50,903 nt of DNA, taken from Acetobacter lovaniensis (GTDB lineage Bacteria; Pseudomonadota; Alphaproteobacteria; Acetobacterales; Acetobacteraceae). Of the stretch, positions 1-50,903 are shown piece after piece. The stretch lies in assembly GCF_014207635.1 (NCBI RefSeq), contig NZ_JACHIE010000019.1, positions 1-50,903 on the forward strand, given 5' to 3'. The notes below the pieces were generated by a model. The model had not been told where the DNA came from. It did not search any database and was given only the letters and a program-made list of their open reading frames with translations. How positions within the stretch are numbered: position 1 is the first letter of the stretch; each line of letters begins with the position of its first letter. Made by a program: the position numbers and the translations under genes.

Positions 1-107
1 CTGACCGCTCAACTGTCCAAGAGACCTTCCGTGTCATTTCATTTCTGCCTGTGGGTCAGGGTAATCGCTTCATGGAGGTCAAGCTGAGTCTGATTACCGC
101 TCAATAA
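1..107 (+). CDS. C-terminal end of an unidentified prophage protein (partial)
   Basis: An open frame enters from the left edge and stops at TAA 105-107. About 35 residues are visible, ending MEVKLSLITAQ. The start lies outside the window. The neighbours are tail-type genes on the same strand, so a structural protein is plausible, but no family is recognisable from so short a piece. Confidence 0.5.
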   Translation, partial: DRSTVQETFRVISFLPVGQGNRFMEVKLSLITAQ

Positions 108-235
108 GCCCGTAGGCTCCTGCTCATACGGGTCTAGGTGTTCTCTGTTGTGTTGGGTGCTTGTGCGTCTGTGAGGGCGGGGTTCCAGTTTGCTCACTGC
201 GCTCGCCTGTAGTTGGTCTGCTGCTCAGAAGGTGT

Positions 236-284
236 GTTACGAAAAGTCTCTATAAGGGAACACTTGTATGGGACTTTTCGTAAC
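236..284. repeat. Perfect 13-bp inverted repeat in a gene-free gap
   Basis: GTTACGAAAAGTC (236-248) is repeated as its exact reverse complement at 272-284, with a 23-base spacer. No T-run follows, so it does not look like a simple terminator. The whole gap 108-379 holds no convincing gene. It has a shorter CCCGTA/TACGGG stem right after the preceding stop codon and this larger repeat. The repeat could be an operator, a transcript hairpin or the end of an inserted accessory cassette. Confidence 0.6.
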
Positions 285-379
285 GTACCTTTTGACGTGA
301 ATAATGACAGTCATGAGTGTCTGGTAGTATATCAGGGCTTATGATAAATCAGGGGGGATAAAAATAAATAGGTGATATT

Positions 380-1246
380 ATGACCACTACCGTTGCTCTT
401 TCAGATAATGCGTCGGATATTGTGTTGGCTCTGAAAGACTATTGCAAAAAAAATAAAAATCAAATTGATACATATTGGGATGTCCCAGAAGGGCACGGAA
501 ACTATTTAACACATAAAATATCATGGGATTATCATATTTATGACATAGAAGAGGCTCATTCATGCAATGATTTTTTCACACTCGTAAGCAGTGAGTCACT
601 GACCAATTACAACTTACCATACGACAAGCTCTTTATTGTTTCGAGATTTAAATACCCAAATGGCTCTATGCATTATCTTGTATCACTTTGTTTTCAAGCA
701 TCAGATATTGATGATCATAAAACCATAAAAGTTTTAATATTCCAAGGCACATTTAAAGAAGATGGATGGTCTTGGTATTTGCATGGCTATTCTCCTATAA
801 TAGTTGAAGAAAACGTACCTGATAGTTTAAAGGTTGGGTTTGTTCCATTGTGCGCCCCCTTCATTGACATGACACTTGGTGAATTTCTCAATTCATCAAC
901 AGCAGATCGTGGATTGTTTCAAGTTTATTATTTGCTTTGGTTATATAATGCTAAAACGAGAATGGTATCCAGTTCGGTGCCTCCCGGTGCTCTCGCCAAA
1001 AAGCATAATAGGAAGCCATCTTCCAGAAGATCGCCAATTAAAGCACCCATAATAATAACACCAAGCCCTTCAACTGTTACTATTCTGTCTAGCAGGCCAA
1101 CAGTAGGTAGTGGAGGGTGGACAATGAGGCCGCATAGTAGATCAGGCCATTGGCGGACATATAAGAATACTGGAAAACGTATTTGGGTTGAATCATATGA
1201 CGTTCATGGTGGGGCTACAGGGCCACAAACATATAAAACATCATGA
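380..1246 (+). CDS. Accessory prophage protein with basic, His/Trp-rich C-terminus; possibly AcrVA2-like
   Basis: A 288-aa frame, clearly AT-rich, standing alone between a gap with an inverted repeat and the next small genes, as phage accessory (moron) genes often do. AGGTGA lies just upstream of the ATG. Residues 1-200 are acidic to neutral with many aromatic residues and no motif I know. Residues 205-245 are basic and Pro/Ser-rich. The end (about 246-288) reads GGWTMRPHSRSGHW and then GKRIWVESYDVHGG. A terminal RPHxRxGHWR...W pattern of this kind occurs, as I remember, in AcrVA2-like phage and plasmid proteins. That link is from memory and weak; the safe call is hypothetical protein. Confidence 0.6.
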   Translation: MTTTVALSDNASDIVLALKDYCKKNKNQIDTYWDVPEGHGNYLTHKISWDYHIYDIEEAHSCNDFFTLVSSESLTNYNLPYDKLFIVSRFKYPNGSMHYLVSLCFQASDIDDHKTIKVLIFQGTFKEDGWSWYLHGYSPIIVEENVPDSLKVGFVPLCAPFIDMTLGEFLNSSTADRGLFQVYYLLWLYNAKTRMVSSSVPPGALAKKHNRKPSSRRSPIKAPIIITPSPSTVTILSSRPTVGSGGWTMRPHSRSGHWRTYKNTGKRIWVESYDVHGGATGPQTYKTS

Positions 1247-1291
1247 ATAATATCATGTGCTCCACTCATAAATATTGTTTTGGAGTGCAAC

Positions 1292-1651
1292 ATGGATATC
1301 ATCGTACCTACCTTGGCATTAGACCAAGACGCATTAAAACTGGCATTTAAAGAGTGTGGTCGGGTCTTCGTAAGAGAGGCCCGTCTACTGCTTAACCAGT
1401 ATGGGGATGGATTGCCTCATACCGAAACTGGTTATCTTGCCAGTCATCTGAAATGGTCAGTCAGGCAAAAAGGCTCCGTGTTATCCTTGGTAGCAAGAGC
1501 AGATGCCAGATACGCGACAGCATTGTTCGCGGGATCAGTCCGTCATGGACATCAGGTGAAACCCCGGCCTCTCTTCGATATCGCATTGGAAAGATGTGAA
1601 GCTAAATTCCGAGCCATTATAGCCAGTCACCTCAATATCATTGCCATTTAA
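1292..1651 (+). CDS. Probable HK97 gp10-like tail-completion protein
   Basis: A 119-aa product from ATG 1292, chosen because TGGAG (1281-1285) sits 6 bases upstream; a TTG at 1280 is less likely. The layout fits the HK97 gp10/minor tail family: a helical start with VFVREARLLL, a TGYLASHLKWSV segment like the family's TGxLrxSi, a strand carrying ARADARYATALFAG, then KPRPLFDIALE like the usual PFLxPAL end. Such proteins join head and tail. The overall resemblance is moderate and there is no single diagnostic residue. It lies upstream of the unknown 138-aa gene, in the same direction. Confidence 0.5.
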   Translation: MDIIVPTLALDQDALKLAFKECGRVFVREARLLLNQYGDGLPHTETGYLASHLKWSVRQKGSVLSLVARADARYATALFAGSVRHGHQVKPRPLFDIALERCEAKFRAIIASHLNIIAI

Positions 1652-1707
1652 GGCATTTGGTAATAGACCCGGATATGTGTTTATCATTCCCTTGAGATGA
1701 GGTCATA

Positions 1708-2124
1708 ATGTCATTCTCTTTCTTATCCGGTGTTGAATTTGTTGATGAAAAAGAAAAGCCCAAAGGGGCGTCTCCGAGAGACAAGTTCATTACCAATGTT
1801 GATCAGCAGATTAAGAGCTATGAAAGCTCTGCTGAGGGGAAAAAACATTCCGTCACGACTGGCAAAAAGACACGTGAAGTTCGTTTGTGGTTTTCAAGCA
1901 CCGACAATGAGAACTTCATTGGTGACCTTCGCTTCGCAGGCATGAAAATCGAAATTCCCGGCAAAAAAGGTAAGAGCATCAAAGTCACGGGCGGTATTCC
2001 CGGCTTGATTGCTTTCTTGGGACAGGTCAAAGAAGCAGCCATCAAAGGCGAGCTTGATAAGGAAATTAACCGTCTTCACGCGGCTGTTAAAGCTCGCCGT
2101 GCTGGTAAGACTACAGCTCAATAG
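1708..2124 (+). CDS. Hypothetical prophage protein, 138 aa
   Basis: Starts MSFSFLSGVEFVDEKEKP, with GAGGT upstream of the ATG. It is lysine-rich, with no signal peptide or membrane segment. The middle (about 45-95) looks like beta strands separated by glycines (WFSSTDNENFIGDLRFAG) and the last third is helical and basic. The family is not recognised; its place among tail-type genes suggests a small structural or assembly protein. The last 14 bases overlap the 3' end of the convergent HNH gene. Confidence 0.55.
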   Translation: MSFSFLSGVEFVDEKEKPKGASPRDKFITNVDQQIKSYESSAEGKKHSVTTGKKTREVRLWFSSTDNENFIGDLRFAGMKIEIPGKKGKSIKVTGGIPGLIAFLGQVKEAAIKGELDKEINRLHAAVKARRAGKTTAQ

Positions 2125-2464
2125 GCCCGTCTGTCTTTGCCGGGGTCACGGGTAACTCATTGACCCCGGTATTCAGGTAGTTGCGTGTTACCAAGCCATG
2201 ATGACTTCGACACAAGCTACGGACATTCTCAAGGTCATATTTACGATCAGGCGCCTTATCCAATGGCACGATATGATCGACATGAATGTGCAGGGAGTTG
2301 TAATTTCCCTCATCCCAACACATCACGCAGAACGGGTTTCTCTTCCGATAATTCTCTGAAAACTCACGCCATGTACTATCATACTTTTCTGTTCGCATGT
2401 TCCTATGAGTGCGGTTGTAATGATAGTTCCTCTGTGTCGATGAACACCTGATTTTCTCAGCCAT
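2111..2464 (-). CDS. HNH endonuclease, HK97 gp74-like
   Basis: A 117-aa product. After YDSTWREFSENYRKRNPFC comes the zinc pair C-x2-C (FCVMCW, about residues 46-49), the core HVDHIVPLDK (about 61-70), the spacer with DLENVRSLC and the second zinc pair CRSHH. Similar phage HNH proteins aid DNA packaging at cos sites next to the terminase, but no terminase is in the window, so a homing or other role is possible. It is the last gene of the minus-strand tail block and overlaps the upstream gpN-like gene by 8 bases, which suggests translational coupling. Confidence 0.8.
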   Translation of the reverse strand: MAEKIRCSSTQRNYHYNRTHRNMRTEKYDSTWREFSENYRKRNPFCVMCWDEGNYNSLHIHVDHIVPLDKAPDRKYDLENVRSLCRSHHGLVTRNYLNTGVNELPVTPAKTDGPIEL

Positions 2465-2996
2465 TGTTAATCACCTCAAGTGTCGTGTTGACGAACAGGG
2501 GGTGAATGATCTTGCTATTATTGCGTAGCAATATGTCATCGGCCATCGACCCATCTTGATAGATATACTGCGCCAGCACAGGTAAGGGTATCTTGTCCGT
2601 GGGATCGACATAAAACTCCACAACCTGTGGTAACACTGACCCGCGAGTGCTGATATCCGCGATAGTCTTGGTATAGAGGCGCTTTAAGCGATTAAATGCC
2701 TGAGAGTCCAAATTGCTATCACCCATTTGAGCCTCAAAGAGTGGCTTCAATGACGTGAGTATATTCTCGGCTTGTGACGAGGAATCAAACTCAATCTGAC
2801 TGACCGCTGCGCCTATATAACTGAGGATCACGATCCTTAGGCTTGTCGCCGTGGTCTCATTCATTGTCGGTACTAATGTTCTACTCGTTGGATCATACCC
2901 AACTTTTTCCATCATGCCGATAAAAACTGACAGACGTTGAACCGGGTCTGGGTATAAGTCTGTGATGTTGTCCATAATATCAATGATGCTTTGCAT
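2457..2996 (-). CDS. DNA circularisation (Mu gpN-like) protein, C-terminal part
   Basis: A 179-aa product. Its last 60 residues match what I know of the C-terminal end of DNA circularisation/gpN proteins: a VLPQVVEFYV segment, IPLPVLAQYIYQDGSMADDI, then LRNNSKIIHPLFV and LEVI, corresponding to the family's LPALVLAYRLYGDxxRADELvaRNxIRHPGFVP. The N-terminal half of the same family is a separate gene at 5001-5744. Together they give 426 aa, close to a usual single-chain gpN. The start codon shares one base with the tape-measure stop (TAATG), so the gene is coupled to it. Confidence 0.7.
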   Translation of the reverse strand: MQSIIDIMDNITDLYPDPVQRLSVFIGMMEKVGYDPTSRTLVPTMNETTATSLRIVILSYIGAAVSQIEFDSSSQAENILTSLKPLFEAQMGDSNLDSQAFNRLKRLYTKTIADISTRGSVLPQVVEFYVDPTDKIPLPVLAQYIYQDGSMADDILLRNNSKIIHPLFVNTTLEVINNG

Positions 2997-4999
2997 TATC
3001 GGCCTCCGATACGTGGCTGTGATGTTGTCCTTGTTTTAACGTCTCCAATTTTCGGATTTACCGGCAATGTGTGAGAGCCCATTGTCGCACTGGTAACTTT
3101 GCCCTCATGATTGACATTGAGGTTAATCGTCATGTCACCCGAGACATTGGCATTTGCTGTAGTTTGCTGGGCCTGACCCTTAGGTGTGCCGCCACTGTAT
3201 TGCTGGTATTGTGAGAGAGTGGACCGTGCGTTGTTGAGGCGAGTGGCGTACTCCCTGCCCCTGACCCCGTTATCAAGGTATTCCTTGGGACGTTCGCCAT
3301 CGAGAAAGCCCTTATTGGCATCTTCTAGTGTTGAAGCCCCGTAGAACTCGCCACCGGCCTTCTTCTCGCTGGTTTTCATTTCCCATAGGTTCGCGTCTAG
3401 CTGTTCCTGCCATGACATTTGGTCAAGACGCTTGCCGAACTGCTTCTGTATGGCTTTTTCGCGCGGTCGCTGCTCTTGCAAGATACCAACAGCATGGCCG
3501 TTGTCACCGATGGCCTTCTCATTGAAGCCTGATTCCTGTTGGACATTACCAACAATCGTGGCGGCCTGCTCTGGCTTGAGACCTCTCTGTTTGACCAGAA
3601 AGTCCATCATTTCCATTTTGCGCTGTTGCTGCTCTAGGGGGGAGTATCTACCCGAGGAATGATACCTACGATCCATAGACATCTGCTTTTGTCGATTAGC
3701 CACGATACCAGCGTCAGAGCCATCGTATTTGAGTTCCTTGTAGAGACTATAGCCCGCATACCCAGCCACACCCGCAGCAGCACCTAAAGCGAGAACAGGC
3801 GCGACAGCTCCACCACCGATTGCCGCCCCACCGAGCTTGGCAGCTTGAGCAGCGACAACCGCTGTTCTCATGCCCGTAAACGCCTTGGTGATCATCGCAA
3901 TATCTGCGACCACACCAACCGCCCATGACGTGAAGCTAATAGCCTTGATTGCGAGAAAGATACCTACGAGGCCCGTGGCACCACCTAGAAGATTGTAGAG
4001 CTTCTTGGCCTCGCCAAAGAACGACCTTACGCCATCGCTAACCGCTTTCCAGTCGATGTTCTTGATTGCTTGGGCGACATCATCTGCGACACCTTTGATG
4101 TCGGCCATAATGCTATCGACGTTCTTACCGTCATTTGACCAGTTGATGAATGAGTCCAAAAGGGAATTGACTGCGGGTGCGAGAGCAGCTTCCAACTTGG
4201 TAGTCAGCACACCTGCTCGACCACCTGCCATCTTGAACTTATCGGATAGGTCTTCAGCTTGCTTGACGAACGGAGCCATATCGCGGGCATTGTCCTGCGA
4301 AGCCTTTTGCAGACGTTTGAAGCGGGCTAAATCCTGATCCATAAGCGCAGGATCAAGGCCAGCGGCACTCAAGAGGTTACGACCACCAGCTTGATTTACG
4401 GTGCCGTTTTTAAGGAGTTGCTGAACACGAGCAATGGCTTTGACTTGGGCATCTTCGAATTTCATATTGGGATTAATGCCCAACATATTGTCCGCGAACT
4501 GCGCTTGTGCGTTCATGCCCGAACCAGCTTGTGCTTGTGTATCTTGGTAATTCTTGAGACCGCCAATCTGATCCAAGCCTGTGAGCTTGGACATCTGGTT
4601 TAACTGGACAATCTTGTCACCTGCGACACCCAAGAGCGCAGACGCATTGCGTATTTCCTGACCCCAATTTGCAAAGTTCTGTGTGAGCTTAACAACACCC
4701 ATCACCGAACCCACACCAATGACACCAGCGAGCGCCTTGGTCATACCCATAAGCGGTGAAGTGACCTGACTGATATGACCCTTGAGCGATGTGAAGCCCT
4801 TCTTCATATCGTCTAGGTGCTTCTTGCGGGCTTTCATCGATGCGTCATAGCCAGACAGCTTATTGTATTGGGCTAGTTCCTTCTGATACGCCCGCATGGG
4901 TGCTTGTGCGGCCCTGAACTCCTTATTGAGTGTTTTGAGCTTTGCTGTGGCGGCATCAACCAACTCCACTCTGGTCGTAAATGTCCCATTTGCTGCCAT
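2996..4999 (-). CDS. Tail tape-measure protein with tail-lysozyme domain
   Basis: A 667-aa product. The first 80 residues are charged and coiled-coil-like, followed by hydrophobic patches (about 85-105, 335-375 and 390-420) typical of tape-measure proteins. From about 460 to 600 there is a Phage_lysozyme2-type domain: FLVKQRGLKPEQAATIVGN, then QQESGF with the likely catalytic Glu (about 488), then GHAVGILQ. This domain lets the tail cross peptidoglycan during infection. The tail end is polar and disordered. It starts one base after the gpN N-terminal gene (TAA-C-ATG, with AGGAG ahead) and ends by overlapping the gpN C-terminal gene. Confidence 0.8.
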   Translation of the reverse strand: MAANGTFTTRVELVDAATAKLKTLNKEFRAAQAPMRAYQKELAQYNKLSGYDASMKARKKHLDDMKKGFTSLKGHISQVTSPLMGMTKALAGVIGVGSVMGVVKLTQNFANWGQEIRNASALLGVAGDKIVQLNQMSKLTGLDQIGGLKNYQDTQAQAGSGMNAQAQFADNMLGINPNMKFEDAQVKAIARVQQLLKNGTVNQAGGRNLLSAAGLDPALMDQDLARFKRLQKASQDNARDMAPFVKQAEDLSDKFKMAGGRAGVLTTKLEAALAPAVNSLLDSFINWSNDGKNVDSIMADIKGVADDVAQAIKNIDWKAVSDGVRSFFGEAKKLYNLLGGATGLVGIFLAIKAISFTSWAVGVVADIAMITKAFTGMRTAVVAAQAAKLGGAAIGGGAVAPVLALGAAAGVAGYAGYSLYKELKYDGSDAGIVANRQKQMSMDRRYHSSGRYSPLEQQQRKMEMMDFLVKQRGLKPEQAATIVGNVQQESGFNEKAIGDNGHAVGILQEQRPREKAIQKQFGKRLDQMSWQEQLDANLWEMKTSEKKAGGEFYGASTLEDANKGFLDGERPKEYLDNGVRGREYATRLNNARSTLSQYQQYSGGTPKGQAQQTTANANVSGDMTINLNVNHEGKVTSATMGSHTLPVNPKIGDVKTRTTSQPRIGGR

Positions 5000-5000
5000 G

Positions 5001-5744
5001 TTATGCTCCTAACTCAGCATTCGCGGCAGCGAGTGACGTGCTTAAACTCTGCTTTGCGGTATTGGTTGTTGTGATCGTAAGGGACTGAGCACTGCTGAAT
5101 TTCTGCGCGTCAGTGGAACCTGTGACCTTGCTTGTAACGGTACTGGTCGTGGAAAATGGGTTCTGAGCATATCGACCAAGCGTTGAATGGCTCATCACTG
5201 AGTCGATACCGGATATTGCGGTCGTCGTAACCGCAGTGGTCGCCATACCAACAGCCCCATTCAAGAGACTGTTCGCGGTATCACCGAGACCAAAATCAAG
5301 GTCATCAAGACCGCCCATTGCCTCACTGAGCAGATCACCAGCGGTATCAAGTAGGCCAAGGGGCGTTATGGGAACTTGCGGCAATACAGTCGCGGCGACA
5401 AATTCCATTTCAACTTGTATGATGCCCTTCTCATTCATCTTCTCAGAAAATTCAGAAAAAATACACGCCGCTCGATACATACCGCGACTTGGATGAAGTA
5501 ATTCCCCAATGCCTTTGACACGTAGAGCCGCTTCAAGAAGGTCTCGGCTCATATAGAGGTTTGAGTCATTGCTTATAAAAGCAGAGAAGCGAAACCTAAG
5601 TGTATTGGCCCCAAGGTCTTCTAGGTACGGGTTTGTCTGATTGGGAAACTCATGCACGATGATAGATCGGTTCATGCCGCTATCTGAAAAATCCCGAATA
5701 TAAAATGGCACTCCACGAAAACTACCCACTGGACTGACTGTCAT
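5001..5744 (-). CDS. DNA circularisation (Mu gpN-like) protein, N-terminal part
   Basis: A 247-aa product. Residues 8-90 match the DNA_circ_N family: SFRGVPFYI, then SIIVHEFPNQTNPYLEDLG, then LRFRFSAFI and GELLHPSRG. In Mu, gpN is a baseplate/tail protein. Full-length family members run to 400-500 aa, whereas this one changes to a low-complexity Ser/Thr/Ala tail after about 150 and stops at 247. The missing C-terminal domain is encoded downstream at 2457-2996, beyond the tape-measure gene. It is the first gene of the minus-strand tail block. Confidence 0.8.
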   Translation of the reverse strand: MTVSPVGSFRGVPFYIRDFSDSGMNRSIIVHEFPNQTNPYLEDLGANTLRFRFSAFISNDSNLYMSRDLLEAALRVKGIGELLHPSRGMYRAACIFSEFSEKMNEKGIIQVEMEFVAATVLPQVPITPLGLLDTAGDLLSEAMGGLDDLDFGLGDTANSLLNGAVGMATTAVTTTAISGIDSVMSHSTLGRYAQNPFSTTSTVTSKVTGSTDAQKFSSAQSLTITTTNTAKQSLSTSLAAANAELGA

Positions 5745-5753
5745 AAGTAATAC

Positions 5754-5789
5754 CTCAATAAAATATACGATCGTCGAATATTTATTGAG
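5754..5789. promoter_or_regulatory. Palindrome between divergent prophage operons
   Basis: CTCAATAAA (5754-5762) and TTTATTGAG (5781-5789) are exact inverted copies with an 18-base AT-rich centre holding CGATCG. They lie in the 150-base gap between the minus-strand tail block and the plus-strand HNH operon, where both promoters must be. A regulator-binding site is a reasonable inference; no matching regulator gene is visible. Confidence 0.4.
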
Positions 5790-5895
5790 ATGAAAATAAC
5801 AATTTCAGAGCTAAGAACGGTGTTTTGGCGTCTCCCGCATAAATAGAAATGAAGAAAGCGTTGTATTGCTTTCCGCATTTCAAAGGAGAATTAAA

Positions 5896-6330
5896 ATGCC
5901 AAAGAAAAAAATAACAGCCAAAGATTCATTGAAGGCTAAAACAGAAATTAATACCAACACACCCATTATCAATGGGCATCACTGCTTGGATTATCTCGGT
6001 GGATATTCTGATGTCGGATATGGCTGGGTTCGTGACAATTCAACTCAGAAACTGGCACATCGTGCGTCATACGAAATCCATCATGGCCCTATACCAAAAG
6101 ATATGCTGGTGCTTCATGCGTGTGACAGACGTTCGTGTGTTGAGCCACGCCATTTGAGAGTGGGCACACAAAAAGATAATGCAGCAGACAGAAAAGCCAG
6201 ACCCAAGGCTCCGCTCTCACCCAGTGATAAGACCGCAATCATAAACGACACTGACGATTTCAACGCCATAGGACGAAAATATAATATCAGTCGCAATACG
6301 GTAAAACAAATTAAAGGGTTAATTCCATGA
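5896..6330 (+). CDS. HNH homing-type endonuclease with C-terminal HTH
   Basis: A 144-aa product starting MPKKKITAKD; this ATG is chosen over one 30 bases earlier because AAGGAG (5883-5888) is well placed for it. The core is of the HNH_3 type: AHRASYEIHHGPIPKDMLVL, then HACDRRSCVEPRHLRVG with paired cysteines and His, then TQKDNAADRKA. The last 35 residues (FNAIGRKYNISRNTVKQI) look like a helix-turn-helix, common as a DNA-recognition tail in phage homing nucleases. Its stop overlaps the next start (ATGA), so it heads a three-gene operon. Confidence 0.8.
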   Translation: MPKKKITAKDSLKAKTEINTNTPIINGHHCLDYLGGYSDVGYGWVRDNSTQKLAHRASYEIHHGPIPKDMLVLHACDRRSCVEPRHLRVGTQKDNAADRKARPKAPLSPSDKTAIINDTDDFNAIGRKYNISRNTVKQIKGLIP

Positions 6331-6518
6331 ATAACTCAGATATATTGGGTCTGTATTTTCAAGGCCGTTTAACAAAAAACACATTGATAAACATCATAAA
6401 TTTGAAGTCCGTTTTGTCGAGCATTGATAACGGAAACATACCTAGCGATGAATATATGAAGGCATTGATGTCCTCATTGTTCCCAGAACCACAAGATCAG
6501 GAGCAAGGAAATGGATAA
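6327..6518 (+). CDS. Small hypothetical prophage protein, 63 aa
   Basis: Starts MNNSDILGLYFQGRLTKN. It overlaps the HNH gene upstream (ATGA) and the 98-aa gene downstream by 8 bases, which is the main evidence that it is translated. It is probably helical and soluble, with no known motif. Confidence 0.5.
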   Translation: MNNSDILGLYFQGRLTKNTLINIINLKSVLSSIDNGNIPSDEYMKALMSSLFPEPQDQEQGNG

Positions 6519-6807
6519 GCTCAAAGAAGGAACACAACTACTCGAAAACACAGCAAAGGACTTCACGGAGTTCTGCCTAAAGACAACCGAAGAACTGAAG
6601 ACGCCATACGAATTGCTCTGTGAGAAGATAGACGCAGTTATCGAAGAGCATAATGAGCTTATTGAGGATATGGGAGTTATGACAGCAGAAGATAAGATTG
6701 AGGTTGAGCAATCTTTGAAGAGATACGACACACTCTGCGACATAAAAGAAAGGTATGAAGAAGATAATAGTGTTGATATTTTGATGGAATTTCTCACAAT
6801 ATATTAA
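6511..6807 (+). CDS. Hypothetical acidic coiled-coil prophage protein, 98 aa
   Basis: Starts MDKLKEGTQLLENTAKDF, preceded by AGGA inside the upstream gene. It is strongly acidic and almost fully helical with heptad-like spacing, so a coiled coil is likely. It has no signal peptide or cysteine cluster. It is the third gene of the HNH operon. The function is unknown; size and position would suit a tail-assembly, inhibitor or regulatory protein equally well. Confidence 0.55.
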   Translation: MDKLKEGTQLLENTAKDFTEFCLKTTEELKTPYELLCEKIDAVIEEHNELIEDMGVMTAEDKIEVEQSLKRYDTLCDIKERYEEDNSVDILMEFLTIY

Positions 6808-6890
6808 CAAATAATTATTAAGACTATATTTTTCATGACGCGATTAGAAAACGACACTAAAAAGCCAGTATGTTTATTTCAGGAGTTAAA

Positions 6891-7259
6891 ATGTTTAAGA
6901 ATATGCTGGCCGCAGTTGGCCTAATTTTACCCATATCAGTTCATGCACAGACTTCGACTGTGATCTTTGACCATCACACTTATCATTTCAAAATGACACG
7001 CGGCAACATATGGGAAAGCCCTTTAACGCCGGGTATTTTGGACTGGAATTTCTCATCAGGTGATCATACGTTTGTCGTTCATATGGCCGGGAGATCAGCT
7101 TTTTACGGAGGCGTTCGTGACAGCCAGATACCCGGTATGGGAACTAATGCTCCGGCGAGTAATCTCCGCTGCTCATATGATCCCTATAACTCTTTCATTG
7201 GTTGCAAGGGCACCTTAGATGGGCATGGGACTTTTGATGTGATGGTGAGCGGGCAATGA
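6891..7259 (+). CDS. Exported hypothetical prophage protein, 122 aa
   Basis: The start at 6891 is chosen because AGGAG (6881-6885) precedes it and the protein then begins with a good signal peptide, MFKNMLAAVGLILPISVHA, with cleavage after AHA-like VHA. The mature part is about 100 aa, mostly beta-like, with two cysteines (CSYDPYNSFIGC) that could form a disulfide. The function is unknown. It overlaps the next exported gene by 4 bases (ATGA). A secreted pair inside a prophage suggests lysogenic conversion or superinfection exclusion, which is inference only. Confidence 0.6.
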   Translation: MFKNMLAAVGLILPISVHAQTSTVIFDHHTYHFKMTRGNIWESPLTPGILDWNFSSGDHTFVVHMAGRSAFYGGVRDSQIPGMGTNAPASNLRCSYDPYNSFIGCKGTLDGHGTFDVMVSGQ

Positions 7260-7711
7260 TAAAAATAGCTCTAGCTGCTCTTGTGGCGATCATGCCCATT
7301 ACAGCCTACGCGGAGACAATGAGTAATCATAAAGGTCATTGTCTCCCCGCAAGCCATATCGGATTGGCAGATGTTAAATCCTCTCTCAGCATTTCGCTTA
7401 ATGACTGGGATCATTCCGATAAAAATAATCACCCCATTGAATGTGATACGTCTGTATTGCTGACCAATGACAAGATGGTTTCAACAATGGCATTTGGTGA
7501 TGAAAAAAATGTAGCAATCACATTCCATATGACATTCAAAAATGACCACTTTGATATTGATGGTGTGTGGATTGGCAATAAGTTGGAATACAAAAAAGCT
7601 CTTGGTCAATGTTACAAAAAGGATGAAAAAACATTCGTTTGTGGTGCCGTAAGTGATACCGTTGTAAATGGGAAAGTTAATATCTACGAAGTTGTGTATC
7701 TACTCGATTAA
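7256..7711 (+). CDS. Exported hypothetical prophage protein, 151 aa
   Basis: Begins with a signal peptide (MIKIALAALVAIMPITAYA), followed by about 130 mature residues with four cysteines (about positions 29, 63, 119 and 129), enough for two disulfides. It is translationally coupled to the upstream exported gene through ATGA. A strong terminator follows, so the two genes probably form their own transcription unit. No family is recognised. Confidence 0.6.
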   Translation: MIKIALAALVAIMPITAYAETMSNHKGHCLPASHIGLADVKSSLSISLNDWDHSDKNNHPIECDTSVLLTNDKMVSTMAFGDEKNVAITFHMTFKNDHFDIDGVWIGNKLEYKKALGQCYKKDEKTFVCGAVSDTVVNGKVNIYEVVYLLD

Positions 7712-7718
7712 ATAAAAA

Positions 7719-7744
7719 CCCCAGACTCATACTCTGGGGTTTCT
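7719..7744 (+). terminator. Rho-independent terminator after the exported pair
   Basis: CCCCAGA (7719-7725) pairs with TCTGGGG (7733-7739) around a 7-base loop, followed by TTTCTT. It sits just after the stop at 7711. Confidence 0.85.
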
Positions 7745-7786
7745 TGTGAGCAAATAAATACATGATAACAACATCTGGAGGTTATC

Positions 7787-7921
7787 ATGCTCACAATTCT
7801 TACGACTTTTGGAATTACCGAAGTCCTGAACATTGCTGCAATCGTAGCTGTTATTTTTTATCGCAAGAAAATTAAAGCAACGGCTGAAACAGTTATCAGC
7901 GATGTAACAACTGGCGCTTAA
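7787..7921 (+). CDS. 44-aa single-span membrane protein, possible holin
   Basis: ATG 7787 with GGAGG 6 bases upstream opens a 44-aa frame, MLTILTTFGITEVLNIAAIV and on, with one membrane segment (about 8-24) followed by a short basic cytoplasmic tail (YRKKIKATAE). It lies 2 bases before the Rz-type gene. Position and topology fit a small holin or holin-like lysis protein, but holins are too variable to be sure, and one span is few. Confidence 0.5.
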   Translation: MLTILTTFGITEVLNIAAIVAVIFYRKKIKATAETVISDVTTGA

Positions 7922-7923
7922 CA

Positions 7924-8328
7924 ATGGCAGCAATCCTATTACCCATACTGGAAAAGTTTGGAAAATGGGTTGTTGTCATTGGTGTGATTGTCGGCCTCTT
8001 TTTATGGGGCCGACACTACCAGCTTGATAGCAGACTAAAAGAAACCCAACTGGCCCAATCCCAACAGACTATCACACGGATGAAGTCTGATTACGCGAAA
8101 TATCAAGAGCAACAAACAGCACTCTTGAAGCAGGAGCAATCACGTCAAGCCAAAACCATCATGATCATCAAGAGTATCGCCAATGCAAAAGAAACAAATT
8201 CATGCGCTTCTAGTCCTGCCATTAGGAATGTTCTTAACGGGTTGCGCGACCACAATTCCACAGCAAGCCCCACTGACAATTCCCTCAAACATGCTTCTCT
8301 GTCAGGCAGCTCCACAAGTACCAGATGA
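7924..8328 (+). CDS. Rz: Rz-like inner-membrane spanin
   Basis: A 134-aa product with an N-terminal membrane anchor (WVVVIGVIVGLFLWG, about 15-29) and a long periplasmic coiled coil rich in Gln, Lys and Glu (about 35-85). It ends with CASSPAIRNVLNGLR, like the Cys-x-x-PxxxxxxLR segment near the end of Rz proteins. Rz and Rz1 fuse the inner and outer membranes at lysis. The partner Rz1 starts inside this gene in the +1 frame, the classic nested arrangement, which is strong support for the assignment. Confidence 0.85.
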   Translation: MAAILLPILEKFGKWVVVIGVIVGLFLWGRHYQLDSRLKETQLAQSQQTITRMKSDYAKYQEQQTALLKQEQSRQAKTIMIIKSIANAKETNSCASSPAIRNVLNGLRDHNSTASPTDNSLKHASLSGSSTSTR

Positions 8329-8446
8329 TCCCACGGATAAAGACCTGGCCTATTACATTCTCGATTTAAGTAATGCCGGTGATGACTGCCGGGACAAGCT
8401 AAAAGCCATTAAAAACATTGAGGAACCAACAAATGGAAAGAAATGA
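8183..8446 (+). CDS. Rz1: Rz1-like outer-membrane spanin lipoprotein
   Basis: An 87-aa product starting inside Rz in a different frame. The signal peptide ends in the lipobox LTGC (lipid-bearing Cys about 21), followed by a Pro-rich stretch (TIPQQAPLTIP) as in Rz1 proteins. The C-terminal part DLAYYILDLSNAGDDCRDKL is of the type seen in larger Rz1 relatives. Its end overlaps the start of the following gene. It acts with Rz in the last step of lysis. Confidence 0.85.
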   Translation: MQKKQIHALLVLPLGMFLTGCATTIPQQAPLTIPSNMLLCQAAPQVPDDPTDKDLAYYILDLSNAGDDCRDKLKAIKNIEEPTNGKK

Positions 8447-8801
8447 CCTCGCAACAGAGATAGGTAAGCTCGTATTAGAGCAACTCGATAACGAGCATCA
8501 CGCCAATAGCCTGAACAATGACATTCTCCGTGACCACTATGAAGCATGTCACTCCGAGACATCCCTGAATATCGTCAGTGATCCGTGGCGATACCTTGCT
8601 GAAAAGCACAACGATTTAGTTGATGAGATGAGGGTACATAGCAGCAAAGCCACTTTGAAAAATGAGGTTATTGAAGAGAAGCTGGCAGACCTGAAAGCCG
8701 CCTATGAAGAGCATATTTTAACTGGTGATGATCTCTTCATGCTGGTCATCAAGCATAAATCGCCATGTGAAAATCGAAGAGGTGTTAGATGGCCGATATA
8801 A
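8433..8801 (+). CDS. Hypothetical prophage protein, 122 aa
   Basis: Starts MERNDLATEIGKLVLEQL; this ATG is chosen because GAGGA (8420-8424) precedes it. It overlaps Rz1 by 14 bases and the gp46-like gene by 13 bases, so it is probably co-translated. It is acidic, mostly helical and soluble, with several histidines early on and two cysteines. No family is recognised. It is not an endolysin by any motif I can see. Confidence 0.55.
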   Translation: MERNDLATEIGKLVLEQLDNEHHANSLNNDILRDHYEACHSETSLNIVSDPWRYLAEKHNDLVDEMRVHSSKATLKNEVIEEKLADLKAAYEEHILTGDDLFMLVIKHKSPCENRRGVRWPI

Positions 8802-9253
8802 GAATGACCTACGACAATCAACAGCAGAGGGCTGATATCGACCTTGAAAGCCTCTTGGGAACGAACATCACTGTTGATGTCCAGACAGGTTACGACCTCT
8901 CAACTGCCTGCATGATATCCCTGATGACTGATCGAGTAGCTGACTCAGACTGGACACTGAGCATTGACCAGAGGGGCTGGTGGGCTGATGCCTATAGAGA
9001 GCAACCAATCGGTTCTCGTATCTGGCAACTTGAACTGCTCTCGGTCAGCGATCCCTCAGAATACCTTATCAGAACAAAAGCCTATTGCGAAGAAGCCCTA
9101 CAATGGCTTGTCGATGATGGTATCGCTCAGTCGGTATCTGCAAGTGCCTATTTCACGGATACCACGAAGAGAAACATTGGCGCGGACATCACTGTCACGA
9201 AGTCCAATGGCCTAACTGAGCAGTTCTCTTATGTATGGGATCAGAGCTTATAA
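8789..9253 (+). CDS. Mu gp46-like baseplate protein
   Basis: A 154-aa product matching the GP46 family along its length: ISLMTDRVADSDW near residues 43-55 (family: vSLftDrRA), the RGWWADAY block (about 62-69), IGSRIWQLE (about 74-82), YCEEALQWLVDDGIAQSV (about 98-115), and a final TEQFSYVWD strand. gp46 is a wedge-type component of Mu-like contractile-tail baseplates. In Mu it lies next to gp45 and gp47. Here it sits after lysis genes, on the opposite strand from the gpN/tape-measure block, so the tail module is rearranged. Confidence 0.8.
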   Translation: MADIRMTYDNQQQRADIDLESLLGTNITVDVQTGYDLSTACMISLMTDRVADSDWTLSIDQRGWWADAYREQPIGSRIWQLELLSVSDPSEYLIRTKAYCEEALQWLVDDGIAQSVSASAYFTDTTKRNIGADITVTKSNGLTEQFSYVWDQSL

Positions 9254-9295
9254 GAGCCTTTATATTTCATATAAACAATGAGCTGCGCGATAAAA

Positions 9296-9688
9296 AAGTG
9301 TAAAAAAATTAGATTATTTAAACTTTTCTATTTTTATATTAATTTTTTTCACTTCCCATAAATTAAAACATACAAACGAAACAAAGATTCATATTTCCCA
9401 AACTCTCATTTTTTTTACACTTCGACCATATAGACAATCACAAGTGTAAAAAAAGCTGAATATTTAACAATTATTATTTTTGGATTATTCGAAATCAGTT
9501 TTAATAAAAGCAAATTATATAAACAGAGTTTATTTTGAAACCCACAAAAATAATATTTTTTTACACTTCAATCAGGTCTTGGGCTGAATTTTTGACTAAC
9601 ATTCCACACGTCAGGGAAACAACGGGTGTGAAGTGTGAAAAATTACGATTTTTTACAGACAGTTGAAGCATAGTGAGTGTAAAATATT
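9296..9688. repeat. Cluster of GAAGTGTAAAAAAA repeats in both orientations
   Basis: The gap 9254-9708 is very AT-rich and has no gene. Repeat units: 9296-9308 (+), 9343-9355 (-, lacking TA), 9409-9423 (-), 9442-9454 (+), 9556-9569 (-), 9630-9642 (+, variant) and 9675-9688 (+, variant). The core is (G/C)AAGTGTAAAAAAA. Two degraded copies occur past the next gene at 10301-10313 and 10318-10330. They could be repressor operators, replication-type iterons or target sites of the adjacent GIY-YIG protein. Confidence 0.75.
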
Positions 9689-9708
9689 GAATATTAGGAG
9701 ATATTTCG

Positions 9709-10302
9709 ATGGCTTACGTGATAACAAATTTAATAGATGGCTCATTATTTTTTGGATTTGATTCCAAGGAATTAATGGATAGAGCCAAAATACATGATGA
9801 GCTTGGAACGGATATTAGGAAATACGGTATTGAAAACTTTGAATACCAAACGCTAGAAGAGCCATTATCCTTGGTCGAGGCAAAGCGCCTCTTCAAAAGC
9901 GGCACTTATGGTAATGTTCCCAATTATATGGGCTGGACTGCTGACCCATATATTCGGTCAGTTACAGCAACACGAACTGGCAACAAAATTCACATTCGCA
10001 TTGATACGAATGGCGTTGAATACGCTCAGTTAAGCGGAACTCTTTCTGGCGATAAAGTGCGCTGGTTCAAGGAATACAACCGACCCAATAGACAAGGCAC
10101 ATCAACACGCAAATTCCGTGAAATGCTGCGTGATAGTAACCCCGAGGAAATTGCACTGATAGTGAATGGCCGCTGGCATAAGAAAACAATCGAATTACCC
10201 CATGATATTGGGGTAACAATCAAAGGTGACGATTTAACATTTTATTTTGGGGATGATGTTTTCTATCTTAGGAAAATTAAAGAAGACTCTTGGGCATCAT
10301 AA
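9709..10302 (+). CDS. GIY-YIG-like nuclease domain protein, degenerate
   Basis: A 197-aa product; AGGAG lies upstream of ATG 9709. Residues 2-65 follow the GIY-YIG layout: AYVITNLIDGSLFFGFDS in place of (G)IYxITNxxNGKxYIGqT, then DIRKYGIENFEYQTLEE, which is nearly the consensus of GIY-YIG homing enzymes, then VEAKRLF. The YIG motif reads FFG, so one usual tyrosine is missing and activity is uncertain. Residues 80-197 are beta-rich and unrecognised, perhaps a DNA-binding or regulatory part. The gene is flanked on both sides by the GAAGTGTAAA repeats. Confidence 0.55.
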   Translation: MAYVITNLIDGSLFFGFDSKELMDRAKIHDELGTDIRKYGIENFEYQTLEEPLSLVEAKRLFKSGTYGNVPNYMGWTADPYIRSVTATRTGNKIHIRIDTNGVEYAQLSGTLSGDKVRWFKEYNRPNRQGTSTRKFREMLRDSNPEEIALIVNGRWHKKTIELPHDIGVTIKGDDLTFYFGDDVFYLRKIKEDSWAS

Positions 10303-10514
10303 AATTACACTTTGATCTTTTGTTACACTGACCGTTGGTGAGGCATTACCGATACATCATTGCTGGCATTGGATTCCAATACCTAGGCAATTACGATTCG
10401 TAGTTTTGGCTTGCACTTCTAATCACAGGGGTCAACCGTGAGAGGGCGATTATGGATAATTTGTAATAATTTAATGCATTCACAAATAGCCTTATTTTGT
10501 TTATATACAGGGAC

Positions 10515-10660
10515 AGAGACGAGGGCAAGCCCCTCGCTCAGGTGGTCTTTGACAATAGGATACGGAAGGCAGAGCGAAAGCTCTTTTGCGTGGAAATGGC
10601 TACTCGCAAGGGTTTCAGGTTCGTTTCCTGATCACGCATCCAAGACGTGACCACGTCTTG
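10515..10660 (+). ncRNA. Candidate structured leader or small RNA
   Basis: The gene-free stretch 10303-10701 ends with a run of hairpins downstream of a possible -10 box (TATATA near 10502-10507). They are CGAGGG/CCCTCG (about 10519-10535), AGAGC-GAAA-GCTCT with a GNRA loop (about 10571-10584), TTGCG/CGCAA (about 10585-10608) and TCAGG-TTCGTTT-CCTGA (about 10615-10631), with GGATACG/CGCATCC able to close the last three. The layout is tRNA-like but lacks a proper anticodon loop, D-loop GG and CCA. It could be a 5' leader of the next gene, a free RNA, or a relic. Confidence 0.35.
10641..10660. promoter_or_regulatory. 9-bp palindrome before the unknown-dpdA pair
   Basis: CAAGACGTG and CACGTCTTG are exact inverted copies separated by AC. 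No T-run follows, so a protein operator or a leader hairpin is likelier than a terminator. A second short palindrome, TTGGAAAATTCCAA (10689-10702), overlaps the start codon of the next gene. Confidence 0.45.
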
Positions 10661-10701
10661 CCTCGGTGTAATTTCATGCCGTTGATATTTGGAAAATTCC
10701 A

Positions 10702-11511
10702 ATGTCTGACAAGGCAAATTCAACTTCCGTGTCCTCAAATCAAGATCGTTTGCTGGAAATTTCCAGCAATAATGAAGTCGAAGATACGCTCTTCGATTTT
10801 CAACAATCGTTTGCCCTTAGCGTTACGGCCATTAAAGAACTGGCCAACACACAGTATATACGGGCAGCGACAGAGCTTCGCGGGATCAAACGCCAGTTGG
10901 TAGCTGGTATCGTGATTGCGTATGAATACGCCTGTGAAAACAATCTCGATCTCGTGAAAAACGTGATCGAGGAAAGCCGCAAAGAGAGTGGTTATCCGAG
11001 CGGAAACCTTGGTGTCAAACACGGAGATTTCTCGCTTTTCGCAAGAGCTTGCTTAGGCAAGGGAGTGGCGGACTTTAACAAGAACAACCCGCCCGCAATC
11101 ACTCAACTGGTGGACGATGCCTATGCGGTATGGAAAGCCAGTGAAGACCGTAGTCTGCTGACATTCGGGAATGAATCGAAGCTCGCGGAGATAATCCGCG
11201 AAAAAACCTACGCGTTCTTCCACAAGAAGCTCGACAATCACTCACAAACGTCTGTGAGTGATACTAATGTTGTCAAGTTGAGCGCAGGGTTGAAAGACCT
11301 AACGGCGAATGCTGCCTTGATAGGGCGGGAAGTGGCTCTGCCAAACACTGACCTGATGGGTGAGGATAATGAGGTAATTCTCGTTACCAAAAACGGTGTT
11401 TGCCGTGTTGTGTTCGACCCCAACGCTGGGGCGGGTAAGATTGTGAAAGCAGCGACCTTTGAGGGGAAGCTGATGGATCAGTTGAACAGCGTTCTGGCAG
11501 GTCTGAACTAA
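10702..11511 (+). CDS. Hypothetical protein coupled to DpdA-like gene, 269 aa
   Basis: Starts MSDKANSTSVSSNQDRLL with GGAA ahead of the ATG. Residues 30-110 look helical (FALSVTAIKELANTQYIRAA) and residues 195-260 beta-rich (VILVTKNGVCRVVFDPNAG). There is no signal peptide, membrane span or nuclease motif, and I do not recognise a family. Its stop shares a base with the start of the DpdA-like gene (TAATG), so the two proteins are probably made together and may work together, for example as a specificity, partner or regulatory subunit. That role is inference from coupling alone. Confidence 0.6.
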   Translation: MSDKANSTSVSSNQDRLLEISSNNEVEDTLFDFQQSFALSVTAIKELANTQYIRAATELRGIKRQLVAGIVIAYEYACENNLDLVKNVIEESRKESGYPSGNLGVKHGDFSLFARACLGKGVADFNKNNPPAITQLVDDAYAVWKASEDRSLLTFGNESKLAEIIREKTYAFFHKKLDNHSQTSVSDTNVVKLSAGLKDLTANAALIGREVALPNTDLMGEDNEVILVTKNGVCRVVFDPNAGAGKIVKAATFEGKLMDQLNSVLAGLN

Positions 11512-12746
11512 TGGCGCCTCTTTCTCAGCGTCAGACGGCGGGGGCGATATTCGCCCCGGCTGTTCAGCCCATTTTCAGCTCCAATGTCTGTAAAAACCAA
11601 CACAGATTTAGGAGTTTTGGTGATACGGGCATTCAAGTTAAAGACCTTAACTTTCTCCAAGCGGGAAAGGTCTTTAATCTTGATGTCTTTCTTACCTCCG
11701 CTCACGTTTATCGTGACGTAAAGGGGGTGGATATCACCCACACAAGAAGACCTGATCAGGTTCATATTGTTGATAGCGGGGGATACTCGGTAATCAACAG
11801 CACGATCAAAGCCGATCAGGAATTCGCCCGCAAAATGTGGGAGTATCAGGTCAAGCACGCTGATGTTGCGCTGACGCTTGATGTTCCATTGGGCACCATT
11901 GAGGCAGGAAAAAATCCTCACTACAGGACGTTCCATGATTGCCTAGATGAAACGGTAAACCTGCTTACACTCTATAGTGAGTGGAATGGCAGCCTCGGGC
12001 TAGGTCAGAATATCCGTTGGCTAAACATCATTCAGGGGAGGAACCTTTACGAAAGTCAGGTTTGGTATGACAGGGTGAAAGGGTTCAACTTTGAGGGGTG
12101 GTCCTTTGCTGGTAAGTCCCGAAAAGACATGTCAACAGTAGTCAGTCGGCTATTTGACATGAGGAGGGATGGCCTCATTCGGAAAGATACGTGGTTTCAT
12201 TTCCTTGGCCTAGGCAGTTTGAAAGCCTACGTGGCTTTAACGGCCATAAGAGACGGGTTGCGCCAATTGTTAAACTCGGAGGAAATTCAGGTTTCCTTTG
12301 ATAGTGCGTATCCGTTTAACTCGGTCTCGTTGAGCCGCCAGTATTATCAAATTGACGATTGGCGGCCTGACACTTACGGATTTTCTCTACATGAAATTCC
12401 GCATGGCTTATGGGCCTTGGGAAACCAAGACTATACGGGGATCAAAGGGCCGGTATTACCCTTTATGACGTGGGATGCTCTCGCATATGACCTGAGAGGG
12501 GCTTCTGCGGGTAGGCGAATGGAGTTGGGTGGTTTGAAAAATAATCTCCTTTTCCAAAACCACAATGTTTGGAGTCTTGTGACCGCAATGGCCAATGCGG
12601 GTGATCAACTCAAGATTCCTCGTAAGGATAGGACTTTGCCAGCACTATTTTCTGACATCTATGATGTCATATTCGATGTGGTGTCTTCTGGCAGTTCGCA
12701 CAAACTTGCTAGTAATTTTCATAATCTGGCAGCGATCATCATATGA
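11511..12746 (+). CDS. dpdA: DpdA-like DNA-guanine transglycosylase (TGT superfamily)
   Basis: A 411-aa product with the tRNA-guanine transglycosylase motifs in order: HIVDSGGYSV with D88 (TGT: DSGGFQ), LTLDVPLG with D124 (TGT: FDECxP), WLNIIQGRN (about 170-178; TGT: GIVQGG), GWSFAGKS (about 196-203; TGT: GGLxVGE), FHFLGLGS (TGT: YLMGVG) and VSFDSAYPFNS with D264, the likely nucleophile (TGT: FDCVxPTR). The C-x-C-x2-C zinc site of ordinary TGT is absent. In phages DpdA swaps guanine in DNA for 7-deazaguanines, which protects against restriction. No preQ0 synthesis genes are in the window, so precursor may come from the host. It could alternatively act on RNA. Confidence 0.75.
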   Translation: MAPLSQRQTAGAIFAPAVQPIFSSNVCKNQHRFRSFGDTGIQVKDLNFLQAGKVFNLDVFLTSAHVYRDVKGVDITHTRRPDQVHIVDSGGYSVINSTIKADQEFARKMWEYQVKHADVALTLDVPLGTIEAGKNPHYRTFHDCLDETVNLLTLYSEWNGSLGLGQNIRWLNIIQGRNLYESQVWYDRVKGFNFEGWSFAGKSRKDMSTVVSRLFDMRRDGLIRKDTWFHFLGLGSLKAYVALTAIRDGLRQLLNSEEIQVSFDSAYPFNSVSLSRQYYQIDDWRPDTYGFSLHEIPHGLWALGNQDYTGIKGPVLPFMTWDALAYDLRGASAGRRMELGGLKNNLLFQNHNVWSLVTAMANAGDQLKIPRKDRTLPALFSDIYDVIFDVVSSGSSHKLASNFHNLAAIII

Positions 12747-12748
12747 TC

Positions 12749-12775
12749 AAAGGGGGCTTTGGCCCCCTTTTTTAT
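12749..12775. terminator. Bidirectional terminator between dpdA-like and 80-aa genes
   Basis: AAAGGGGGC (12749-12757) pairs with GCCCCCTTT (12762-12770) around a TTTG loop, with a T-run after it on the plus strand and an A-run before it that serves the minus strand. It lies between two convergent genes. Confidence 0.85.
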
Positions 12776-13014
12776 TTCTCATGTGGCTCAACCTCAACGA
12801 ATGGAGCCAACACTCTCATTCGATCCATTAACTCGTCTCGTGTAGCTTGTTTGATGTTCTCACGGTTGTAAAAAAGGCTTTTGCCATCTGTTTCTACACA
12901 AATATCATCATCGACCTCTCTAGGTTTCAACTGCGTCACTAACTTACCTATTTCCGGCTCATCAAATAAAAACATAACTCTTGCCTGGACTATCAATTTA
13001 ATAACCGGGTCCAT
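12772..13014 (-). CDS. Small hypothetical prophage protein, 80 aa
   Basis: Start at ATG 13014, chosen because CGGAG lies 7 bases upstream; a TTG 15 bases earlier is possible. The protein is acidic, with KLIVQARVMFLFDEPEIG at the front and a helical end (ATRDELMDRMRVLAPF). No family is recognised. It converges on the dpdA-like gene across a shared terminator. Confidence 0.5.
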   Translation of the reverse strand: MDPVIKLIVQARVMFLFDEPEIGKLVTQLKPREVDDDICVETDGKSLFYNRENIKQATRDELMDRMRVLAPFVEVEPHEK

Positions 13015-13141
13015 CTCGAAACTCCGCAAATACCCTTAGAGTCCTCTACAGAGCTTCTGAGCCTTTGCACGCTACATTGGAGCAAAAACACCTTAGCCCT
13101 TACGAGCGGGGCTTATAGGGCATTACTGATATTATTGGGTG

Positions 13142-13170
13142 TTGACAGCCCTTTGCTGCTTGGGTAAGAG
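13142..13170 (+). promoter_or_regulatory. Probable promoter of the prophage tRNA-Thr gene
   Basis: TTGACA (13142-13147) is a perfect -35 box; 17 bases later is a weak -10 box, TAAGAG (13165-13170), and the tRNA begins 10 bases after that. The tRNA therefore seems to have its own promoter and to be independent of phage lytic transcription. Confidence 0.55.
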
Positions 13171-13180
13171 CGCAGGCAAT

Positions 13181-13477
13181 GCTGGTTTAGCTCAGTTGGT
13201 AGAGCAACCGCCTTGAATTACGAGTGCCTAAGGGGAAACCCTTGGAGTAGAACGAGCCAAATTCGGTGAAGGCTTAGGGAGTAATCCCATGCTAATACCG
13301 AGCGAAGCCTAGGAAACTAGGAACGTGTAGAGACTAGACGGTTCGCACCTAACGGCTTCGGCTTATGGTGAAGGTATAGTCCAGACCACGAACGGGCAAC
13401 CCACGTTGCCCGGCGGCGAAAGTCGAAGTGGGAAGGTAAGCGGTAGGTCGTGAGTTCGAGTCCCACAACCAGCACCA
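13181..13477 (+). tRNA. tRNA-Thr(UGU) interrupted by a group I intron
   Basis: Exon 1 is 13181-13214, exon 2 is 13436-13477; joined they give a 76-base tRNA with encoded CCA. Acceptor GCTGGTT pairs with AACCAGC, D-stem GCTC/GAGC, anticodon stem ACCGC/GCGGT, loop CTTGTAA with anticodon TGT (34-36). The T-stem GTGAG/CCCAC has one A52-C62 mismatch. The intron lies between U34 and G35. The anticodon arm is identical, as far as it can be compared, to the broken host tRNA-Thr at 14951-14987, while the acceptor stem differs, so this is a separate phage-borne gene rather than the displaced host half. It probably supplies the UGU acceptor the host lost. Confidence 0.92.
13215..13435 (+). ncRNA. Group I intron, IC3-like, in tRNA-Thr anticodon loop
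   Basis: A 221-base intron without an open frame. It shares long blocks with the Azoarcus tRNA-Ile intron as I remember it: GTGTAGAGACTAGACGG (13325-13341) and GGTATAGTCC (13373-13382), which pair GACTA/TAGTC as P7, and CCAAATTCGG for the P4-P6 region. P1 is short: exon C32-U33-U34 against GAG (13222-13224), with U34-G as the splice-site wobble. P2 is CTAAGGG-GAAA-CCCTTGG (13228-13245). A P9-type hairpin is CGGGCAAC/GTTGCCCG (13393-13412). The last base is G, as required. It should self-splice. Confidence 0.92.
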
Positions 13478-13483
13478 TGTGAC

Positions 13484-13502
13484 CCCGGCCTTTATGGCCG
13501 GG
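13484..13502. terminator. Hairpin between tRNA and integrase gene
   Basis: CCCGGCC (13484-13490) pairs with GGCCGGG (13496-13502) around TTTAT. There is no T-run on either side, so termination may be weak. It lies between the convergent tRNA and integrase genes. Confidence 0.5.
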
Positions 13503-13510
13503 CTACACAC

Positions 13511-14824
13511 TCAATCATCATTACTAATTCTAACTGCCAGTTCGGAAGCGTACATCTTCCATTCAGGTTGTAGCTGTTCTGCGAGTTGTTCTGACGTGGC
13601 ATCCACGTAAAATTCTTGGAGCATTTTGGGGCTCGTGCCCATATTATGAGCCAAAGCGTAAAATGGTACCTTGGCTATAATCATCTGTGTGGCGAAGAAG
13701 TGCCGTAGAGAATAAGCGGAACGCTTTGCCCCTGTGTAGTCATATAAAAGACCTGCCTCTTCCAATAAGGCATCGAGTCCATTTCGGAATGATCTTTGAA
13801 CATTCCCTCTGCTGTTTATGAATGGCGACTCGGTAGGTAAGGGGTTTCTGCCAAGCTCTTCTCTGCACAAATCCCATAAGTGTTGGATTGACCAATAGAC
13901 CTCTGGCATCGGTACGATGGTTCTGTTTTTGTCCTTGCCGTGGACTTGTAAGCGAATCCGTTTCCCGCAAGCCAAACGGGCATCGTCACTGCTACTGTCG
14001 ATATTGGGTTTAAAATGAAGAATGTCTTTCCACAGAAGGTTTGCTGCTTCTGGTGGTCTCATGCCTGTGAAAGCCATTAACTCCACATAGGCACGTAGTC
14101 TTAGTCGATCTCTTCTGACGCGTGGGTGTAAGAACTCGTCGCCTAATGCTCTTCGAGTCGCTACGATATTAAGCCTTCCATATTCCTCCCATGTAAAACT
14201 CGGTCTGGGATTGGGCTTAATGGGTTGAGAGTTAACCTCAATGACCTCGCTTATAAAGCCTTCACGACGAAGCCATGTGAAGAAGGAACGTAAGGCCATG
14301 GCTTCATCAGCCTTAGTTGATCCACTCGGCGGTTTACGTGACCTTTGACTGACGGGTCTTGTTATCGTTTTACCATCACGAACATAAGGGATCGTCTGAA
14401 TGTCTCGACCCGGCCCCTCAGTCCAATAGACATTGCGCCAGTCCCAATATCTATCGACTTTGGTACTTGTTATATGTGTGACGCTTTCTTTCTCAAAAAA
14501 CTCACGAATATATCGGTTCGTGATGCCGTAGAGGTTCTTAAACTTCTTCTCGGATATTATGCCGTTTTCCATCTGCTTGCGTTGATAGCGAAGGTATGAA
14601 TCCAAGCATTCATTGAAGGACTTAGGCTTTGCCTTGATACCAAGTTTATCATTGTGGACAGCTTGCGCGTAGAATTCGAAGGCTAGTTTTGCGGCTTCTC
14701 GCTCATCTCTCGTGCCTAGCGATTTGATGATCTGGCCCTGGCCCCTTATTGAGAACCTTACCCAATAAGTTGTGCCTCTTTTGAAGAGGCGATAAGGCGT
14801 TACGCTATCGTAATACACCGCCAT
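13511..14824 (-). CDS. int: Tyrosine recombinase (prophage integrase)
   Basis: A 437-aa product. Residues 60-200 form the core-binding/SAM-like domain and about 210-420 the catalytic domain. Visible catalytic residues: R256 (TGMRPPEA), K297 (HGKDKN), R374 in YSLRHFFAT, H393 (LAHNMG) and the nucleophile Y406 (QEFYVD). The usual His of the H-x-x-R box is Tyr371 here, a tolerated substitution in some family members. It is next to the attachment site at 14951 and reads away from it. It integrates and excises the prophage at tRNA-Thr(UGU); the excision factor is not seen in the window. Confidence 0.92.
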   Translation of the reverse strand: MAVYYDSVTPYRLFKRGTTYWVRFSIRGQGQIIKSLGTRDEREAAKLAFEFYAQAVHNDKLGIKAKPKSFNECLDSYLRYQRKQMENGIISEKKFKNLYGITNRYIREFFEKESVTHITSTKVDRYWDWRNVYWTEGPGRDIQTIPYVRDGKTITRPVSQRSRKPPSGSTKADEAMALRSFFTWLRREGFISEVIEVNSQPIKPNPRPSFTWEEYGRLNIVATRRALGDEFLHPRVRRDRLRLRAYVELMAFTGMRPPEAANLLWKDILHFKPNIDSSSDDARLACGKRIRLQVHGKDKNRTIVPMPEVYWSIQHLWDLCREELGRNPLPTESPFINSRGNVQRSFRNGLDALLEEAGLLYDYTGAKRSAYSLRHFFATQMIIAKVPFYALAHNMGTSPKMLQEFYVDATSEQLAEQLQPEWKMYASELAVRISNDD

Positions 14825-14843
14825 GCTGTTGCTACCCCGTGCT

Positions 14844-14862
14844 GTATTAGCTTTGTATTAGC
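14844..14862. promoter_or_regulatory. Direct repeats upstream of int, candidate arm sites
   Basis: GTATTAGC occurs at 14844-14851 and 14855-14862, exactly 11 bases (one helical turn) apart. TGCTGT occurs three times close by (14824-14829, 14840-14845, 14867-14872). Between an integrase and its attachment site, such repeats are often arm-type sites for integrase or excisionase. They could also bind an int repressor. The rest of 14825-14950 shows nothing else. Confidence 0.4.
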
Positions 14863-14950
14863 GTAATGCTGTGTTCCGGGGAGGGCAACGTCTAATAATT
14901 TTCAGCAATAACAATGACTTATATCCAAAGTGGCACCGTAATTGTATAAG

Positions 14951-14957
14951 TTACAAG
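14951..14957 (-). other. Prophage attachment-site core (anticodon loop)
   Basis: On the minus strand the tRNA sequence is normal through loop CTTGTAA (14957 to 14951) and then changes abruptly to CTTATACAATTACGG, which cannot continue the anticodon stem. The 7-base loop is thus the likely strand-exchange region, as for other integrases that use anticodon arms. TTGTATAAGTTACAA (14942-14956) is an inverted repeat across the junction. The other attachment site lies left of the window. Confidence 0.75.
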
Positions 14958-14987
14958 GCGGTTGCTCTACCACTGAGCTATAAGGGC
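14951..14987 (-). pseudogene. 5' half of host tRNA-Thr(UGU), cut by the prophage
   Basis: Reading 14987 to 14951: acceptor GCCCTTA, T8 A9, D-arm GCTC-AGTGGTA-GAGC, A26, stem ACCGC and loop CTTGTAA with anticodon TGT. The 3' half (GCGGT stem, T-arm and a TAAGGGC acceptor strand) is missing here and would be expected at the far left end of the prophage. The remaining piece cannot fold as a tRNA. The intact phage copy 1.5 kb away has the same anticodon. Confidence 0.88.
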
Positions 14988-15015
14988 ACAAGCGCATAGT
15001 CTGCGCTAAGGCCGG

Positions 15016-15046
15016 ACTATAAGCGATAAAAGGGTAAGAGCGTCAA
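15016..15046 (-). promoter_or_regulatory. Promoter of the disrupted host tRNA-Thr gene
   Basis: On the minus strand TTGACG (15046-15041) and TATAGT (15021-15016) are separated by 19 bases, or 18 if TTATAG is used. The tRNA half starts about 28 bases later. Transcription from here now runs through the tRNA half and the attachment site directly toward int, which is on the same strand. Confidence 0.45.
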
Positions 15047-15128
15047 GTCCTGTTTTTTGGAATAATCGCGGTTTTTTTGGCCCATACACATATTGCATCG
15101 TTTTCGTGGGTGGCGCATCTAGGCGGAC

Positions 15129-16505
15129 ATGCCGCACGTTTCCCCAAGCCCCGCTCCCGCCCTGTTTCTGCACGATAGCCAGCGCCGCGCGACCGTGCCG
15201 TTCCAGCCGCTCGATCCCGCGCATATCAAGGTCTATTACTGTGGCCCCACGGTGTATGATCTGGCCCATATTGGCAACCTGCGCGCCATGCTTACGGCGG
15301 ATGTGCTGGTCAGGCTGCTGCGCACGCTCTACCCCCGTGTTACATTCGTGCGCAATATTACCGATGTGGATGACAAGATTACCGCCCGCGCCCGCGCCAA
15401 TGGGGAAGATATTGGCGCGCTTACCCAGCGTACCACGGCGGAGTTTCATCAGGATCTGGCATCCCTTGGCGTGCTGCCCCCCGACATAGAACCCCGCGCG
15501 ACCCATAATATTGGCGAGATGCAGGCCATGATCGCCCGGCTGATTGAAAACGGGCACGCATACGCGGCACAGGGGCATGTGCTGTTTTCGGTCGGGTCGT
15601 TCCCTTCCTACGGCGCACTTTCCGGCCGTAACCCGGATGAGCTGGAAGCGGGTGCACGTGTGGAAGTGGCACCCTACAAAAAAGCACCGGGTGACTTTGT
15701 GCTGTGGAAACCATCAGATGCAGACCAGCCGGGGTGGGATAGCCCGTGGGGCAGGGGGCGTCCGGGGTGGCATATTGAATGCTCGGCCATGTCGCACCGT
15801 TATCTGGGCGATAGTTTTGATATTCATGGTGGTGGGTCGGACCTGCTTTTCCCGCATCATGAGAACGAACGCGCGCAAAGCCTGTGCTGCTTCCCGCATA
15901 GCCAGTTTGCCAATTACTGGGTGCATAACGCCATGCTTCTGGTGGACGGTGAGAAAATGTCCAAGTCACTGGGCAATTTCCTGACCATCCGCGATGTGCT
16001 GGCGCAGGCTCCGGCGGAGGCATTGCGCCTGCTGCTGCTGGGCACGCATTACCGCTCCACCCTGAATTACACGCAGGCCGGGCTGAATGAGGCCCGCAAG
16101 ACGCTGGACCGGTTCTACCGTGCCCTCTCCAGCGTGCCGGATGTGCCCGCAACCCCTGTGCCGCAAACCGTACTGGCCGCATTGGCGGAAGACCTGAATA
16201 CCCCCAGGGCCATTGCCGAACTGCATGTGCTGGCTAATCAGGCCATGGGCGGGGACCGCGAGGCCGCAGGCGCGCTCAAAGCCGGTGGGGCGTTAATGGG
16301 TCTGTTGCAGGGGGACCCGGCGCAGTGGTTCCGCGGAGAGTCTTCCGCCGAGGAAGATGCCGCGATTGAAAACCTGATAACGGAGCGGCTGGCCGCCAAA
16401 AAAGCGCGGGATTTTACAAGGGCCGATGCCCTGCGCGACCAGTTGCAGGCACAGGGTATTGTGCTCGAAGATACAAAAGACGGCACGAACTGGAGGCGCG
16501 CATGA
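15129..16505 (+). CDS. cysS: Cysteinyl-tRNA synthetase
   Basis: A 458-aa product, the usual length. It attaches cysteine to tRNA-Cys in the cytoplasm. Class I signatures: YYCGPTVYDLAHIGN (zinc ligand C38, HIGH-type motif 47-50) and KMSKSLGN near residue 275; zinc-site pattern WHIECSAMS and HGGGSDLLFPHHENE in the middle. The C-terminal anticodon-binding helices end in a TKDGTNWRRA tail. The stop overlaps the start of the methyltransferase gene (ATGA), so the two form an operon. The start could be a few codons further on, because the first 15 residues are not conserved-looking. Confidence 0.97.
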   Translation: MPHVSPSPAPALFLHDSQRRATVPFQPLDPAHIKVYYCGPTVYDLAHIGNLRAMLTADVLVRLLRTLYPRVTFVRNITDVDDKITARARANGEDIGALTQRTTAEFHQDLASLGVLPPDIEPRATHNIGEMQAMIARLIENGHAYAAQGHVLFSVGSFPSYGALSGRNPDELEAGARVEVAPYKKAPGDFVLWKPSDADQPGWDSPWGRGRPGWHIECSAMSHRYLGDSFDIHGGGSDLLFPHHENERAQSLCCFPHSQFANYWVHNAMLLVDGEKMSKSLGNFLTIRDVLAQAPAEALRLLLLGTHYRSTLNYTQAGLNEARKTLDRFYRALSSVPDVPATPVPQTVLAALAEDLNTPRAIAELHVLANQAMGGDREAAGALKAGGALMGLLQGDPAQWFRGESSAEEDAAIENLITERLAAKKARDFTRADALRDQLQAQGIVLEDTKDGTNWRRA

Positions 16506-17275
16506 CCGGGCGGGACGGCGGGGCACCTCTGGAGCCTTTGGGCAACACACCTGTTGTTATTCTGGTCAGGCCGCAAATGGCCGAGAACATTGGCACCACG
16601 GCCCGCGCCATGGCCAATGGCGGGCTGTTTCACCTCAGGCTTGTCAGCCCGCGTGATGGCTGGCCACAGGACCGGGCATGGCGCACGGCCTCGGGTGCAG
16701 ACAGGATTCTGGAAGCCGCCACAGTGCATGACAGTGTGGATGACGCCATAGCCGACCTGCACCATGTGTACGCCACCTGCCCACGGCCGCGCCATATTGT
16801 AAAAACGGTCATGACCGCGCGTGGCGGTGCGGCGGAACTGCGTGCGGCAACCCAGCGCGGGCTCAGGGTCGGGCTGATGTTCGGCCCCGAACGCGCCGGG
16901 CTGGATAACGAGGATATGGCACGCGCGGACGCGCTGATCCGCTACCCGCTTAACCCGACCTTCATGTCGCTCAATCTGGCGCAGGCGGTCATGATCATGG
17001 CGTATGAATGGTGGATGGCGGCAGACGCAACACCCCCCCGCACGCTCATGACCAACGAGACGCACGTAGCCACCAAAGGTGAGCTTGAGAACTTTATGGG
17101 CCACCTTGTGCGCGAACTGGATGGATGCGGCTTTTTGCGGAACGCGCAAAAACGCCCCGGCATGGTCCGCAACCTGCGTCACTTTTTTACGCGTGGGGAA
17201 GTTACAGAGCAGGAACTACGCACCCTGCATGGTGTTGTGCGCGAACTGGCACACCCCCGCCGGATGGAGGACTGA
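16502..17275 (+). CDS. trmJ: SPOUT RNA methyltransferase, TrmJ-like
   Basis: A 257-aa product. TrmJ uses S-adenosylmethionine to 2'-O-methylate residue 32 of tRNAs. The SPOUT signatures are RPQMAENIGTTARAM (about 23-37, family PxNxGxxAR), GLMFGPERAGLDNED (124-138) and NPTFMSLNLAQAV (151-163), which form the trefoil-knot cofactor site. A helical C-terminal extension of about 80 residues agrees with TrmJ rather than TrmL. It is translationally coupled to cysS. Assignment to TrmJ rather than another TrmH-family member is likely but not certain. Confidence 0.85.
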   Translation: MTGRDGGAPLEPLGNTPVVILVRPQMAENIGTTARAMANGGLFHLRLVSPRDGWPQDRAWRTASGADRILEAATVHDSVDDAIADLHHVYATCPRPRHIVKTVMTARGGAAELRAATQRGLRVGLMFGPERAGLDNEDMARADALIRYPLNPTFMSLNLAQAVMIMAYEWWMAADATPPRTLMTNETHVATKGELENFMGHLVRELDGCGFLRNAQKRPGMVRNLRHFFTRGEVTEQELRTLHGVVRELAHPRRMED

Positions 17276-17385
17276 CCACCCCGCAAGGGAGGCGGTCTGG
17301 CCCCAACCCGCAGCAGATTATGCGGCGGACTGGGGTTAACGGGTGTGGCCTGCTGCTACAGCCCACACCGGATACCGCGCAGGAG

Positions 17386-18051
17386 TTAGTCTGCGGCCAG
17401 CGCCATGTGCTGCTGTCTCATGGCGCGGGTTACGTGGTCTTCCACCGCAGCGGTAATCTTGTCTGCCTGTTTGGCAAAGATATGATCCGCTTCGGGGTAC
17501 ACACGGTAGTCCACTGCAACACCTTTCTGGGTGTTCAGCTTATCCACCAGTTTGTGGATGGCGGGCTCGGGGGCCATGTCATCCTTGCCACCGGCAATCA
17601 TTAGCCCGCCGCACGGGCAGGGGGCCAGAAAGCCGAAGTCATAATGGGCCGCAGGCGGCGCAATGCTGATCCAGCCGGTAATTTCCGGACGGCGCATCAG
17701 CAGCTGCATGCCCACGAACGCCCCGAACGAATACCCGGCAATCCACAGACCGCTGGCGTTGGGGTTGATCATCTGCATCCAGTCAAGGGCTGCTGCGGCA
17801 TCGGAAATTTCGCCAATGCCCCCGTCAAACCGCCCCTGCGAGCGGCCAACCCCACGGGAATTGTAGCGCATGACGGAAAAGCCCATGTTCTCGAACGTGC
17901 GGTACAGGGCGTATGTAATCCGGTTGTTCATGGTGCCGCCGTGCAGCGGGTGGGGGTGCAGCACGAGGGCAAGCGGGGCGTTGGGCTCGTTTGAGTGGTG
18001 ATAACGTCCTTCAAGACGTCCATCCGGGCCGGCAAACATAACCTCAGGCAT
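17386..18051 (-). CDS. Alpha/beta hydrolase
   Basis: A 221-aa product from ATG 18051 (MPEVMFAGPDGRLEGRYHH), the start that matches relatives; upstream starts at 18090 or 18153 would add a tail that looks non-conserved. The oxyanion-region motif is LVLHPHPLHGGTM, followed by VMRYNSRGVGRSQG, the nucleophile elbow GYSFGA (Ser), an acidic residue after MIAGGKDD, and a late His in YPEADHIF. It is probably a cytoplasmic esterase- or dienelactone hydrolase-like enzyme; the substrate is unknown. It is a single gene that converges on the cysS-trmJ operon. Confidence 0.85.
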   Translation of the reverse strand: MPEVMFAGPDGRLEGRYHHSNEPNAPLALVLHPHPLHGGTMNNRITYALYRTFENMGFSVMRYNSRGVGRSQGRFDGGIGEISDAAAALDWMQMINPNASGLWIAGYSFGAFVGMQLLMRRPEITGWISIAPPAAHYDFGFLAPCPCGGLMIAGGKDDMAPEPAIHKLVDKLNTQKGVAVDYRVYPEADHIFAKQADKITAAVEDHVTRAMRQQHMALAAD

Positions 18052-18199
18052 GTAGGTTCCGCTTGATCTGGGAAGGGCGTCCACGGGCATGACGCTTCCG
18101 GGTTTGATAAATTGCCCCGGCAGGGAACGATGCCACGTTCCGGGTCGGAACATGCGGGCAAACCAGAGGCCCGCAAGCTTTAATTCTCAGTCAGCCTGT

Positions 18200-18237
18200 C
18201 TCCTTTTTCCGTTTCTGGGGGAAAACGGAAAAAGGAG
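18200..18237. repeat. 15-bp perfect inverted repeat
   Basis: CTCCTTTTTCCGTTT (18200-18214) and AAACGGAAAAAGGAG (18223-18237) are exact inverted copies around an 8-base loop. They lie in the gap 18052-18529 between divergent genes. The arm holds a T-run, so it could end a transcript, but no gene runs into it. Confidence 0.6.
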
Positions 18238-18299
18238 CGCATTACAGACACATGGTGCCCGTCCCACGACCAGAAAAGGGTGTGCGGCACACTCCGGCG

Positions 18300-18327
18300 T
18301 TGACCTTGCGCAAAACGCAGGCATAAT
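18300..18327 (+). promoter_or_regulatory. Candidate promoter for the cysteine desulfurase cluster
   Basis: TTGACC (18300-18305) and CATAAT (18322-18327) with a 16-base spacer, about 200 bases before the first desulfurase. The long leader between them shows no clear regulator site. Confidence 0.4.
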
Positions 18328-18529
18328 CATACGGGCTGTTGTCCGTGAATGCTGCGCATGCGGGAAAACCCGTTTCCAGCCTGCCGTCTCCATTGTGCCC
18401 TGTGGTGCTGACCATACGGCACTCTATAGCGGCTTGGGGGCCAGAATTTCCACATAAATCGTGACAATGGCCGTACTGCACGGCCTGCAAAAAGCGCAGT
18501 TCTGGTATGGTTACGGGTGGAAAAAAAGC

Positions 18530-19678
18530 ATGAATGACAAAACAGACGATAGGGCAAAGGATTTTTCCCAACCCGTCTATCTGGATGCCAACGCGACCGA
18601 GCCCCTGCGGCCTCAGGCGCGCGCGGCCATGCTGGAGGCTGCGGACCTTACGGGGAATCCTTCTTCCGTGCACCATGCGGGGCGGCGCGCACGCGCCGTG
18701 CTGGAGGAGGCGCGCAACACGGTAGCGCACCGGCTTGGTGTGGCTCCGCTCAACTGCGTGTTTACCTCTGGCGGCACGGAGGCCAACGTGCTGGCCATGC
18801 ACGGGCTTGGGCAGGGGCGGCGTTTTCTGGTTGGTCGCACCGAGCATGATGCCGTGCGCAAGGGTGTGCCCGATGGGGCGGACAGGGCATGGCTGGAGGT
18901 GGACAGCCACGGGCAGGTTCGTCTGGACCTGCTGGAGGCAGCCCTGAGTGCGCCGGGCGCTCCCGCCTTTGTCTGCCTCATGCTGGCTAATAATGAAACA
19001 GGCGTGCTCCACCCCATGGCCGAGGTGGCCCGCCTGTGCCGCCAGTATGGTGCACATCTGCATGTGGATGCCGTGCAGGCCGCAGGCCGCATGGCTGTGA
19101 ATGTGGAAGAACTGGGGGCGGATAGTCTGGCCTGCTCCGGTCACAAAATGGGTGGGCCAAAAGGGGCTGGTGCCCTGCTGTTGCGCGGGCCTGCCCCAAG
19201 GCCGCTGGCCCCGGTGTTTGAAGGCGGCGGGCAGGAGCAGGGGCGCAGGGGGGGCACCCAGCCCCTGCCCGCCATAGCCGGGCTTGCCGCAGCGTTGTGT
19301 GATGCTCTGGACAACCCGCGCGATCTGGCCCCCCTGCGTAACCGGCTGGAGCAGGCTGCACAGGCCACAGGAGCCTTGGTGTGTGGCGCAGGGGCTCCAC
19401 GGCTGGGCAATACGGCATCCCTTGTGCTCCCCGGTCGGCGCGCGCAGGGGCAGCTGATGCGGCTGGACCTGGACGGGCTTTGTGTTTCCGCAGGTTCGGC
19501 CTGTTCGTCGGGCAAGGTGGCGTTCTCCCATGTGCTGGAGGCCATGGGGCTGGGGGAACAGGCGGGGCAGGCCATACGCGTGTCCCTGCCATGGAACGTG
19601 CGGGAGGCGGATGTGGAGCGGTTTGTGCAAAGTTACGCACGCATGGCGGCCGGGGCTGGTCTGGCTCTGGCGCAATAG
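18530..19678 (+). CDS. Cysteine desulfurase family protein (first copy)
   Basis: A 382-aa product from ATG 18530; an earlier ATG at 18461 would add an unlikely leader. It is a PLP fold-type I enzyme that removes sulfur from cysteine as a protein persulfide. Motifs: VYLDANATEPLRP at the front, FTSGGTEANVLAMHG, the SGHKMGGPKG block with PLP-binding K206, and catalytic C325 in SAGSACSSGKV. ANATEPLRP replaces the usual AATTP. The next gene is a second desulfurase beginning 10 bases after the stop, so this is a tandem duplication or a pair with divided roles. Confidence 0.9.
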   Translation: MNDKTDDRAKDFSQPVYLDANATEPLRPQARAAMLEAADLTGNPSSVHHAGRRARAVLEEARNTVAHRLGVAPLNCVFTSGGTEANVLAMHGLGQGRRFLVGRTEHDAVRKGVPDGADRAWLEVDSHGQVRLDLLEAALSAPGAPAFVCLMLANNETGVLHPMAEVARLCRQYGAHLHVDAVQAAGRMAVNVEELGADSLACSGHKMGGPKGAGALLLRGPAPRPLAPVFEGGGQEQGRRGGTQPLPAIAGLAAALCDALDNPRDLAPLRNRLEQAAQATGALVCGAGAPRLGNTASLVLPGRRAQGQLMRLDLDGLCVSAGSACSSGKVAFSHVLEAMGLGEQAGQAIRVSLPWNVREADVERFVQSYARMAAGAGLALAQ

Positions 19679-19688
19679 GGGGCCGGGT

Positions 19689-20873
19689 ATGGCGGCATTG
19701 TATTTTGACCACGCGGCAACCACGCCATGCGACCCGCGCGTGCAGGCGGTTCTGCTGCGCGCTCTGGCGGAGGAAAACGGCAACCCGCATAGTACCACCC
19801 ATGCCAGCGGCATCCGGGCGGCCCATATGGTGGAACATGCCCGCGCGCAGGTTGCCACCCTGTTGGGGGTAGAGGCGCGTGAGATTGTTTTTACCTCGGG
19901 GGCGACCGAGTCCAATAACCTTGCCATCAAGGGAGCGGCACGGCATCTGGCGGCACAGGGCAGCCCGCGCCGCCGAATTATAACTGCCGCGACCGAGCAT
20001 AAATGCGTGCTGCAAAGTGTGGCGGATCTGGCGTATGAAGGGTTTGAGCCGGTTGTTCTGCCGGTTAACCCCCTTGGGCAGGTGGAGCCGGAGGTGCTGG
20101 CCCGCGCTTTGGCAGAGGCCCCCACGGCTGTTGTGTCCATTGCCGCGGCTAATAACGAAACCGGGGTTCTGCAGGACCTTGCCACACTGGGTGCGCTGGT
20201 CGTGCAGGCGGGGGCGCTGCTGCATACCGATCTGGCGCAGGCGGCGGGTAAAATTGCGCTGGACCTGCATGCCCTGCCCGTGGCTCTGGCCTCCATTTCC
20301 AGCCACAAGCTGTATGGGCCAAAGGGGGCGGGAGCCCTGTTTGTACGTCGCCGTCCGCGTGTGCGCCTGACCCCCCTGTTCTCTGGCGGTGGGCAGGAGC
20401 GGGGGCTGCGTTCTGGCACCCTGCCGGGCTTTTTGCTGGCAGGATTTGGGGAAGCCTGCCAGATTGCCAGCACGGATATGGCGCGTGATGGTGCACATCT
20501 GGCCAAAGTGCAGGCGGTGTTTCTGGCCCGTCTGGGTCCGCAGTTGCCCGGATGTGTGGTCAATGCGCAGGAGGCTGTGCGCCTGCCGGGTATTTTCAGC
20601 CTGCGCCTGCCGCCTGACCTGCGTGCGGCGGAGGTTCTGGCGGTCATGCCCGGGCTTGAGGTTTCCCTTGGTTCGGCCTGCTCTTCGGCCGAACTGGCCC
20701 CCTCCTACGTGCTGGAGGCCATAGGGCTGAGCTTTGATGAAGCAGGAAGAAGCTTGCGTCTGTCCCCCGGACGTTTTACCTCCACCGCCGAAGCAGAACG
20801 CGCGGCGGACAGTCTGGCACAGGCTGCCCTGCAGGTGCGGGCCACACCCCGACGGCCCATGCCCGCAGCCTAA
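19689..20873 (+). CDS. iscS: Cysteine desulfurase, IscS/NifS-like (second copy)
   Basis: A 394-aa product from ATG 19689, chosen for the GGGGG just upstream and because MAALYFDHAATTPCDPRV is the family's usual start. Motifs: FTSGATESNNLAIKG, AANNETGVLQDL, the SSHKLYGPKG block with PLP-binding K207, and catalytic C331 in SLGSACSSAEL. It is closer to classical IscS than the gene before it. The downstream [2Fe-2S] ferredoxin and MnmA point to sulfur supply for iron-sulfur clusters and tRNA thiolation. No iscU or scaffold gene is next to it. Confidence 0.92.
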   Translation: MAALYFDHAATTPCDPRVQAVLLRALAEENGNPHSTTHASGIRAAHMVEHARAQVATLLGVEAREIVFTSGATESNNLAIKGAARHLAAQGSPRRRIITAATEHKCVLQSVADLAYEGFEPVVLPVNPLGQVEPEVLARALAEAPTAVVSIAAANNETGVLQDLATLGALVVQAGALLHTDLAQAAGKIALDLHALPVALASISSHKLYGPKGAGALFVRRRPRVRLTPLFSGGGQERGLRSGTLPGFLLAGFGEACQIASTDMARDGAHLAKVQAVFLARLGPQLPGCVVNAQEAVRLPGIFSLRLPPDLRAAEVLAVMPGLEVSLGSACSSAELAPSYVLEAIGLSFDEAGRSLRLSPGRFTSTAEAERAADSLAQAALQVRATPRRPMPAA

Positions 20874-20929
20874 GGCCCGGATCATACAGGCCGCCGCCGC
20901 CATGATATTTTTTGGCAGGATGAAAACCA

Positions 20930-21244
20930 ATGCCCCAGATGACGTTTGTTGAGCAGGACGGAACAGAACGCACGGTCGATGCCCCGGTTGGCCTGTCCGT
21001 GCTGGAAATTGCCCATAAGCATGATGTGGACCTTGAGGGTGCGTGCGAGGGGTCTCTGGCCTGCGCGACCTGCCACGTTGTGGTGGACCCCGCATGGGCG
21101 GACCGGCTGGAAGCCCCGACCGATGATGAAGAAGACATGCTCGACCTTGCGTTCGGGCTGGAAAAAACCTCGCGCCTTGGCTGCCAGATTGTCATGACCG
21201 AAGCCCTTGATGGTCTGGTCGTGCGCCTGCCCGGCAAGGCCTGA
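20930..21244 (+). CDS. fdx: [2Fe-2S] ferredoxin, ISC type
   Basis: A 104-aa product of the adrenodoxin/ISC ferredoxin type. Cluster ligands are C39, C45 and C48 ([13 protein letters not shown]) and C85 (RLGCQI). The acidic helix [15 protein letters not shown] is the typical partner-binding surface. It passes electrons during iron-sulfur cluster assembly. It lies between iscS and mnmA on the same strand, in keeping with that role. Confidence 0.93.
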
Positions 21245-21271
21245 GAGCAAAAAGGGAAGGAAAGCCCGCCC

Positions 21272-22354
21272 ATGCGTATTCTTGTTGCCATGTCCGGAGG
21301 GGTGGATAGTTCCGTGGTGGCTGCCCGCCTTTTGGAAGAAGGGCACGAGGTTGTGGGCGCGACCCTTCAGCTCTACGATTCCAGAGGGGCGGCCAAAAAG
21401 GGCGCGTGCTGTGCGGGGCAGGACATCCGCGACGCCCGCGCCGTGGCCGACCGTCTGGGATTCCCGCATTATGTGATTGATGCGGAACGCCGGTTTCAGG
21501 ATAGCGTGATCGAACGCTTTGCCGATGCCTATGCGGCGGGGGAAACCCCGGTCCCCTGTGTTGCGTGCAATCAGGGCGTCAAGTTTACCGACCTGCTGGG
21601 ACTGGCGAAGGAAATCGGGGCCGATGCCATGGCCACCGGCCATTACGTTCGCCGTGTGGAAGGCCCGCAGGGTGCGGAACTGCACCGCCCGGTGGATGAG
21701 ACGCGTGACCAGAGCTGGTTCCTGTTTGCCACCACCCGCGACCAGCTTGATTTTTTGCGCTTCCCTCTGGGTGACATGCCAGACAAGGCCGCCGTACGGC
21801 GCGAGGCCGAGCGGTACGGGCTGGTTGTGGCAGGCAAGCCAGACAGCCAGGACCTGTGCTTTGTCAGCGATGGTTCCTACGTGGATCTGGTGGAGCGCAT
21901 GCACCCCGAAATGGCCGGGCCGGGCGAGATTGTGGACCAGTCCGGCCATGTTGTGGGCGCGCATGAGGGCGTGATGCGCTTTACCGTGGGCCAGAGCAAA
22001 CGGCTGGGGAATGCTGCCCGCCTGCACGGTGAGCGCCAGATGGTGGTGGGCGTGGAGCCGGGCCGCAAGCGTGTTATTATTGGCCCGCGTGCGCATGCGT
22101 TTGTCAGTTCCCTGTCCGTGCGGGATGTCAACTGGCTGCTGGACCCTCCGGCCGAAGGCCTTGTCTGCAAGGTGCAGATGCGCGCGCGTGAAGAGCCGCG
22201 CACGGCCCGTGTGGTCCCAACCCACGATGGCGCAACCGTGCTGCTGGACGAACCCGCCATGCCCGCCCCCGGTCAGGCCTGTGTGTTTTATCAGGGGAGT
22301 CGTATTCTGGGCGGCGGGTTTATCCGCCGGACGGACCAGCAGGCTACGGCTTGA
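21272..22354 (+). CDS. mnmA: tRNA-specific 2-thiouridylase MnmA
   Basis: A 360-aa product. MnmA thiolates U34 of tRNA-Lys, Glu and Gln using ATP and persulfide sulfur that starts at a cysteine desulfurase. The PP-loop is AMSGGVDSSV (SGGVDSS, 8-14). Catalytic cysteines: C99 in VPCVACN and C196 in DSQDLCFV. GHYVRR and FTVGQSKRLG are further family blocks. The two desulfurases and ferredoxin upstream make a compact sulfur-relay operon. A GST gene follows after 21 bases. Confidence 0.96.
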   Translation: MRILVAMSGGVDSSVVAARLLEEGHEVVGATLQLYDSRGAAKKGACCAGQDIRDARAVADRLGFPHYVIDAERRFQDSVIERFADAYAAGETPVPCVACNQGVKFTDLLGLAKEIGADAMATGHYVRRVEGPQGAELHRPVDETRDQSWFLFATTRDQLDFLRFPLGDMPDKAAVRREAERYGLVVAGKPDSQDLCFVSDGSYVDLVERMHPEMAGPGEIVDQSGHVVGAHEGVMRFTVGQSKRLGNAARLHGERQMVVGVEPGRKRVIIGPRAHAFVSSLSVRDVNWLLDPPAEGLVCKVQMRAREEPRTARVVPTHDGATVLLDEPAMPAPGQACVFYQGSRILGGGFIRRTDQQATA

Positions 22355-22375
22355 ACAGAACAGGAGAACACGCAC

Positions 22376-23035
22376 ATGGCGGAAGGTCGTCTGGTTATTG
22401 GTACGCAGCGTTATTCGTCATGGTCCCTGCGCGGCTGGCTGTGTGTGCGTCTGGCCGGGCTGGATGTGGGGGTGGAGGTTGTGCCGCTGGCCGGTGCAGG
22501 GCAGACCGCAGCCCTTAAAACCCTCTCGCCCAACGGGTGCGTACCGTATCTGGAACACAGGGGGGCCGTGGTGTGGGACTCGCTCTCCATCGCTGAATAC
22601 TGTGCCGAGCACCACGCCTTTTTATGGCCGGAGGACCGGGCCGCGCGGGCATGGGCGCGCTCGGTGGCGGCGGAAATGCACTCCGGCTTCAGGGCCGTGC
22701 GCTCTGCCCTGCCCATGAATCTGGGCCGTAATCACCCGCTGGCCGCGCCTCTGGCCGAAGATGTGCACAAGGATATAGCGCGCATTAACGCCATCTGGAC
22801 CGAAGGGGCCGGCCGGGGCGGGCCGTTCCTGTGCGGGTCGGGCATGGGGAATGCGGATGCCATGTTTGCCCCTGTTGTCTGCCGTTTTCTGTCCTACGAC
22901 GTACCGGGGCTTTCCAGCACGGCGCAGGCTTACATGCAGGCCGTGCGCTACCACCCGCTGATGGTGGAATGGTACGCTGCTGCTGCGCGTGAGCCGGTGG
23001 AATGGCAACTGGATATGTACGAAACCCTCGCCTGA
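22376..23035 (+). CDS. Glutathione S-transferase family protein
   Basis: A 219-aa product. The N-terminal thioredoxin-like domain has YSSWSLRGWL (the S/R around residues 14-19 is the usual catalytic area), the cis-proline region NGCVPYLE and DSLSIAEYCAE for glutathione gamma-Glu binding. The helical C-terminal domain has GNADAMFAPVVCRF, close to the family's N-capping box. The substrate is unknown; it may be maleylacetoacetate isomerase-like or a stress GST. It is in the mnmA operon by spacing. Confidence 0.9.
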   Translation: MAEGRLVIGTQRYSSWSLRGWLCVRLAGLDVGVEVVPLAGAGQTAALKTLSPNGCVPYLEHRGAVVWDSLSIAEYCAEHHAFLWPEDRAARAWARSVAAEMHSGFRAVRSALPMNLGRNHPLAAPLAEDVHKDIARINAIWTEGAGRGGPFLCGSGMGNADAMFAPVVCRFLSYDVPGLSSTAQAYMQAVRYHPLMVEWYAAAAREPVEWQLDMYETLA

Positions 23036-23042
23036 ACACACC

Positions 23043-24230
23043 ATGGCGGGCAGCAGGGCAGCAGGCATGAGCGTGCGCAACCCGCAGCAGGGCAACGGAG
23101 TGGGCGGTTCCCCCGCAGCGTTCACTCCCCCCTTGCGGGTGCTGACTGTTCTGCCCCCGCGTGAAAGTTTTGCCCCTGATGAGGCCGGGGCCATAGCTCT
23201 GCTGGTGCACCGCATGGCCGGGGCGGGCGAAGTGGTGGCGGGCAGCTCCCCGGCAACCAGCCCGTATGATGATGTGCCTTTTGCGCCTGTGCCGCCGGTT
23301 CTGTTCCCGTTCAGCCATGCGGGGCGTTACCGGGCGGGCGTGGTGCGGCTGGTCCGCAGGCTGCGCCCCGATCTGGTGGAGGTGCATAACCGCCCGGATC
23401 TGGCGTGGGCCATAAGCCAGCGCTTTCCCTACCTGCCGCTGGTGCTGGTGCTGCACAATGACCCGCGCAGTATGCGCCTGATCAAAACGGCCCGTAAGCG
23501 CATGTTGCTGGCCCGCAGGGTGGCTGTTGTTGTGGTGTCCGAGTGGTTGCGGAACCGTTTTCTGGAGCAGGGCGTGCAGGCGCAGGTTAGCGTGCTGCCC
23601 AATGGGCTGGACCTTGCGGCATTGCCAGCCCCCGCCCCTGTAAGGGACAATCTTGTGCTGTTTGCTGGCCGCGTTGTGGCAGACAAGGGGGTGGATGCCT
23701 TTGTGCAGGCCTGCGCCACCCTGCTGCCCCGCTACCCCACATGGCGGGCGCAGATTATAGGGGCAGACAGGTTTGGCTGTATGTCCCCCCAAACCGAATT
23801 TCTGAGCAGAATACAGGCGCAGGCTCAGGCCGCAGGGGTACAGATGCTAGGCTACCAGCCCCATGCGCAGGTTTTGCAGGCCATGAGCCACGCGGCCATT
23901 GTGGCCGTGCCCAGCCGGTGGGCCGAACCTTTTGGCATGGCCGCACTGGAGGCCATGGGCTGTGGGGCTGCGTTGGTGACATCACGCAAAGGGGGGCTGC
24001 CCGATGTAGCCGGGCAGGCAGCACTTTACGCTAACCCCGATGACCTGCCCTCCGTGGTGGAAGCGCTTGACCGCCTGATGTCCGATACCGAACTGCGCAG
24101 CCGCATGGGGCAGGCCGGGCGTGTGCGGGCACAGATGTTTGATAGTGCAGTGCTCCGCACCAGACGCCACAACCTGCATGCAAGGCTTGCGCAGGTCTGG
24201 CCCGATACAGGAGCACTCGGGCAGCTTTAA
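23043..24230 (+). CDS. Glycosyltransferase family 4
   Basis: About 395 aa from ATG 23043; ATG 23067 is an alternative. GT-B fold: the first domain has LRVLTVLPPRESFAPDEAG, where an acceptor-binding Gly loop is expected, and DLVEVHNRPDLAW. The second has VSVLPNGLDLAAL, VLFAGRVVADKGVDAFV and the E-x7-E signature EPFGMAALEAMGCGAALV. It transfers a sugar from a nucleotide donor, probably to a cell-envelope glycan. The acceptor is unknown. It follows the GST gene closely. Confidence 0.88.
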   Translation: MAGSRAAGMSVRNPQQGNGVGGSPAAFTPPLRVLTVLPPRESFAPDEAGAIALLVHRMAGAGEVVAGSSPATSPYDDVPFAPVPPVLFPFSHAGRYRAGVVRLVRRLRPDLVEVHNRPDLAWAISQRFPYLPLVLVLHNDPRSMRLIKTARKRMLLARRVAVVVVSEWLRNRFLEQGVQAQVSVLPNGLDLAALPAPAPVRDNLVLFAGRVVADKGVDAFVQACATLLPRYPTWRAQIIGADRFGCMSPQTEFLSRIQAQAQAAGVQMLGYQPHAQVLQAMSHAAIVAVPSRWAEPFGMAALEAMGCGAALVTSRKGGLPDVAGQAALYANPDDLPSVVEALDRLMSDTELRSRMGQAGRVRAQMFDSAVLRTRRHNLHARLAQVWPDTGALGQL

Positions 24231-24257
24231 GGGGCGGTGTGCCGTGGAGTGGGTTTT

Positions 24258-24923
24258 TCAGCCCTGTTCGGTTGCGCGCCAGCCGCAGGCGTGCAGGGCG
24301 GGGCGCATGCCCGCGCGTGGGGGTGCGGTTACGGTAACACCGTTATCAATGGGCAGGTACAAGCTTCTGGCCAGCAGGTGCAGCCCGGCCGCGTGGGGCT
24401 TGCCGTAAAGCGCGTCCCCCACAATGGGCCAGCCCATGGCGGCACAATGGACACGGGCCTGATGGGTGCGCCCTGTTTCCAGCTCCAGTTCCAGCCAGCT
24501 TGTCTGCCCGTCCCGGCCCAGAACCCGCCATGTGGTGGCCGCAGGAGCCCCCTTGTCCGCTACCTGCACGGACCAGCCCGCTCTGGTGCTGGTTTTGAGC
24601 AGTGGCAGGTTAATCCGCCCGGTGGGTGCCTGTGGTCCACCATCCACCACAGCCCAGTAGGTTTTGCGTGCGGTTTTGTTTGCAAAGGCTTCCTGCATGG
24701 CCAGTAGGGGCTGTTTGCGCAGGGCTATGGCAAGGCAGCCCGATGTATCCGCATCCAGCCGGTGGGCAAGCCACGGGCCATCCTTGCGGCGGGAAAGCTG
24801 GGGAAACCAGTCCTCCACACAGGCACCCCCACCGGGGCCGGTGTGCACGGGCAGGCCCGCGGGCTTGTCAAGAATAACCACATGGCTGCTCTGGTAGAGC
24901 AGGGGGGGCAGGGGGGCAGGCAT
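24258..24923 (-). CDS. RluA-family pseudouridine synthase
   Basis: A 221-aa product without an S4 domain. The catalytic motif is AHRLDADTSG with D57; other family blocks are VVILDKPAGLPVH at the front, GRTHQARVHCAAMGWPIVGD and LHLLARSLYLP. It converts specific uridines to pseudouridine in rRNA or tRNA; which site cannot be told from sequence alone. It lies 8 bases after ftsK on the same strand and converges on the glycosyltransferase gene. Confidence 0.9.
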   Translation of the reverse strand: MPAPLPPLLYQSSHVVILDKPAGLPVHTGPGGGACVEDWFPQLSRRKDGPWLAHRLDADTSGCLAIALRKQPLLAMQEAFANKTARKTYWAVVDGGPQAPTGRINLPLLKTSTRAGWSVQVADKGAPAATTWRVLGRDGQTSWLELELETGRTHQARVHCAAMGWPIVGDALYGKPHAAGLHLLARSLYLPIDNGVTVTAPPRAGMRPALHACGWRATEQG

Positions 24924-24931
24924 ACGGGGTT

Positions 24932-27616
24932 TTAGTCTTCTTCGCGGTTGGAGCCGATCAGCACCTTGCGGCGGCCGACATTGTCTGCCCGGCTGATAAT
25001 TCCTTCCTTTTCCATCTGCTCAATCAGCTTGGCCGCGCGGTTGTAGCCAATGGACAGGTGGCGCTGGATGAAGGAGGTGGATGCCTTGCCCTCACGTGTG
25101 ACAATGCTTACCGCCTCGCTGTACATGTCGGCTTCGGCGTTTTCGTTCCCGCTGGCACGGCTGCCAGCGCTGGAGGAGGAACCTTCCTCCATGGGTTCGG
25201 CCAGAACGTCCTCATCATAAATGGGCTCGCCCTGTTCCTTGAGGAAGTTGACAACCTGCTCCACTTCGCTGTCGGCCACAAACGGGCCGTGTACGCGGGT
25301 AATGCGCCCGCCACCCTGCATGAACAGCATGTCCCCCTGCCCCAGAAGCTGCTCGGCCCCCTGCTCGCCCAGAATGGTGCGGCTGTCGAACTTGCTGATC
25401 ACCTGAAACGAAATACGGGTGGGGAAGTTGGCCTTGATGGTGCCGGTAATCACATCCACCGAAGGGCGCTGCGTTGCCATGATGACATGAATCCCCGCCG
25501 CGCGCGCCTTCTGGGCCAGACGTTGCACGCAGGCGTCAATTTCCTTGCCTGCGGTCATCATCAGGTCGGCCATTTCGTCAATAATGACCACAATATAGGG
25601 CATGGGGTCCAGAGCGACGGACTGTTCCTCAAACACCGGGTTGCCGGTTTCGGGGTCAAAGCCGGTCTGTACGCGGCGGACCACCACCTCCCCGTCTGCC
25701 CGGGCTTCCGCCGCACGGGCGTTGTAGCCTGCAATGTTGCGCACCTGCAGGTGGGCCATGGTGCGGTAGCGGCGGTCCATTTCCCGCACAACCCATTTGA
25801 GCGCGTTAACCGCCTTGGGGGGCTCGGTCACAACCGGGGTGAGCAGGTGGGGGATGCCATCGTAAATGGAGAGTTCGAGCACCTTGGGGTCAATCATGAT
25901 CAACCTGCATTCATCGGGCGAATGCCGGTAGAGCAGGGAGAGGATCATGGCGTTCACGCCAACCGATTTGCCCGAGCCGGTGGTGCCCGCCACCAGCAGG
26001 TGGGGCATGCGCGCAAGGTCGGAGAACATGGGTTCGCCCGCAATATCCTTGCCCAGTGCCAGAGGGAGCTGGCCGGTATCTTCCCGCCATGTGGGCTGGT
26101 TGAGCAGTTCGGACAGGTAAACCGTCTCACGCGTCTGGTTGGGAACTTCAATCCCCATCACGTTGCGGCCCGGCACGGTGGCAATGCGTACGCTCAGCAC
26201 GGATAGCGAGCGCGCCACATCGTCCGCCAGCCCGATAATGCGCGCCGAGCGGATACCCGGTGCGGGTTCAAGCTCATAAAGTGTTACCACGGGGCCAGCA
26301 CTCATGCCCACAATGCGGCCCTGCACGCCATAATCGGCCAGAACCTGCTCCAGCATACGGGCGGTGGCGTTGAGCAGCTCGGGCGAGGGGCCGGTATGGG
26401 CGTTGCTGGGGGCCGCGCGCAGCAGGCTCATGGGGGGGAGTTCCCATCCGCCCTTGCGGGTGGGGGTGCTGCGTTCGGGGGTGGCGTGCGTGCTCTCGGG
26501 CTGGCTGGCACCGGAGAACAGGCGGCCCAGCAACCCGCTTTTGGCGGGTTTTTCCGGCGTGGGATGCTGTGTCGTGGCGGTGGGCAGGGTAAAGGCTGTG
26601 TCGGCCTTTGTGGCGGGCTGCGGGGTTATGGTCGTTGCCCGTGCAGGGCTGCCCGGTGGTGCATCCAGCGGTGCGGGTGTCAGGGTATGCATGCTGCGCT
26701 GGCTGTTTTCCTGCGCACCGTGCAGTACCAGTGCCGTGCCTGTGGCATGGTGGGTGGCGGGCTGATGAGCGGTATAGGGGGCAAGGTCGTGCTCGTCCTC
26801 CTCATCATCAAACAGGGGGCCGGAGGGCAGGGTGCTGCCATAAAACGCGTCCGCCGCAGGCTGGGCGGACTGTGCGGTGTAGGCACCGGGCTGTACGCTG
26901 GCTGCCGGGGGGGCGGAGTGTGGTTTGTGGCTGGCATAGTAGCGCACGAACCGCCTGCCCAGTCTGCCCGGCAGGCACACGACAAATGCAAATGCCCGCC
27001 AGATGGCATACCATTCATGACGCCGCAGGCCGGTGCCAAGGGCAAGCAGAAGCCCCGCAAGCAGTCCGCCCAGCAGCCAGACAACCATTCCTCCCGCAGG
27101 CCCTATGGCGGCCATGCCCGCGGCAATGGAGGTCTGGGCTATGGAATGCCCAACACCCCCGCCAATACCCGCCTGTGTAGGCCATTCCACGCCGGGCAGG
27201 GCGGTAAACAGCAGTGGAATGGCGGCAAGGAGTGCCCCGCTTACGGGGAGCAGGCATAAAATGGCTGCCACCCGCATGCCAAACACCATCCATGTTTCGT
27301 GCCCGAGCAGGCGGTGGCTCATGAAGCGCCACCCCCATGCCAGCAGAATAAGCACCGGCACCGTGGCCCCCAGTCCGATTCCCTGCAACAGCGTATCGGC
27401 GACAAATGCGCCAGTCATGCCCAGCAGGTTGGTAGGGGGCTGGTTGGTGGCGGTGTTAAAGGAGGGGTCGGTCGGGTTGTAGGTCAGCAGGGCGGCCAGC
27501 AGGGCACAGGCCAGAATGCAGAGCGCAACGCCGCCGCTTTCTTCCATGCGCAGGCGCAGGGTACTTTTGTGGAGAGCGGGGGATCTGGTGGTATTTAAAG
27601 GGCTTATGCGCGCCAA
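24932..27616 (-). CDS. ftsK: DNA translocase FtsK
   Basis: An 894-aa product. Four N-terminal membrane spans lie within about residues 25-200. A linker rich in Pro, Ala, Thr and His follows (about 230-400). The motor has Walker [12 protein letters not shown] near 547 and Walker [11 protein letters not shown] near 675. The C-terminal gamma domain is a winged helix ([20 protein letters not shown]) that reads polar KOPS-like sequences. FtsK acts at the division septum and pumps DNA to resolve chromosome dimers with XerCD. Length and layout are normal for alphaproteobacteria. Confidence 0.96.
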
Positions 27617-28084
27617 GGGTGCCGGTCCTGACTCCAGAGGCCGCGCCTGCTCCCTGCCATGGGCAGGAATCGTGCGCGCGGGTGGTTGTAAAGGGTGACT
27701 GCTTTCTTCTTAGCAGTCCTGCCGCGTATTGCGAACCGCATCCTTTGCACAAGATTGCGGCCAGAGCCGGGCGGTGTTGAACCCATGTCAAAGAGGTGCG
27801 TCCAGAGCCGGGAGCATGGCCCCCCGGCGTGGCGGGCGTGGGCGTAAGGGGCGTGTCGGCTTGTTCAGCGGAGGGGGATCAACAATATTAGGCCAGTATA
27901 TGCGCATTGTGCGGACAAGTCTGGGACTTTGCGCGTTTGCCTGTGTGGCGTGTATGCCGCATGGGGTCAGGCAGTCTGGGGCAGGACTGCGGTGGTTCGG
28001 GTAAGGGATTGTCGCGGGCACAGCCCCGATACAATGGCGGGTATCTGCTGTTGGTCATCTTCCGCACCGGGGTGTGCCGTGTGA
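27617..28084. other. Gene-free region between divergent ftsK and PLP-fold genes
   Basis: No convincing gene is visible. It should hold both promoters. A small perfect stem, GACTGCT/AGCAGTC (27697-27718, 8-base loop), is the only structure seen. No repeat array or RNA gene is evident. Confidence 0.4.
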
Positions 28085-30265
28085 ATGGATGCAAGTAATT
28101 TGGCCAGTGTTTTGCAGTCTATGCAGTCCTCTCCTTTCCTGCGGCATATGCTGGCACCCTGCTTTGTTCTGCAAAAACCCGGTTCCGAATGGCCTGTCCG
28201 TGTTCAGCCCGATGGGAGCATTGCCTGTTCCGCCGACCCGCTTGAGCCCGCTCAGGCATGGTTTTACGCCCGGTTTGCGCTGGAACTGTCCGCCCTTGTG
28301 CGTGCCTGTTGCCCGCCTGCGGGGGCAGGCATGGCGGAGGGGGCAGATGGGCAACGCATGGCGCGTCTGCTGCTGGCTGCGGCAAGGGTTACGGCCTGTG
28401 CCTGGCAGACGGGGCCATTCTGCCCCTCCGGTGGGTCCATGCCCATGCCGTGTGCATGGGGGCATGGTCTGGCGGGAACCACAGTGCCCGATACCGCCCG
28501 GCTTGCCCGGTGCCTTATGGAACTGGCTTTTTTTGTAGCTTCCACCTTGCGCCCGCATGGGGTGGATGTGCCCGCCCTGCAGGCATGGGCCTGTACTGCA
28601 TGGCCGGTGTTGCAACCTGCGGAATGGCTGGTTGTAAGCGGAGGGGACGAACGGCTGGACCCCGGCGCGCAAACCGGCCTTAACCGGTATGGGTGCCAGC
28701 CTCTCCCCCGGTACGGGGAGCTGGATTTTTCCTCCTCCACCGCATCCACCCCCACACTGCCCGCGGCGCGGGCCATGCATCAGGCGGCTATCCGGCTGAT
28801 CCGCCTTGCGGTGGAGGGGCAGGGGGCCGGGGCCGTTGTGGAGGAAACCAAGACTTTTCTGGCAGGGTTTTACCATCTGGATGGAGCTGGGCGTGTTGTG
28901 CTCGCCCCATCGGGGACCGACTGCGCTCTGGCCGCCACGGCAGTCATGGAGTTGCTGAACACACCGCTGACAACCATCGTGCCCGGTGCGGAAGAAACCG
29001 GGAGCGGCGTGCCGCTGGCGACCTGTGGCCGCCATTTTGCCTATCGCACCGCGCGGGGGCAGGCAGTGCAGAAAGGCATGCCCATAGACGGGTTTATGCG
29101 GGACGCGGAATATGTTGCCTTGGAACTGCGTGGCAGCAACGCGGAGCGTGTGCCCGATAACGACCTGTTTGCCGCCTGCCAGCAGCAAGTGGCCCGCGCG
29201 GTTGGGGCGGGGCGGCGTGTGCTGCTTTACATGCTGCATGTTTCCAAAACCGGGCAGCTTGTGTTGCCCGCCAGCAGGGTGCGCGCCCTGTGTGCGCAAT
29301 ACCCCGGTCAGGTGGATGTGCTGGTGGATGCCTGTCAGGCCCGCCTGCGGCCAGAGCTTGTGCGCCAGTACGTGGCGTGGGGCTGGGCGGTTATGGTTAC
29401 GGGGTCCAAGTTCTTTACCGGGCCACCGTTTAGTGGCGCGCTGTTTCTGCCCGATAGCTGGCTGGCCCGCCTGCACGGCACAGCCTGCCTGCCTGCTGGC
29501 CTTGCGGCATATGCCTCGCGGGCTGAATGGCCGGACCTGCCTGCCTGCCGCATCCTGCCTGCGGGCCTGAACGCGGGCCTGTTCGTGCGCTGGAGTGGAG
29601 CACGGGCCGAAATGGAGGCATTTGCCGCCGTGCCGGATGCGCAAAAGACCGAGCGGTTGCAGCAGTTCATGCAGGGGGCCACAGCCGCGCTGCGTGCCTG
29701 CCCGTTTGTACGCCTGCTGCCCTCGGTGGCGTTGTCCACCCAGCCGGAGGCAGACGCGTGGGACAGCCAGCCGGGCATTTTTGCCTTTACCGTCCTGCAC
29801 GACGGCTGTGCGCTGGATTTTGCACAGGCCAGACTGGTGCATGGCTGGCTGCTGGCTGATCTGACCTCCTCCCTGCCCATGGACCTGCGGGGGGAGGAAC
29901 GTGCTCTTGCGGCCCTGCCCTGCCATGTGGGGCAACCGGTTGCCCTGACCTCGGCGCAGGGTGTTGAGGCAGGTATGGGCGCGCTTCGTGTTTCGGCCTC
30001 TGCGCGGCATATTTCGGGCACGGGAGGGGGCTATGCGGCTGCCCTCGCAGTGGCAAAAGGGGCATCCACGGCAGACCACCCCGTAGTGTGGATGCTGGCC
30101 AAGCTGGGCCTGATCCTGCGTTACTGGGCGGACCTTGCCCATGCACAGCCACCGTGTCACCCGCATGCGGCCCGTGCCAGCCTGCCCGGTGGCGGGTGTA
30201 TGTCCGGGCAGGCCCCTGCTCTGGGCAGGCCGGGCATTTCTGCTCTTGCGCTCGGGCAAAGCTGA
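28085..30265 (+). CDS. Unusual PLP-dependent transferase-like protein, 726 aa
   Basis: The middle (about 270-480) has a fold-type I layout: LAPSGTDCALAA for phosphate binding, VDVLVDACQARL with the Asp expected to contact the PLP nitrogen, and MVTGSKFFTGPPFSGALF, where K441 or nearby is the probable Schiff-base lysine. About 200 residues before it and 200 after it are unfamiliar, and the end is Pro/Gly/Ala-rich. Known fold-type I enzymes are mostly 350-450 aa. The reaction is unknown. The histidine phosphatase gene starts 15 bases later, so the two may belong to one pathway. Confidence 0.75.
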   Translation: MDASNLASVLQSMQSSPFLRHMLAPCFVLQKPGSEWPVRVQPDGSIACSADPLEPAQAWFYARFALELSALVRACCPPAGAGMAEGADGQRMARLLLAAARVTACAWQTGPFCPSGGSMPMPCAWGHGLAGTTVPDTARLARCLMELAFFVASTLRPHGVDVPALQAWACTAWPVLQPAEWLVVSGGDERLDPGAQTGLNRYGCQPLPRYGELDFSSSTASTPTLPAARAMHQAAIRLIRLAVEGQGAGAVVEETKTFLAGFYHLDGAGRVVLAPSGTDCALAATAVMELLNTPLTTIVPGAEETGSGVPLATCGRHFAYRTARGQAVQKGMPIDGFMRDAEYVALELRGSNAERVPDNDLFAACQQQVARAVGAGRRVLLYMLHVSKTGQLVLPASRVRALCAQYPGQVDVLVDACQARLRPELVRQYVAWGWAVMVTGSKFFTGPPFSGALFLPDSWLARLHGTACLPAGLAAYASRAEWPDLPACRILPAGLNAGLFVRWSGARAEMEAFAAVPDAQKTERLQQFMQGATAALRACPFVRLLPSVALSTQPEADAWDSQPGIFAFTVLHDGCALDFAQARLVHGWLLADLTSSLPMDLRGEERALAALPCHVGQPVALTSAQGVEAGMGALRVSASARHISGTGGGYAAALAVAKGASTADHPVVWMLAKLGLILRYWADLAHAQPPCHPHAARASLPGGGCMSGQAPALGRPGISALALGQS

Positions 30266-30280
30266 TTCCACAACAGAGGC

Positions 30281-30976
30281 ATGAGCGAACACATGATTGC
30301 CGAAAAAGCCTCATCCTCTTCTCAGGACCATTTTCTGGATGGGCCTGAACTTCCAACCGGTATTACCCGCTTCTGGCTGATCCGCCATGCTCTGGTGGAA
30401 GAAAACGCCCGTATGCGCATGTATGGCAGCATGGACGTGCCGCTCTGTCCCGACAGCCTGATTGCCCAGAAGCCCATGTACCGCGCGCTGGCCCAGCGTC
30501 TGCCGCAGGATGCTCAGTGGTTCATAAGTCCGCTCTCTCGCACACGGCGTACCGCACAGGCGATTGAGGAGGCCGGGTACGGCCCCCGCCCGCTCACTGT
30601 GGAGCCGGACCTGATCGAGCAGAATCTGGGCACATGGCAGGGGCTGGAATATCACGTCCTGCCTGCGCACCTGACTCTGCCCCCCCACCCCTTCTGGCCT
30701 GTTGCCGCCAGTGACTGCCCCCCGGAAGGGGAGAGTGTGATTGAGGTATGCAGCCGTGTTGGTCGCCTGCTGGACCGGCTGGCCAGAACACATGCAGGGC
30801 GCAACATTGTGGCCGTGGCCCATGGTGGGGTTATTCGTGCGGCTCTGGCGCATGCGCTGCGCATACATGCCGAAACCGCGTTGCATTTTTCGGTCCAGAA
30901 CCTCTCCCTGACCATTCTGGAGCGGCTGGATACGGGCTGGCGGGTGGTTACGGTAAACGAGTTGCCGGGTATCTGA
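30281..30976 (+). CDS. Histidine phosphatase family protein
   Basis: About 231 aa; MIAEK at 30293 is a possible alternative start. The phosphoglycerate mutase-like fold shows LIRHALVEEN (RHA instead of RHG at the catalytic His), ISPLSRTRRTAQAIEEAGY, EQNLGTWQG and the second His in VAVAHGGVIRAAL. The Glu and length resemble CobC/alpha-ribazole phosphatase-like members, but the substrate cannot be set. It lies immediately after the PLP-fold gene. Confidence 0.85.
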   Translation: MSEHMIAEKASSSSQDHFLDGPELPTGITRFWLIRHALVEENARMRMYGSMDVPLCPDSLIAQKPMYRALAQRLPQDAQWFISPLSRTRRTAQAIEEAGYGPRPLTVEPDLIEQNLGTWQGLEYHVLPAHLTLPPHPFWPVAASDCPPEGESVIEVCSRVGRLLDRLARTHAGRNIVAVAHGGVIRAALAHALRIHAETALHFSVQNLSLTILERLDTGWRVVTVNELPGI

Positions 30977-31073
30977 ACACCGCGGTTTCTGGCATTCAGG
31001 TCAAACAGGTGGCTGGCCGTGCGGGCAGCCGTTATTCCCAGACGGATATTTCCCAGACGGAGGGCTTTGGTCC

Positions 31074-32531
31074 ATGTCTTTCTCTCCCTCACACGCCGGG
31101 GCGCTGGCCGCCACAGACCAGTTGTTTTTTGCTCAGGAGCAGGCCCAGCTTAGCCGGGATGATGCCGAAAAGCTGACCCGCACGGCGCTGGACGGCATGG
31201 ACGATGGCGAACTGTTCCTTGAATACCGTGAGAGCGAATCCATAGCACTGGATGACGGGGTTATCCGCTCCGCCTCCTTCAACACCAGCACGGGCTTTGG
31301 CCTGCGCGCGGTGCTGGGGGAAGAGACAGGCTTTGCCCATTCGGATGAGATGAGCCGCTCCTCCCTGTTGCGTGCGGCCGGTGCTGTGGGTGTGGTGCGC
31401 GCGGGCCGCTCGGGGGTTATGGCCCCCCCACCACGCCCCACCAACCAGCGGCTCTACACGGATGCCAACCCGTTGGGAGATACGGATTTTGCCGCCCGGT
31501 CCGGTCTGCTTTCCAGTATTGATGCCTACGCACGGGGCAAGGACCGGCGCGTGGTGCAGGTTATGGCCTCGCTCTCGGGCGAGTGGCAGGCCGTGCAGAT
31601 CATCCGTGCCGATGGCGCGCGCGTGGCCGACCTGCGGCCACTGGTGCGGCTGAATGTGTCGGTTGTGGTGGAGCATGATGGCAAGCGCGAGAGCGGGAGC
31701 CACGGCCTTGGCGGGCGTTACGAGATTAACCGCCTGCTGAATGAGGAAACATGGCAGGGTGCGGTGGACGAGGCCCTGCGTCAGGCGCTGGTGGCGCTGG
31801 AGGCACAGGCCGCCCCGGCAGGGGAAATGGAAGTGGTGCTGGGTGCTGGCTGGCCCGGTATTCTGCTGCACGAAGCCGTAGGTCACGGGCTGGAGGGGGA
31901 CTTCAACCGCAAGGGAACATCTGTTTTTGCCGGGCGTATTGGCACACGCGTGGCCTCCCCCGGTGTGACGGTCATAGATGACGGCTCCATGCCAGACCGC
32001 CGTGGCAGCCTGACCATAGATGATGAAGGCACGCCTACAGGCCGCACGGTGCTGATTGAGGATGGTATTCTCAAAGGCTATTTGCAGGACCGGCTGAACG
32101 CACGGCTCATGGGGGTTGCCCCTACGGGGAATGGCCGCCGCCAGTCCTATGCGCATATGCCCCTGCCACGCATGACCAACACCATTATGCTCGAAGGCAA
32201 CGCGACCACGGAGGAGATGATCCGCTCGGTCAAGCGTGGGCTGTACGCCGTGCATTTTGGTGGCGGGCAGGTGGATATTACGTCGGGCAAGTTCGTGTTT
32301 GCTGCCTCCGAAGCGTATCTGATCGAAAACGGGCGCGTTACGGCTCCGGTCAAGGGTGCAACGCTCATTGGCAGCGGGGCAGAGGCCATGACCCAGGTTT
32401 CCATGATCGGGGGTAATCTGGAACTGGACCCCGGCATTGGCACCTGCGGCAAGGCCGGGCAGGGCGTGCCGGTGGGTGTTGGGCAACCCACCCTTAAAAT
32501 GACCGGGCTGACCGTGGGCGGCACGGCGTAA
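31074..32531 (+). CDS. tldD: Metalloprotease TldD
   Basis: A 485-aa product with GGAGGG ahead of the ATG. TldD pairs with TldE/PmbA to form a cytoplasmic zinc protease that trims unfolded or modified peptides. The metal-binding motif is ILLHEAVGHGLEGDF near residue 265, followed by GTSVFAGRIGTRVASPGV, DDEGTPTGRTVLIEDGIL and a conserved end GQPTLKMTGLTVGG. Its tldE partner is not in the window. The gene stands alone between the phosphatase gene and tyrS. Confidence 0.95.
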   Translation: MSFSPSHAGALAATDQLFFAQEQAQLSRDDAEKLTRTALDGMDDGELFLEYRESESIALDDGVIRSASFNTSTGFGLRAVLGEETGFAHSDEMSRSSLLRAAGAVGVVRAGRSGVMAPPPRPTNQRLYTDANPLGDTDFAARSGLLSSIDAYARGKDRRVVQVMASLSGEWQAVQIIRADGARVADLRPLVRLNVSVVVEHDGKRESGSHGLGGRYEINRLLNEETWQGAVDEALRQALVALEAQAAPAGEMEVVLGAGWPGILLHEAVGHGLEGDFNRKGTSVFAGRIGTRVASPGVTVIDDGSMPDRRGSLTIDDEGTPTGRTVLIEDGILKGYLQDRLNARLMGVAPTGNGRRQSYAHMPLPRMTNTIMLEGNATTEEMIRSVKRGLYAVHFGGGQVDITSGKFVFAASEAYLIENGRVTAPVKGATLIGSGAEAMTQVSMIGGNLELDPGIGTCGKAGQGVPVGVGQPTLKMTGLTVGGTA

Positions 32532-32649
32532 GGGCTGCTCCGTTGGTTATGGCCTGCGGTGGGCTGTTCCTGTTGCGCGCGCTCTCATGCTAGAGCGTGT
32601 GCCTTGGGTTCTGCCTGCCTGATGCGGGCCGAAGGATAGGGACAGGAAA

Positions 32650-33912
32650 ATGGTCGAGAGCGGATTTCGGAGTTCTTTCATGCGCGAGGCCGCAGCACGC
32701 GGTTTCATTTTCCAGTGCACGGATGCGCAGGCACTGGACGCACTTATGGAACGGGAGTCCATCTCGGCTTATATCGGCTTTGACCCCACGGCAGACAGCC
32801 TGCATGTGGGCGGGCTGATCCAGATTATGATGCTGCGCCTGCTGCAAAAGCATGGCCATCGCCCCATCGCCCTTGTGGGCGGCGGCACTGCCCGTATTGG
32901 TGATCCTTCCTTCAGGGAGGAGGCGCGGCGGCTGATGACGGATGACATCATCCAGACCAACCTTGCCGGAATAGAAGGGTGTCTGCGCCAGTTCCTGACC
33001 TTTGGCACGGGCCCCGCGGATGCCCTGCTGGTCAATAATGCCGACTGGCTGGACAGGCTGGCCTATATTGACCTGCTGCGCGATGTGGGGGTGCATTTTT
33101 CCATTAACCGTATGCTGGCCTTCGACTCTGTCAAGAATCGTCTGGAACGGGAGCAGGGGCTGACTTTTCTGGAGTTTAACTACTCGATTCTCCAGTCCTA
33201 TGACTTCCGCGAACTCAGCCGCAAATACGGGCTGGTGCTGCAACTTGGCGGCTCCGACCAGTGGGGCAACATTATCTCTGGCGTGGAACTGGTGCGCAGG
33301 ACGGATCAGAAATCCGTCATGGGGCTGACCACTCCGCTGCTCACCACTTCCTCCGGCGCAAAAATGGGCAAAACGGCCAGTGGGGCCGTGTGGCTGTCCG
33401 AAAAACGTCTGCCGGTATTTGATTACTGGCAGTTCTGGCGCAACACCGAGGATGCTGATGTCGGGCGCTTCCTGCGTCTGTTCACGGACCTGCCGCTTGA
33501 AGAATGCGCACGGCTGGAGAGCCTGCCGGGCGCGCAGATTAACGAAGCCAAAAAGGTGCTGGCGACCGAAGCCACGGCCCTGTGCCACGGGCGCGAGGCC
33601 GCTCTGGCCGCAGCCGAAGCTGCCCGCCAGACCTTTGAGGAAGGCACGCTGACCGCCGCCGACCTGCCCGTGCATGAAGTGACCCAGCCTGACCTTGCCG
33701 CAGGGATTCCCGTTTTCCGCCTGCTGGTGGAGGCAGGGCTTGCCAAAACCAATGGCGAGGCCCGGCGTTTGGTACGGGGTGGTGGGGCGCGCCTCAACAA
33801 TGCCGTGATAGCGGATGAAAATCGCCTGATTGTGGAGCACGATAGCGTAGATGGCGCCATCAGGCTTTCCGCTGGCAAAAAACATCATGTGCTGGTGAAG
33901 GTTGGAGCCTGA
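32650..33912 (+). CDS. tyrS: Tyrosyl-tRNA synthetase
   Basis: A 420-aa product, the usual length. The class I signatures are [15 protein letters not shown] (HIGH-type) and KMGKT (KMSKS-type); tyrosine-binding blocks include [13 protein letters not shown] and GGSDQWGNI. The C-terminal S4-like RNA-binding domain has [18 protein letters not shown]. It charges tRNA-Tyr. The upstream gap shows no T-box or other leader. Confidence 0.97.
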
Positions 33913-34081
33913 ACATCAGGCCATCAGGCAGGTCAGGCGGTTTAAGTGGCGTCCTGTATGCGCACTGGCTGGGTTGGGGTCTTTAACCTTTTGAAGAACG
34001 CGTTTACCCGGCGGTGGGGGTAGCCTTAAGAAGGGCTCCCCGACGGACCGGCTTCAGGCTTTGCCTGTCTCGGGTGTGTTT

Positions 34082-34117
34082 GCAAAAGGCTCCGCTGCAA
34101 TGCGGGGCCTTTTTTGC
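34082..34117 (+). terminator. Rho-independent terminator downstream of tyrS
   Basis: GCAAAAGGCTCCGC pairs with GCGGGGCCTTTTTTGC with small mismatches around TGCAAT. The T-run is part of the second arm. The rest of the gap 33913-34225 holds nothing else recognisable. Confidence 0.7.
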
Positions 34118-34225
34118 ACGGGGACAGCGCCTGAACCTCTTGAAGGCAGGATTCTTTTTTTCAGGACGCTCGGGAGCCTGAAAAAACAGCGGCGTAAAAA
34201 CTACGCTCTATGCTGGGGGAATTGC

Positions 34226-34300
<75 letters not shown>

Positions 34301-34369
34301 ACTGCTTGCGGGGTTCTAGCCTTTTGGGCGCACCACCGCAAGAGTGGGGAGAACAAAAAAAGACGAAAA

Positions 34370-34783
34370 TTAATCGTCCCTATGCGTTTTTTCCATACGC
34401 TCGTGCTGCTCCTGCGCCTCGATGGACAGGGTGGCGATCGGGCGGGCTTCCAGACGCTTCAGGCCGATGGGCTCACCGGTTTCCTCACAGTAGCCATAGC
34501 TGCCGTTTTCAACCCGCTGGAGAGCAAGGTTGATCTTGCCAATCAGCTTGCGGGCGCGGTCACGGGTGCGCAGTTCAAGGGCGCGGTCCGTTTCCACGCT
34601 TGCGCGGTCGGTAATATCGGCCTCATGAATGCCACCTTCGGAAAGACTGGCCAGGGTATCCCCCGCCTCTTTCAAAAGATCAGCGCGCCATTTGAGCAGT
34701 TTCTGCCGGAAGTATTCCGTCTGAAGAGGATTCATGAACTCTTCTTCTTCTGACGGGCGATAATCTGGCGGTAAAGTAATCAT
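34370..34783 (-). CDS. dksA: RNA polymerase-binding regulator DksA
   Basis: About 137 aa from ATG 34783 (MITLPPDYRPSEEEEF). The coiled coil is about 20-90 and includes ADITDRASVETDRALELRTRDR, shown here only as context: the acidic tip residues D-x-x-D-x-A are present in ITDRAS. The zinc-finger region reads YGYCEETGEPIGLKRLEARP with a single cysteine, as is common in alphaproteobacterial DksA. It binds the RNA polymerase secondary channel and acts with ppGpp. It is a single gene downstream of tRNA-Thr(GGU) territory. Confidence 0.92.
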   Translation of the reverse strand: MITLPPDYRPSEEEEFMNPLQTEYFRQKLLKWRADLLKEAGDTLASLSEGGIHEADITDRASVETDRALELRTRDRARKLIGKINLALQRVENGSYGYCEETGEPIGLKRLEARPIATLSIEAQEQHERMEKTHRDD

Positions 34784-35073
34784 GTCAGTCGTCAGCCTTT
34801 GCAATGACAGGAAACCTGCCTTGAAAGAATGACGCGGCTTATAGCGGCATCATGCCCGTGCGCCAAGAATTTTATGCACAGATGCCAGAAGAAAAGCAGG
34901 AAGGGCGGTCAGTAAGATAAAAGAAAAACTGTTATTTGGAAAAAGTAATAAACAGAAAACATCCGATTATTAAAATTTCAATAAAATCTGATATGTGAAG
35001 CGCTGTCTCCGCCACATGGGTTTGTGCTTTGCGCAACAGGTGGTCCAATGGGGGGAAATCCTGACCACCACGC

Positions 35074-35105
35074 ATAAAAAAGGGGCCGTGTGAGCACGAC
35101 CCCTT
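35074..35105 (-). terminator. Terminator of ssb
   Basis: On the minus strand AAGGGGTCGTG pairs with CACGGCCCCTT (one mismatch) around CTCA, followed by TTTTTATG. It lies 28 bases after the ssb stop. The rest of the gap 34784-35132 is AT-rich with nothing recognisable. Confidence 0.8.
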
Positions 35106-35132
35106 GCAGGCACTATGGCGTGTGTTGCGTGC

Positions 35133-35732
35133 TTAGAACGGGATCTCATCATCCAGATCACCACCGCCCGAGGCATCCCAGCCGCCAGAAGCAGCGCCAC
35201 CGCCGCCGCCACCGCGCTGCGGGGCTGGCAGGCGGGAAGATGCACCCCCGTTACCGCCGTTCCTGTCGTTGCCGTAGTCCGGGCCACCGCTGGTGTTGTA
35301 GCCGCCGTAGCTGCTGCCACCAGTGCTGCCGCCAAAGCCACCCCCGCCAAAGCCGCCGCCACCTTCGCCTTCGCCGCCAGTGCGGCTGTCCAGCAGCACC
35401 AGTTCGCCACGGAAGCGCTCCACAATCACTTCGGTCGTGTAGCGTTCCTGCCCGCTCTGGTCGGTCCATTTGCGGGTCTGCAACGCGCCTTCAAGGTACA
35501 CCTTGCGGCCTTTGCGCAGGAAGCGTTCGGCGACCTCGGCCAGCCGGTCATTAAAAATGACAACGCGGTGCCATTCGGTCCGCTCACGTTTTTCGCCCGA
35601 GGCGCGGTCGTTCCATGTGTCGCTGGTGGCGAGGGAGAAGGACACGATTTTCTGCCCGCTCTGGCTGGAGCGGACTTCCGGGTCTTTGCCCAGATTGCCG
35701 ACCAGAATGACCTTGTTAACGCTTCCAGCCAT
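35133..35732 (-). CDS. ssb: Single-stranded DNA-binding protein
   Basis: A 199-aa product. The OB-fold covers residues 1-112 ([41 protein letters not shown]). A glycine-rich flexible linker follows (about 115-190), and the conserved acidic tip ends in LDDEIPF, which recruits replication and repair partners. It coats single-stranded DNA. Normal length and layout. Confidence 0.97.
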
Positions 35733-35837
35733 GGTTCTCTTCGCCTTCTGTAACCTGTGAGTTCGTTTTGTTCCGGTCTGTGTAGCGCAGCACGGGGGGC
35801 ATGGTCTACCTATTGTGCGGGTGGTCCCACTGCGACT

Positions 35838-36425
35838 TTACGCCAGCCGCCAGATGGACAGGCGCGCGGCACCGTGCTGGCGTTCCGCCAGCAGTTCGTG
35901 CGGGCAGGCGGGAGCGCCCTCGGTCTCATCCGTAAAGGGCAGGGGTTCGTCGCGCCCGGTTTCAATCACGGCTATGGCGTTGGGGGCAATCCAGCCTCTG
36001 GCTTTCAGGGCGGCCAGAGCTGTGCCGGGCAGGTTCTTGTGGTAAGGCGGGTCCAGGAACACCAGAGTTGCAGGCGTTGCGCGGGCGGCTGGTGGAACGG
36101 TGACATCGCGCGGGTACACCGTGCAGCGTTCTTCCCACCCACAAGCATGGATGTTGGCGCGCAGGGCGGTGAGGGCCTGACGGTCGGTTTCAAAAAAAAC
36201 GGCTCTTTCTCCCCCGCGGGACAAAGCTTCCAGCCCGAGAGCGCCTGTGCCTGCAAAGGCGTCCAGCACATGGGCACCTTCCAGCAGGGCTGGTCCGCCC
36301 CACGGGGCATGGGCCAGCACGTCAAACAGGGCCTGACGCACACGATCCGCCGTGGGGCGTGTGGTGCCGCCAGAGGGGGCGGCCAGCACCCGGCCTCTGC
36401 GTGCCCCGGCAATAATGCGCACCAT
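35838..36425 (-). CDS. rsmD: 16S rRNA m2G966 methyltransferase RsmD
   Basis: A 195-aa product. The N-terminal block RIIAGARRGRVLAAP and RPTADRVRQALFDVL are RsmD hallmarks. The SAM-binding motif is LDAFAGTGALGLEALSRG (54-71) and the catalytic motif DPPY (125-128). It methylates guanine on the small-subunit rRNA. Its start shares a base with the rluB stop (TGATG), so it is co-translated with it. Confidence 0.95.
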   Translation of the reverse strand: MVRIIAGARRGRVLAAPSGGTTRPTADRVRQALFDVLAHAPWGGPALLEGAHVLDAFAGTGALGLEALSRGGERAVFFETDRQALTALRANIHACGWEERCTVYPRDVTVPPAARATPATLVFLDPPYHKNLPGTALAALKARGWIAPNAIAVIETGRDEPLPFTDETEGAPACPHELLAERQHGAARLSIWRLA

Positions 36426-37201
36426 CAGCGGGCCTTGTGGCGGGCTGGGGCGGACTGGTGGGCGGTTTTTTCTGGCGCTTTGGGTAACTGGTCACGCAGG
36501 ACGCGGGGCGGAATTTCCTCCAGTTCGCCTTTTTGCAGCGTACCAAGGGGGAACGGCCCGTAGCTGGTGCGGATCAGGCGGCTGACATGCAGGTTAAGCC
36601 CGGCCATGACCTTGCGGATCTCGCGGTTCTTGCCTTCCTTGAGCGAGACAGTGAGCCACGCATTATCGCCCTTGCGCGAGTCGAGGGCTGCAATAATGGG
36701 GCCGTAACGCACGCCTTCGAACACGCTGCCATGGGCGAGGGAGGCCAGCCGCGCTTCGTCCACCACACCAAACACGCGCACGCGGTAGCGGCGCAGCCAG
36801 CCGTTGGAGGGCAGTTCCAGCCTGCGGGCCAGTTCGCCATCATTGGTCAGCAGCAACAGTCCTTCGCTGTTCAGGTCAAGCCGTCCAACGCTGATCACAC
36901 GGGGCATGCCCTCGGGCAGGGAGGAAAAAACGGTTGACCGTCCTTCGGGGTCCTTGTGGGTTGTGACCAGCCCGTCGGGCTTGTGGTAGCGCCACAGCCT
37001 TGTGCGTTCCGGGGTTGCAACCGGCTGGTTGTCCACCAGAACAATATCGCCATCGGTGACAAAGGTTGCCGGATGCGTAACAGCCTGACTGTTCAGCCGC
37101 ACGCGCCCTTCCTCAATCATGCGCTCTGCATCGCGCCGGCTGGCTACTCCTGAACGTGCCAGCCATTTTGCAATGCGTTCTCCCCGCGCTTCCTGTGTCA
37201 C
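36425..37201 (-). CDS. rluB: RsuA/RluB-family pseudouridine synthase
   Basis: A 258-aa product. The start is set at GTG 37201 because it overlaps the upstream stop (GTGA) and gives MTQEARGERIAKWLARSG, the natural beginning of the S4 RNA-binding domain. The catalytic Asp is D109 in VGRLDLNSEGLLLLTNDG; KPDGLVTTHKDPEGR and EGKNREIRKVM are further family blocks. RluB modifies 23S rRNA; RluE/RluF-type alternatives are less likely because an S4 domain and this length fit RluB. It is the middle gene of a three-gene operon. Confidence 0.88.
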   Translation of the reverse strand: MTQEARGERIAKWLARSGVASRRDAERMIEEGRVRLNSQAVTHPATFVTDGDIVLVDNQPVATPERTRLWRYHKPDGLVTTHKDPEGRSTVFSSLPEGMPRVISVGRLDLNSEGLLLLTNDGELARRLELPSNGWLRRYRVRVFGVVDEARLASLAHGSVFEGVRYGPIIAALDSRKGDNAWLTVSLKEGKNREIRKVMAGLNLHVSRLIRTSYGPFPLGTLQKGELEEIPPRVLRDQLPKAPEKTAHQSAPARHKAR

Positions 37202-37929
37202 GCCTGTTCTCCTGCGGCCTGTACGAAGGCCTTGAAAAGTGTTCTGTCTGCCGGGTCTATGCCAAATTCCGGGTGCCATTGCACCCCAAGGCAAAAACGG
37301 TGGTCCGGGTCTTCTATGCCTTCTATCACGCCATCTTCGGCAATGGCATTCACCCGCCCGCGTCCGGGGGTGCCAACGGCCTGATGGTGGGCGGAATTAA
37401 CGGCAATGCGTCTGGCCCCGCCGGTTATGCGGGCCAGAAGGGTGTCGGGCTGGATGTCCACGCCGTGGCTTGCCTCATCCCGCGGGTTGGGCTGTTCATG
37501 CGGCAGGGTCGTGGGGTTTGTATCGGGCAGATGCTGGATCAGCGTTGCGCCAAGGTTTACGGCAATTAACTGCATGCCCCCGCATATGCCCAGTACGGGT
37601 ATGTTGCGTTGCAATGCGGCGGCCAGCAGGGCGCTTTCGGCCCGTGTGCGGCGCGGGCGCAGGGTTACGCTGGGGTGGCGCTCGGACGCACCATAAAGCA
37701 GGGGATCAATATCAAACGCGCCGCCGGTTATGAGCAGCCCGTCCAGCCTGGCTACGTATTCCAGCCCCAGTTGCGGGAACAGGGGCAGAGCTACCGGCAA
37801 GCCGCCTGCGGTGGCTACGGCGCTCAGATAATTCTCGCGCAGGGCGCACCATGCAAAGCGGGAGTAACGCTCCGCGCCGCCGTCTTCCAGATCAAGGGTA
37901 ATGCCAATAACGGGGCGCTCTGCTGCCAT
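37198..37929 (-). CDS. Class I glutamine amidotransferase, PuuD-like hydrolase
   Basis: A 243-aa product from ATG 37929 (MAAERPVIGITLDLEDGG); an ATG 18 bases earlier is possible. Nucleophile Cys in LGICGGMQLIAVNLGATLIQ is near residue 116; the His and Glu partners are in VQWHPEF. LITGGAFDIDPLLYG is typical of the gamma-glutamyl-GABA hydrolase branch (peptidase C26). It probably releases glutamate from gamma-glutamyl amines. It is coupled to rluB by overlapping codons, although the functions are unrelated. Confidence 0.88.
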   Translation of the reverse strand: MAAERPVIGITLDLEDGGAERYSRFAWCALRENYLSAVATAGGLPVALPLFPQLGLEYVARLDGLLITGGAFDIDPLLYGASERHPSVTLRPRRTRAESALLAAALQRNIPVLGICGGMQLIAVNLGATLIQHLPDTNPTTLPHEQPNPRDEASHGVDIQPDTLLARITGGARRIAVNSAHHQAVGTPGRGRVNAIAEDGVIEGIEDPDHRFCLGVQWHPEFGIDPADRTLFKAFVQAAGEQA

Positions 37930-38055
37930 AAGCCTGTGGTCCTGCACGAAAAGCCATTGGAAAACTGGAACTGTTTCGTGTCAGGTGCCACAGGTGCGTA
38001 AATTTTGCATCTTTTCCCGTCTGCCCCGTACCGGGCGGGTGCTTTTGGGCCGCTT

Positions 38056-38211
38056 CTAGCGGGTCAGAAACACCGGAATGCTGTGGGGCATCATATGACT
38101 ACTCACAACCGGCCTGGTAGCAGGGGTTGAGGACTCGCCGGGGAGCCTGTCTGCAACAGCAAGACCAAACCCCATTGCGGCCGCGGCCAGAATGAAAGAC
38201 AGAGAATGCAT
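38056..38211 (-). CDS. Possible 51-aa exported small protein
   Basis: A short frame starting MHSLSFILAAAAMGFGLAVA, a good signal-peptide or membrane-anchor sequence, followed by about 30 residues rich in Pro, Ser and Thr ending SIPVFLTR. GGAA elements lie upstream. It occupies an otherwise gene-free gap (37930-38396). No family is known to me; the coding call rests on the hydrophobic start and the clean stop only. The remaining gap shows no other feature. Confidence 0.4.
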   Translation of the reverse strand: MHSLSFILAAAAMGFGLAVADRLPGESSTPATRPVVSSHMMPHSIPVFLTR

Positions 38212-38396
38212 GGTTCCAACCTTTCCAGCCAAGAGTTGAGAGACGGTCAGATCATCATCCGTGCCCTCCGCAGAGTCTGGTGCGCTGTGCAGGGATAATG
38301 GCGACTTTAAGGCAGGATGGCAAAATTATGGTAAGGTTTGCAAGAAGAATATGATGGTGCAGCCCCCGACCTGTTCAGACATGCGGATACCCAGCC

Positions 38397-38909
38397 ATGA
38401 AAGGCGCTGCAATGGTGCATGATACGCCCCTCCATTCCGGCAGGGAGTCGGGCATGGAGCTGGCCTTGCAACAGGCCCATATGGCCGCCACGCGGGGGGA
38501 GGTGCCAGTGGGAGCCGTGCTGCTGGATGCGCAAGGCACGGTGCTGGCGCAGGCTGGCAACCGGGTGGAAGAACTGCAAGACCCCTCTGCCCATGCGGAA
38601 ATGCTGGTCATGCGTGCCGCCGTGCACCAGCGGCAGGGCCGCAGGCTGGCGGACTGCACTCTGGTTGTGTCTTTGGAGCCGTGCCCGATGTGTGCGGCGG
38701 CCATGGCGCATTTTCGGGTAGGGCGGCTGGTTTTCGGGGCGTATGACCCCAAGGGTGGCGCGGTGGAACACGGCCCCCGCCTGCCTTACCGGGCCGAGGC
38801 CCTGCACCGTGCGGAAATTATAGGCGGTGTGCGCGAGCGCGAGGCTGGAGAACTGCTGAAAAGCTTTTTCCGGATCCTGCGGGGCGAGGAGTCTCTGCCA
38901 CCTGCATAA
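38397..38909 (+). CDS. tadA: tRNA-specific adenosine deaminase TadA
   Basis: About 170 aa; the first 19 residues are not typical and the start may be at the Met before ELALQQAHMA. The deaminase motifs are SAHAEML with zinc ligand H66 and proton-shuttle E68, and SLEPCPMCAAAM with C96 and C99. It converts A34 of tRNA-Arg(ACG) to inosine. It acts as a homodimer. It stands alone upstream of the DegP gene. Confidence 0.94.
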   Translation: MKGAAMVHDTPLHSGRESGMELALQQAHMAATRGEVPVGAVLLDAQGTVLAQAGNRVEELQDPSAHAEMLVMRAAVHQRQGRRLADCTLVVSLEPCPMCAAAMAHFRVGRLVFGAYDPKGGAVEHGPRLPYRAEALHRAEIIGGVREREAGELLKSFFRILRGEESLPPA

Positions 38910-39086
38910 AACCTTGCACGCGAGGTGGGCTGAAGGCTTTTTTTTTCCGAAAAGGAAACCATGTTAGTTTTCAGGGCGTAAGGTGATGCAGGTTTTGGCG
39001 GCCTGTGCTGGCGCAGGTGGCGCCAGAACAGGCCGTGGTCACCCGAAACAAGTCCTGCTTGGGTACAACAAGGAACAGTCAAGATC

Positions 39087-40664
39087 GTGATGTCGGAAAA
39101 ATCTGTGACAAACGTTTGCACGCGTGGTGGTCGCCGCAACTGGACCAAGGCTCTGCTGGCTGGCTGCATGCTGGTTTCCGCCGTCGGGCCGTGGGCTGGC
39201 AGTGTGTCCTGGGCGGATACGTCCAGCATGATCAAGCCCAGCAACCCCGCCCAGCGGATTCCCGATTTTGTGGAGCTGGTCAAACAGGTCAAACCGGCGG
39301 TGGTGTCCATTACCTCCATGATCCGCTCCGACGCCGTGGAAGGTGAAGGCGGTGGCATGGGTATGGGCGGTGGGCCTTTTCCGTTCCCCTTTCCGTTCCA
39401 GATGATGCCCCAGCCCTCCAAGCAGCTGATTGAGGCGCGTGGGTCGGGCTTTGTCATCTCGGCCGATGGGTATGTGGTGACCAACAACCATGTGGTCAAA
39501 GGGGCGACCAAGGTCACCGTCACACTGGATGACGGCACAACCCTGCCTGCCAAGGTGGTCGGCCGCGATGGCAAGACCGATCTGGCGCTGCTCAAGGTTA
39601 CGCCCACACAGAAGCTGCCCTTTATTGAACTTGGCGAGTCCGATGACGTGCAGCCGGGGGAATGGGTGATTGCCGTTGGCAACCCCTACGGTCTGGGTGG
39701 CACGGTTACGGCAGGTATTGTCTCCGCCCGTGGGCGTGACATCAACGAAGGTCCGTACGACAACTTCATTCAGGTGGATGCCCCCATTAACCGCGGCAAC
39801 TCCGGTGGCCCGCTCTTTACGCAGGACGGCAAGGTGGTGGGGGTCAACACCGCCATTCTCTCCCCCTCTGGCGGTGGGTCGATTGGTATTGGCTTTGCCA
39901 TTCCGTCCGATACGGTGCGCAGCGTTGTGGACCAGTTGCGCAAGACCGGCCATGTGGTGCGTGGCTACCTTGGTGTGAACGCACAGGTTATTTCCCCCGT
40001 TATGGCCAGCGCGCTTAACCTGCCTGCTCCCGCTGCTGCGGGTGCGCCGCCCGCAGGGGCGCTGGTGGCCAGTGTCAGCCAGGACAGCCCGGCCGAAAAA
40101 GCGGGTCTCAAGGCCGAAGATGTGATTACCGACTTTAATGGCCAGAAAATTGCCTCCCCGCATGATCTGGCCGTGCGTGTGGCGGCGGTGGCTCCGGGTA
40201 CGCAGGTAACAATCGGCTTTGTGCGTGCGGGCAAGGCGCAGACGGCCACCACCAAAATCGGCAACCTCGCCAGCGCCACGGGAGATGCGGGTAAAACAGC
40301 AAGTACCGCAGGCGGGCAGCATCTGGGTGTGGCTCTTGCCCCGCTCAACCGCGATACGCGCCAGCAGCTTGGTCTGCCGCAGGATACGCATGGTGTTGTG
40401 GTGAGCGATGTGGAGGCTGGCTCTCCTGCGGATCAGGCCGGGATTCGTCCGGGGGATGTCATTCAGTCTGTTGGTGGCCAGCAAGTGGATATGCCCAAGG
40501 CGGCCGTCAGTCTGGTCAAAGCGGCTATGGCGGCCAAAAAACCGGTGTTGCTGCGTATTCTGCGGGATGGGCAATCCCTGTTCATTGCCATTTCGCCCGA
40601 TGGAAGTGCCGCAGGCCTGCCAGCGGATAACGGTGCCGGTAGCGGAGATGATGACGATAATTAA
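39087..40664 (+). CDS. degP: Periplasmic serine protease, DegP/HtrA type
   Basis: A 525-aa product. A signal peptide ends near residue 43 (GSVSWA). The trypsin-like domain has the triad H135 (TNNHVV), D165 (KTDLALLK) and S239 (NRGNSGGPL), with a Gly/Pro/Phe-rich Q-loop at about 86-110. Two PDZ domains follow (about 290-390 and 410-500). The end is acidic (GSGDDDDN). It degrades or refolds misfolded envelope proteins. A strong terminator follows. Confidence 0.95.
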   Translation: MMSEKSVTNVCTRGGRRNWTKALLAGCMLVSAVGPWAGSVSWADTSSMIKPSNPAQRIPDFVELVKQVKPAVVSITSMIRSDAVEGEGGGMGMGGGPFPFPFPFQMMPQPSKQLIEARGSGFVISADGYVVTNNHVVKGATKVTVTLDDGTTLPAKVVGRDGKTDLALLKVTPTQKLPFIELGESDDVQPGEWVIAVGNPYGLGGTVTAGIVSARGRDINEGPYDNFIQVDAPINRGNSGGPLFTQDGKVVGVNTAILSPSGGGSIGIGFAIPSDTVRSVVDQLRKTGHVVRGYLGVNAQVISPVMASALNLPAPAAAGAPPAGALVASVSQDSPAEKAGLKAEDVITDFNGQKIASPHDLAVRVAAVAPGTQVTIGFVRAGKAQTATTKIGNLASATGDAGKTASTAGGQHLGVALAPLNRDTRQQLGLPQDTHGVVVSDVEAGSPADQAGIRPGDVIQSVGGQQVDMPKAAVSLVKAAMAAKKPVLLRILRDGQSLFIAISPDGSAAGLPADNGAGSGDDDDN

Positions 40665-40695
40665 GGAAAACCTGTCCTGAGTTATCAGCAAAAAA

Positions 40696-40725
40696 GGCCG
40701 ACTCCTGTGGAGTCGGCCTTTTTTT
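40696..40725. terminator. Bidirectional terminator between degP and the FNR gene
   Basis: GGCCGACTCC (40696-40705) pairs perfectly with GGAGTCGGCC (40709-40718) around TGT, with an A-run before and a T-run after. It serves both convergent genes. Confidence 0.92.
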
Positions 40726-40756
40726 AATACTCTCATCCTGAGAGGTCGGCGTCTGC

Positions 40757-41539
40757 TCAGTCCGTTTTCTGCCCGGAGGCGATGTTGAGCAGAGTCGCAA
40801 CCGAGAGAATGCGGATACGGTGGTTTTCCGCGCTGGCAATCAGCAGGCTGCGGCGGAAGGCGCTAATGGTCCGGCTTACGGTTTCAATGGTCAGGCCCAG
40901 ATAATCGGCAATATCCACCCGCGTCATGGGGACAGAGGCCATGTTTTCCACCTCCTGCCGCCGGTTTGCGGTCTGGTGGAAGGCTTTCATCCGGTCGAGC
41001 AGGAAGGAGGCAACCTTCTCGCGCGCGGTTTTGCGGCCCAGAAGCAGCATCTGCTCCTGTGCTTCGGCCAGCTTGTCGGTGACTGCGGCCAACAGGCGGC
41101 GTTCAAAGGTCGGGTAATCGCTCAGCAAAGTTTCAAGCTGGGGGCGCAGGAAGCGGCACAGCCGCACATTATCCACCGTTTCTGCCCCAAAGGAGTAGGT
41201 TTGCGCCGTGCTCAGGCCCAGAAACTGGCCTGCATCGGCAAAGCCCGTAATCTGCCTGCGTCCATCGGGGAGGGATTTGAAGAGTTTGACCGTCCCGCGT
41301 GTGACATTGAAAAACGCCAGTGCGGGCTCTCCCTCCTCAACAATTGTCATGCCTGGCGGCAGTAATAACTGGCGGGAAGATTGGGCCAGTGCGGCAAGTC
41401 CTTCCTCATCCATACTGTTGCACAGACTCTTGTTCCGGATGTCACACACAAGGCAACGCATGACATCCATATCCGCTTTGGGGGCATGAACTGCCCCGCC
41501 AGCGGGTACGAAGGCAGATGTCTGGGGAGAAGATGTCAT
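40757..41539 (-). CDS. fnr: FNR/FnrN-type oxygen-sensing regulator
   Basis: A 260-aa product of the Crp/FNR family. The N-terminal cysteines C29, C32 and C40 have the C-x2-C-x7-C spacing of FnrL/FnrN proteins, with a fourth, C128, in the NVRLCRF segment; together they would hold an oxygen-labile [4Fe-4S] cluster. The helix-turn-helix (VDIADYLGLTIETVSRTIS) has the E-x-x-S-R recognition pattern for TTGAT-N4-ATCAA. A near-match box lies about 95 bases upstream and a perfect one upstream of ompW and hemN, which points to self-regulation and local targets. Confidence 0.92.
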   Translation of the reverse strand: MTSSPQTSAFVPAGGAVHAPKADMDVMRCLVCDIRNKSLCNSMDEEGLAALAQSSRQLLLPPGMTIVEEGEPALAFFNVTRGTVKLFKSLPDGRRQITGFADAGQFLGLSTAQTYSFGAETVDNVRLCRFLRPQLETLLSDYPTFERRLLAAVTDKLAEAQEQMLLLGRKTAREKVASFLLDRMKAFHQTANRRQEVENMASVPMTRVDIADYLGLTIETVSRTISAFRRSLLIASAENHRIRILSVATLLNIASGQKTD

Positions 41540-41634
41540 GCGATAAATCCAGAAAACCGTTTAATATCAAACGGTTACGGTTTGTAATAACGGTTAGGGC
41601 CGTAAAAGGTCGCCCAACAGCATTGTAACGTTTG

Positions 41635-41648
41635 TTGACATAAATCAA
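41635..41648. promoter_or_regulatory. FNR box (one mismatch)
   Basis: TTGAC-ATAA-ATCAA matches TTGAT-N4-ATCAA except for one base. It lies about 96 bases upstream of the fnr start on the minus strand and 194 before ompW, so it most likely serves the fnr promoter. Confidence 0.7.
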
Positions 41649-41760
41649 TCATGCCAAGGGATTATTTTAATTGCAGGCCAGAACTGCAAAAAAGTCGAAA
41701 CCGGGGTCTGTGGTTAAAAAGACACAGCTTTGACTCATCTTTGAGCAGTATGCGCCAGAC

Positions 41761-41774
41761 TTGATTTAAATCAA
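41761..41774. promoter_or_regulatory. FNR box (perfect)
   Basis: TTGAT-TTAA-ATCAA is a perfect palindromic FNR site. It ends 67 bases before the ompW start, and hemN follows ompW by only 9 bases. Activation of the ompW-hemN unit under low oxygen is the simplest reading. Confidence 0.85.
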
Positions 41775-41841
41775 GGTTGCATTGGCGTGGGCGTGGTCTT
41801 TCCGGCACAGAATTACAGTGCAGTGGAAGAGACAAAACACA

Positions 41842-42651
41842 ATGGTCAAGTTCCGTTCCTTTCTGACAGCTACAGTGGCAGGTGTGGCCGCCCTGACGGG
41901 TGCCGCTCAGGCGCAGACAGCAACCCCCAATGCTGCTTACGTCAATGCTCCGGTCATGAACCGCATTCCGGATGCGCAGAAGCCTTCTGGCCACTGCGGT
42001 ATCTTTGAAACCTGCGCCAGCACCAAAATCGGTCTGGGCAAAGGGGACATCATGATCCGCCTGTCCGGCGTTGGCGTTCTGCCGCAGGATCGTGATGCCA
42101 GAGTGTGGGCTTCCGGCCCGATCGCTGGTGGTGATCACGTTGCGCTGAAGAACACGCATCTTTCCACCACCAATCAGGCTATGCCGGAACTGACGGTTGA
42201 ATACTTCATCACCGACAATCTGTCGGTTGACCTGATCGCAACCAGCACCCGTCACGAAGTGTCCGCAATGGGCCCCAACGTACCGGGCGAACATCTTGAT
42301 GTTGGTTCCGCCTGGGTTCTGCCCCCGACGGTCACGTTTGCCTGGCATTTCCGTCCTCACAAGCGTTTCAACCCCTATGTGGGCGTTGGTGCGACCGCCA
42401 TGTGGTTCCACAACATGAACGGCGCTCTGCCGGGCACGAAGCTGAACTCCGGTTTCACCGGTGGCCCGTCTGTTAACGTTGGTTTCGATTATCAGCTGGT
42501 TGGCAACTGGTTCTTCAATGCTGACGTCAAGCAGATGTTCGTCCGTATGCATGCCTGGGAAAAAGGTGGCGCTCTGGGGACAAGCCGCATCACGGCCCAC
42601 GAATCCCTGGACCCCACCGTGGTGTCCGCCGGTATTGCATACCGCTTCTGA
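41842..42651 (+). CDS. ompW: OmpW-family outer membrane protein
   Basis: A 269-aa product from ATG 41842, chosen because it gives a clean signal peptide (MVKFRSFLTATVAGVAALTG, cleavage after AQA near 24). The mature part has OmpW blocks: KGDIMIRLSGVGVLP, PELTVEYFITDNLSVDLIA, LPPTVTFAWHFRP and FNPYVGVGATAMWF, ending VVSAGIAYRF with the terminal Phe of beta-barrels. OmpW forms an 8-stranded barrel for small hydrophobic molecules and is oxygen-regulated in enterics. A perfect FNR box lies upstream. Confidence 0.92.
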   Translation: MVKFRSFLTATVAGVAALTGAAQAQTATPNAAYVNAPVMNRIPDAQKPSGHCGIFETCASTKIGLGKGDIMIRLSGVGVLPQDRDARVWASGPIAGGDHVALKNTHLSTTNQAMPELTVEYFITDNLSVDLIATSTRHEVSAMGPNVPGEHLDVGSAWVLPPTVTFAWHFRPHKRFNPYVGVGATAMWFHNMNGALPGTKLNSGFTGGPSVNVGFDYQLVGNWFFNADVKQMFVRMHAWEKGGALGTSRITAHESLDPTVVSAGIAYRF

Positions 42652-42660
42652 TCTCGGCTG

Positions 42661-44052
42661 ATGAGCGCGGACCCTGTCTCCGACCTGATTTCCCGCTACG
42701 GCGGGAATCTGCCGCGCTACACCAGTTACCCGACCGCTGCGAGTTTTTCGGACGCGGTCGGGGCTCAGGATGTGGAACGCTGGCTGCGTAAGCTGCCAGC
42801 AGACCTGCCTGTTTCCCTTTATTTTCATGTTCCATTCTGTGATGAGCTCTGCCGGTTCTGCGGGTGTAATACCTCGGTCATGCGGCATGAGGACGGGCGC
42901 GTGGCCTATGGCGACCTGCTGCGCGAGGAAATGCGCCGGGTTGTAGCCCTTATGGGTGAGCATCGCGTTGTGCATCATCTTCAGTTTGGCGGTGGTACGC
43001 CCACCACATTGCCACCGGCCTCGCTCCGGCAGCTTATGCGTGCCGTGCGCATGTTCTTCCGTTTTTCCGATAACGCCGAACTGGCGATGGAAATGGACCC
43101 GCGCCATGTGCCCGCAGGCTATCCCGCACTCCTGGGTGATCTGGGGTTCAACCGCATCAGTCTTGGTGTGCAGGATCTGGACGAAAAGGTGCAGGAAGCC
43201 TGCGGTCGTCACCAGTCCTTTGCGCAGACCCAGAGCTGTATCGAGCAGGTGCGTGCCGCAGGTGTTACGGGCGTTAACATCGACCTGATTTATGGGCTGC
43301 CCTACCAGACGGTGGAGAGTGTGGGTGAGACGGCACGCCAGATTACCCTGCTCCGCCCCGACCGGCTGGCCGTGTTTGGCTATGCCCACATCCCGTGGAA
43401 GCAGAAGCGCCAGAAGCTTATTCCTGAAAGCGCGTTACCGTCCTCTTCGGAGCGGCTGGCCCAGCGTGCGCAGATTGATGCGGTGTTGCAGGCGGCCGGG
43501 TATCAGGCCATCGGGCTGGACCATTATGCCCTGCCGGATGATGCTCTGGCCAAAGCCGCCAGTGCTGGCACCCTGCACCGCAATTTTCAGGGTTACACCA
43601 CGGATTCCTGTCCGGTGCTGCTGGGCATGGGGGCTTCTGCCATTTCCATGACCCCTGAGGGGTTTGCCCAGAATATTCCTGCTGTTGCACCCTATGCCCG
43701 CGCTCTGGCCGATTCGGCGGAACTGCCGGTCATGCGTGGAGTGGTCTGTACAGCGGAGGACCGCTGCCGTGGAGCCATTATCGAGCGTATTATGTGCGAT
43801 CTGGCGGTGGACCTGCGCTCAAACCACATTCCCGATAATCCGGGAATGGACGGGTTTGTGGAGGAACTGGCCAGCCTGCACCTGTTCGAGCGGGATGGGC
43901 TGATTACCCGCTCTGACAGCCGCATAGAGGTGACAGAAAAAGGGCGTCCCTTTTTGCGCAATGTCGCGGCTGTTTTTGATACGCGGCAGAAGGAACTGGC
44001 CGCTACAGCCACAGGCAAAGCGCCTGCTCCCCGTTTTTCCGGTGCGTTGTAA
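42661..44052 (+). CDS. hemN: Oxygen-independent coproporphyrinogen III oxidase HemN
   Basis: A 463-aa product. Radical-SAM ligands are C60, C64 and C67 in HVPFCDELCRFCGCN, the extra Cys being typical of true HemN. Other blocks: HLQFGGGTPTTLPP, EMDPRHVP, FNRISLGVQDLD, VNIDLIYGLPYQT and the HemN C-terminal domain with RNFQGYTTD. It makes protoporphyrinogen IX from coproporphyrinogen III without oxygen. It begins 9 bases after ompW, downstream of the FNR box, consistent with low-oxygen expression. Confidence 0.96.
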   Translation: MSADPVSDLISRYGGNLPRYTSYPTAASFSDAVGAQDVERWLRKLPADLPVSLYFHVPFCDELCRFCGCNTSVMRHEDGRVAYGDLLREEMRRVVALMGEHRVVHHLQFGGGTPTTLPPASLRQLMRAVRMFFRFSDNAELAMEMDPRHVPAGYPALLGDLGFNRISLGVQDLDEKVQEACGRHQSFAQTQSCIEQVRAAGVTGVNIDLIYGLPYQTVESVGETARQITLLRPDRLAVFGYAHIPWKQKRQKLIPESALPSSSERLAQRAQIDAVLQAAGYQAIGLDHYALPDDALAKAASAGTLHRNFQGYTTDSCPVLLGMGASAISMTPEGFAQNIPAVAPYARALADSAELPVMRGVVCTAEDRCRGAIIERIMCDLAVDLRSNHIPDNPGMDGFVEELASLHLFERDGLITRSDSRIEVTEKGRPFLRNVAAVFDTRQKELAATATGKAPAPRFSGAL

Positions 44053-44211
44053 AGCAGACCGTTCAGATTGGCATTTCTGCCATGCAACTTGATCATCGGG
44101 TTGTTTTGGCGCATGGAGGAACAGCTTCTGAACCGCAGAGGCAATGCTGCAAAAAGCCCGGCACCTCTGGTTCTCCAGCATATTTCTGTTTTATCGGAAG
44201 GATCGGACAAC

Positions 44212-44889
44212 ATGCGTCCTGATGCTCCTTTGCCCGGCCAGACCGGGTCTTTTACCCTGCCGGACAGGTTACGCCACACACCCGCGGCCACATATCCGTT
44301 CGCGCACTGGATGCTTGAAAACGTTCTGGAACCCCCTGCATGCGACGCCCTTGTGGACTGGAACCCGGGGGAGAGCGCCATTGCAGGGGATGTTGGCGGG
44401 CGGCGGGAAACGCGCAATGCCTTCCGCGTTTTTGTGGACCCGGCCGTGCGCGCAAGGGATGCCCGGCTGGACCGCATGGCCACGCTGCTGGATAGTGACC
44501 CCATGCGCCAGACGTTTGAAGCCATATGTGGCAGCCCGCTGGATGAGGCGGCCCTCAGGCTGGAACTGTGTCTGGATACGGATGGATTCTGGCTCGAACC
44601 CCATACCGACATCGGGGCCAAAAAGCTGACCCTGCTAATCTCCCTTTCCAGGGGGGAGGACGCGCAGCAATGGGGCACGGACCTGATGACACCTCAGGGC
44701 GAATCTGTTGCCCGTGCATCTGGCGTGTTCAATTCGGGGGTGTTGTTCATCCCCTCAGACAAGACATGGCATGGCTTTGTACAGCGCCCGATCCGGGGGA
44801 CACGGCGGACCCTGATCGTCAATTTTGTCGATAAAAACTGGCGTGCCGTGCACGAACTGGCCTTTGGACCGCGTATGGTCCGGGCCTGA
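44212..44889 (+). CDS. 2-oxoglutarate/Fe(II) oxygenase-like protein
   Basis: About 225 aa from ATG 44212, with GGAAGGATCGG before it; ATGs at 44068 or 44113 would add an unlikely leader. A double-stranded beta-helix is indicated by LEPHTDIGAKKLTLLISLS with metal ligands H131 and D133, and TWHGFVQRPIRGTRRTLIVNF with third ligand H187 and a 2-oxoglutarate-binding Arg near 198. The N-terminal region (PFAHWMLENVLEPPACDAL) matches the usual start of such enzymes. Substrate unknown. It follows hemN and is closed by a terminator. Confidence 0.8.
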   Translation: MRPDAPLPGQTGSFTLPDRLRHTPAATYPFAHWMLENVLEPPACDALVDWNPGESAIAGDVGGRRETRNAFRVFVDPAVRARDARLDRMATLLDSDPMRQTFEAICGSPLDEAALRLELCLDTDGFWLEPHTDIGAKKLTLLISLSRGEDAQQWGTDLMTPQGESVARASGVFNSGVLFIPSDKTWHGFVQRPIRGTRRTLIVNFVDKNWRAVHELAFGPRMVRA

Positions 44890-44915
44890 CCTTTCCTGTT
44901 TGGCGGAAAAGGCGC

Positions 44916-44942
44916 AAAACGGGCCGGGGTGCCCGTTTTTTG
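44916..44942 (+). terminator. Rho-independent terminator
   Basis: AAAACGGGC (44916-44924) pairs with GCCCGTTTT (44931-44939) around CGGGGT; the T-run continues. It follows the oxygenase gene by 26 bases. Confidence 0.88.
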
Positions 44943-45003
44943 CAATTCTGTGACAAATCGGGTTTAGGAAAGCTACAGAAATTTCAACGGGGATAAAACG
45001 GGA

Positions 45004-46641
45004 ATGAGTGAACCTGTGCGTGAGTCGATGGAGTTCGATGTTGTCATTGTTGGCGGTGGCCCCGCCGGACTGGCTGCCGCCATTCGTCTGCGCCAGCTTT
45101 CGCCGCAAACCAGTGTCTGCCTGATTGAAAAAGGGAGCGAGATCGGGGCGCATATTGTATCCGGCGCCGTGATCGAGCCGCGCGCACTGGCCGAACTGCT
45201 GCCCGACTGGCGCGAACGCGGTGCGCCGCTGGATACGCCTGTAACGGCGGAAGATATGTTCTACCTGACCGAAACAGGCAGTATTCGGGTGCCCATGCTC
45301 GACAAGGTCATGCCGCACATGGCCAACCACGGGAATTACATTGTCAGTCTGGGCGAGGTCTGCCGCTGGCTGGCCGTGCAGGCCGAGGAACTGGGGGTGG
45401 AAATCTACCCCGGTTTTGCCGGGGCCGAAGTGCTGATCGAACGCAACCGCGTGGTGGGTGTGGCCACGGGGGACATGGGTGTGGGGCGTGACGGCAAACC
45501 CGGCCCCAACTACCAGCCCGGCATGGAACTGCGTGGGCGCTACACCCTGTTTGCAGAAGGCTGCCGTGGCTCCCTGACCAAGCAGGTCATGGCCCATTAC
45601 GACCTGCGCAAGGATGCGGACCCGCAGACCTACGGCCTTGGTATTAAGGAAGTGTGGGAAATCCCGGCAGAAAACCATCGCCCCGGTCTGGTGCAGCACA
45701 GCTTTGGCTGGCCGCTGGATAACGGTACGTATGGTGGCGCGTGGCTGTACCATTTTGGCGAAAACCTTGTGTCCTATGGCTTTGTCATCGGGCTGGACTA
45801 CGCCAACACATGGCTCTCCCCGTTTGAGGAAATGCAGCGCGTCAAGCTGCATCTGGCTTTCCGCCAGCATCTGGAAGGGGGGCGGCGTATTTCCTACGGT
45901 GCGCGTGCCCTGTCCGAAGGTGGTTTGCAGTCCATTCCGCGCCTGACCTTCCCCGGTGGTGCGCTGATCGGGGATTCGGCAGGGTTTTTGAATGTGCCAA
46001 AAATCAAGGGCACGCATACATCCATGAAGTCGGGCATGCTGGCGGCGGAAGCCGTGGTGGATGCCATGAAAACCGACCGCGCAGAACCGGGCTCCTATAC
46101 GCAGAAGGTCCGGCAGTCCTGGCTGTGGCAGGAACTACGCACCGCACGCAACATTCGCCCCGCCTTTGCCCGTTTTGGGGCCATGGGTGGTGCTGTGTAC
46201 GCGGGGCTGGATGCCATGGTGCTGCGTGGACGCGCCCCATGGACGCTCCACTTCAAACATCAGGATAACGAAACGCTGCGTGCGGCTGATCTGTGCGCAA
46301 AGCCGTTTTACCCCAAGCCTGATGGCAAGCTGACGTTTGATCGTCTGTCTTCCGTCTTCCTGTCCGCCACCAACCATGAGGAGGATCAGCCGGTGCATCT
46401 GCGGCTTAAAAATCCGTCCTTGTGGAAAACGGTCAACTGGGATGTGTTCCACGCACCAGAGGCGCGTTATTGCCCGGCGGGTGTGTACGAAGTGGCGGAT
46501 GAGCAGACAGCGCCACATCTGCAAATCAATGCCCAGAACTGCGTACATTGCAAAACGTGTGACATTAAGGACCCCACCCAGAATATAGACTGGACCACGC
46601 CCGAAGGGGGTGGTGGGCCGAATTATCCGGCTGGTATGTGA
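45004..46641 (+). CDS. Electron-transfer flavoprotein-ubiquinone oxidoreductase
   Basis: A 545-aa product. The FAD site is VVIVGGGPAGLAAAIRL near residue 13. The middle carries the quinone-binding part with VQHSFGWPLDNGTYGGAWLY and GDSAGFLNVPKIKGTHTSM. The C-terminal [4Fe-4S] domain has INAQNCVHCKTCDIKDP, and the end GGGGPNYPAGM is diagnostic. It passes electrons from ETF into the quinone pool at the inner membrane. etfB and etfA follow on the same strand, completing the pathway. Confidence 0.97.
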   Translation: MSEPVRESMEFDVVIVGGGPAGLAAAIRLRQLSPQTSVCLIEKGSEIGAHIVSGAVIEPRALAELLPDWRERGAPLDTPVTAEDMFYLTETGSIRVPMLDKVMPHMANHGNYIVSLGEVCRWLAVQAEELGVEIYPGFAGAEVLIERNRVVGVATGDMGVGRDGKPGPNYQPGMELRGRYTLFAEGCRGSLTKQVMAHYDLRKDADPQTYGLGIKEVWEIPAENHRPGLVQHSFGWPLDNGTYGGAWLYHFGENLVSYGFVIGLDYANTWLSPFEEMQRVKLHLAFRQHLEGGRRISYGARALSEGGLQSIPRLTFPGGALIGDSAGFLNVPKIKGTHTSMKSGMLAAEAVVDAMKTDRAEPGSYTQKVRQSWLWQELRTARNIRPAFARFGAMGGAVYAGLDAMVLRGRAPWTLHFKHQDNETLRAADLCAKPFYPKPDGKLTFDRLSSVFLSATNHEEDQPVHLRLKNPSLWKTVNWDVFHAPEARYCPAGVYEVADEQTAPHLQINAQNCVHCKTCDIKDPTQNIDWTTPEGGGGPNYPAGM

Positions 46642-46704
46642 ATTTCGGTCAAAGTACGATAAAGAACCGTCCGAACCATCCTGCGTCTGCAAGCGAAAGA
46701 AGTC

Positions 46705-47454
46705 ATGAAGATACTCGTACCTGTAAAGCGGGTTGTTGATTACAACATCAAACCGCGCGTCAAGGCGGATGGCAGCGGAGTGGAAACCGCTGGCGTCAAG
46801 ATGTCCATGAATCCGTTTGACGAAATTGCGGTGGAAGAAGCCGTGCGCCTGCGTGAAAAAGGCGCTGCTTCGGAAGTCGTGGTTGTGTCCATTGGTGTGC
46901 AGCAGGCGCAGGACACCCTGCGTACCGCCATGGCCATGGGCGCTGACCGGGCCATTCTGGTGCTGACCGATGAAAGCCCCGAACCTCTGGCTGTTGCCAA
47001 GGTGCTCAAAACACTGGTCGAAAAAGAAGGCCCCTCGCTGGTTGTGCTGGGCAAACAGGCCATTGATGATGATATGAACGCAACGGGCCAGATGCTGGCC
47101 GGTCTGCTGGGCTGGGGTCAGGGTACCTTTGCCAGCAAGGTTGATGTGGTTGATGGCCGCGTGAATGTCAGCCGTGAAATTGATGGCGGAACGGAGCAGG
47201 TCTCCCTTGCCCTGCCAGCCATTATCACGGCCGACCTGCGCCTGAACGAGCCGCGCTACGCCTCCCTGCCCAACATTATGAAAGCCAAGAAAAAGCCGCT
47301 GGAAACCATTCCCGCCGCTGACCTTGGTGTGGACATGACCCCGCGCCTGACGGTTGTTTCCGTTGCGGAACCCGCAGAACGCAAGGCGGGGATCAAGGTT
47401 GGCTCCGCAACAGAGCTGGTGGAAAAACTGCGTAATGAAGCAAAGGTGATCTGA
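46705..47454 (+). CDS. etfB: Electron transfer flavoprotein beta subunit
   Basis: A 249-aa product. [20 protein letters not shown] is the family's usual opening; [19 protein letters not shown] is the AMP-binding signature region; [19 protein letters not shown] and [20 protein letters not shown] are further blocks. It forms a heterodimer with EtfA in the cytoplasm and takes electrons from acyl-CoA and other dehydrogenases. It is 2 bases before etfA. Wording of the longer blocks is trimmed to family landmarks. Confidence 0.97.
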
Positions 47455-47456
47455 AC

Positions 47457-48383
47457 ATGACCGCTCTTGTTCTTCTGGATCATGAAGGCGGCCAGATCAG
47501 GAAGGCAGCCCTTTCTGCTGTAACCGCTGCAACCCGTCTGGGTGATGTGCATGTGCTGGTCGCCGGGGATGCCGCTCTGGCACAGGCTGCAAGCCAGATT
47601 GCAGGCGTGTCCAAGGTGCTGCATGCGGCAGATGCCCGCTATGCGCATGAGCTGGCCGAACCTCTGGCAGCCCTGCTTGTCTCCCTTGCTGGCAGTTATG
47701 ACCATATCGTGGCTGCTGCGGGTGCTACGGGTAAGAACGTGCTGCCGCGTGCTGCTGCCCTGCTGGACGTGCAGCCCATCCCCGATGTGGTGAGCATTGT
47801 GGACGCGCAGACCTTTGTACGCCCGATTTACGCTGGCAACGCGCTGGCGACCGTGCGTTCTTCTGATGCCAAAAAAGTGCTGACCGTGCGCAGCGCATCG
47901 TTTGATGCCGCCCCGGCCGAAGGTGGCAGCGCCCAGGTTGAGGTCGTGGCTGCGGTGGATAGCCCTGACGTGTCCCGCTTTGAGGCCGTTCAGCTGTCTG
48001 ACTCCGCCCGCCCCGATCTGGAATCGGCACGTGTTGTGGTGTCTGGCGGTCGTGGCATGGGGAGCGAGGAAAAGTTCCACGCGCTGGACCCGCTGGCCGA
48101 TGTACTGGGTGCGGCGGTTGGTGCGTCCCGCGCCGCAGTCGATTCCGGTTTTGTGCCCAACGAATTGCAGGTCGGCCAGACCGGCAAGATCGTGGCGCCG
48201 GAACTGTACATGGCGTTTGGTATTTCCGGCGCAATCCAGCATCTGGCAGGCATGAAGGACAGCCGCGTGATTGTGGCCGTGAACAAAGACCCCGAAGCTC
48301 CCATCTTTCAGGTAGCGGATTACGGCATTGTGGGCGATCTGTTCGAGGTTGTGCCGCAGTTGGTGGAAGAGCTTAAAAAATAA
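47457..48383 (+). CDS. etfA: Electron transfer flavoprotein alpha subunit
   Basis: A 308-aa product. The FAD-binding C-terminal domain shows [54 protein letters not shown] and [20 protein letters not shown], the standard EtfA series. It carries the FAD that hands electrons to the quinone oxidoreductase encoded two genes upstream. Translation is probably coupled to etfB given the 2-base gap. A terminator follows. Confidence 0.97.
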
Positions 48384-48412
48384 GCGCTTCCCCATAGTTA
48401 CGTGCTTGAAAG

Positions 48413-48445
48413 GCCCGTATGCCCATCTGGCGTACGGGCTTTTTT
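48413..48445 (+). terminator. Terminator of the ETF operon
   Basis: GCCCGTA (48413-48419) pairs with TACGGGC (48433-48439), extended by GCC/GGC inside, followed by six T. It lies 30 bases after etfA and just before the convergent tetR stop. Confidence 0.88.
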
Positions 48446-48451
48446 ATGGGG

Positions 48452-49099
48452 CTATTCCGTGCCGTAAGCCGCCATGAATACCCTGACTGCGGCATGAATC
48501 ACTTTTTCTTCATCCTCCGTACTGTTTTCCGGGTTCAGGTTAAAACGGCGCAGGTGGGCGATGCGTGTCTGGCACAGGGCAAAAAACTGCTCGGCGGCAA
48601 AAACAGGGTCTTCTGTCCGCAAGGTGCCCAGTGCTTCCTGTTCGCGTATCCAGTTGGCCAGTGTGGCAATGGCGACTCGGGGGCCATTTTCCCAGAACAC
48701 GGCTCCAAGCTGGGGGAAGCGCGGCGCTTCGGAGACAATAATCCGGTAGAGCATCAGGCTGTCGGGCAGGGTAATCAGGCGTACCATGGCGCGGGCCACG
48801 GCGGTCAGTATTTCCCGCGCGGGCGAATCCTCCTGCACGGGGGCAAGAGCCACGGGCAGTTTTTCGCGGCAGCATTGTTCCACAAAGGCGGCAAACAGGT
48901 CGGCCTTGTTGGTAAAGTAGTTATACAGCGTTCCCTTGGAGACAGCGGCCTGCCGCGCAATGGCGGACATGCTTGCGCCCTCGTAGCCATGTTCGGCAAA
49001 AACCGCACTGGCTCCAGTCAGAATCTGCTGTCGTTTGGTCTCGGACTCTCCCGTGCAGGGGGAGCAGGAAGGCGCGGGGAAGGGAGGAGATAGGGCCAT
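48452..49099 (-). CDS. TetR/AcrR-family repressor
   Basis: About 215 aa from ATG 49099 (MALSPPFPAPSCSPC). An upstream ATG at 49255 would make the gene run across the operator and into the next gene, so it is rejected. The helix-turn-helix is about 22-68: QQILTGASAVFAEHGYEGAS, MSAIARQAAVSKGTLYNYF. The ligand domain resembles the AcrR/TetR_C type with an EQCCREKL segment. The divergent NodT-type gene and a palindrome between them suggest it represses an efflux system. Confidence 0.9.
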   Translation of the reverse strand: MALSPPFPAPSCSPCTGESETKRQQILTGASAVFAEHGYEGASMSAIARQAAVSKGTLYNYFTNKADLFAAFVEQCCREKLPVALAPVQEDSPAREILTAVARAMVRLITLPDSLMLYRIIVSEAPRFPQLGAVFWENGPRVAIATLANWIREQEALGTLRTEDPVFAAEQFFALCQTRIAHLRRFNLNPENSTEDEEKVIHAAVRVFMAAYGTE

Positions 49100-49159
49100 G
49101 GATCTTCGGGCTTTGGAGACTTGTGATTGACGCGGTAGGGAAAGACGATAGGGTATGCC

Positions 49160-49180
49160 CTGACCGAACTGGTCGGTCAG
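49160..49180. promoter_or_regulatory. Palindromic operator for the TetR-family regulator
   Basis: CTGACCGA (49160-49167) and TCGGTCAG (49173-49180) are exact inverted copies separated by ACTGG. It lies midway between the divergent tetR and efflux-gene starts, the normal place for a shared TetR operator. Confidence 0.78.
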
Positions 49181-49236
49181 CGTGGCGGTTATAACGCATA
49201 TTAAAGCAGGCGCATAATTTCGACGAGGGTAAGCGG

Positions 49237-50766
49237 GTGGCAAGAAGGAATGCACGGCGGGCGGGCGTACTGGCAGCCGGTTTTATTCTGGCAGGTTGTG
49301 CTGTAGGGCCAGACTATAAAAAGCCCCAGGCGTGGTCCCCCTCACAATGGCAGAAAGCGGCAACGCAGGACCGGAGCAGCGCGCTGAGTGTGCCCACGGA
49401 GCAGGAGCCGGACGCGCAGTGGTGGTCAGTGTTCCATGACCCGGAACTGACCTCGCTTGAACAGCGTCTGGCCGCCCAGAACCTGGACGTGTTGCAGGCA
49501 TCCGAACAGCTTGCCGTCAGCCGTGGGCAGTTACTGCTGGCTGGTGCAGAGCGTTTCCCAGACCTTGCAGCCTCTGGCTCGTACAGCCGCGTGCAGCACA
49601 GTAGCAAGCAGTTGCAGCGGATTGTGGAACGCATTGGTGAAAATTCCGCAGGTTCCCAGTTGGGGGATATGCTGACCAGCCAGTCTTCCGAGGCCACCAT
49701 CCCGCTGCTGAACAACTGGCAGGATGGTGTGCAGGCCAGTTGGGAAGTGGACCTGTGGGGCCGTGTGCGCAGGCAGTACGAGGCTGCCAAGTCCTACACC
49801 AACGCCACCATGGAAGAACGCCGCGGGATTCTGATCGCCCGTCAATCCGAGCTGGCATCGGATTACATGACACTGCGCAGCCTGCAGGAGCAGTTGCGTA
49901 TTACCACGGCCAACCGCGATGCCGCAGCCAAACTGCTGCAACTGAGCCAGTCGCGCTACAAAAGCGGTCTGGTAAGCGAACTGGATGTGGATAGCGCCCA
50001 GTCCGAGCTTCAGCATACCAATGCCCTGATCCCGCAGTTTGAGCAGCGCATTGCCATGCAGATCAACGCCATCAATCTGCTTATGGGCATGCCTCCGGGT
50101 GGGCTGAACACCGAACTGGTGCAAACAGCGGGCATACCGCTGGTGCCGCCAGCCGTGCCTATTGGCCTGCCATCCGAACTGGCCCACCGTCGCCCCGACA
50201 TCCGTGAGGCTGAGGCCGAACTGCATGCGGCCACGGCCGAAGTGGGGCAGGCCATGGCGGACTTTTACCCCAAGGTCACCATTGATGCGGGCTTTGGGCT
50301 TCAGTCCTTCTCGTTCCGCGATATGGGGATGTGGAGCTCACGCATGTGGAATGTGGGGCCGTCCATCACGATCCCCATTTTTCAGGGCGGACGCCTGACC
50401 GGCCAGTTGCAGATGAAAAAAGCGTCGCAGAAGGCCGCAGCCCTGCGGTACCGCAAAACGGTGCTCAATGCCTGGAGCGAGGTGGATAATGCACTGACCG
50501 CATATCAGGCCGAGCAGAAGAAGAACCAGCGCCTGAGCAGTCAGGTGGCAGCAGACAGGCGTTCCATGGAACTGGCGCAAAGCCAGTATAAGCATGGGTT
50601 GCAGAGTTACCTGCAGGTGCTTGATGCGCAGCGCAGGCTGCTTTCTTCCCAGACCAGTCTGGCGGATAGCACAGCGACGATCGCAGATGATCTGGTGCGT
50701 CTGTATAATGCGCTGGGCGGGGGATGGGAGACCACCTTCCCCGTCTCCAGTCCCAAACACGCCTAA
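49237..50766 (+). CDS. NodT-family RND efflux outer-membrane lipoprotein
   Basis: A 509-aa product starting at GTG 49237, supported by GAGGG (49225-49229). The signal peptide ends with lipobox LAGC (C21), followed by the NodT start CAVGPDYKKP. Two outer membrane efflux repeats follow: residues about 60-270 (WEVDLWGRVRRQYEAAKSYT, SELDVDSAQSEL) and 280-490 (RRPDIREAEAELHAATAEVG, LQSYLQVLDAQRRLLSSQTS). It forms the trimeric exit duct for an RND pump; pump and adaptor genes are not in the window and would lie to the right or elsewhere. Likely controlled by the divergent TetR protein. Confidence 0.93.
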   Translation: MARRNARRAGVLAAGFILAGCAVGPDYKKPQAWSPSQWQKAATQDRSSALSVPTEQEPDAQWWSVFHDPELTSLEQRLAAQNLDVLQASEQLAVSRGQLLLAGAERFPDLAASGSYSRVQHSSKQLQRIVERIGENSAGSQLGDMLTSQSSEATIPLLNNWQDGVQASWEVDLWGRVRRQYEAAKSYTNATMEERRGILIARQSELASDYMTLRSLQEQLRITTANRDAAAKLLQLSQSRYKSGLVSELDVDSAQSELQHTNALIPQFEQRIAMQINAINLLMGMPPGGLNTELVQTAGIPLVPPAVPIGLPSELAHRRPDIREAEAELHAATAEVGQAMADFYPKVTIDAGFGLQSFSFRDMGMWSSRMWNVGPSITIPIFQGGRLTGQLQMKKASQKAAALRYRKTVLNAWSEVDNALTAYQAEQKKNQRLSSQVAADRRSMELAQSQYKHGLQSYLQVLDAQRRLLSSQTSLADSTATIADDLVRLYNALGGGWETTFPVSSPKHA

Positions 50767-50798
50767 CTGCTTGGGCGTACAGGATATTCCAAACCAGC

Positions 50799-50825
50799 AA
50801 CGGGCCGAGAGGCCCGTTTTTATTT
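50799..50825 (+). terminator. Rho-independent terminator after the efflux gene
   Basis: AACGGGCC (50799-50806) pairs with GGCCCGTT (50811-50818) around GAGA, followed by a T-run. It means the efflux gene is not simply co-transcribed with anything downstream. The last 80 bases show no gene. Confidence 0.88.
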
Positions 50826-50903
50826 TGTGTTAGGAACGTTAATTTTCGGGAATGGCGGTTTTCTGGGGTTTTTTGTTTAGGTTATGATTTTGTTTCATTT
50901 TTT

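What the first reader, a model, noticed from the sequence alone, without database searches (positions are those of the whole stretch)
13181..14987. Prophage replaces the tRNA it destroys with an intron-armoured copy
Seen: the host tRNA-Thr(UGU) gene is cut at the 3' edge of its 7-base anticodon loop, and the prophage carries a whole tRNA-Thr(UGU) whose anticodon arm is the same but is split inside that loop, between U34 and G35, by a group I intron. Inference: the phage copy keeps the cell alive by reading ACA/ACG, and the intron hides the integrase crossover sequence at DNA level while restoring it at RNA level. That would be an immunity-to-self-integration device built from a ribozyme. I do not know a description of this exact arrangement.
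Basis: partly seen in the sequence, partly recalled or inferred. Interest (0 to 1): 0.93.

Follow-up and report, generated by a model that had tools for sequence, protein, structure and literature searches.

The report
Phage tRNA shielded by self-splicing intron
A virus lodged in an acetic-acid bacterium has cut one of its host's tRNA genes in two and carries its own whole copy of that tRNA interrupted by a predicted self-splicing intron, which would likely replace the lost tRNA while keeping the virus's own DNA-joining enzyme from cutting it; related viruses of other bacteria carry the same arrangement for two other tRNAs.

Summary
The window's prophage splits the host tRNA-Thr(UGU) gene at its 7-nt anticodon loop. 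I found the missing 3' half on another contig, empty sites in relatives, and no other tRNA-Thr(UGU) among 44 Rfam tRNA hits. The prophage carries a whole tRNA-Thr(UGU) whose joined exons share a 32-nt run with the host attB, but in DNA a 221-nt group I intron splits it inside the crossover core.

Half of the idea is known: "tRNA-dependent lysogeny" (Guerrero-Bustamante & Hatfull 2024). I found no report of the intron.

The pattern recurs. In 10 prophages of this integrase family the host tRNA is cut and not properly rebuilt (one, G068, less clear); all 10 carry an isoacceptor tRNA: 7 with an intron in the anticodon loop (Thr-UGU, Lys-UUU, Leu-UAA), 3 intronless with a rewritten anticodon stem. 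None of these 10 genes contains an uninterrupted attB.

Best reading: intron or rewritten stem likely keeps the replacement tRNA from being an attB for the phage's own integrase. Splicing, tRNA function and blocked recombination are untested. Intron-bearing tRNAs also occur in viral loci without a sign of this integrase, so they were probably recruited, not invented here.

The parts
13181..13214 (+). 5' exon of phage tRNA-Thr(UGU), ends ...CCGCCTT (U34)
13215..13435 (+). group I intron, 221 nt, between U34 and G35
   Evidence: RF00028 45.6 bits E 9.4e-10, below the 50-bit cut-off; pair counts; fold z -4.04 for the whole gene
13436..13477 (+). 3' exon of phage tRNA-Thr(UGU), GTAAGCGG...ACCA
13142..13170 (+). 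promoter-like TTGACA-17-TAAGAG, 10 nt before the tRNA
   Evidence: read by eye; not reported by the scan, whose second-hexamer rule it misses
13511..14824 (-). tyrosine integrase gene, convergent with the tRNA
   Evidence: PF00589 E 4.6e-9; phrog_1 integrase E 3.9e-35
14951..14957 (-). attachment core CTTGTAA = whole anticodon loop
   Evidence: shared with far end on C11 and in A. lambici
14951..14987 (-). 5' half of host tRNA-Thr(UGU)
14900..14950 (-). phage side of the junction (attP arm); does not rebuild the tRNA
15129..16505 (+). host cysS beside the broken tRNA gene
   Evidence: PF01406 E 1.8e-119
2996..5744 (-). prophage tail genes (tape measure, DNA_circ_N/baseplate hub)

Best explanation
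The prophage has cut the host tRNA-Thr(UGU) gene inside its anticodon loop without rebuilding it and carries a whole tRNA-Thr(UGU) gene split at that same loop by a predicted group I intron, so the intron likely masks an otherwise exact copy of the host target site from the phage's own integrase, while splicing would restore a tRNA that likely replaces the host's. Shown by sequence: cut host gene, both halves, 7-bp core, phage gene, intron position, no other UGU gene found, and the same arrangement beside related integrases for tRNA-Lys(UUU) and tRNA-Leu(UAA). Inferred: that the phage tRNA is expressed, spliced and charged and reads ACA; that the integrase would recombine attP with an uninterrupted copy (here inverting the int segment and breaking the only tRNA); that this cost is why intron-bearing or stem-rewritten copies are the ones kept. 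The intron-bearing tRNA was probably acquired ready-made.
For: Junctions and missing half; empty sites with intact tRNA: 5' flank matched in 28 of 28 relatives fetched, both flanks in 24 of 28, nearest 98.3%/97.3%. Census: G000 44 RF00005 hits, Thr only GGU and CGU; G383 47 hits, 46 read by ARAGORN, its only UGU is the phage's; G381 45 hits, no Lys(UUU) among them. Joined phage exons vs rebuilt host gene: 32-nt run (Thr), 75 of 76 identical with 58-nt run (Lys, G381), 29-nt run (Leu, G544). Against the 17-nt attB: joined exons 0 mismatches in G000, G006, G381, G544 and 1 in G068; DNA 6, 6, 3, 5 and 6. Prophages of the family with a cut host tRNA: 10 of 10 carry the isoacceptor, 7 with intron. 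The intron label needs at least 4 changes on starred branches of the integrase tree. Gluconobacter copies: 6 of 10 stem columns differ vs 8 of 59 elsewhere, Fisher p 0.003. Intron keeps P1 and P7 and shows covariation.
Against: No RNA, charging or recombination data. At the G381 Lys exon-intron junction the DNA has only 3 mismatches to the 17-nt attB, so masking there is modest. In G825 and G810 the stem also differs (2 of 13 in the readable half), so the intron need not be the only barrier. 45 of 77 viral loci with the intron motif have it inside an ARAGORN tRNA call, and 1 of those 77 loci shows this integrase family (loci partial, profile narrow), so tRNA introns spread without it. Three Gluconobacter prophages need no intron. 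In G068 the near junction is a hybrid that still reaches Rfam's tRNA cut-off (36.1 vs 29 bits), though ARAGORN does not call it. Draft genomes: G000's census lacks Ile(GAU) and Ala(UGC), probably collapsed rRNA operons. No census for G006, G474, G478, G544, G825, G810, G068; far ends of G825 and G810 not found, those of G474 and G478 not sought.
Confidence: 0.62

Rival explanations
1. Ordinary tRNA-dependent lysogeny with a passenger intron: the phage tRNA replaces the host tRNA, but the intron is a neutral or selfish element that came with a captured tRNA gene.
For: Introns occur in many viral tRNA genes (45 of 77 pattern loci); a viral tRNA-Thr(UGU) with the same intron position is 76% identical to ours (L238); the G381 Lys copy resembles intron-bearing Lys genes seen in at least 6 of 49 Acetobacter genomes, upstream flank included by eye. 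Group I introns and this integrase family may favour the same anticodon loops (inference), and intron-bearing tRNA-Leu(UAA) genes are common elsewhere (recalled).
Against: In G000 only one host tRNA gene (Arg-CCU) matches RF00028 besides the phage's, against 44 Rfam tRNA hits, yet 7 of 10 replacement copies have an intron, over three isotypes and at least 4 label changes; the broken host copies are intronless at the junction; the copies without intron have a rewritten stem.
Confidence: 0.28
2. The intron serves regulation: splicing timing gates when the tRNA becomes available, or shields the precursor from anticodon nucleases.
For: Position in the anticodon loop; Lys(UUU) is an anticodon-nuclease target (PrrC, mentioned in PMC10865867 section 11).
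Against: No regulatory element seen; the Thr and Leu isotypes and the Gluconobacter intronless copies are not explained.
Confidence: 0.06
3. The phage tRNA is dead and the cell survives otherwise (unassembled tRNA gene or wobble by another tRNA-Thr).
For: Draft assembly of 57 contigs; rRNA-operon tRNAs are missing from the census.
Against: The host gene is broken at its usual locus; intron pairing is kept with covariation; the G383 and G381 censuses agree; GGU and CGU are not expected to read ACA (recalled decoding rules), which occurs in cysS (3 codons).
Confidence: 0.04

Closest known systems
tRNA-dependent lysogeny (Guerrero-Bustamante & Hatfull 2024, PMC10865867; abstract, sections 6 and 11 and 12 passages read)
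   Same: Tyrosine integrase, attB in a host tRNA gene, short core, host tRNA not rebuilt, phage tRNA of the same isotype
   Different: There: actinobacteriophages; the four I fetched have intronless tRNAs. Here: Alphaproteobacteria, group I intron in the replacement tRNA at the crossover. What I read there does not discuss introns or self-integration ('intron' occurs once in that text, place not seen; 'self' and 'intramolecular' 0 times)
Replacement tRNAs of Sinorhizobium meliloti prophages (PMC11476347; passages read)
   Same: Alphaproteobacterial prophage tRNA replaces the inactivated host isoacceptor
   Different: 'Intron' does not occur in the text; replacements described as resembling tRNAs of unrelated Alphaproteobacteria. 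A later paper of the group (PMC12429752, passages) reports that its phiLM21-like prophages rebuild the host tRNA instead
Archaeal tRNA introns as protection against integration (Randau & Soll 2008, seen only through passages of PMC4390854 and PMC4090602)
   Same: Intron interrupts attB in a tRNA gene and is removed at RNA level
   Different: Host defence with protein-spliced introns; here the phage shields its own copy from its own integrase, with a ribozyme
Bacterial group I introns in tRNA anticodon loops (review PMC3984707, passages read; Arg-CCU cases seen)
   Same: Same intron class and insertion region
   Different: The 2014 review states that phage introns seen to date were all in protein genes; here the intron is in a phage tRNA gene

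Membership tests
tRNA-dependent lysogeny | Tyrosine integrase with attB in a host tRNA gene | tested here: met
   PF00589 and phrog_1; junctions in tRNA-Thr(UGU)
tRNA-dependent lysogeny | Short common core; host tRNA not rebuilt | tested here: met
   7-bp core CTTGTAA; phage side does not continue the tRNA, no tRNA called at the junction
tRNA-dependent lysogeny | Phage encodes tRNA of the same isotype | tested here: met
   ARAGORN on joined exons: Thr(UGU)
tRNA-dependent lysogeny | Phage tRNA required for viable lysogens | not testable with these tools
   needs genetics; the census finds no other UGU gene
group I intron | Matches the Rfam family | tested here: inconclusive
   window copy 45.6 bits, below the 50-bit cut-off; close relative L087 50.7, above it
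group I intron | Conserved P1-P9 pairing with covariation | tested here: met
   95.2% of cells paired, 20 of 50 pairs changed on both sides; structure drawn by hand from the window sequence
group I intron | Self-splices | not testable with these tools
   no RNA data

The most novel reading that the evidence does not exclude
Phages that kill a host tRNA gene on integration repeatedly recruit ribozyme introns as removable masks: the same essential sequence is hidden from the phage's recombinase in DNA and restored in RNA. More generally, every replacement tRNA must be a non-attB, reached either by splitting it or by rewriting its stem.
Probability: 0.55. Interest if true: 0.92.

Novelty: new variant of a known kind. 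Interest (0 to 1): 0.83.

Why it matters
It would give a self-splicing intron a concrete selected function: separating DNA-level from RNA-level identity of the same sequence. It adds cases of tRNA-dependent lysogeny in several families of Alphaproteobacteria, explains why a replacement tRNA cannot simply be a host copy, and makes the untested idea that tRNA introns block integration directly testable with one integrase and three plasmids.

Tried and rejected
Rejected: chance match of the arms (the joined-exon run of 32 nt, and 58 nt in Lys, is too long); hidden intact host copy (censuses of G000, G383, G381 only); attP rebuilding the tRNA (no tRNA called by ARAGORN at the junctions of G000, G006, G381, G383, G474, G478, G544, G825, G810, G068; but G068's hybrid reaches Rfam's cut-off). 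Intron built in place by the phage: unlikely, given the related intron-bearing tRNAs in other viruses and bacteria.

Led nowhere: tblastn of the integrase in INPHARED gave no match at E 1e-5; three IMG/VR scans gave one and the same relative contig; far ends of G825 and G810 not found; Omega was not found under the accession I recalled. Host attB of the actinophages was not read directly: I compared phage tRNAs with attP cores that I located upstream of int. In the four phages compared the stem differs: Fionnbharth attP CTTTTAATCA vs tRNA CTTTTAACCG; LeBron CTTTTAATCC vs CTTTTAAGCG; Mollymur CTCATAATCC vs CTCATAATGA; Gaia tRNA CTCAAAATCC vs the host 3' half as carried in Courthouse attP, TTCAAAACCC.

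Full report
1. Observation. The window is a whole contig (G000:C19) of a draft genome of 3.46 Mb in 57 contigs. A congeneric genome, G006, with the same prophage is Acetobacter lambici LMG 27439 (contig number and length 50024 agree). The host side starts at about 14951, with cysS at 15129. Reading the minus strand, the host tRNA-Thr(UGU) runs from 14987 to the end of its loop at 14951 and then turns into phage DNA. The phage tRNA lies at 13181-13477 on the plus strand, convergent with the integrase gene (13511-14824).

2. The other end. A pattern for the 3' half of the relatives' tRNA hit once in G000, on contig C11, and once in G006. In both, phage DNA precedes CTTGTAA and the host 3' half follows it. 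The two G000 junctions share exactly CTTGTAA, the seven-nucleotide anticodon loop. Joining the halves gives a 75-nt tRNA-Thr(UGU) by ARAGORN. Of 48 congeneric genomes, 30 matched the anticodon-arm pattern and 18 did not and were not followed. Of the 30 loci printed, 28 are read by ARAGORN as whole tRNA-Thr(UGU); the 2 others are G000 and G006. The G000 5' flank matches those 28 of 28 and the 3' flank 24 of 28; the nearest, G021, at 98.3% and 97.3%.

3. Is it the only copy? RF00005 gave 44 hits in G000. ARAGORN on all of them reads Thr(GGU) and Thr(CGU) but no Thr(UGU). The census is not perfect: Ile(GAU) and Ala(UGC) are missing, probably rRNA-operon copies lost in assembly, and intron-bearing genes escape RF00005. 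RF00028 (E up to 1) gave 2 matches, the phage's and a host tRNA-Arg(CCU). cysS beside the site uses 3 ACA codons.

4. The intron. Rfam scores it 45.6 bits (E 9.4e-10), under the curated 50; of the two close copies given, L087 scores 50.7 and L083 is not listed. On nine tRNA+intron genes a hand-drawn P1-P9 model pairs 95.2% of cells, with 20 of 50 pairs changed on both sides (0 of 500 shuffles as high; for further pair types 16 of 500), and pairing falls below 45% when slid by one column. One helix (7 in that table) pairs at only 70%. The model was drawn from our sequence, which favours it on cells paired.

5. Comparison with the attachment site. The joined exons share a 32-nt run with the rebuilt host gene. 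Against a 17-nt attB (core plus five bases each side) the joined exons have 0 mismatches and the gene's DNA 6; anywhere in the window the best is 4, one of the two being the left junction itself. In the free phage the tRNA and attP would be in opposite orientation, so recombination would invert the int segment and break the tRNA (inference from positions).

6. Relatives with the same target. The integrase of G383 is identical (435 of 435) to a database protein named Gluconobacter cerevisiae. Among 26 genomes of its genus the site is intact in 23 and cut after TTTGTAA in 3: G383, G478, G474. All 3 carry a whole intronless tRNA-Thr(UGU) directly after int. Its loop matches the host, but 6 of 10 stem columns differ, against 8 of 59 outside (Fisher p 0.003). 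The gene is the same in G383 and G474 (0 differences), so this is one sequence, not three. G383's 47 tRNA hits (46 read by ARAGORN) include no other UGU, and its far end is on the same contig.

7. Other isotypes. In G381 (another genus of the family) the host tRNA-Lys(UUU) is cut after CTTTTAA beside an integrase of 34-37% identity; the far end lies 39.0 kb away, and just inside it sits a tRNA-Lys(UUU) with a 208-nt intron (RF00028 29.5 bits, E 1.7e-5, below cut-off). ARAGORN first misread it; the joined exons are read as Lys(UUU) and are 75 of 76 identical to the rebuilt host gene. Among 45 tRNA hits of G381 there is no Lys(UUU). The region between holds a terminase among ORFs that look phage-like by eye. 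In a class-wide search, 20 of 385 genomes had the integrase (27 places). In G068, G544, G825 and G810 the host tRNA-Leu(UAA) is cut at CTTAAAA and a tRNA-Leu(UAA) with a group I intron lies downstream of int. Introns of G068, G544 and G810 pass Rfam's cut-off (56.0, 52.2, 50.7 bits); G825's is not listed. For G810 ARAGORN says Phe(AAA); with the splice point I chose, the joined exons read Leu(UAA), and its host half was recognised at 4 of 20 mismatches. The far half was found for G544 and G068, not for G825 or G810. In G068 the near junction carries a decayed tRNA 3' half; this hybrid reaches 36.1 bits against a cut-off of 29 but its acceptor and anticodon stems do not pair properly by eye and ARAGORN does not call it. 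I read it as a rebuilding attP left to decay; it is the least clear of the ten.

8. Tally. The family search gave 33 places; I fetched contexts for 20 of the 32 outside the window: 2 cut, 11 with an intact tRNA near int, 7 without a recognised tRNA. From 26 class loci outside the window (L364-L389; wider context for 16): 4 cut, 13 with an intact tRNA in the locus, 9 unclassified. With the window, G006, G474 and G478 that makes 10 cut cases; 10 of 10 carry the isoacceptor, 7 with intron, 3 with rewritten stem. L087 is an eighth intron case whose host site I did not see. The intron group is not one clade: its label needs at least 4 changes, gains or losses, on well-supported branches (5 by parsimony; 36 of 500 shuffled labellings as low) in a tree of 26 integrases. 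Left out of the tree: G478, 8 of the 24 intact-tRNA loci and the 16 unclassified ones; deep forks are weak and three rows have long branches.

9. Against. Viral contigs hold many tRNA genes with such introns (45 of 77 pattern loci), and of those 77 loci only the L087 contig shows this integrase family (the loci are partial and the profile is narrow). One of them, L238, has a tRNA-Thr(UGU) with the intron at the same place, 76% identical. At least 6 of 49 Acetobacter genomes (12 of the matched loci were read) have an intron-bearing tRNA that I read as Lys(UUU); the three whose ORFs I looked at lie among genes that look like host genes by eye, and the upstream flank resembles that of the G381 phage copy. 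So the intron probably came with recruited genes. At the Lys junction the DNA still matches 14 of 17 attB positions. G825 and G810 have both an intron and stem differences.

10. Known work. tRNA-dependent lysogeny explains the replacement (PMC10865867: abstract, sections 6 and 11, passages). S. meliloti prophages show it in Alphaproteobacteria (PMC11476347: passages; PMC12429752, passages, refers to that but finds rebuilding in its own prophages). The masking idea was proposed for archaeal hosts (PMC4390854, PMC4090602: passages citing Randau & Soll, not read). A 2014 review says phage introns were all in protein genes (PMC3984707: passages). I found no report of an intron in a replacement tRNA in searches, over open-licence PMC papers only, mostly from listings. 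In four actinophages that PMC10865867 describes (Fionnbharth, LeBron, Gaia, Mollymur) the phage tRNA stem differs from the attP core or carried host half, which fits the same rule; their host attB was not read directly.

11. Verdict. The anatomy is solid and recurrent; replacement of the host tRNA is very likely; masking of attB by the intron is the best single explanation of why 7 of 10 replacement copies carry one, but it needs a recombination assay.

Noticed in passing
L219-L224 (G030, G002, G032, G011, G042, G045): Acetobacter tRNA genes that I read as Lys(UUU), in what looks like a host setting (ORFs of three checked), carry a group I intron in the anticodon loop; ARAGORN calls them tRNA-SeC. 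They would be masked from integrases that target tRNA-Lys(UUU).
   Followed up: partly
L229-L305 (IMG/VR): 45 of 77 viral loci found by an intron motif carry it inside an ARAGORN tRNA call, of many isotypes, contrary to the 2014 statement that phage group I introns lie only in protein genes. Four are Arg(CCU) and may be host genes at provirus edges.
   Followed up: partly
L390 about 9045-9127 (G068): The near junction holds a hybrid tRNA-like gene: host Leu(UAA) 5' half plus a decayed 3' half, a possible intermediate between rebuilding and replacing.
   Followed up: partly
L080 1424-1733 (G000:C23): Host tRNA-Arg(CCU) with a group I intron, the other RF00028 match in the genome.
   Followed up: no
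L402 5685-5761 and 7327-7403 (G068): tRNA-Met(CAU) on both sides of a second integrase; the downstream copy has a different anticodon stem although the upstream copy is intact.
   Followed up: no
L393 1763-1847 (G559): Intronless tRNA-Leu(UAG) directly after an integrase of this family; no cut host half found.
   Followed up: partly
L215 (G474) vs window 2324-9238: Ten blastn pieces of 74-83% identity join this prophage to the window phage, but the integrase is 48% identical and the replacement tRNA is of the other type: the int-tRNA module has been swapped.
   Followed up: no
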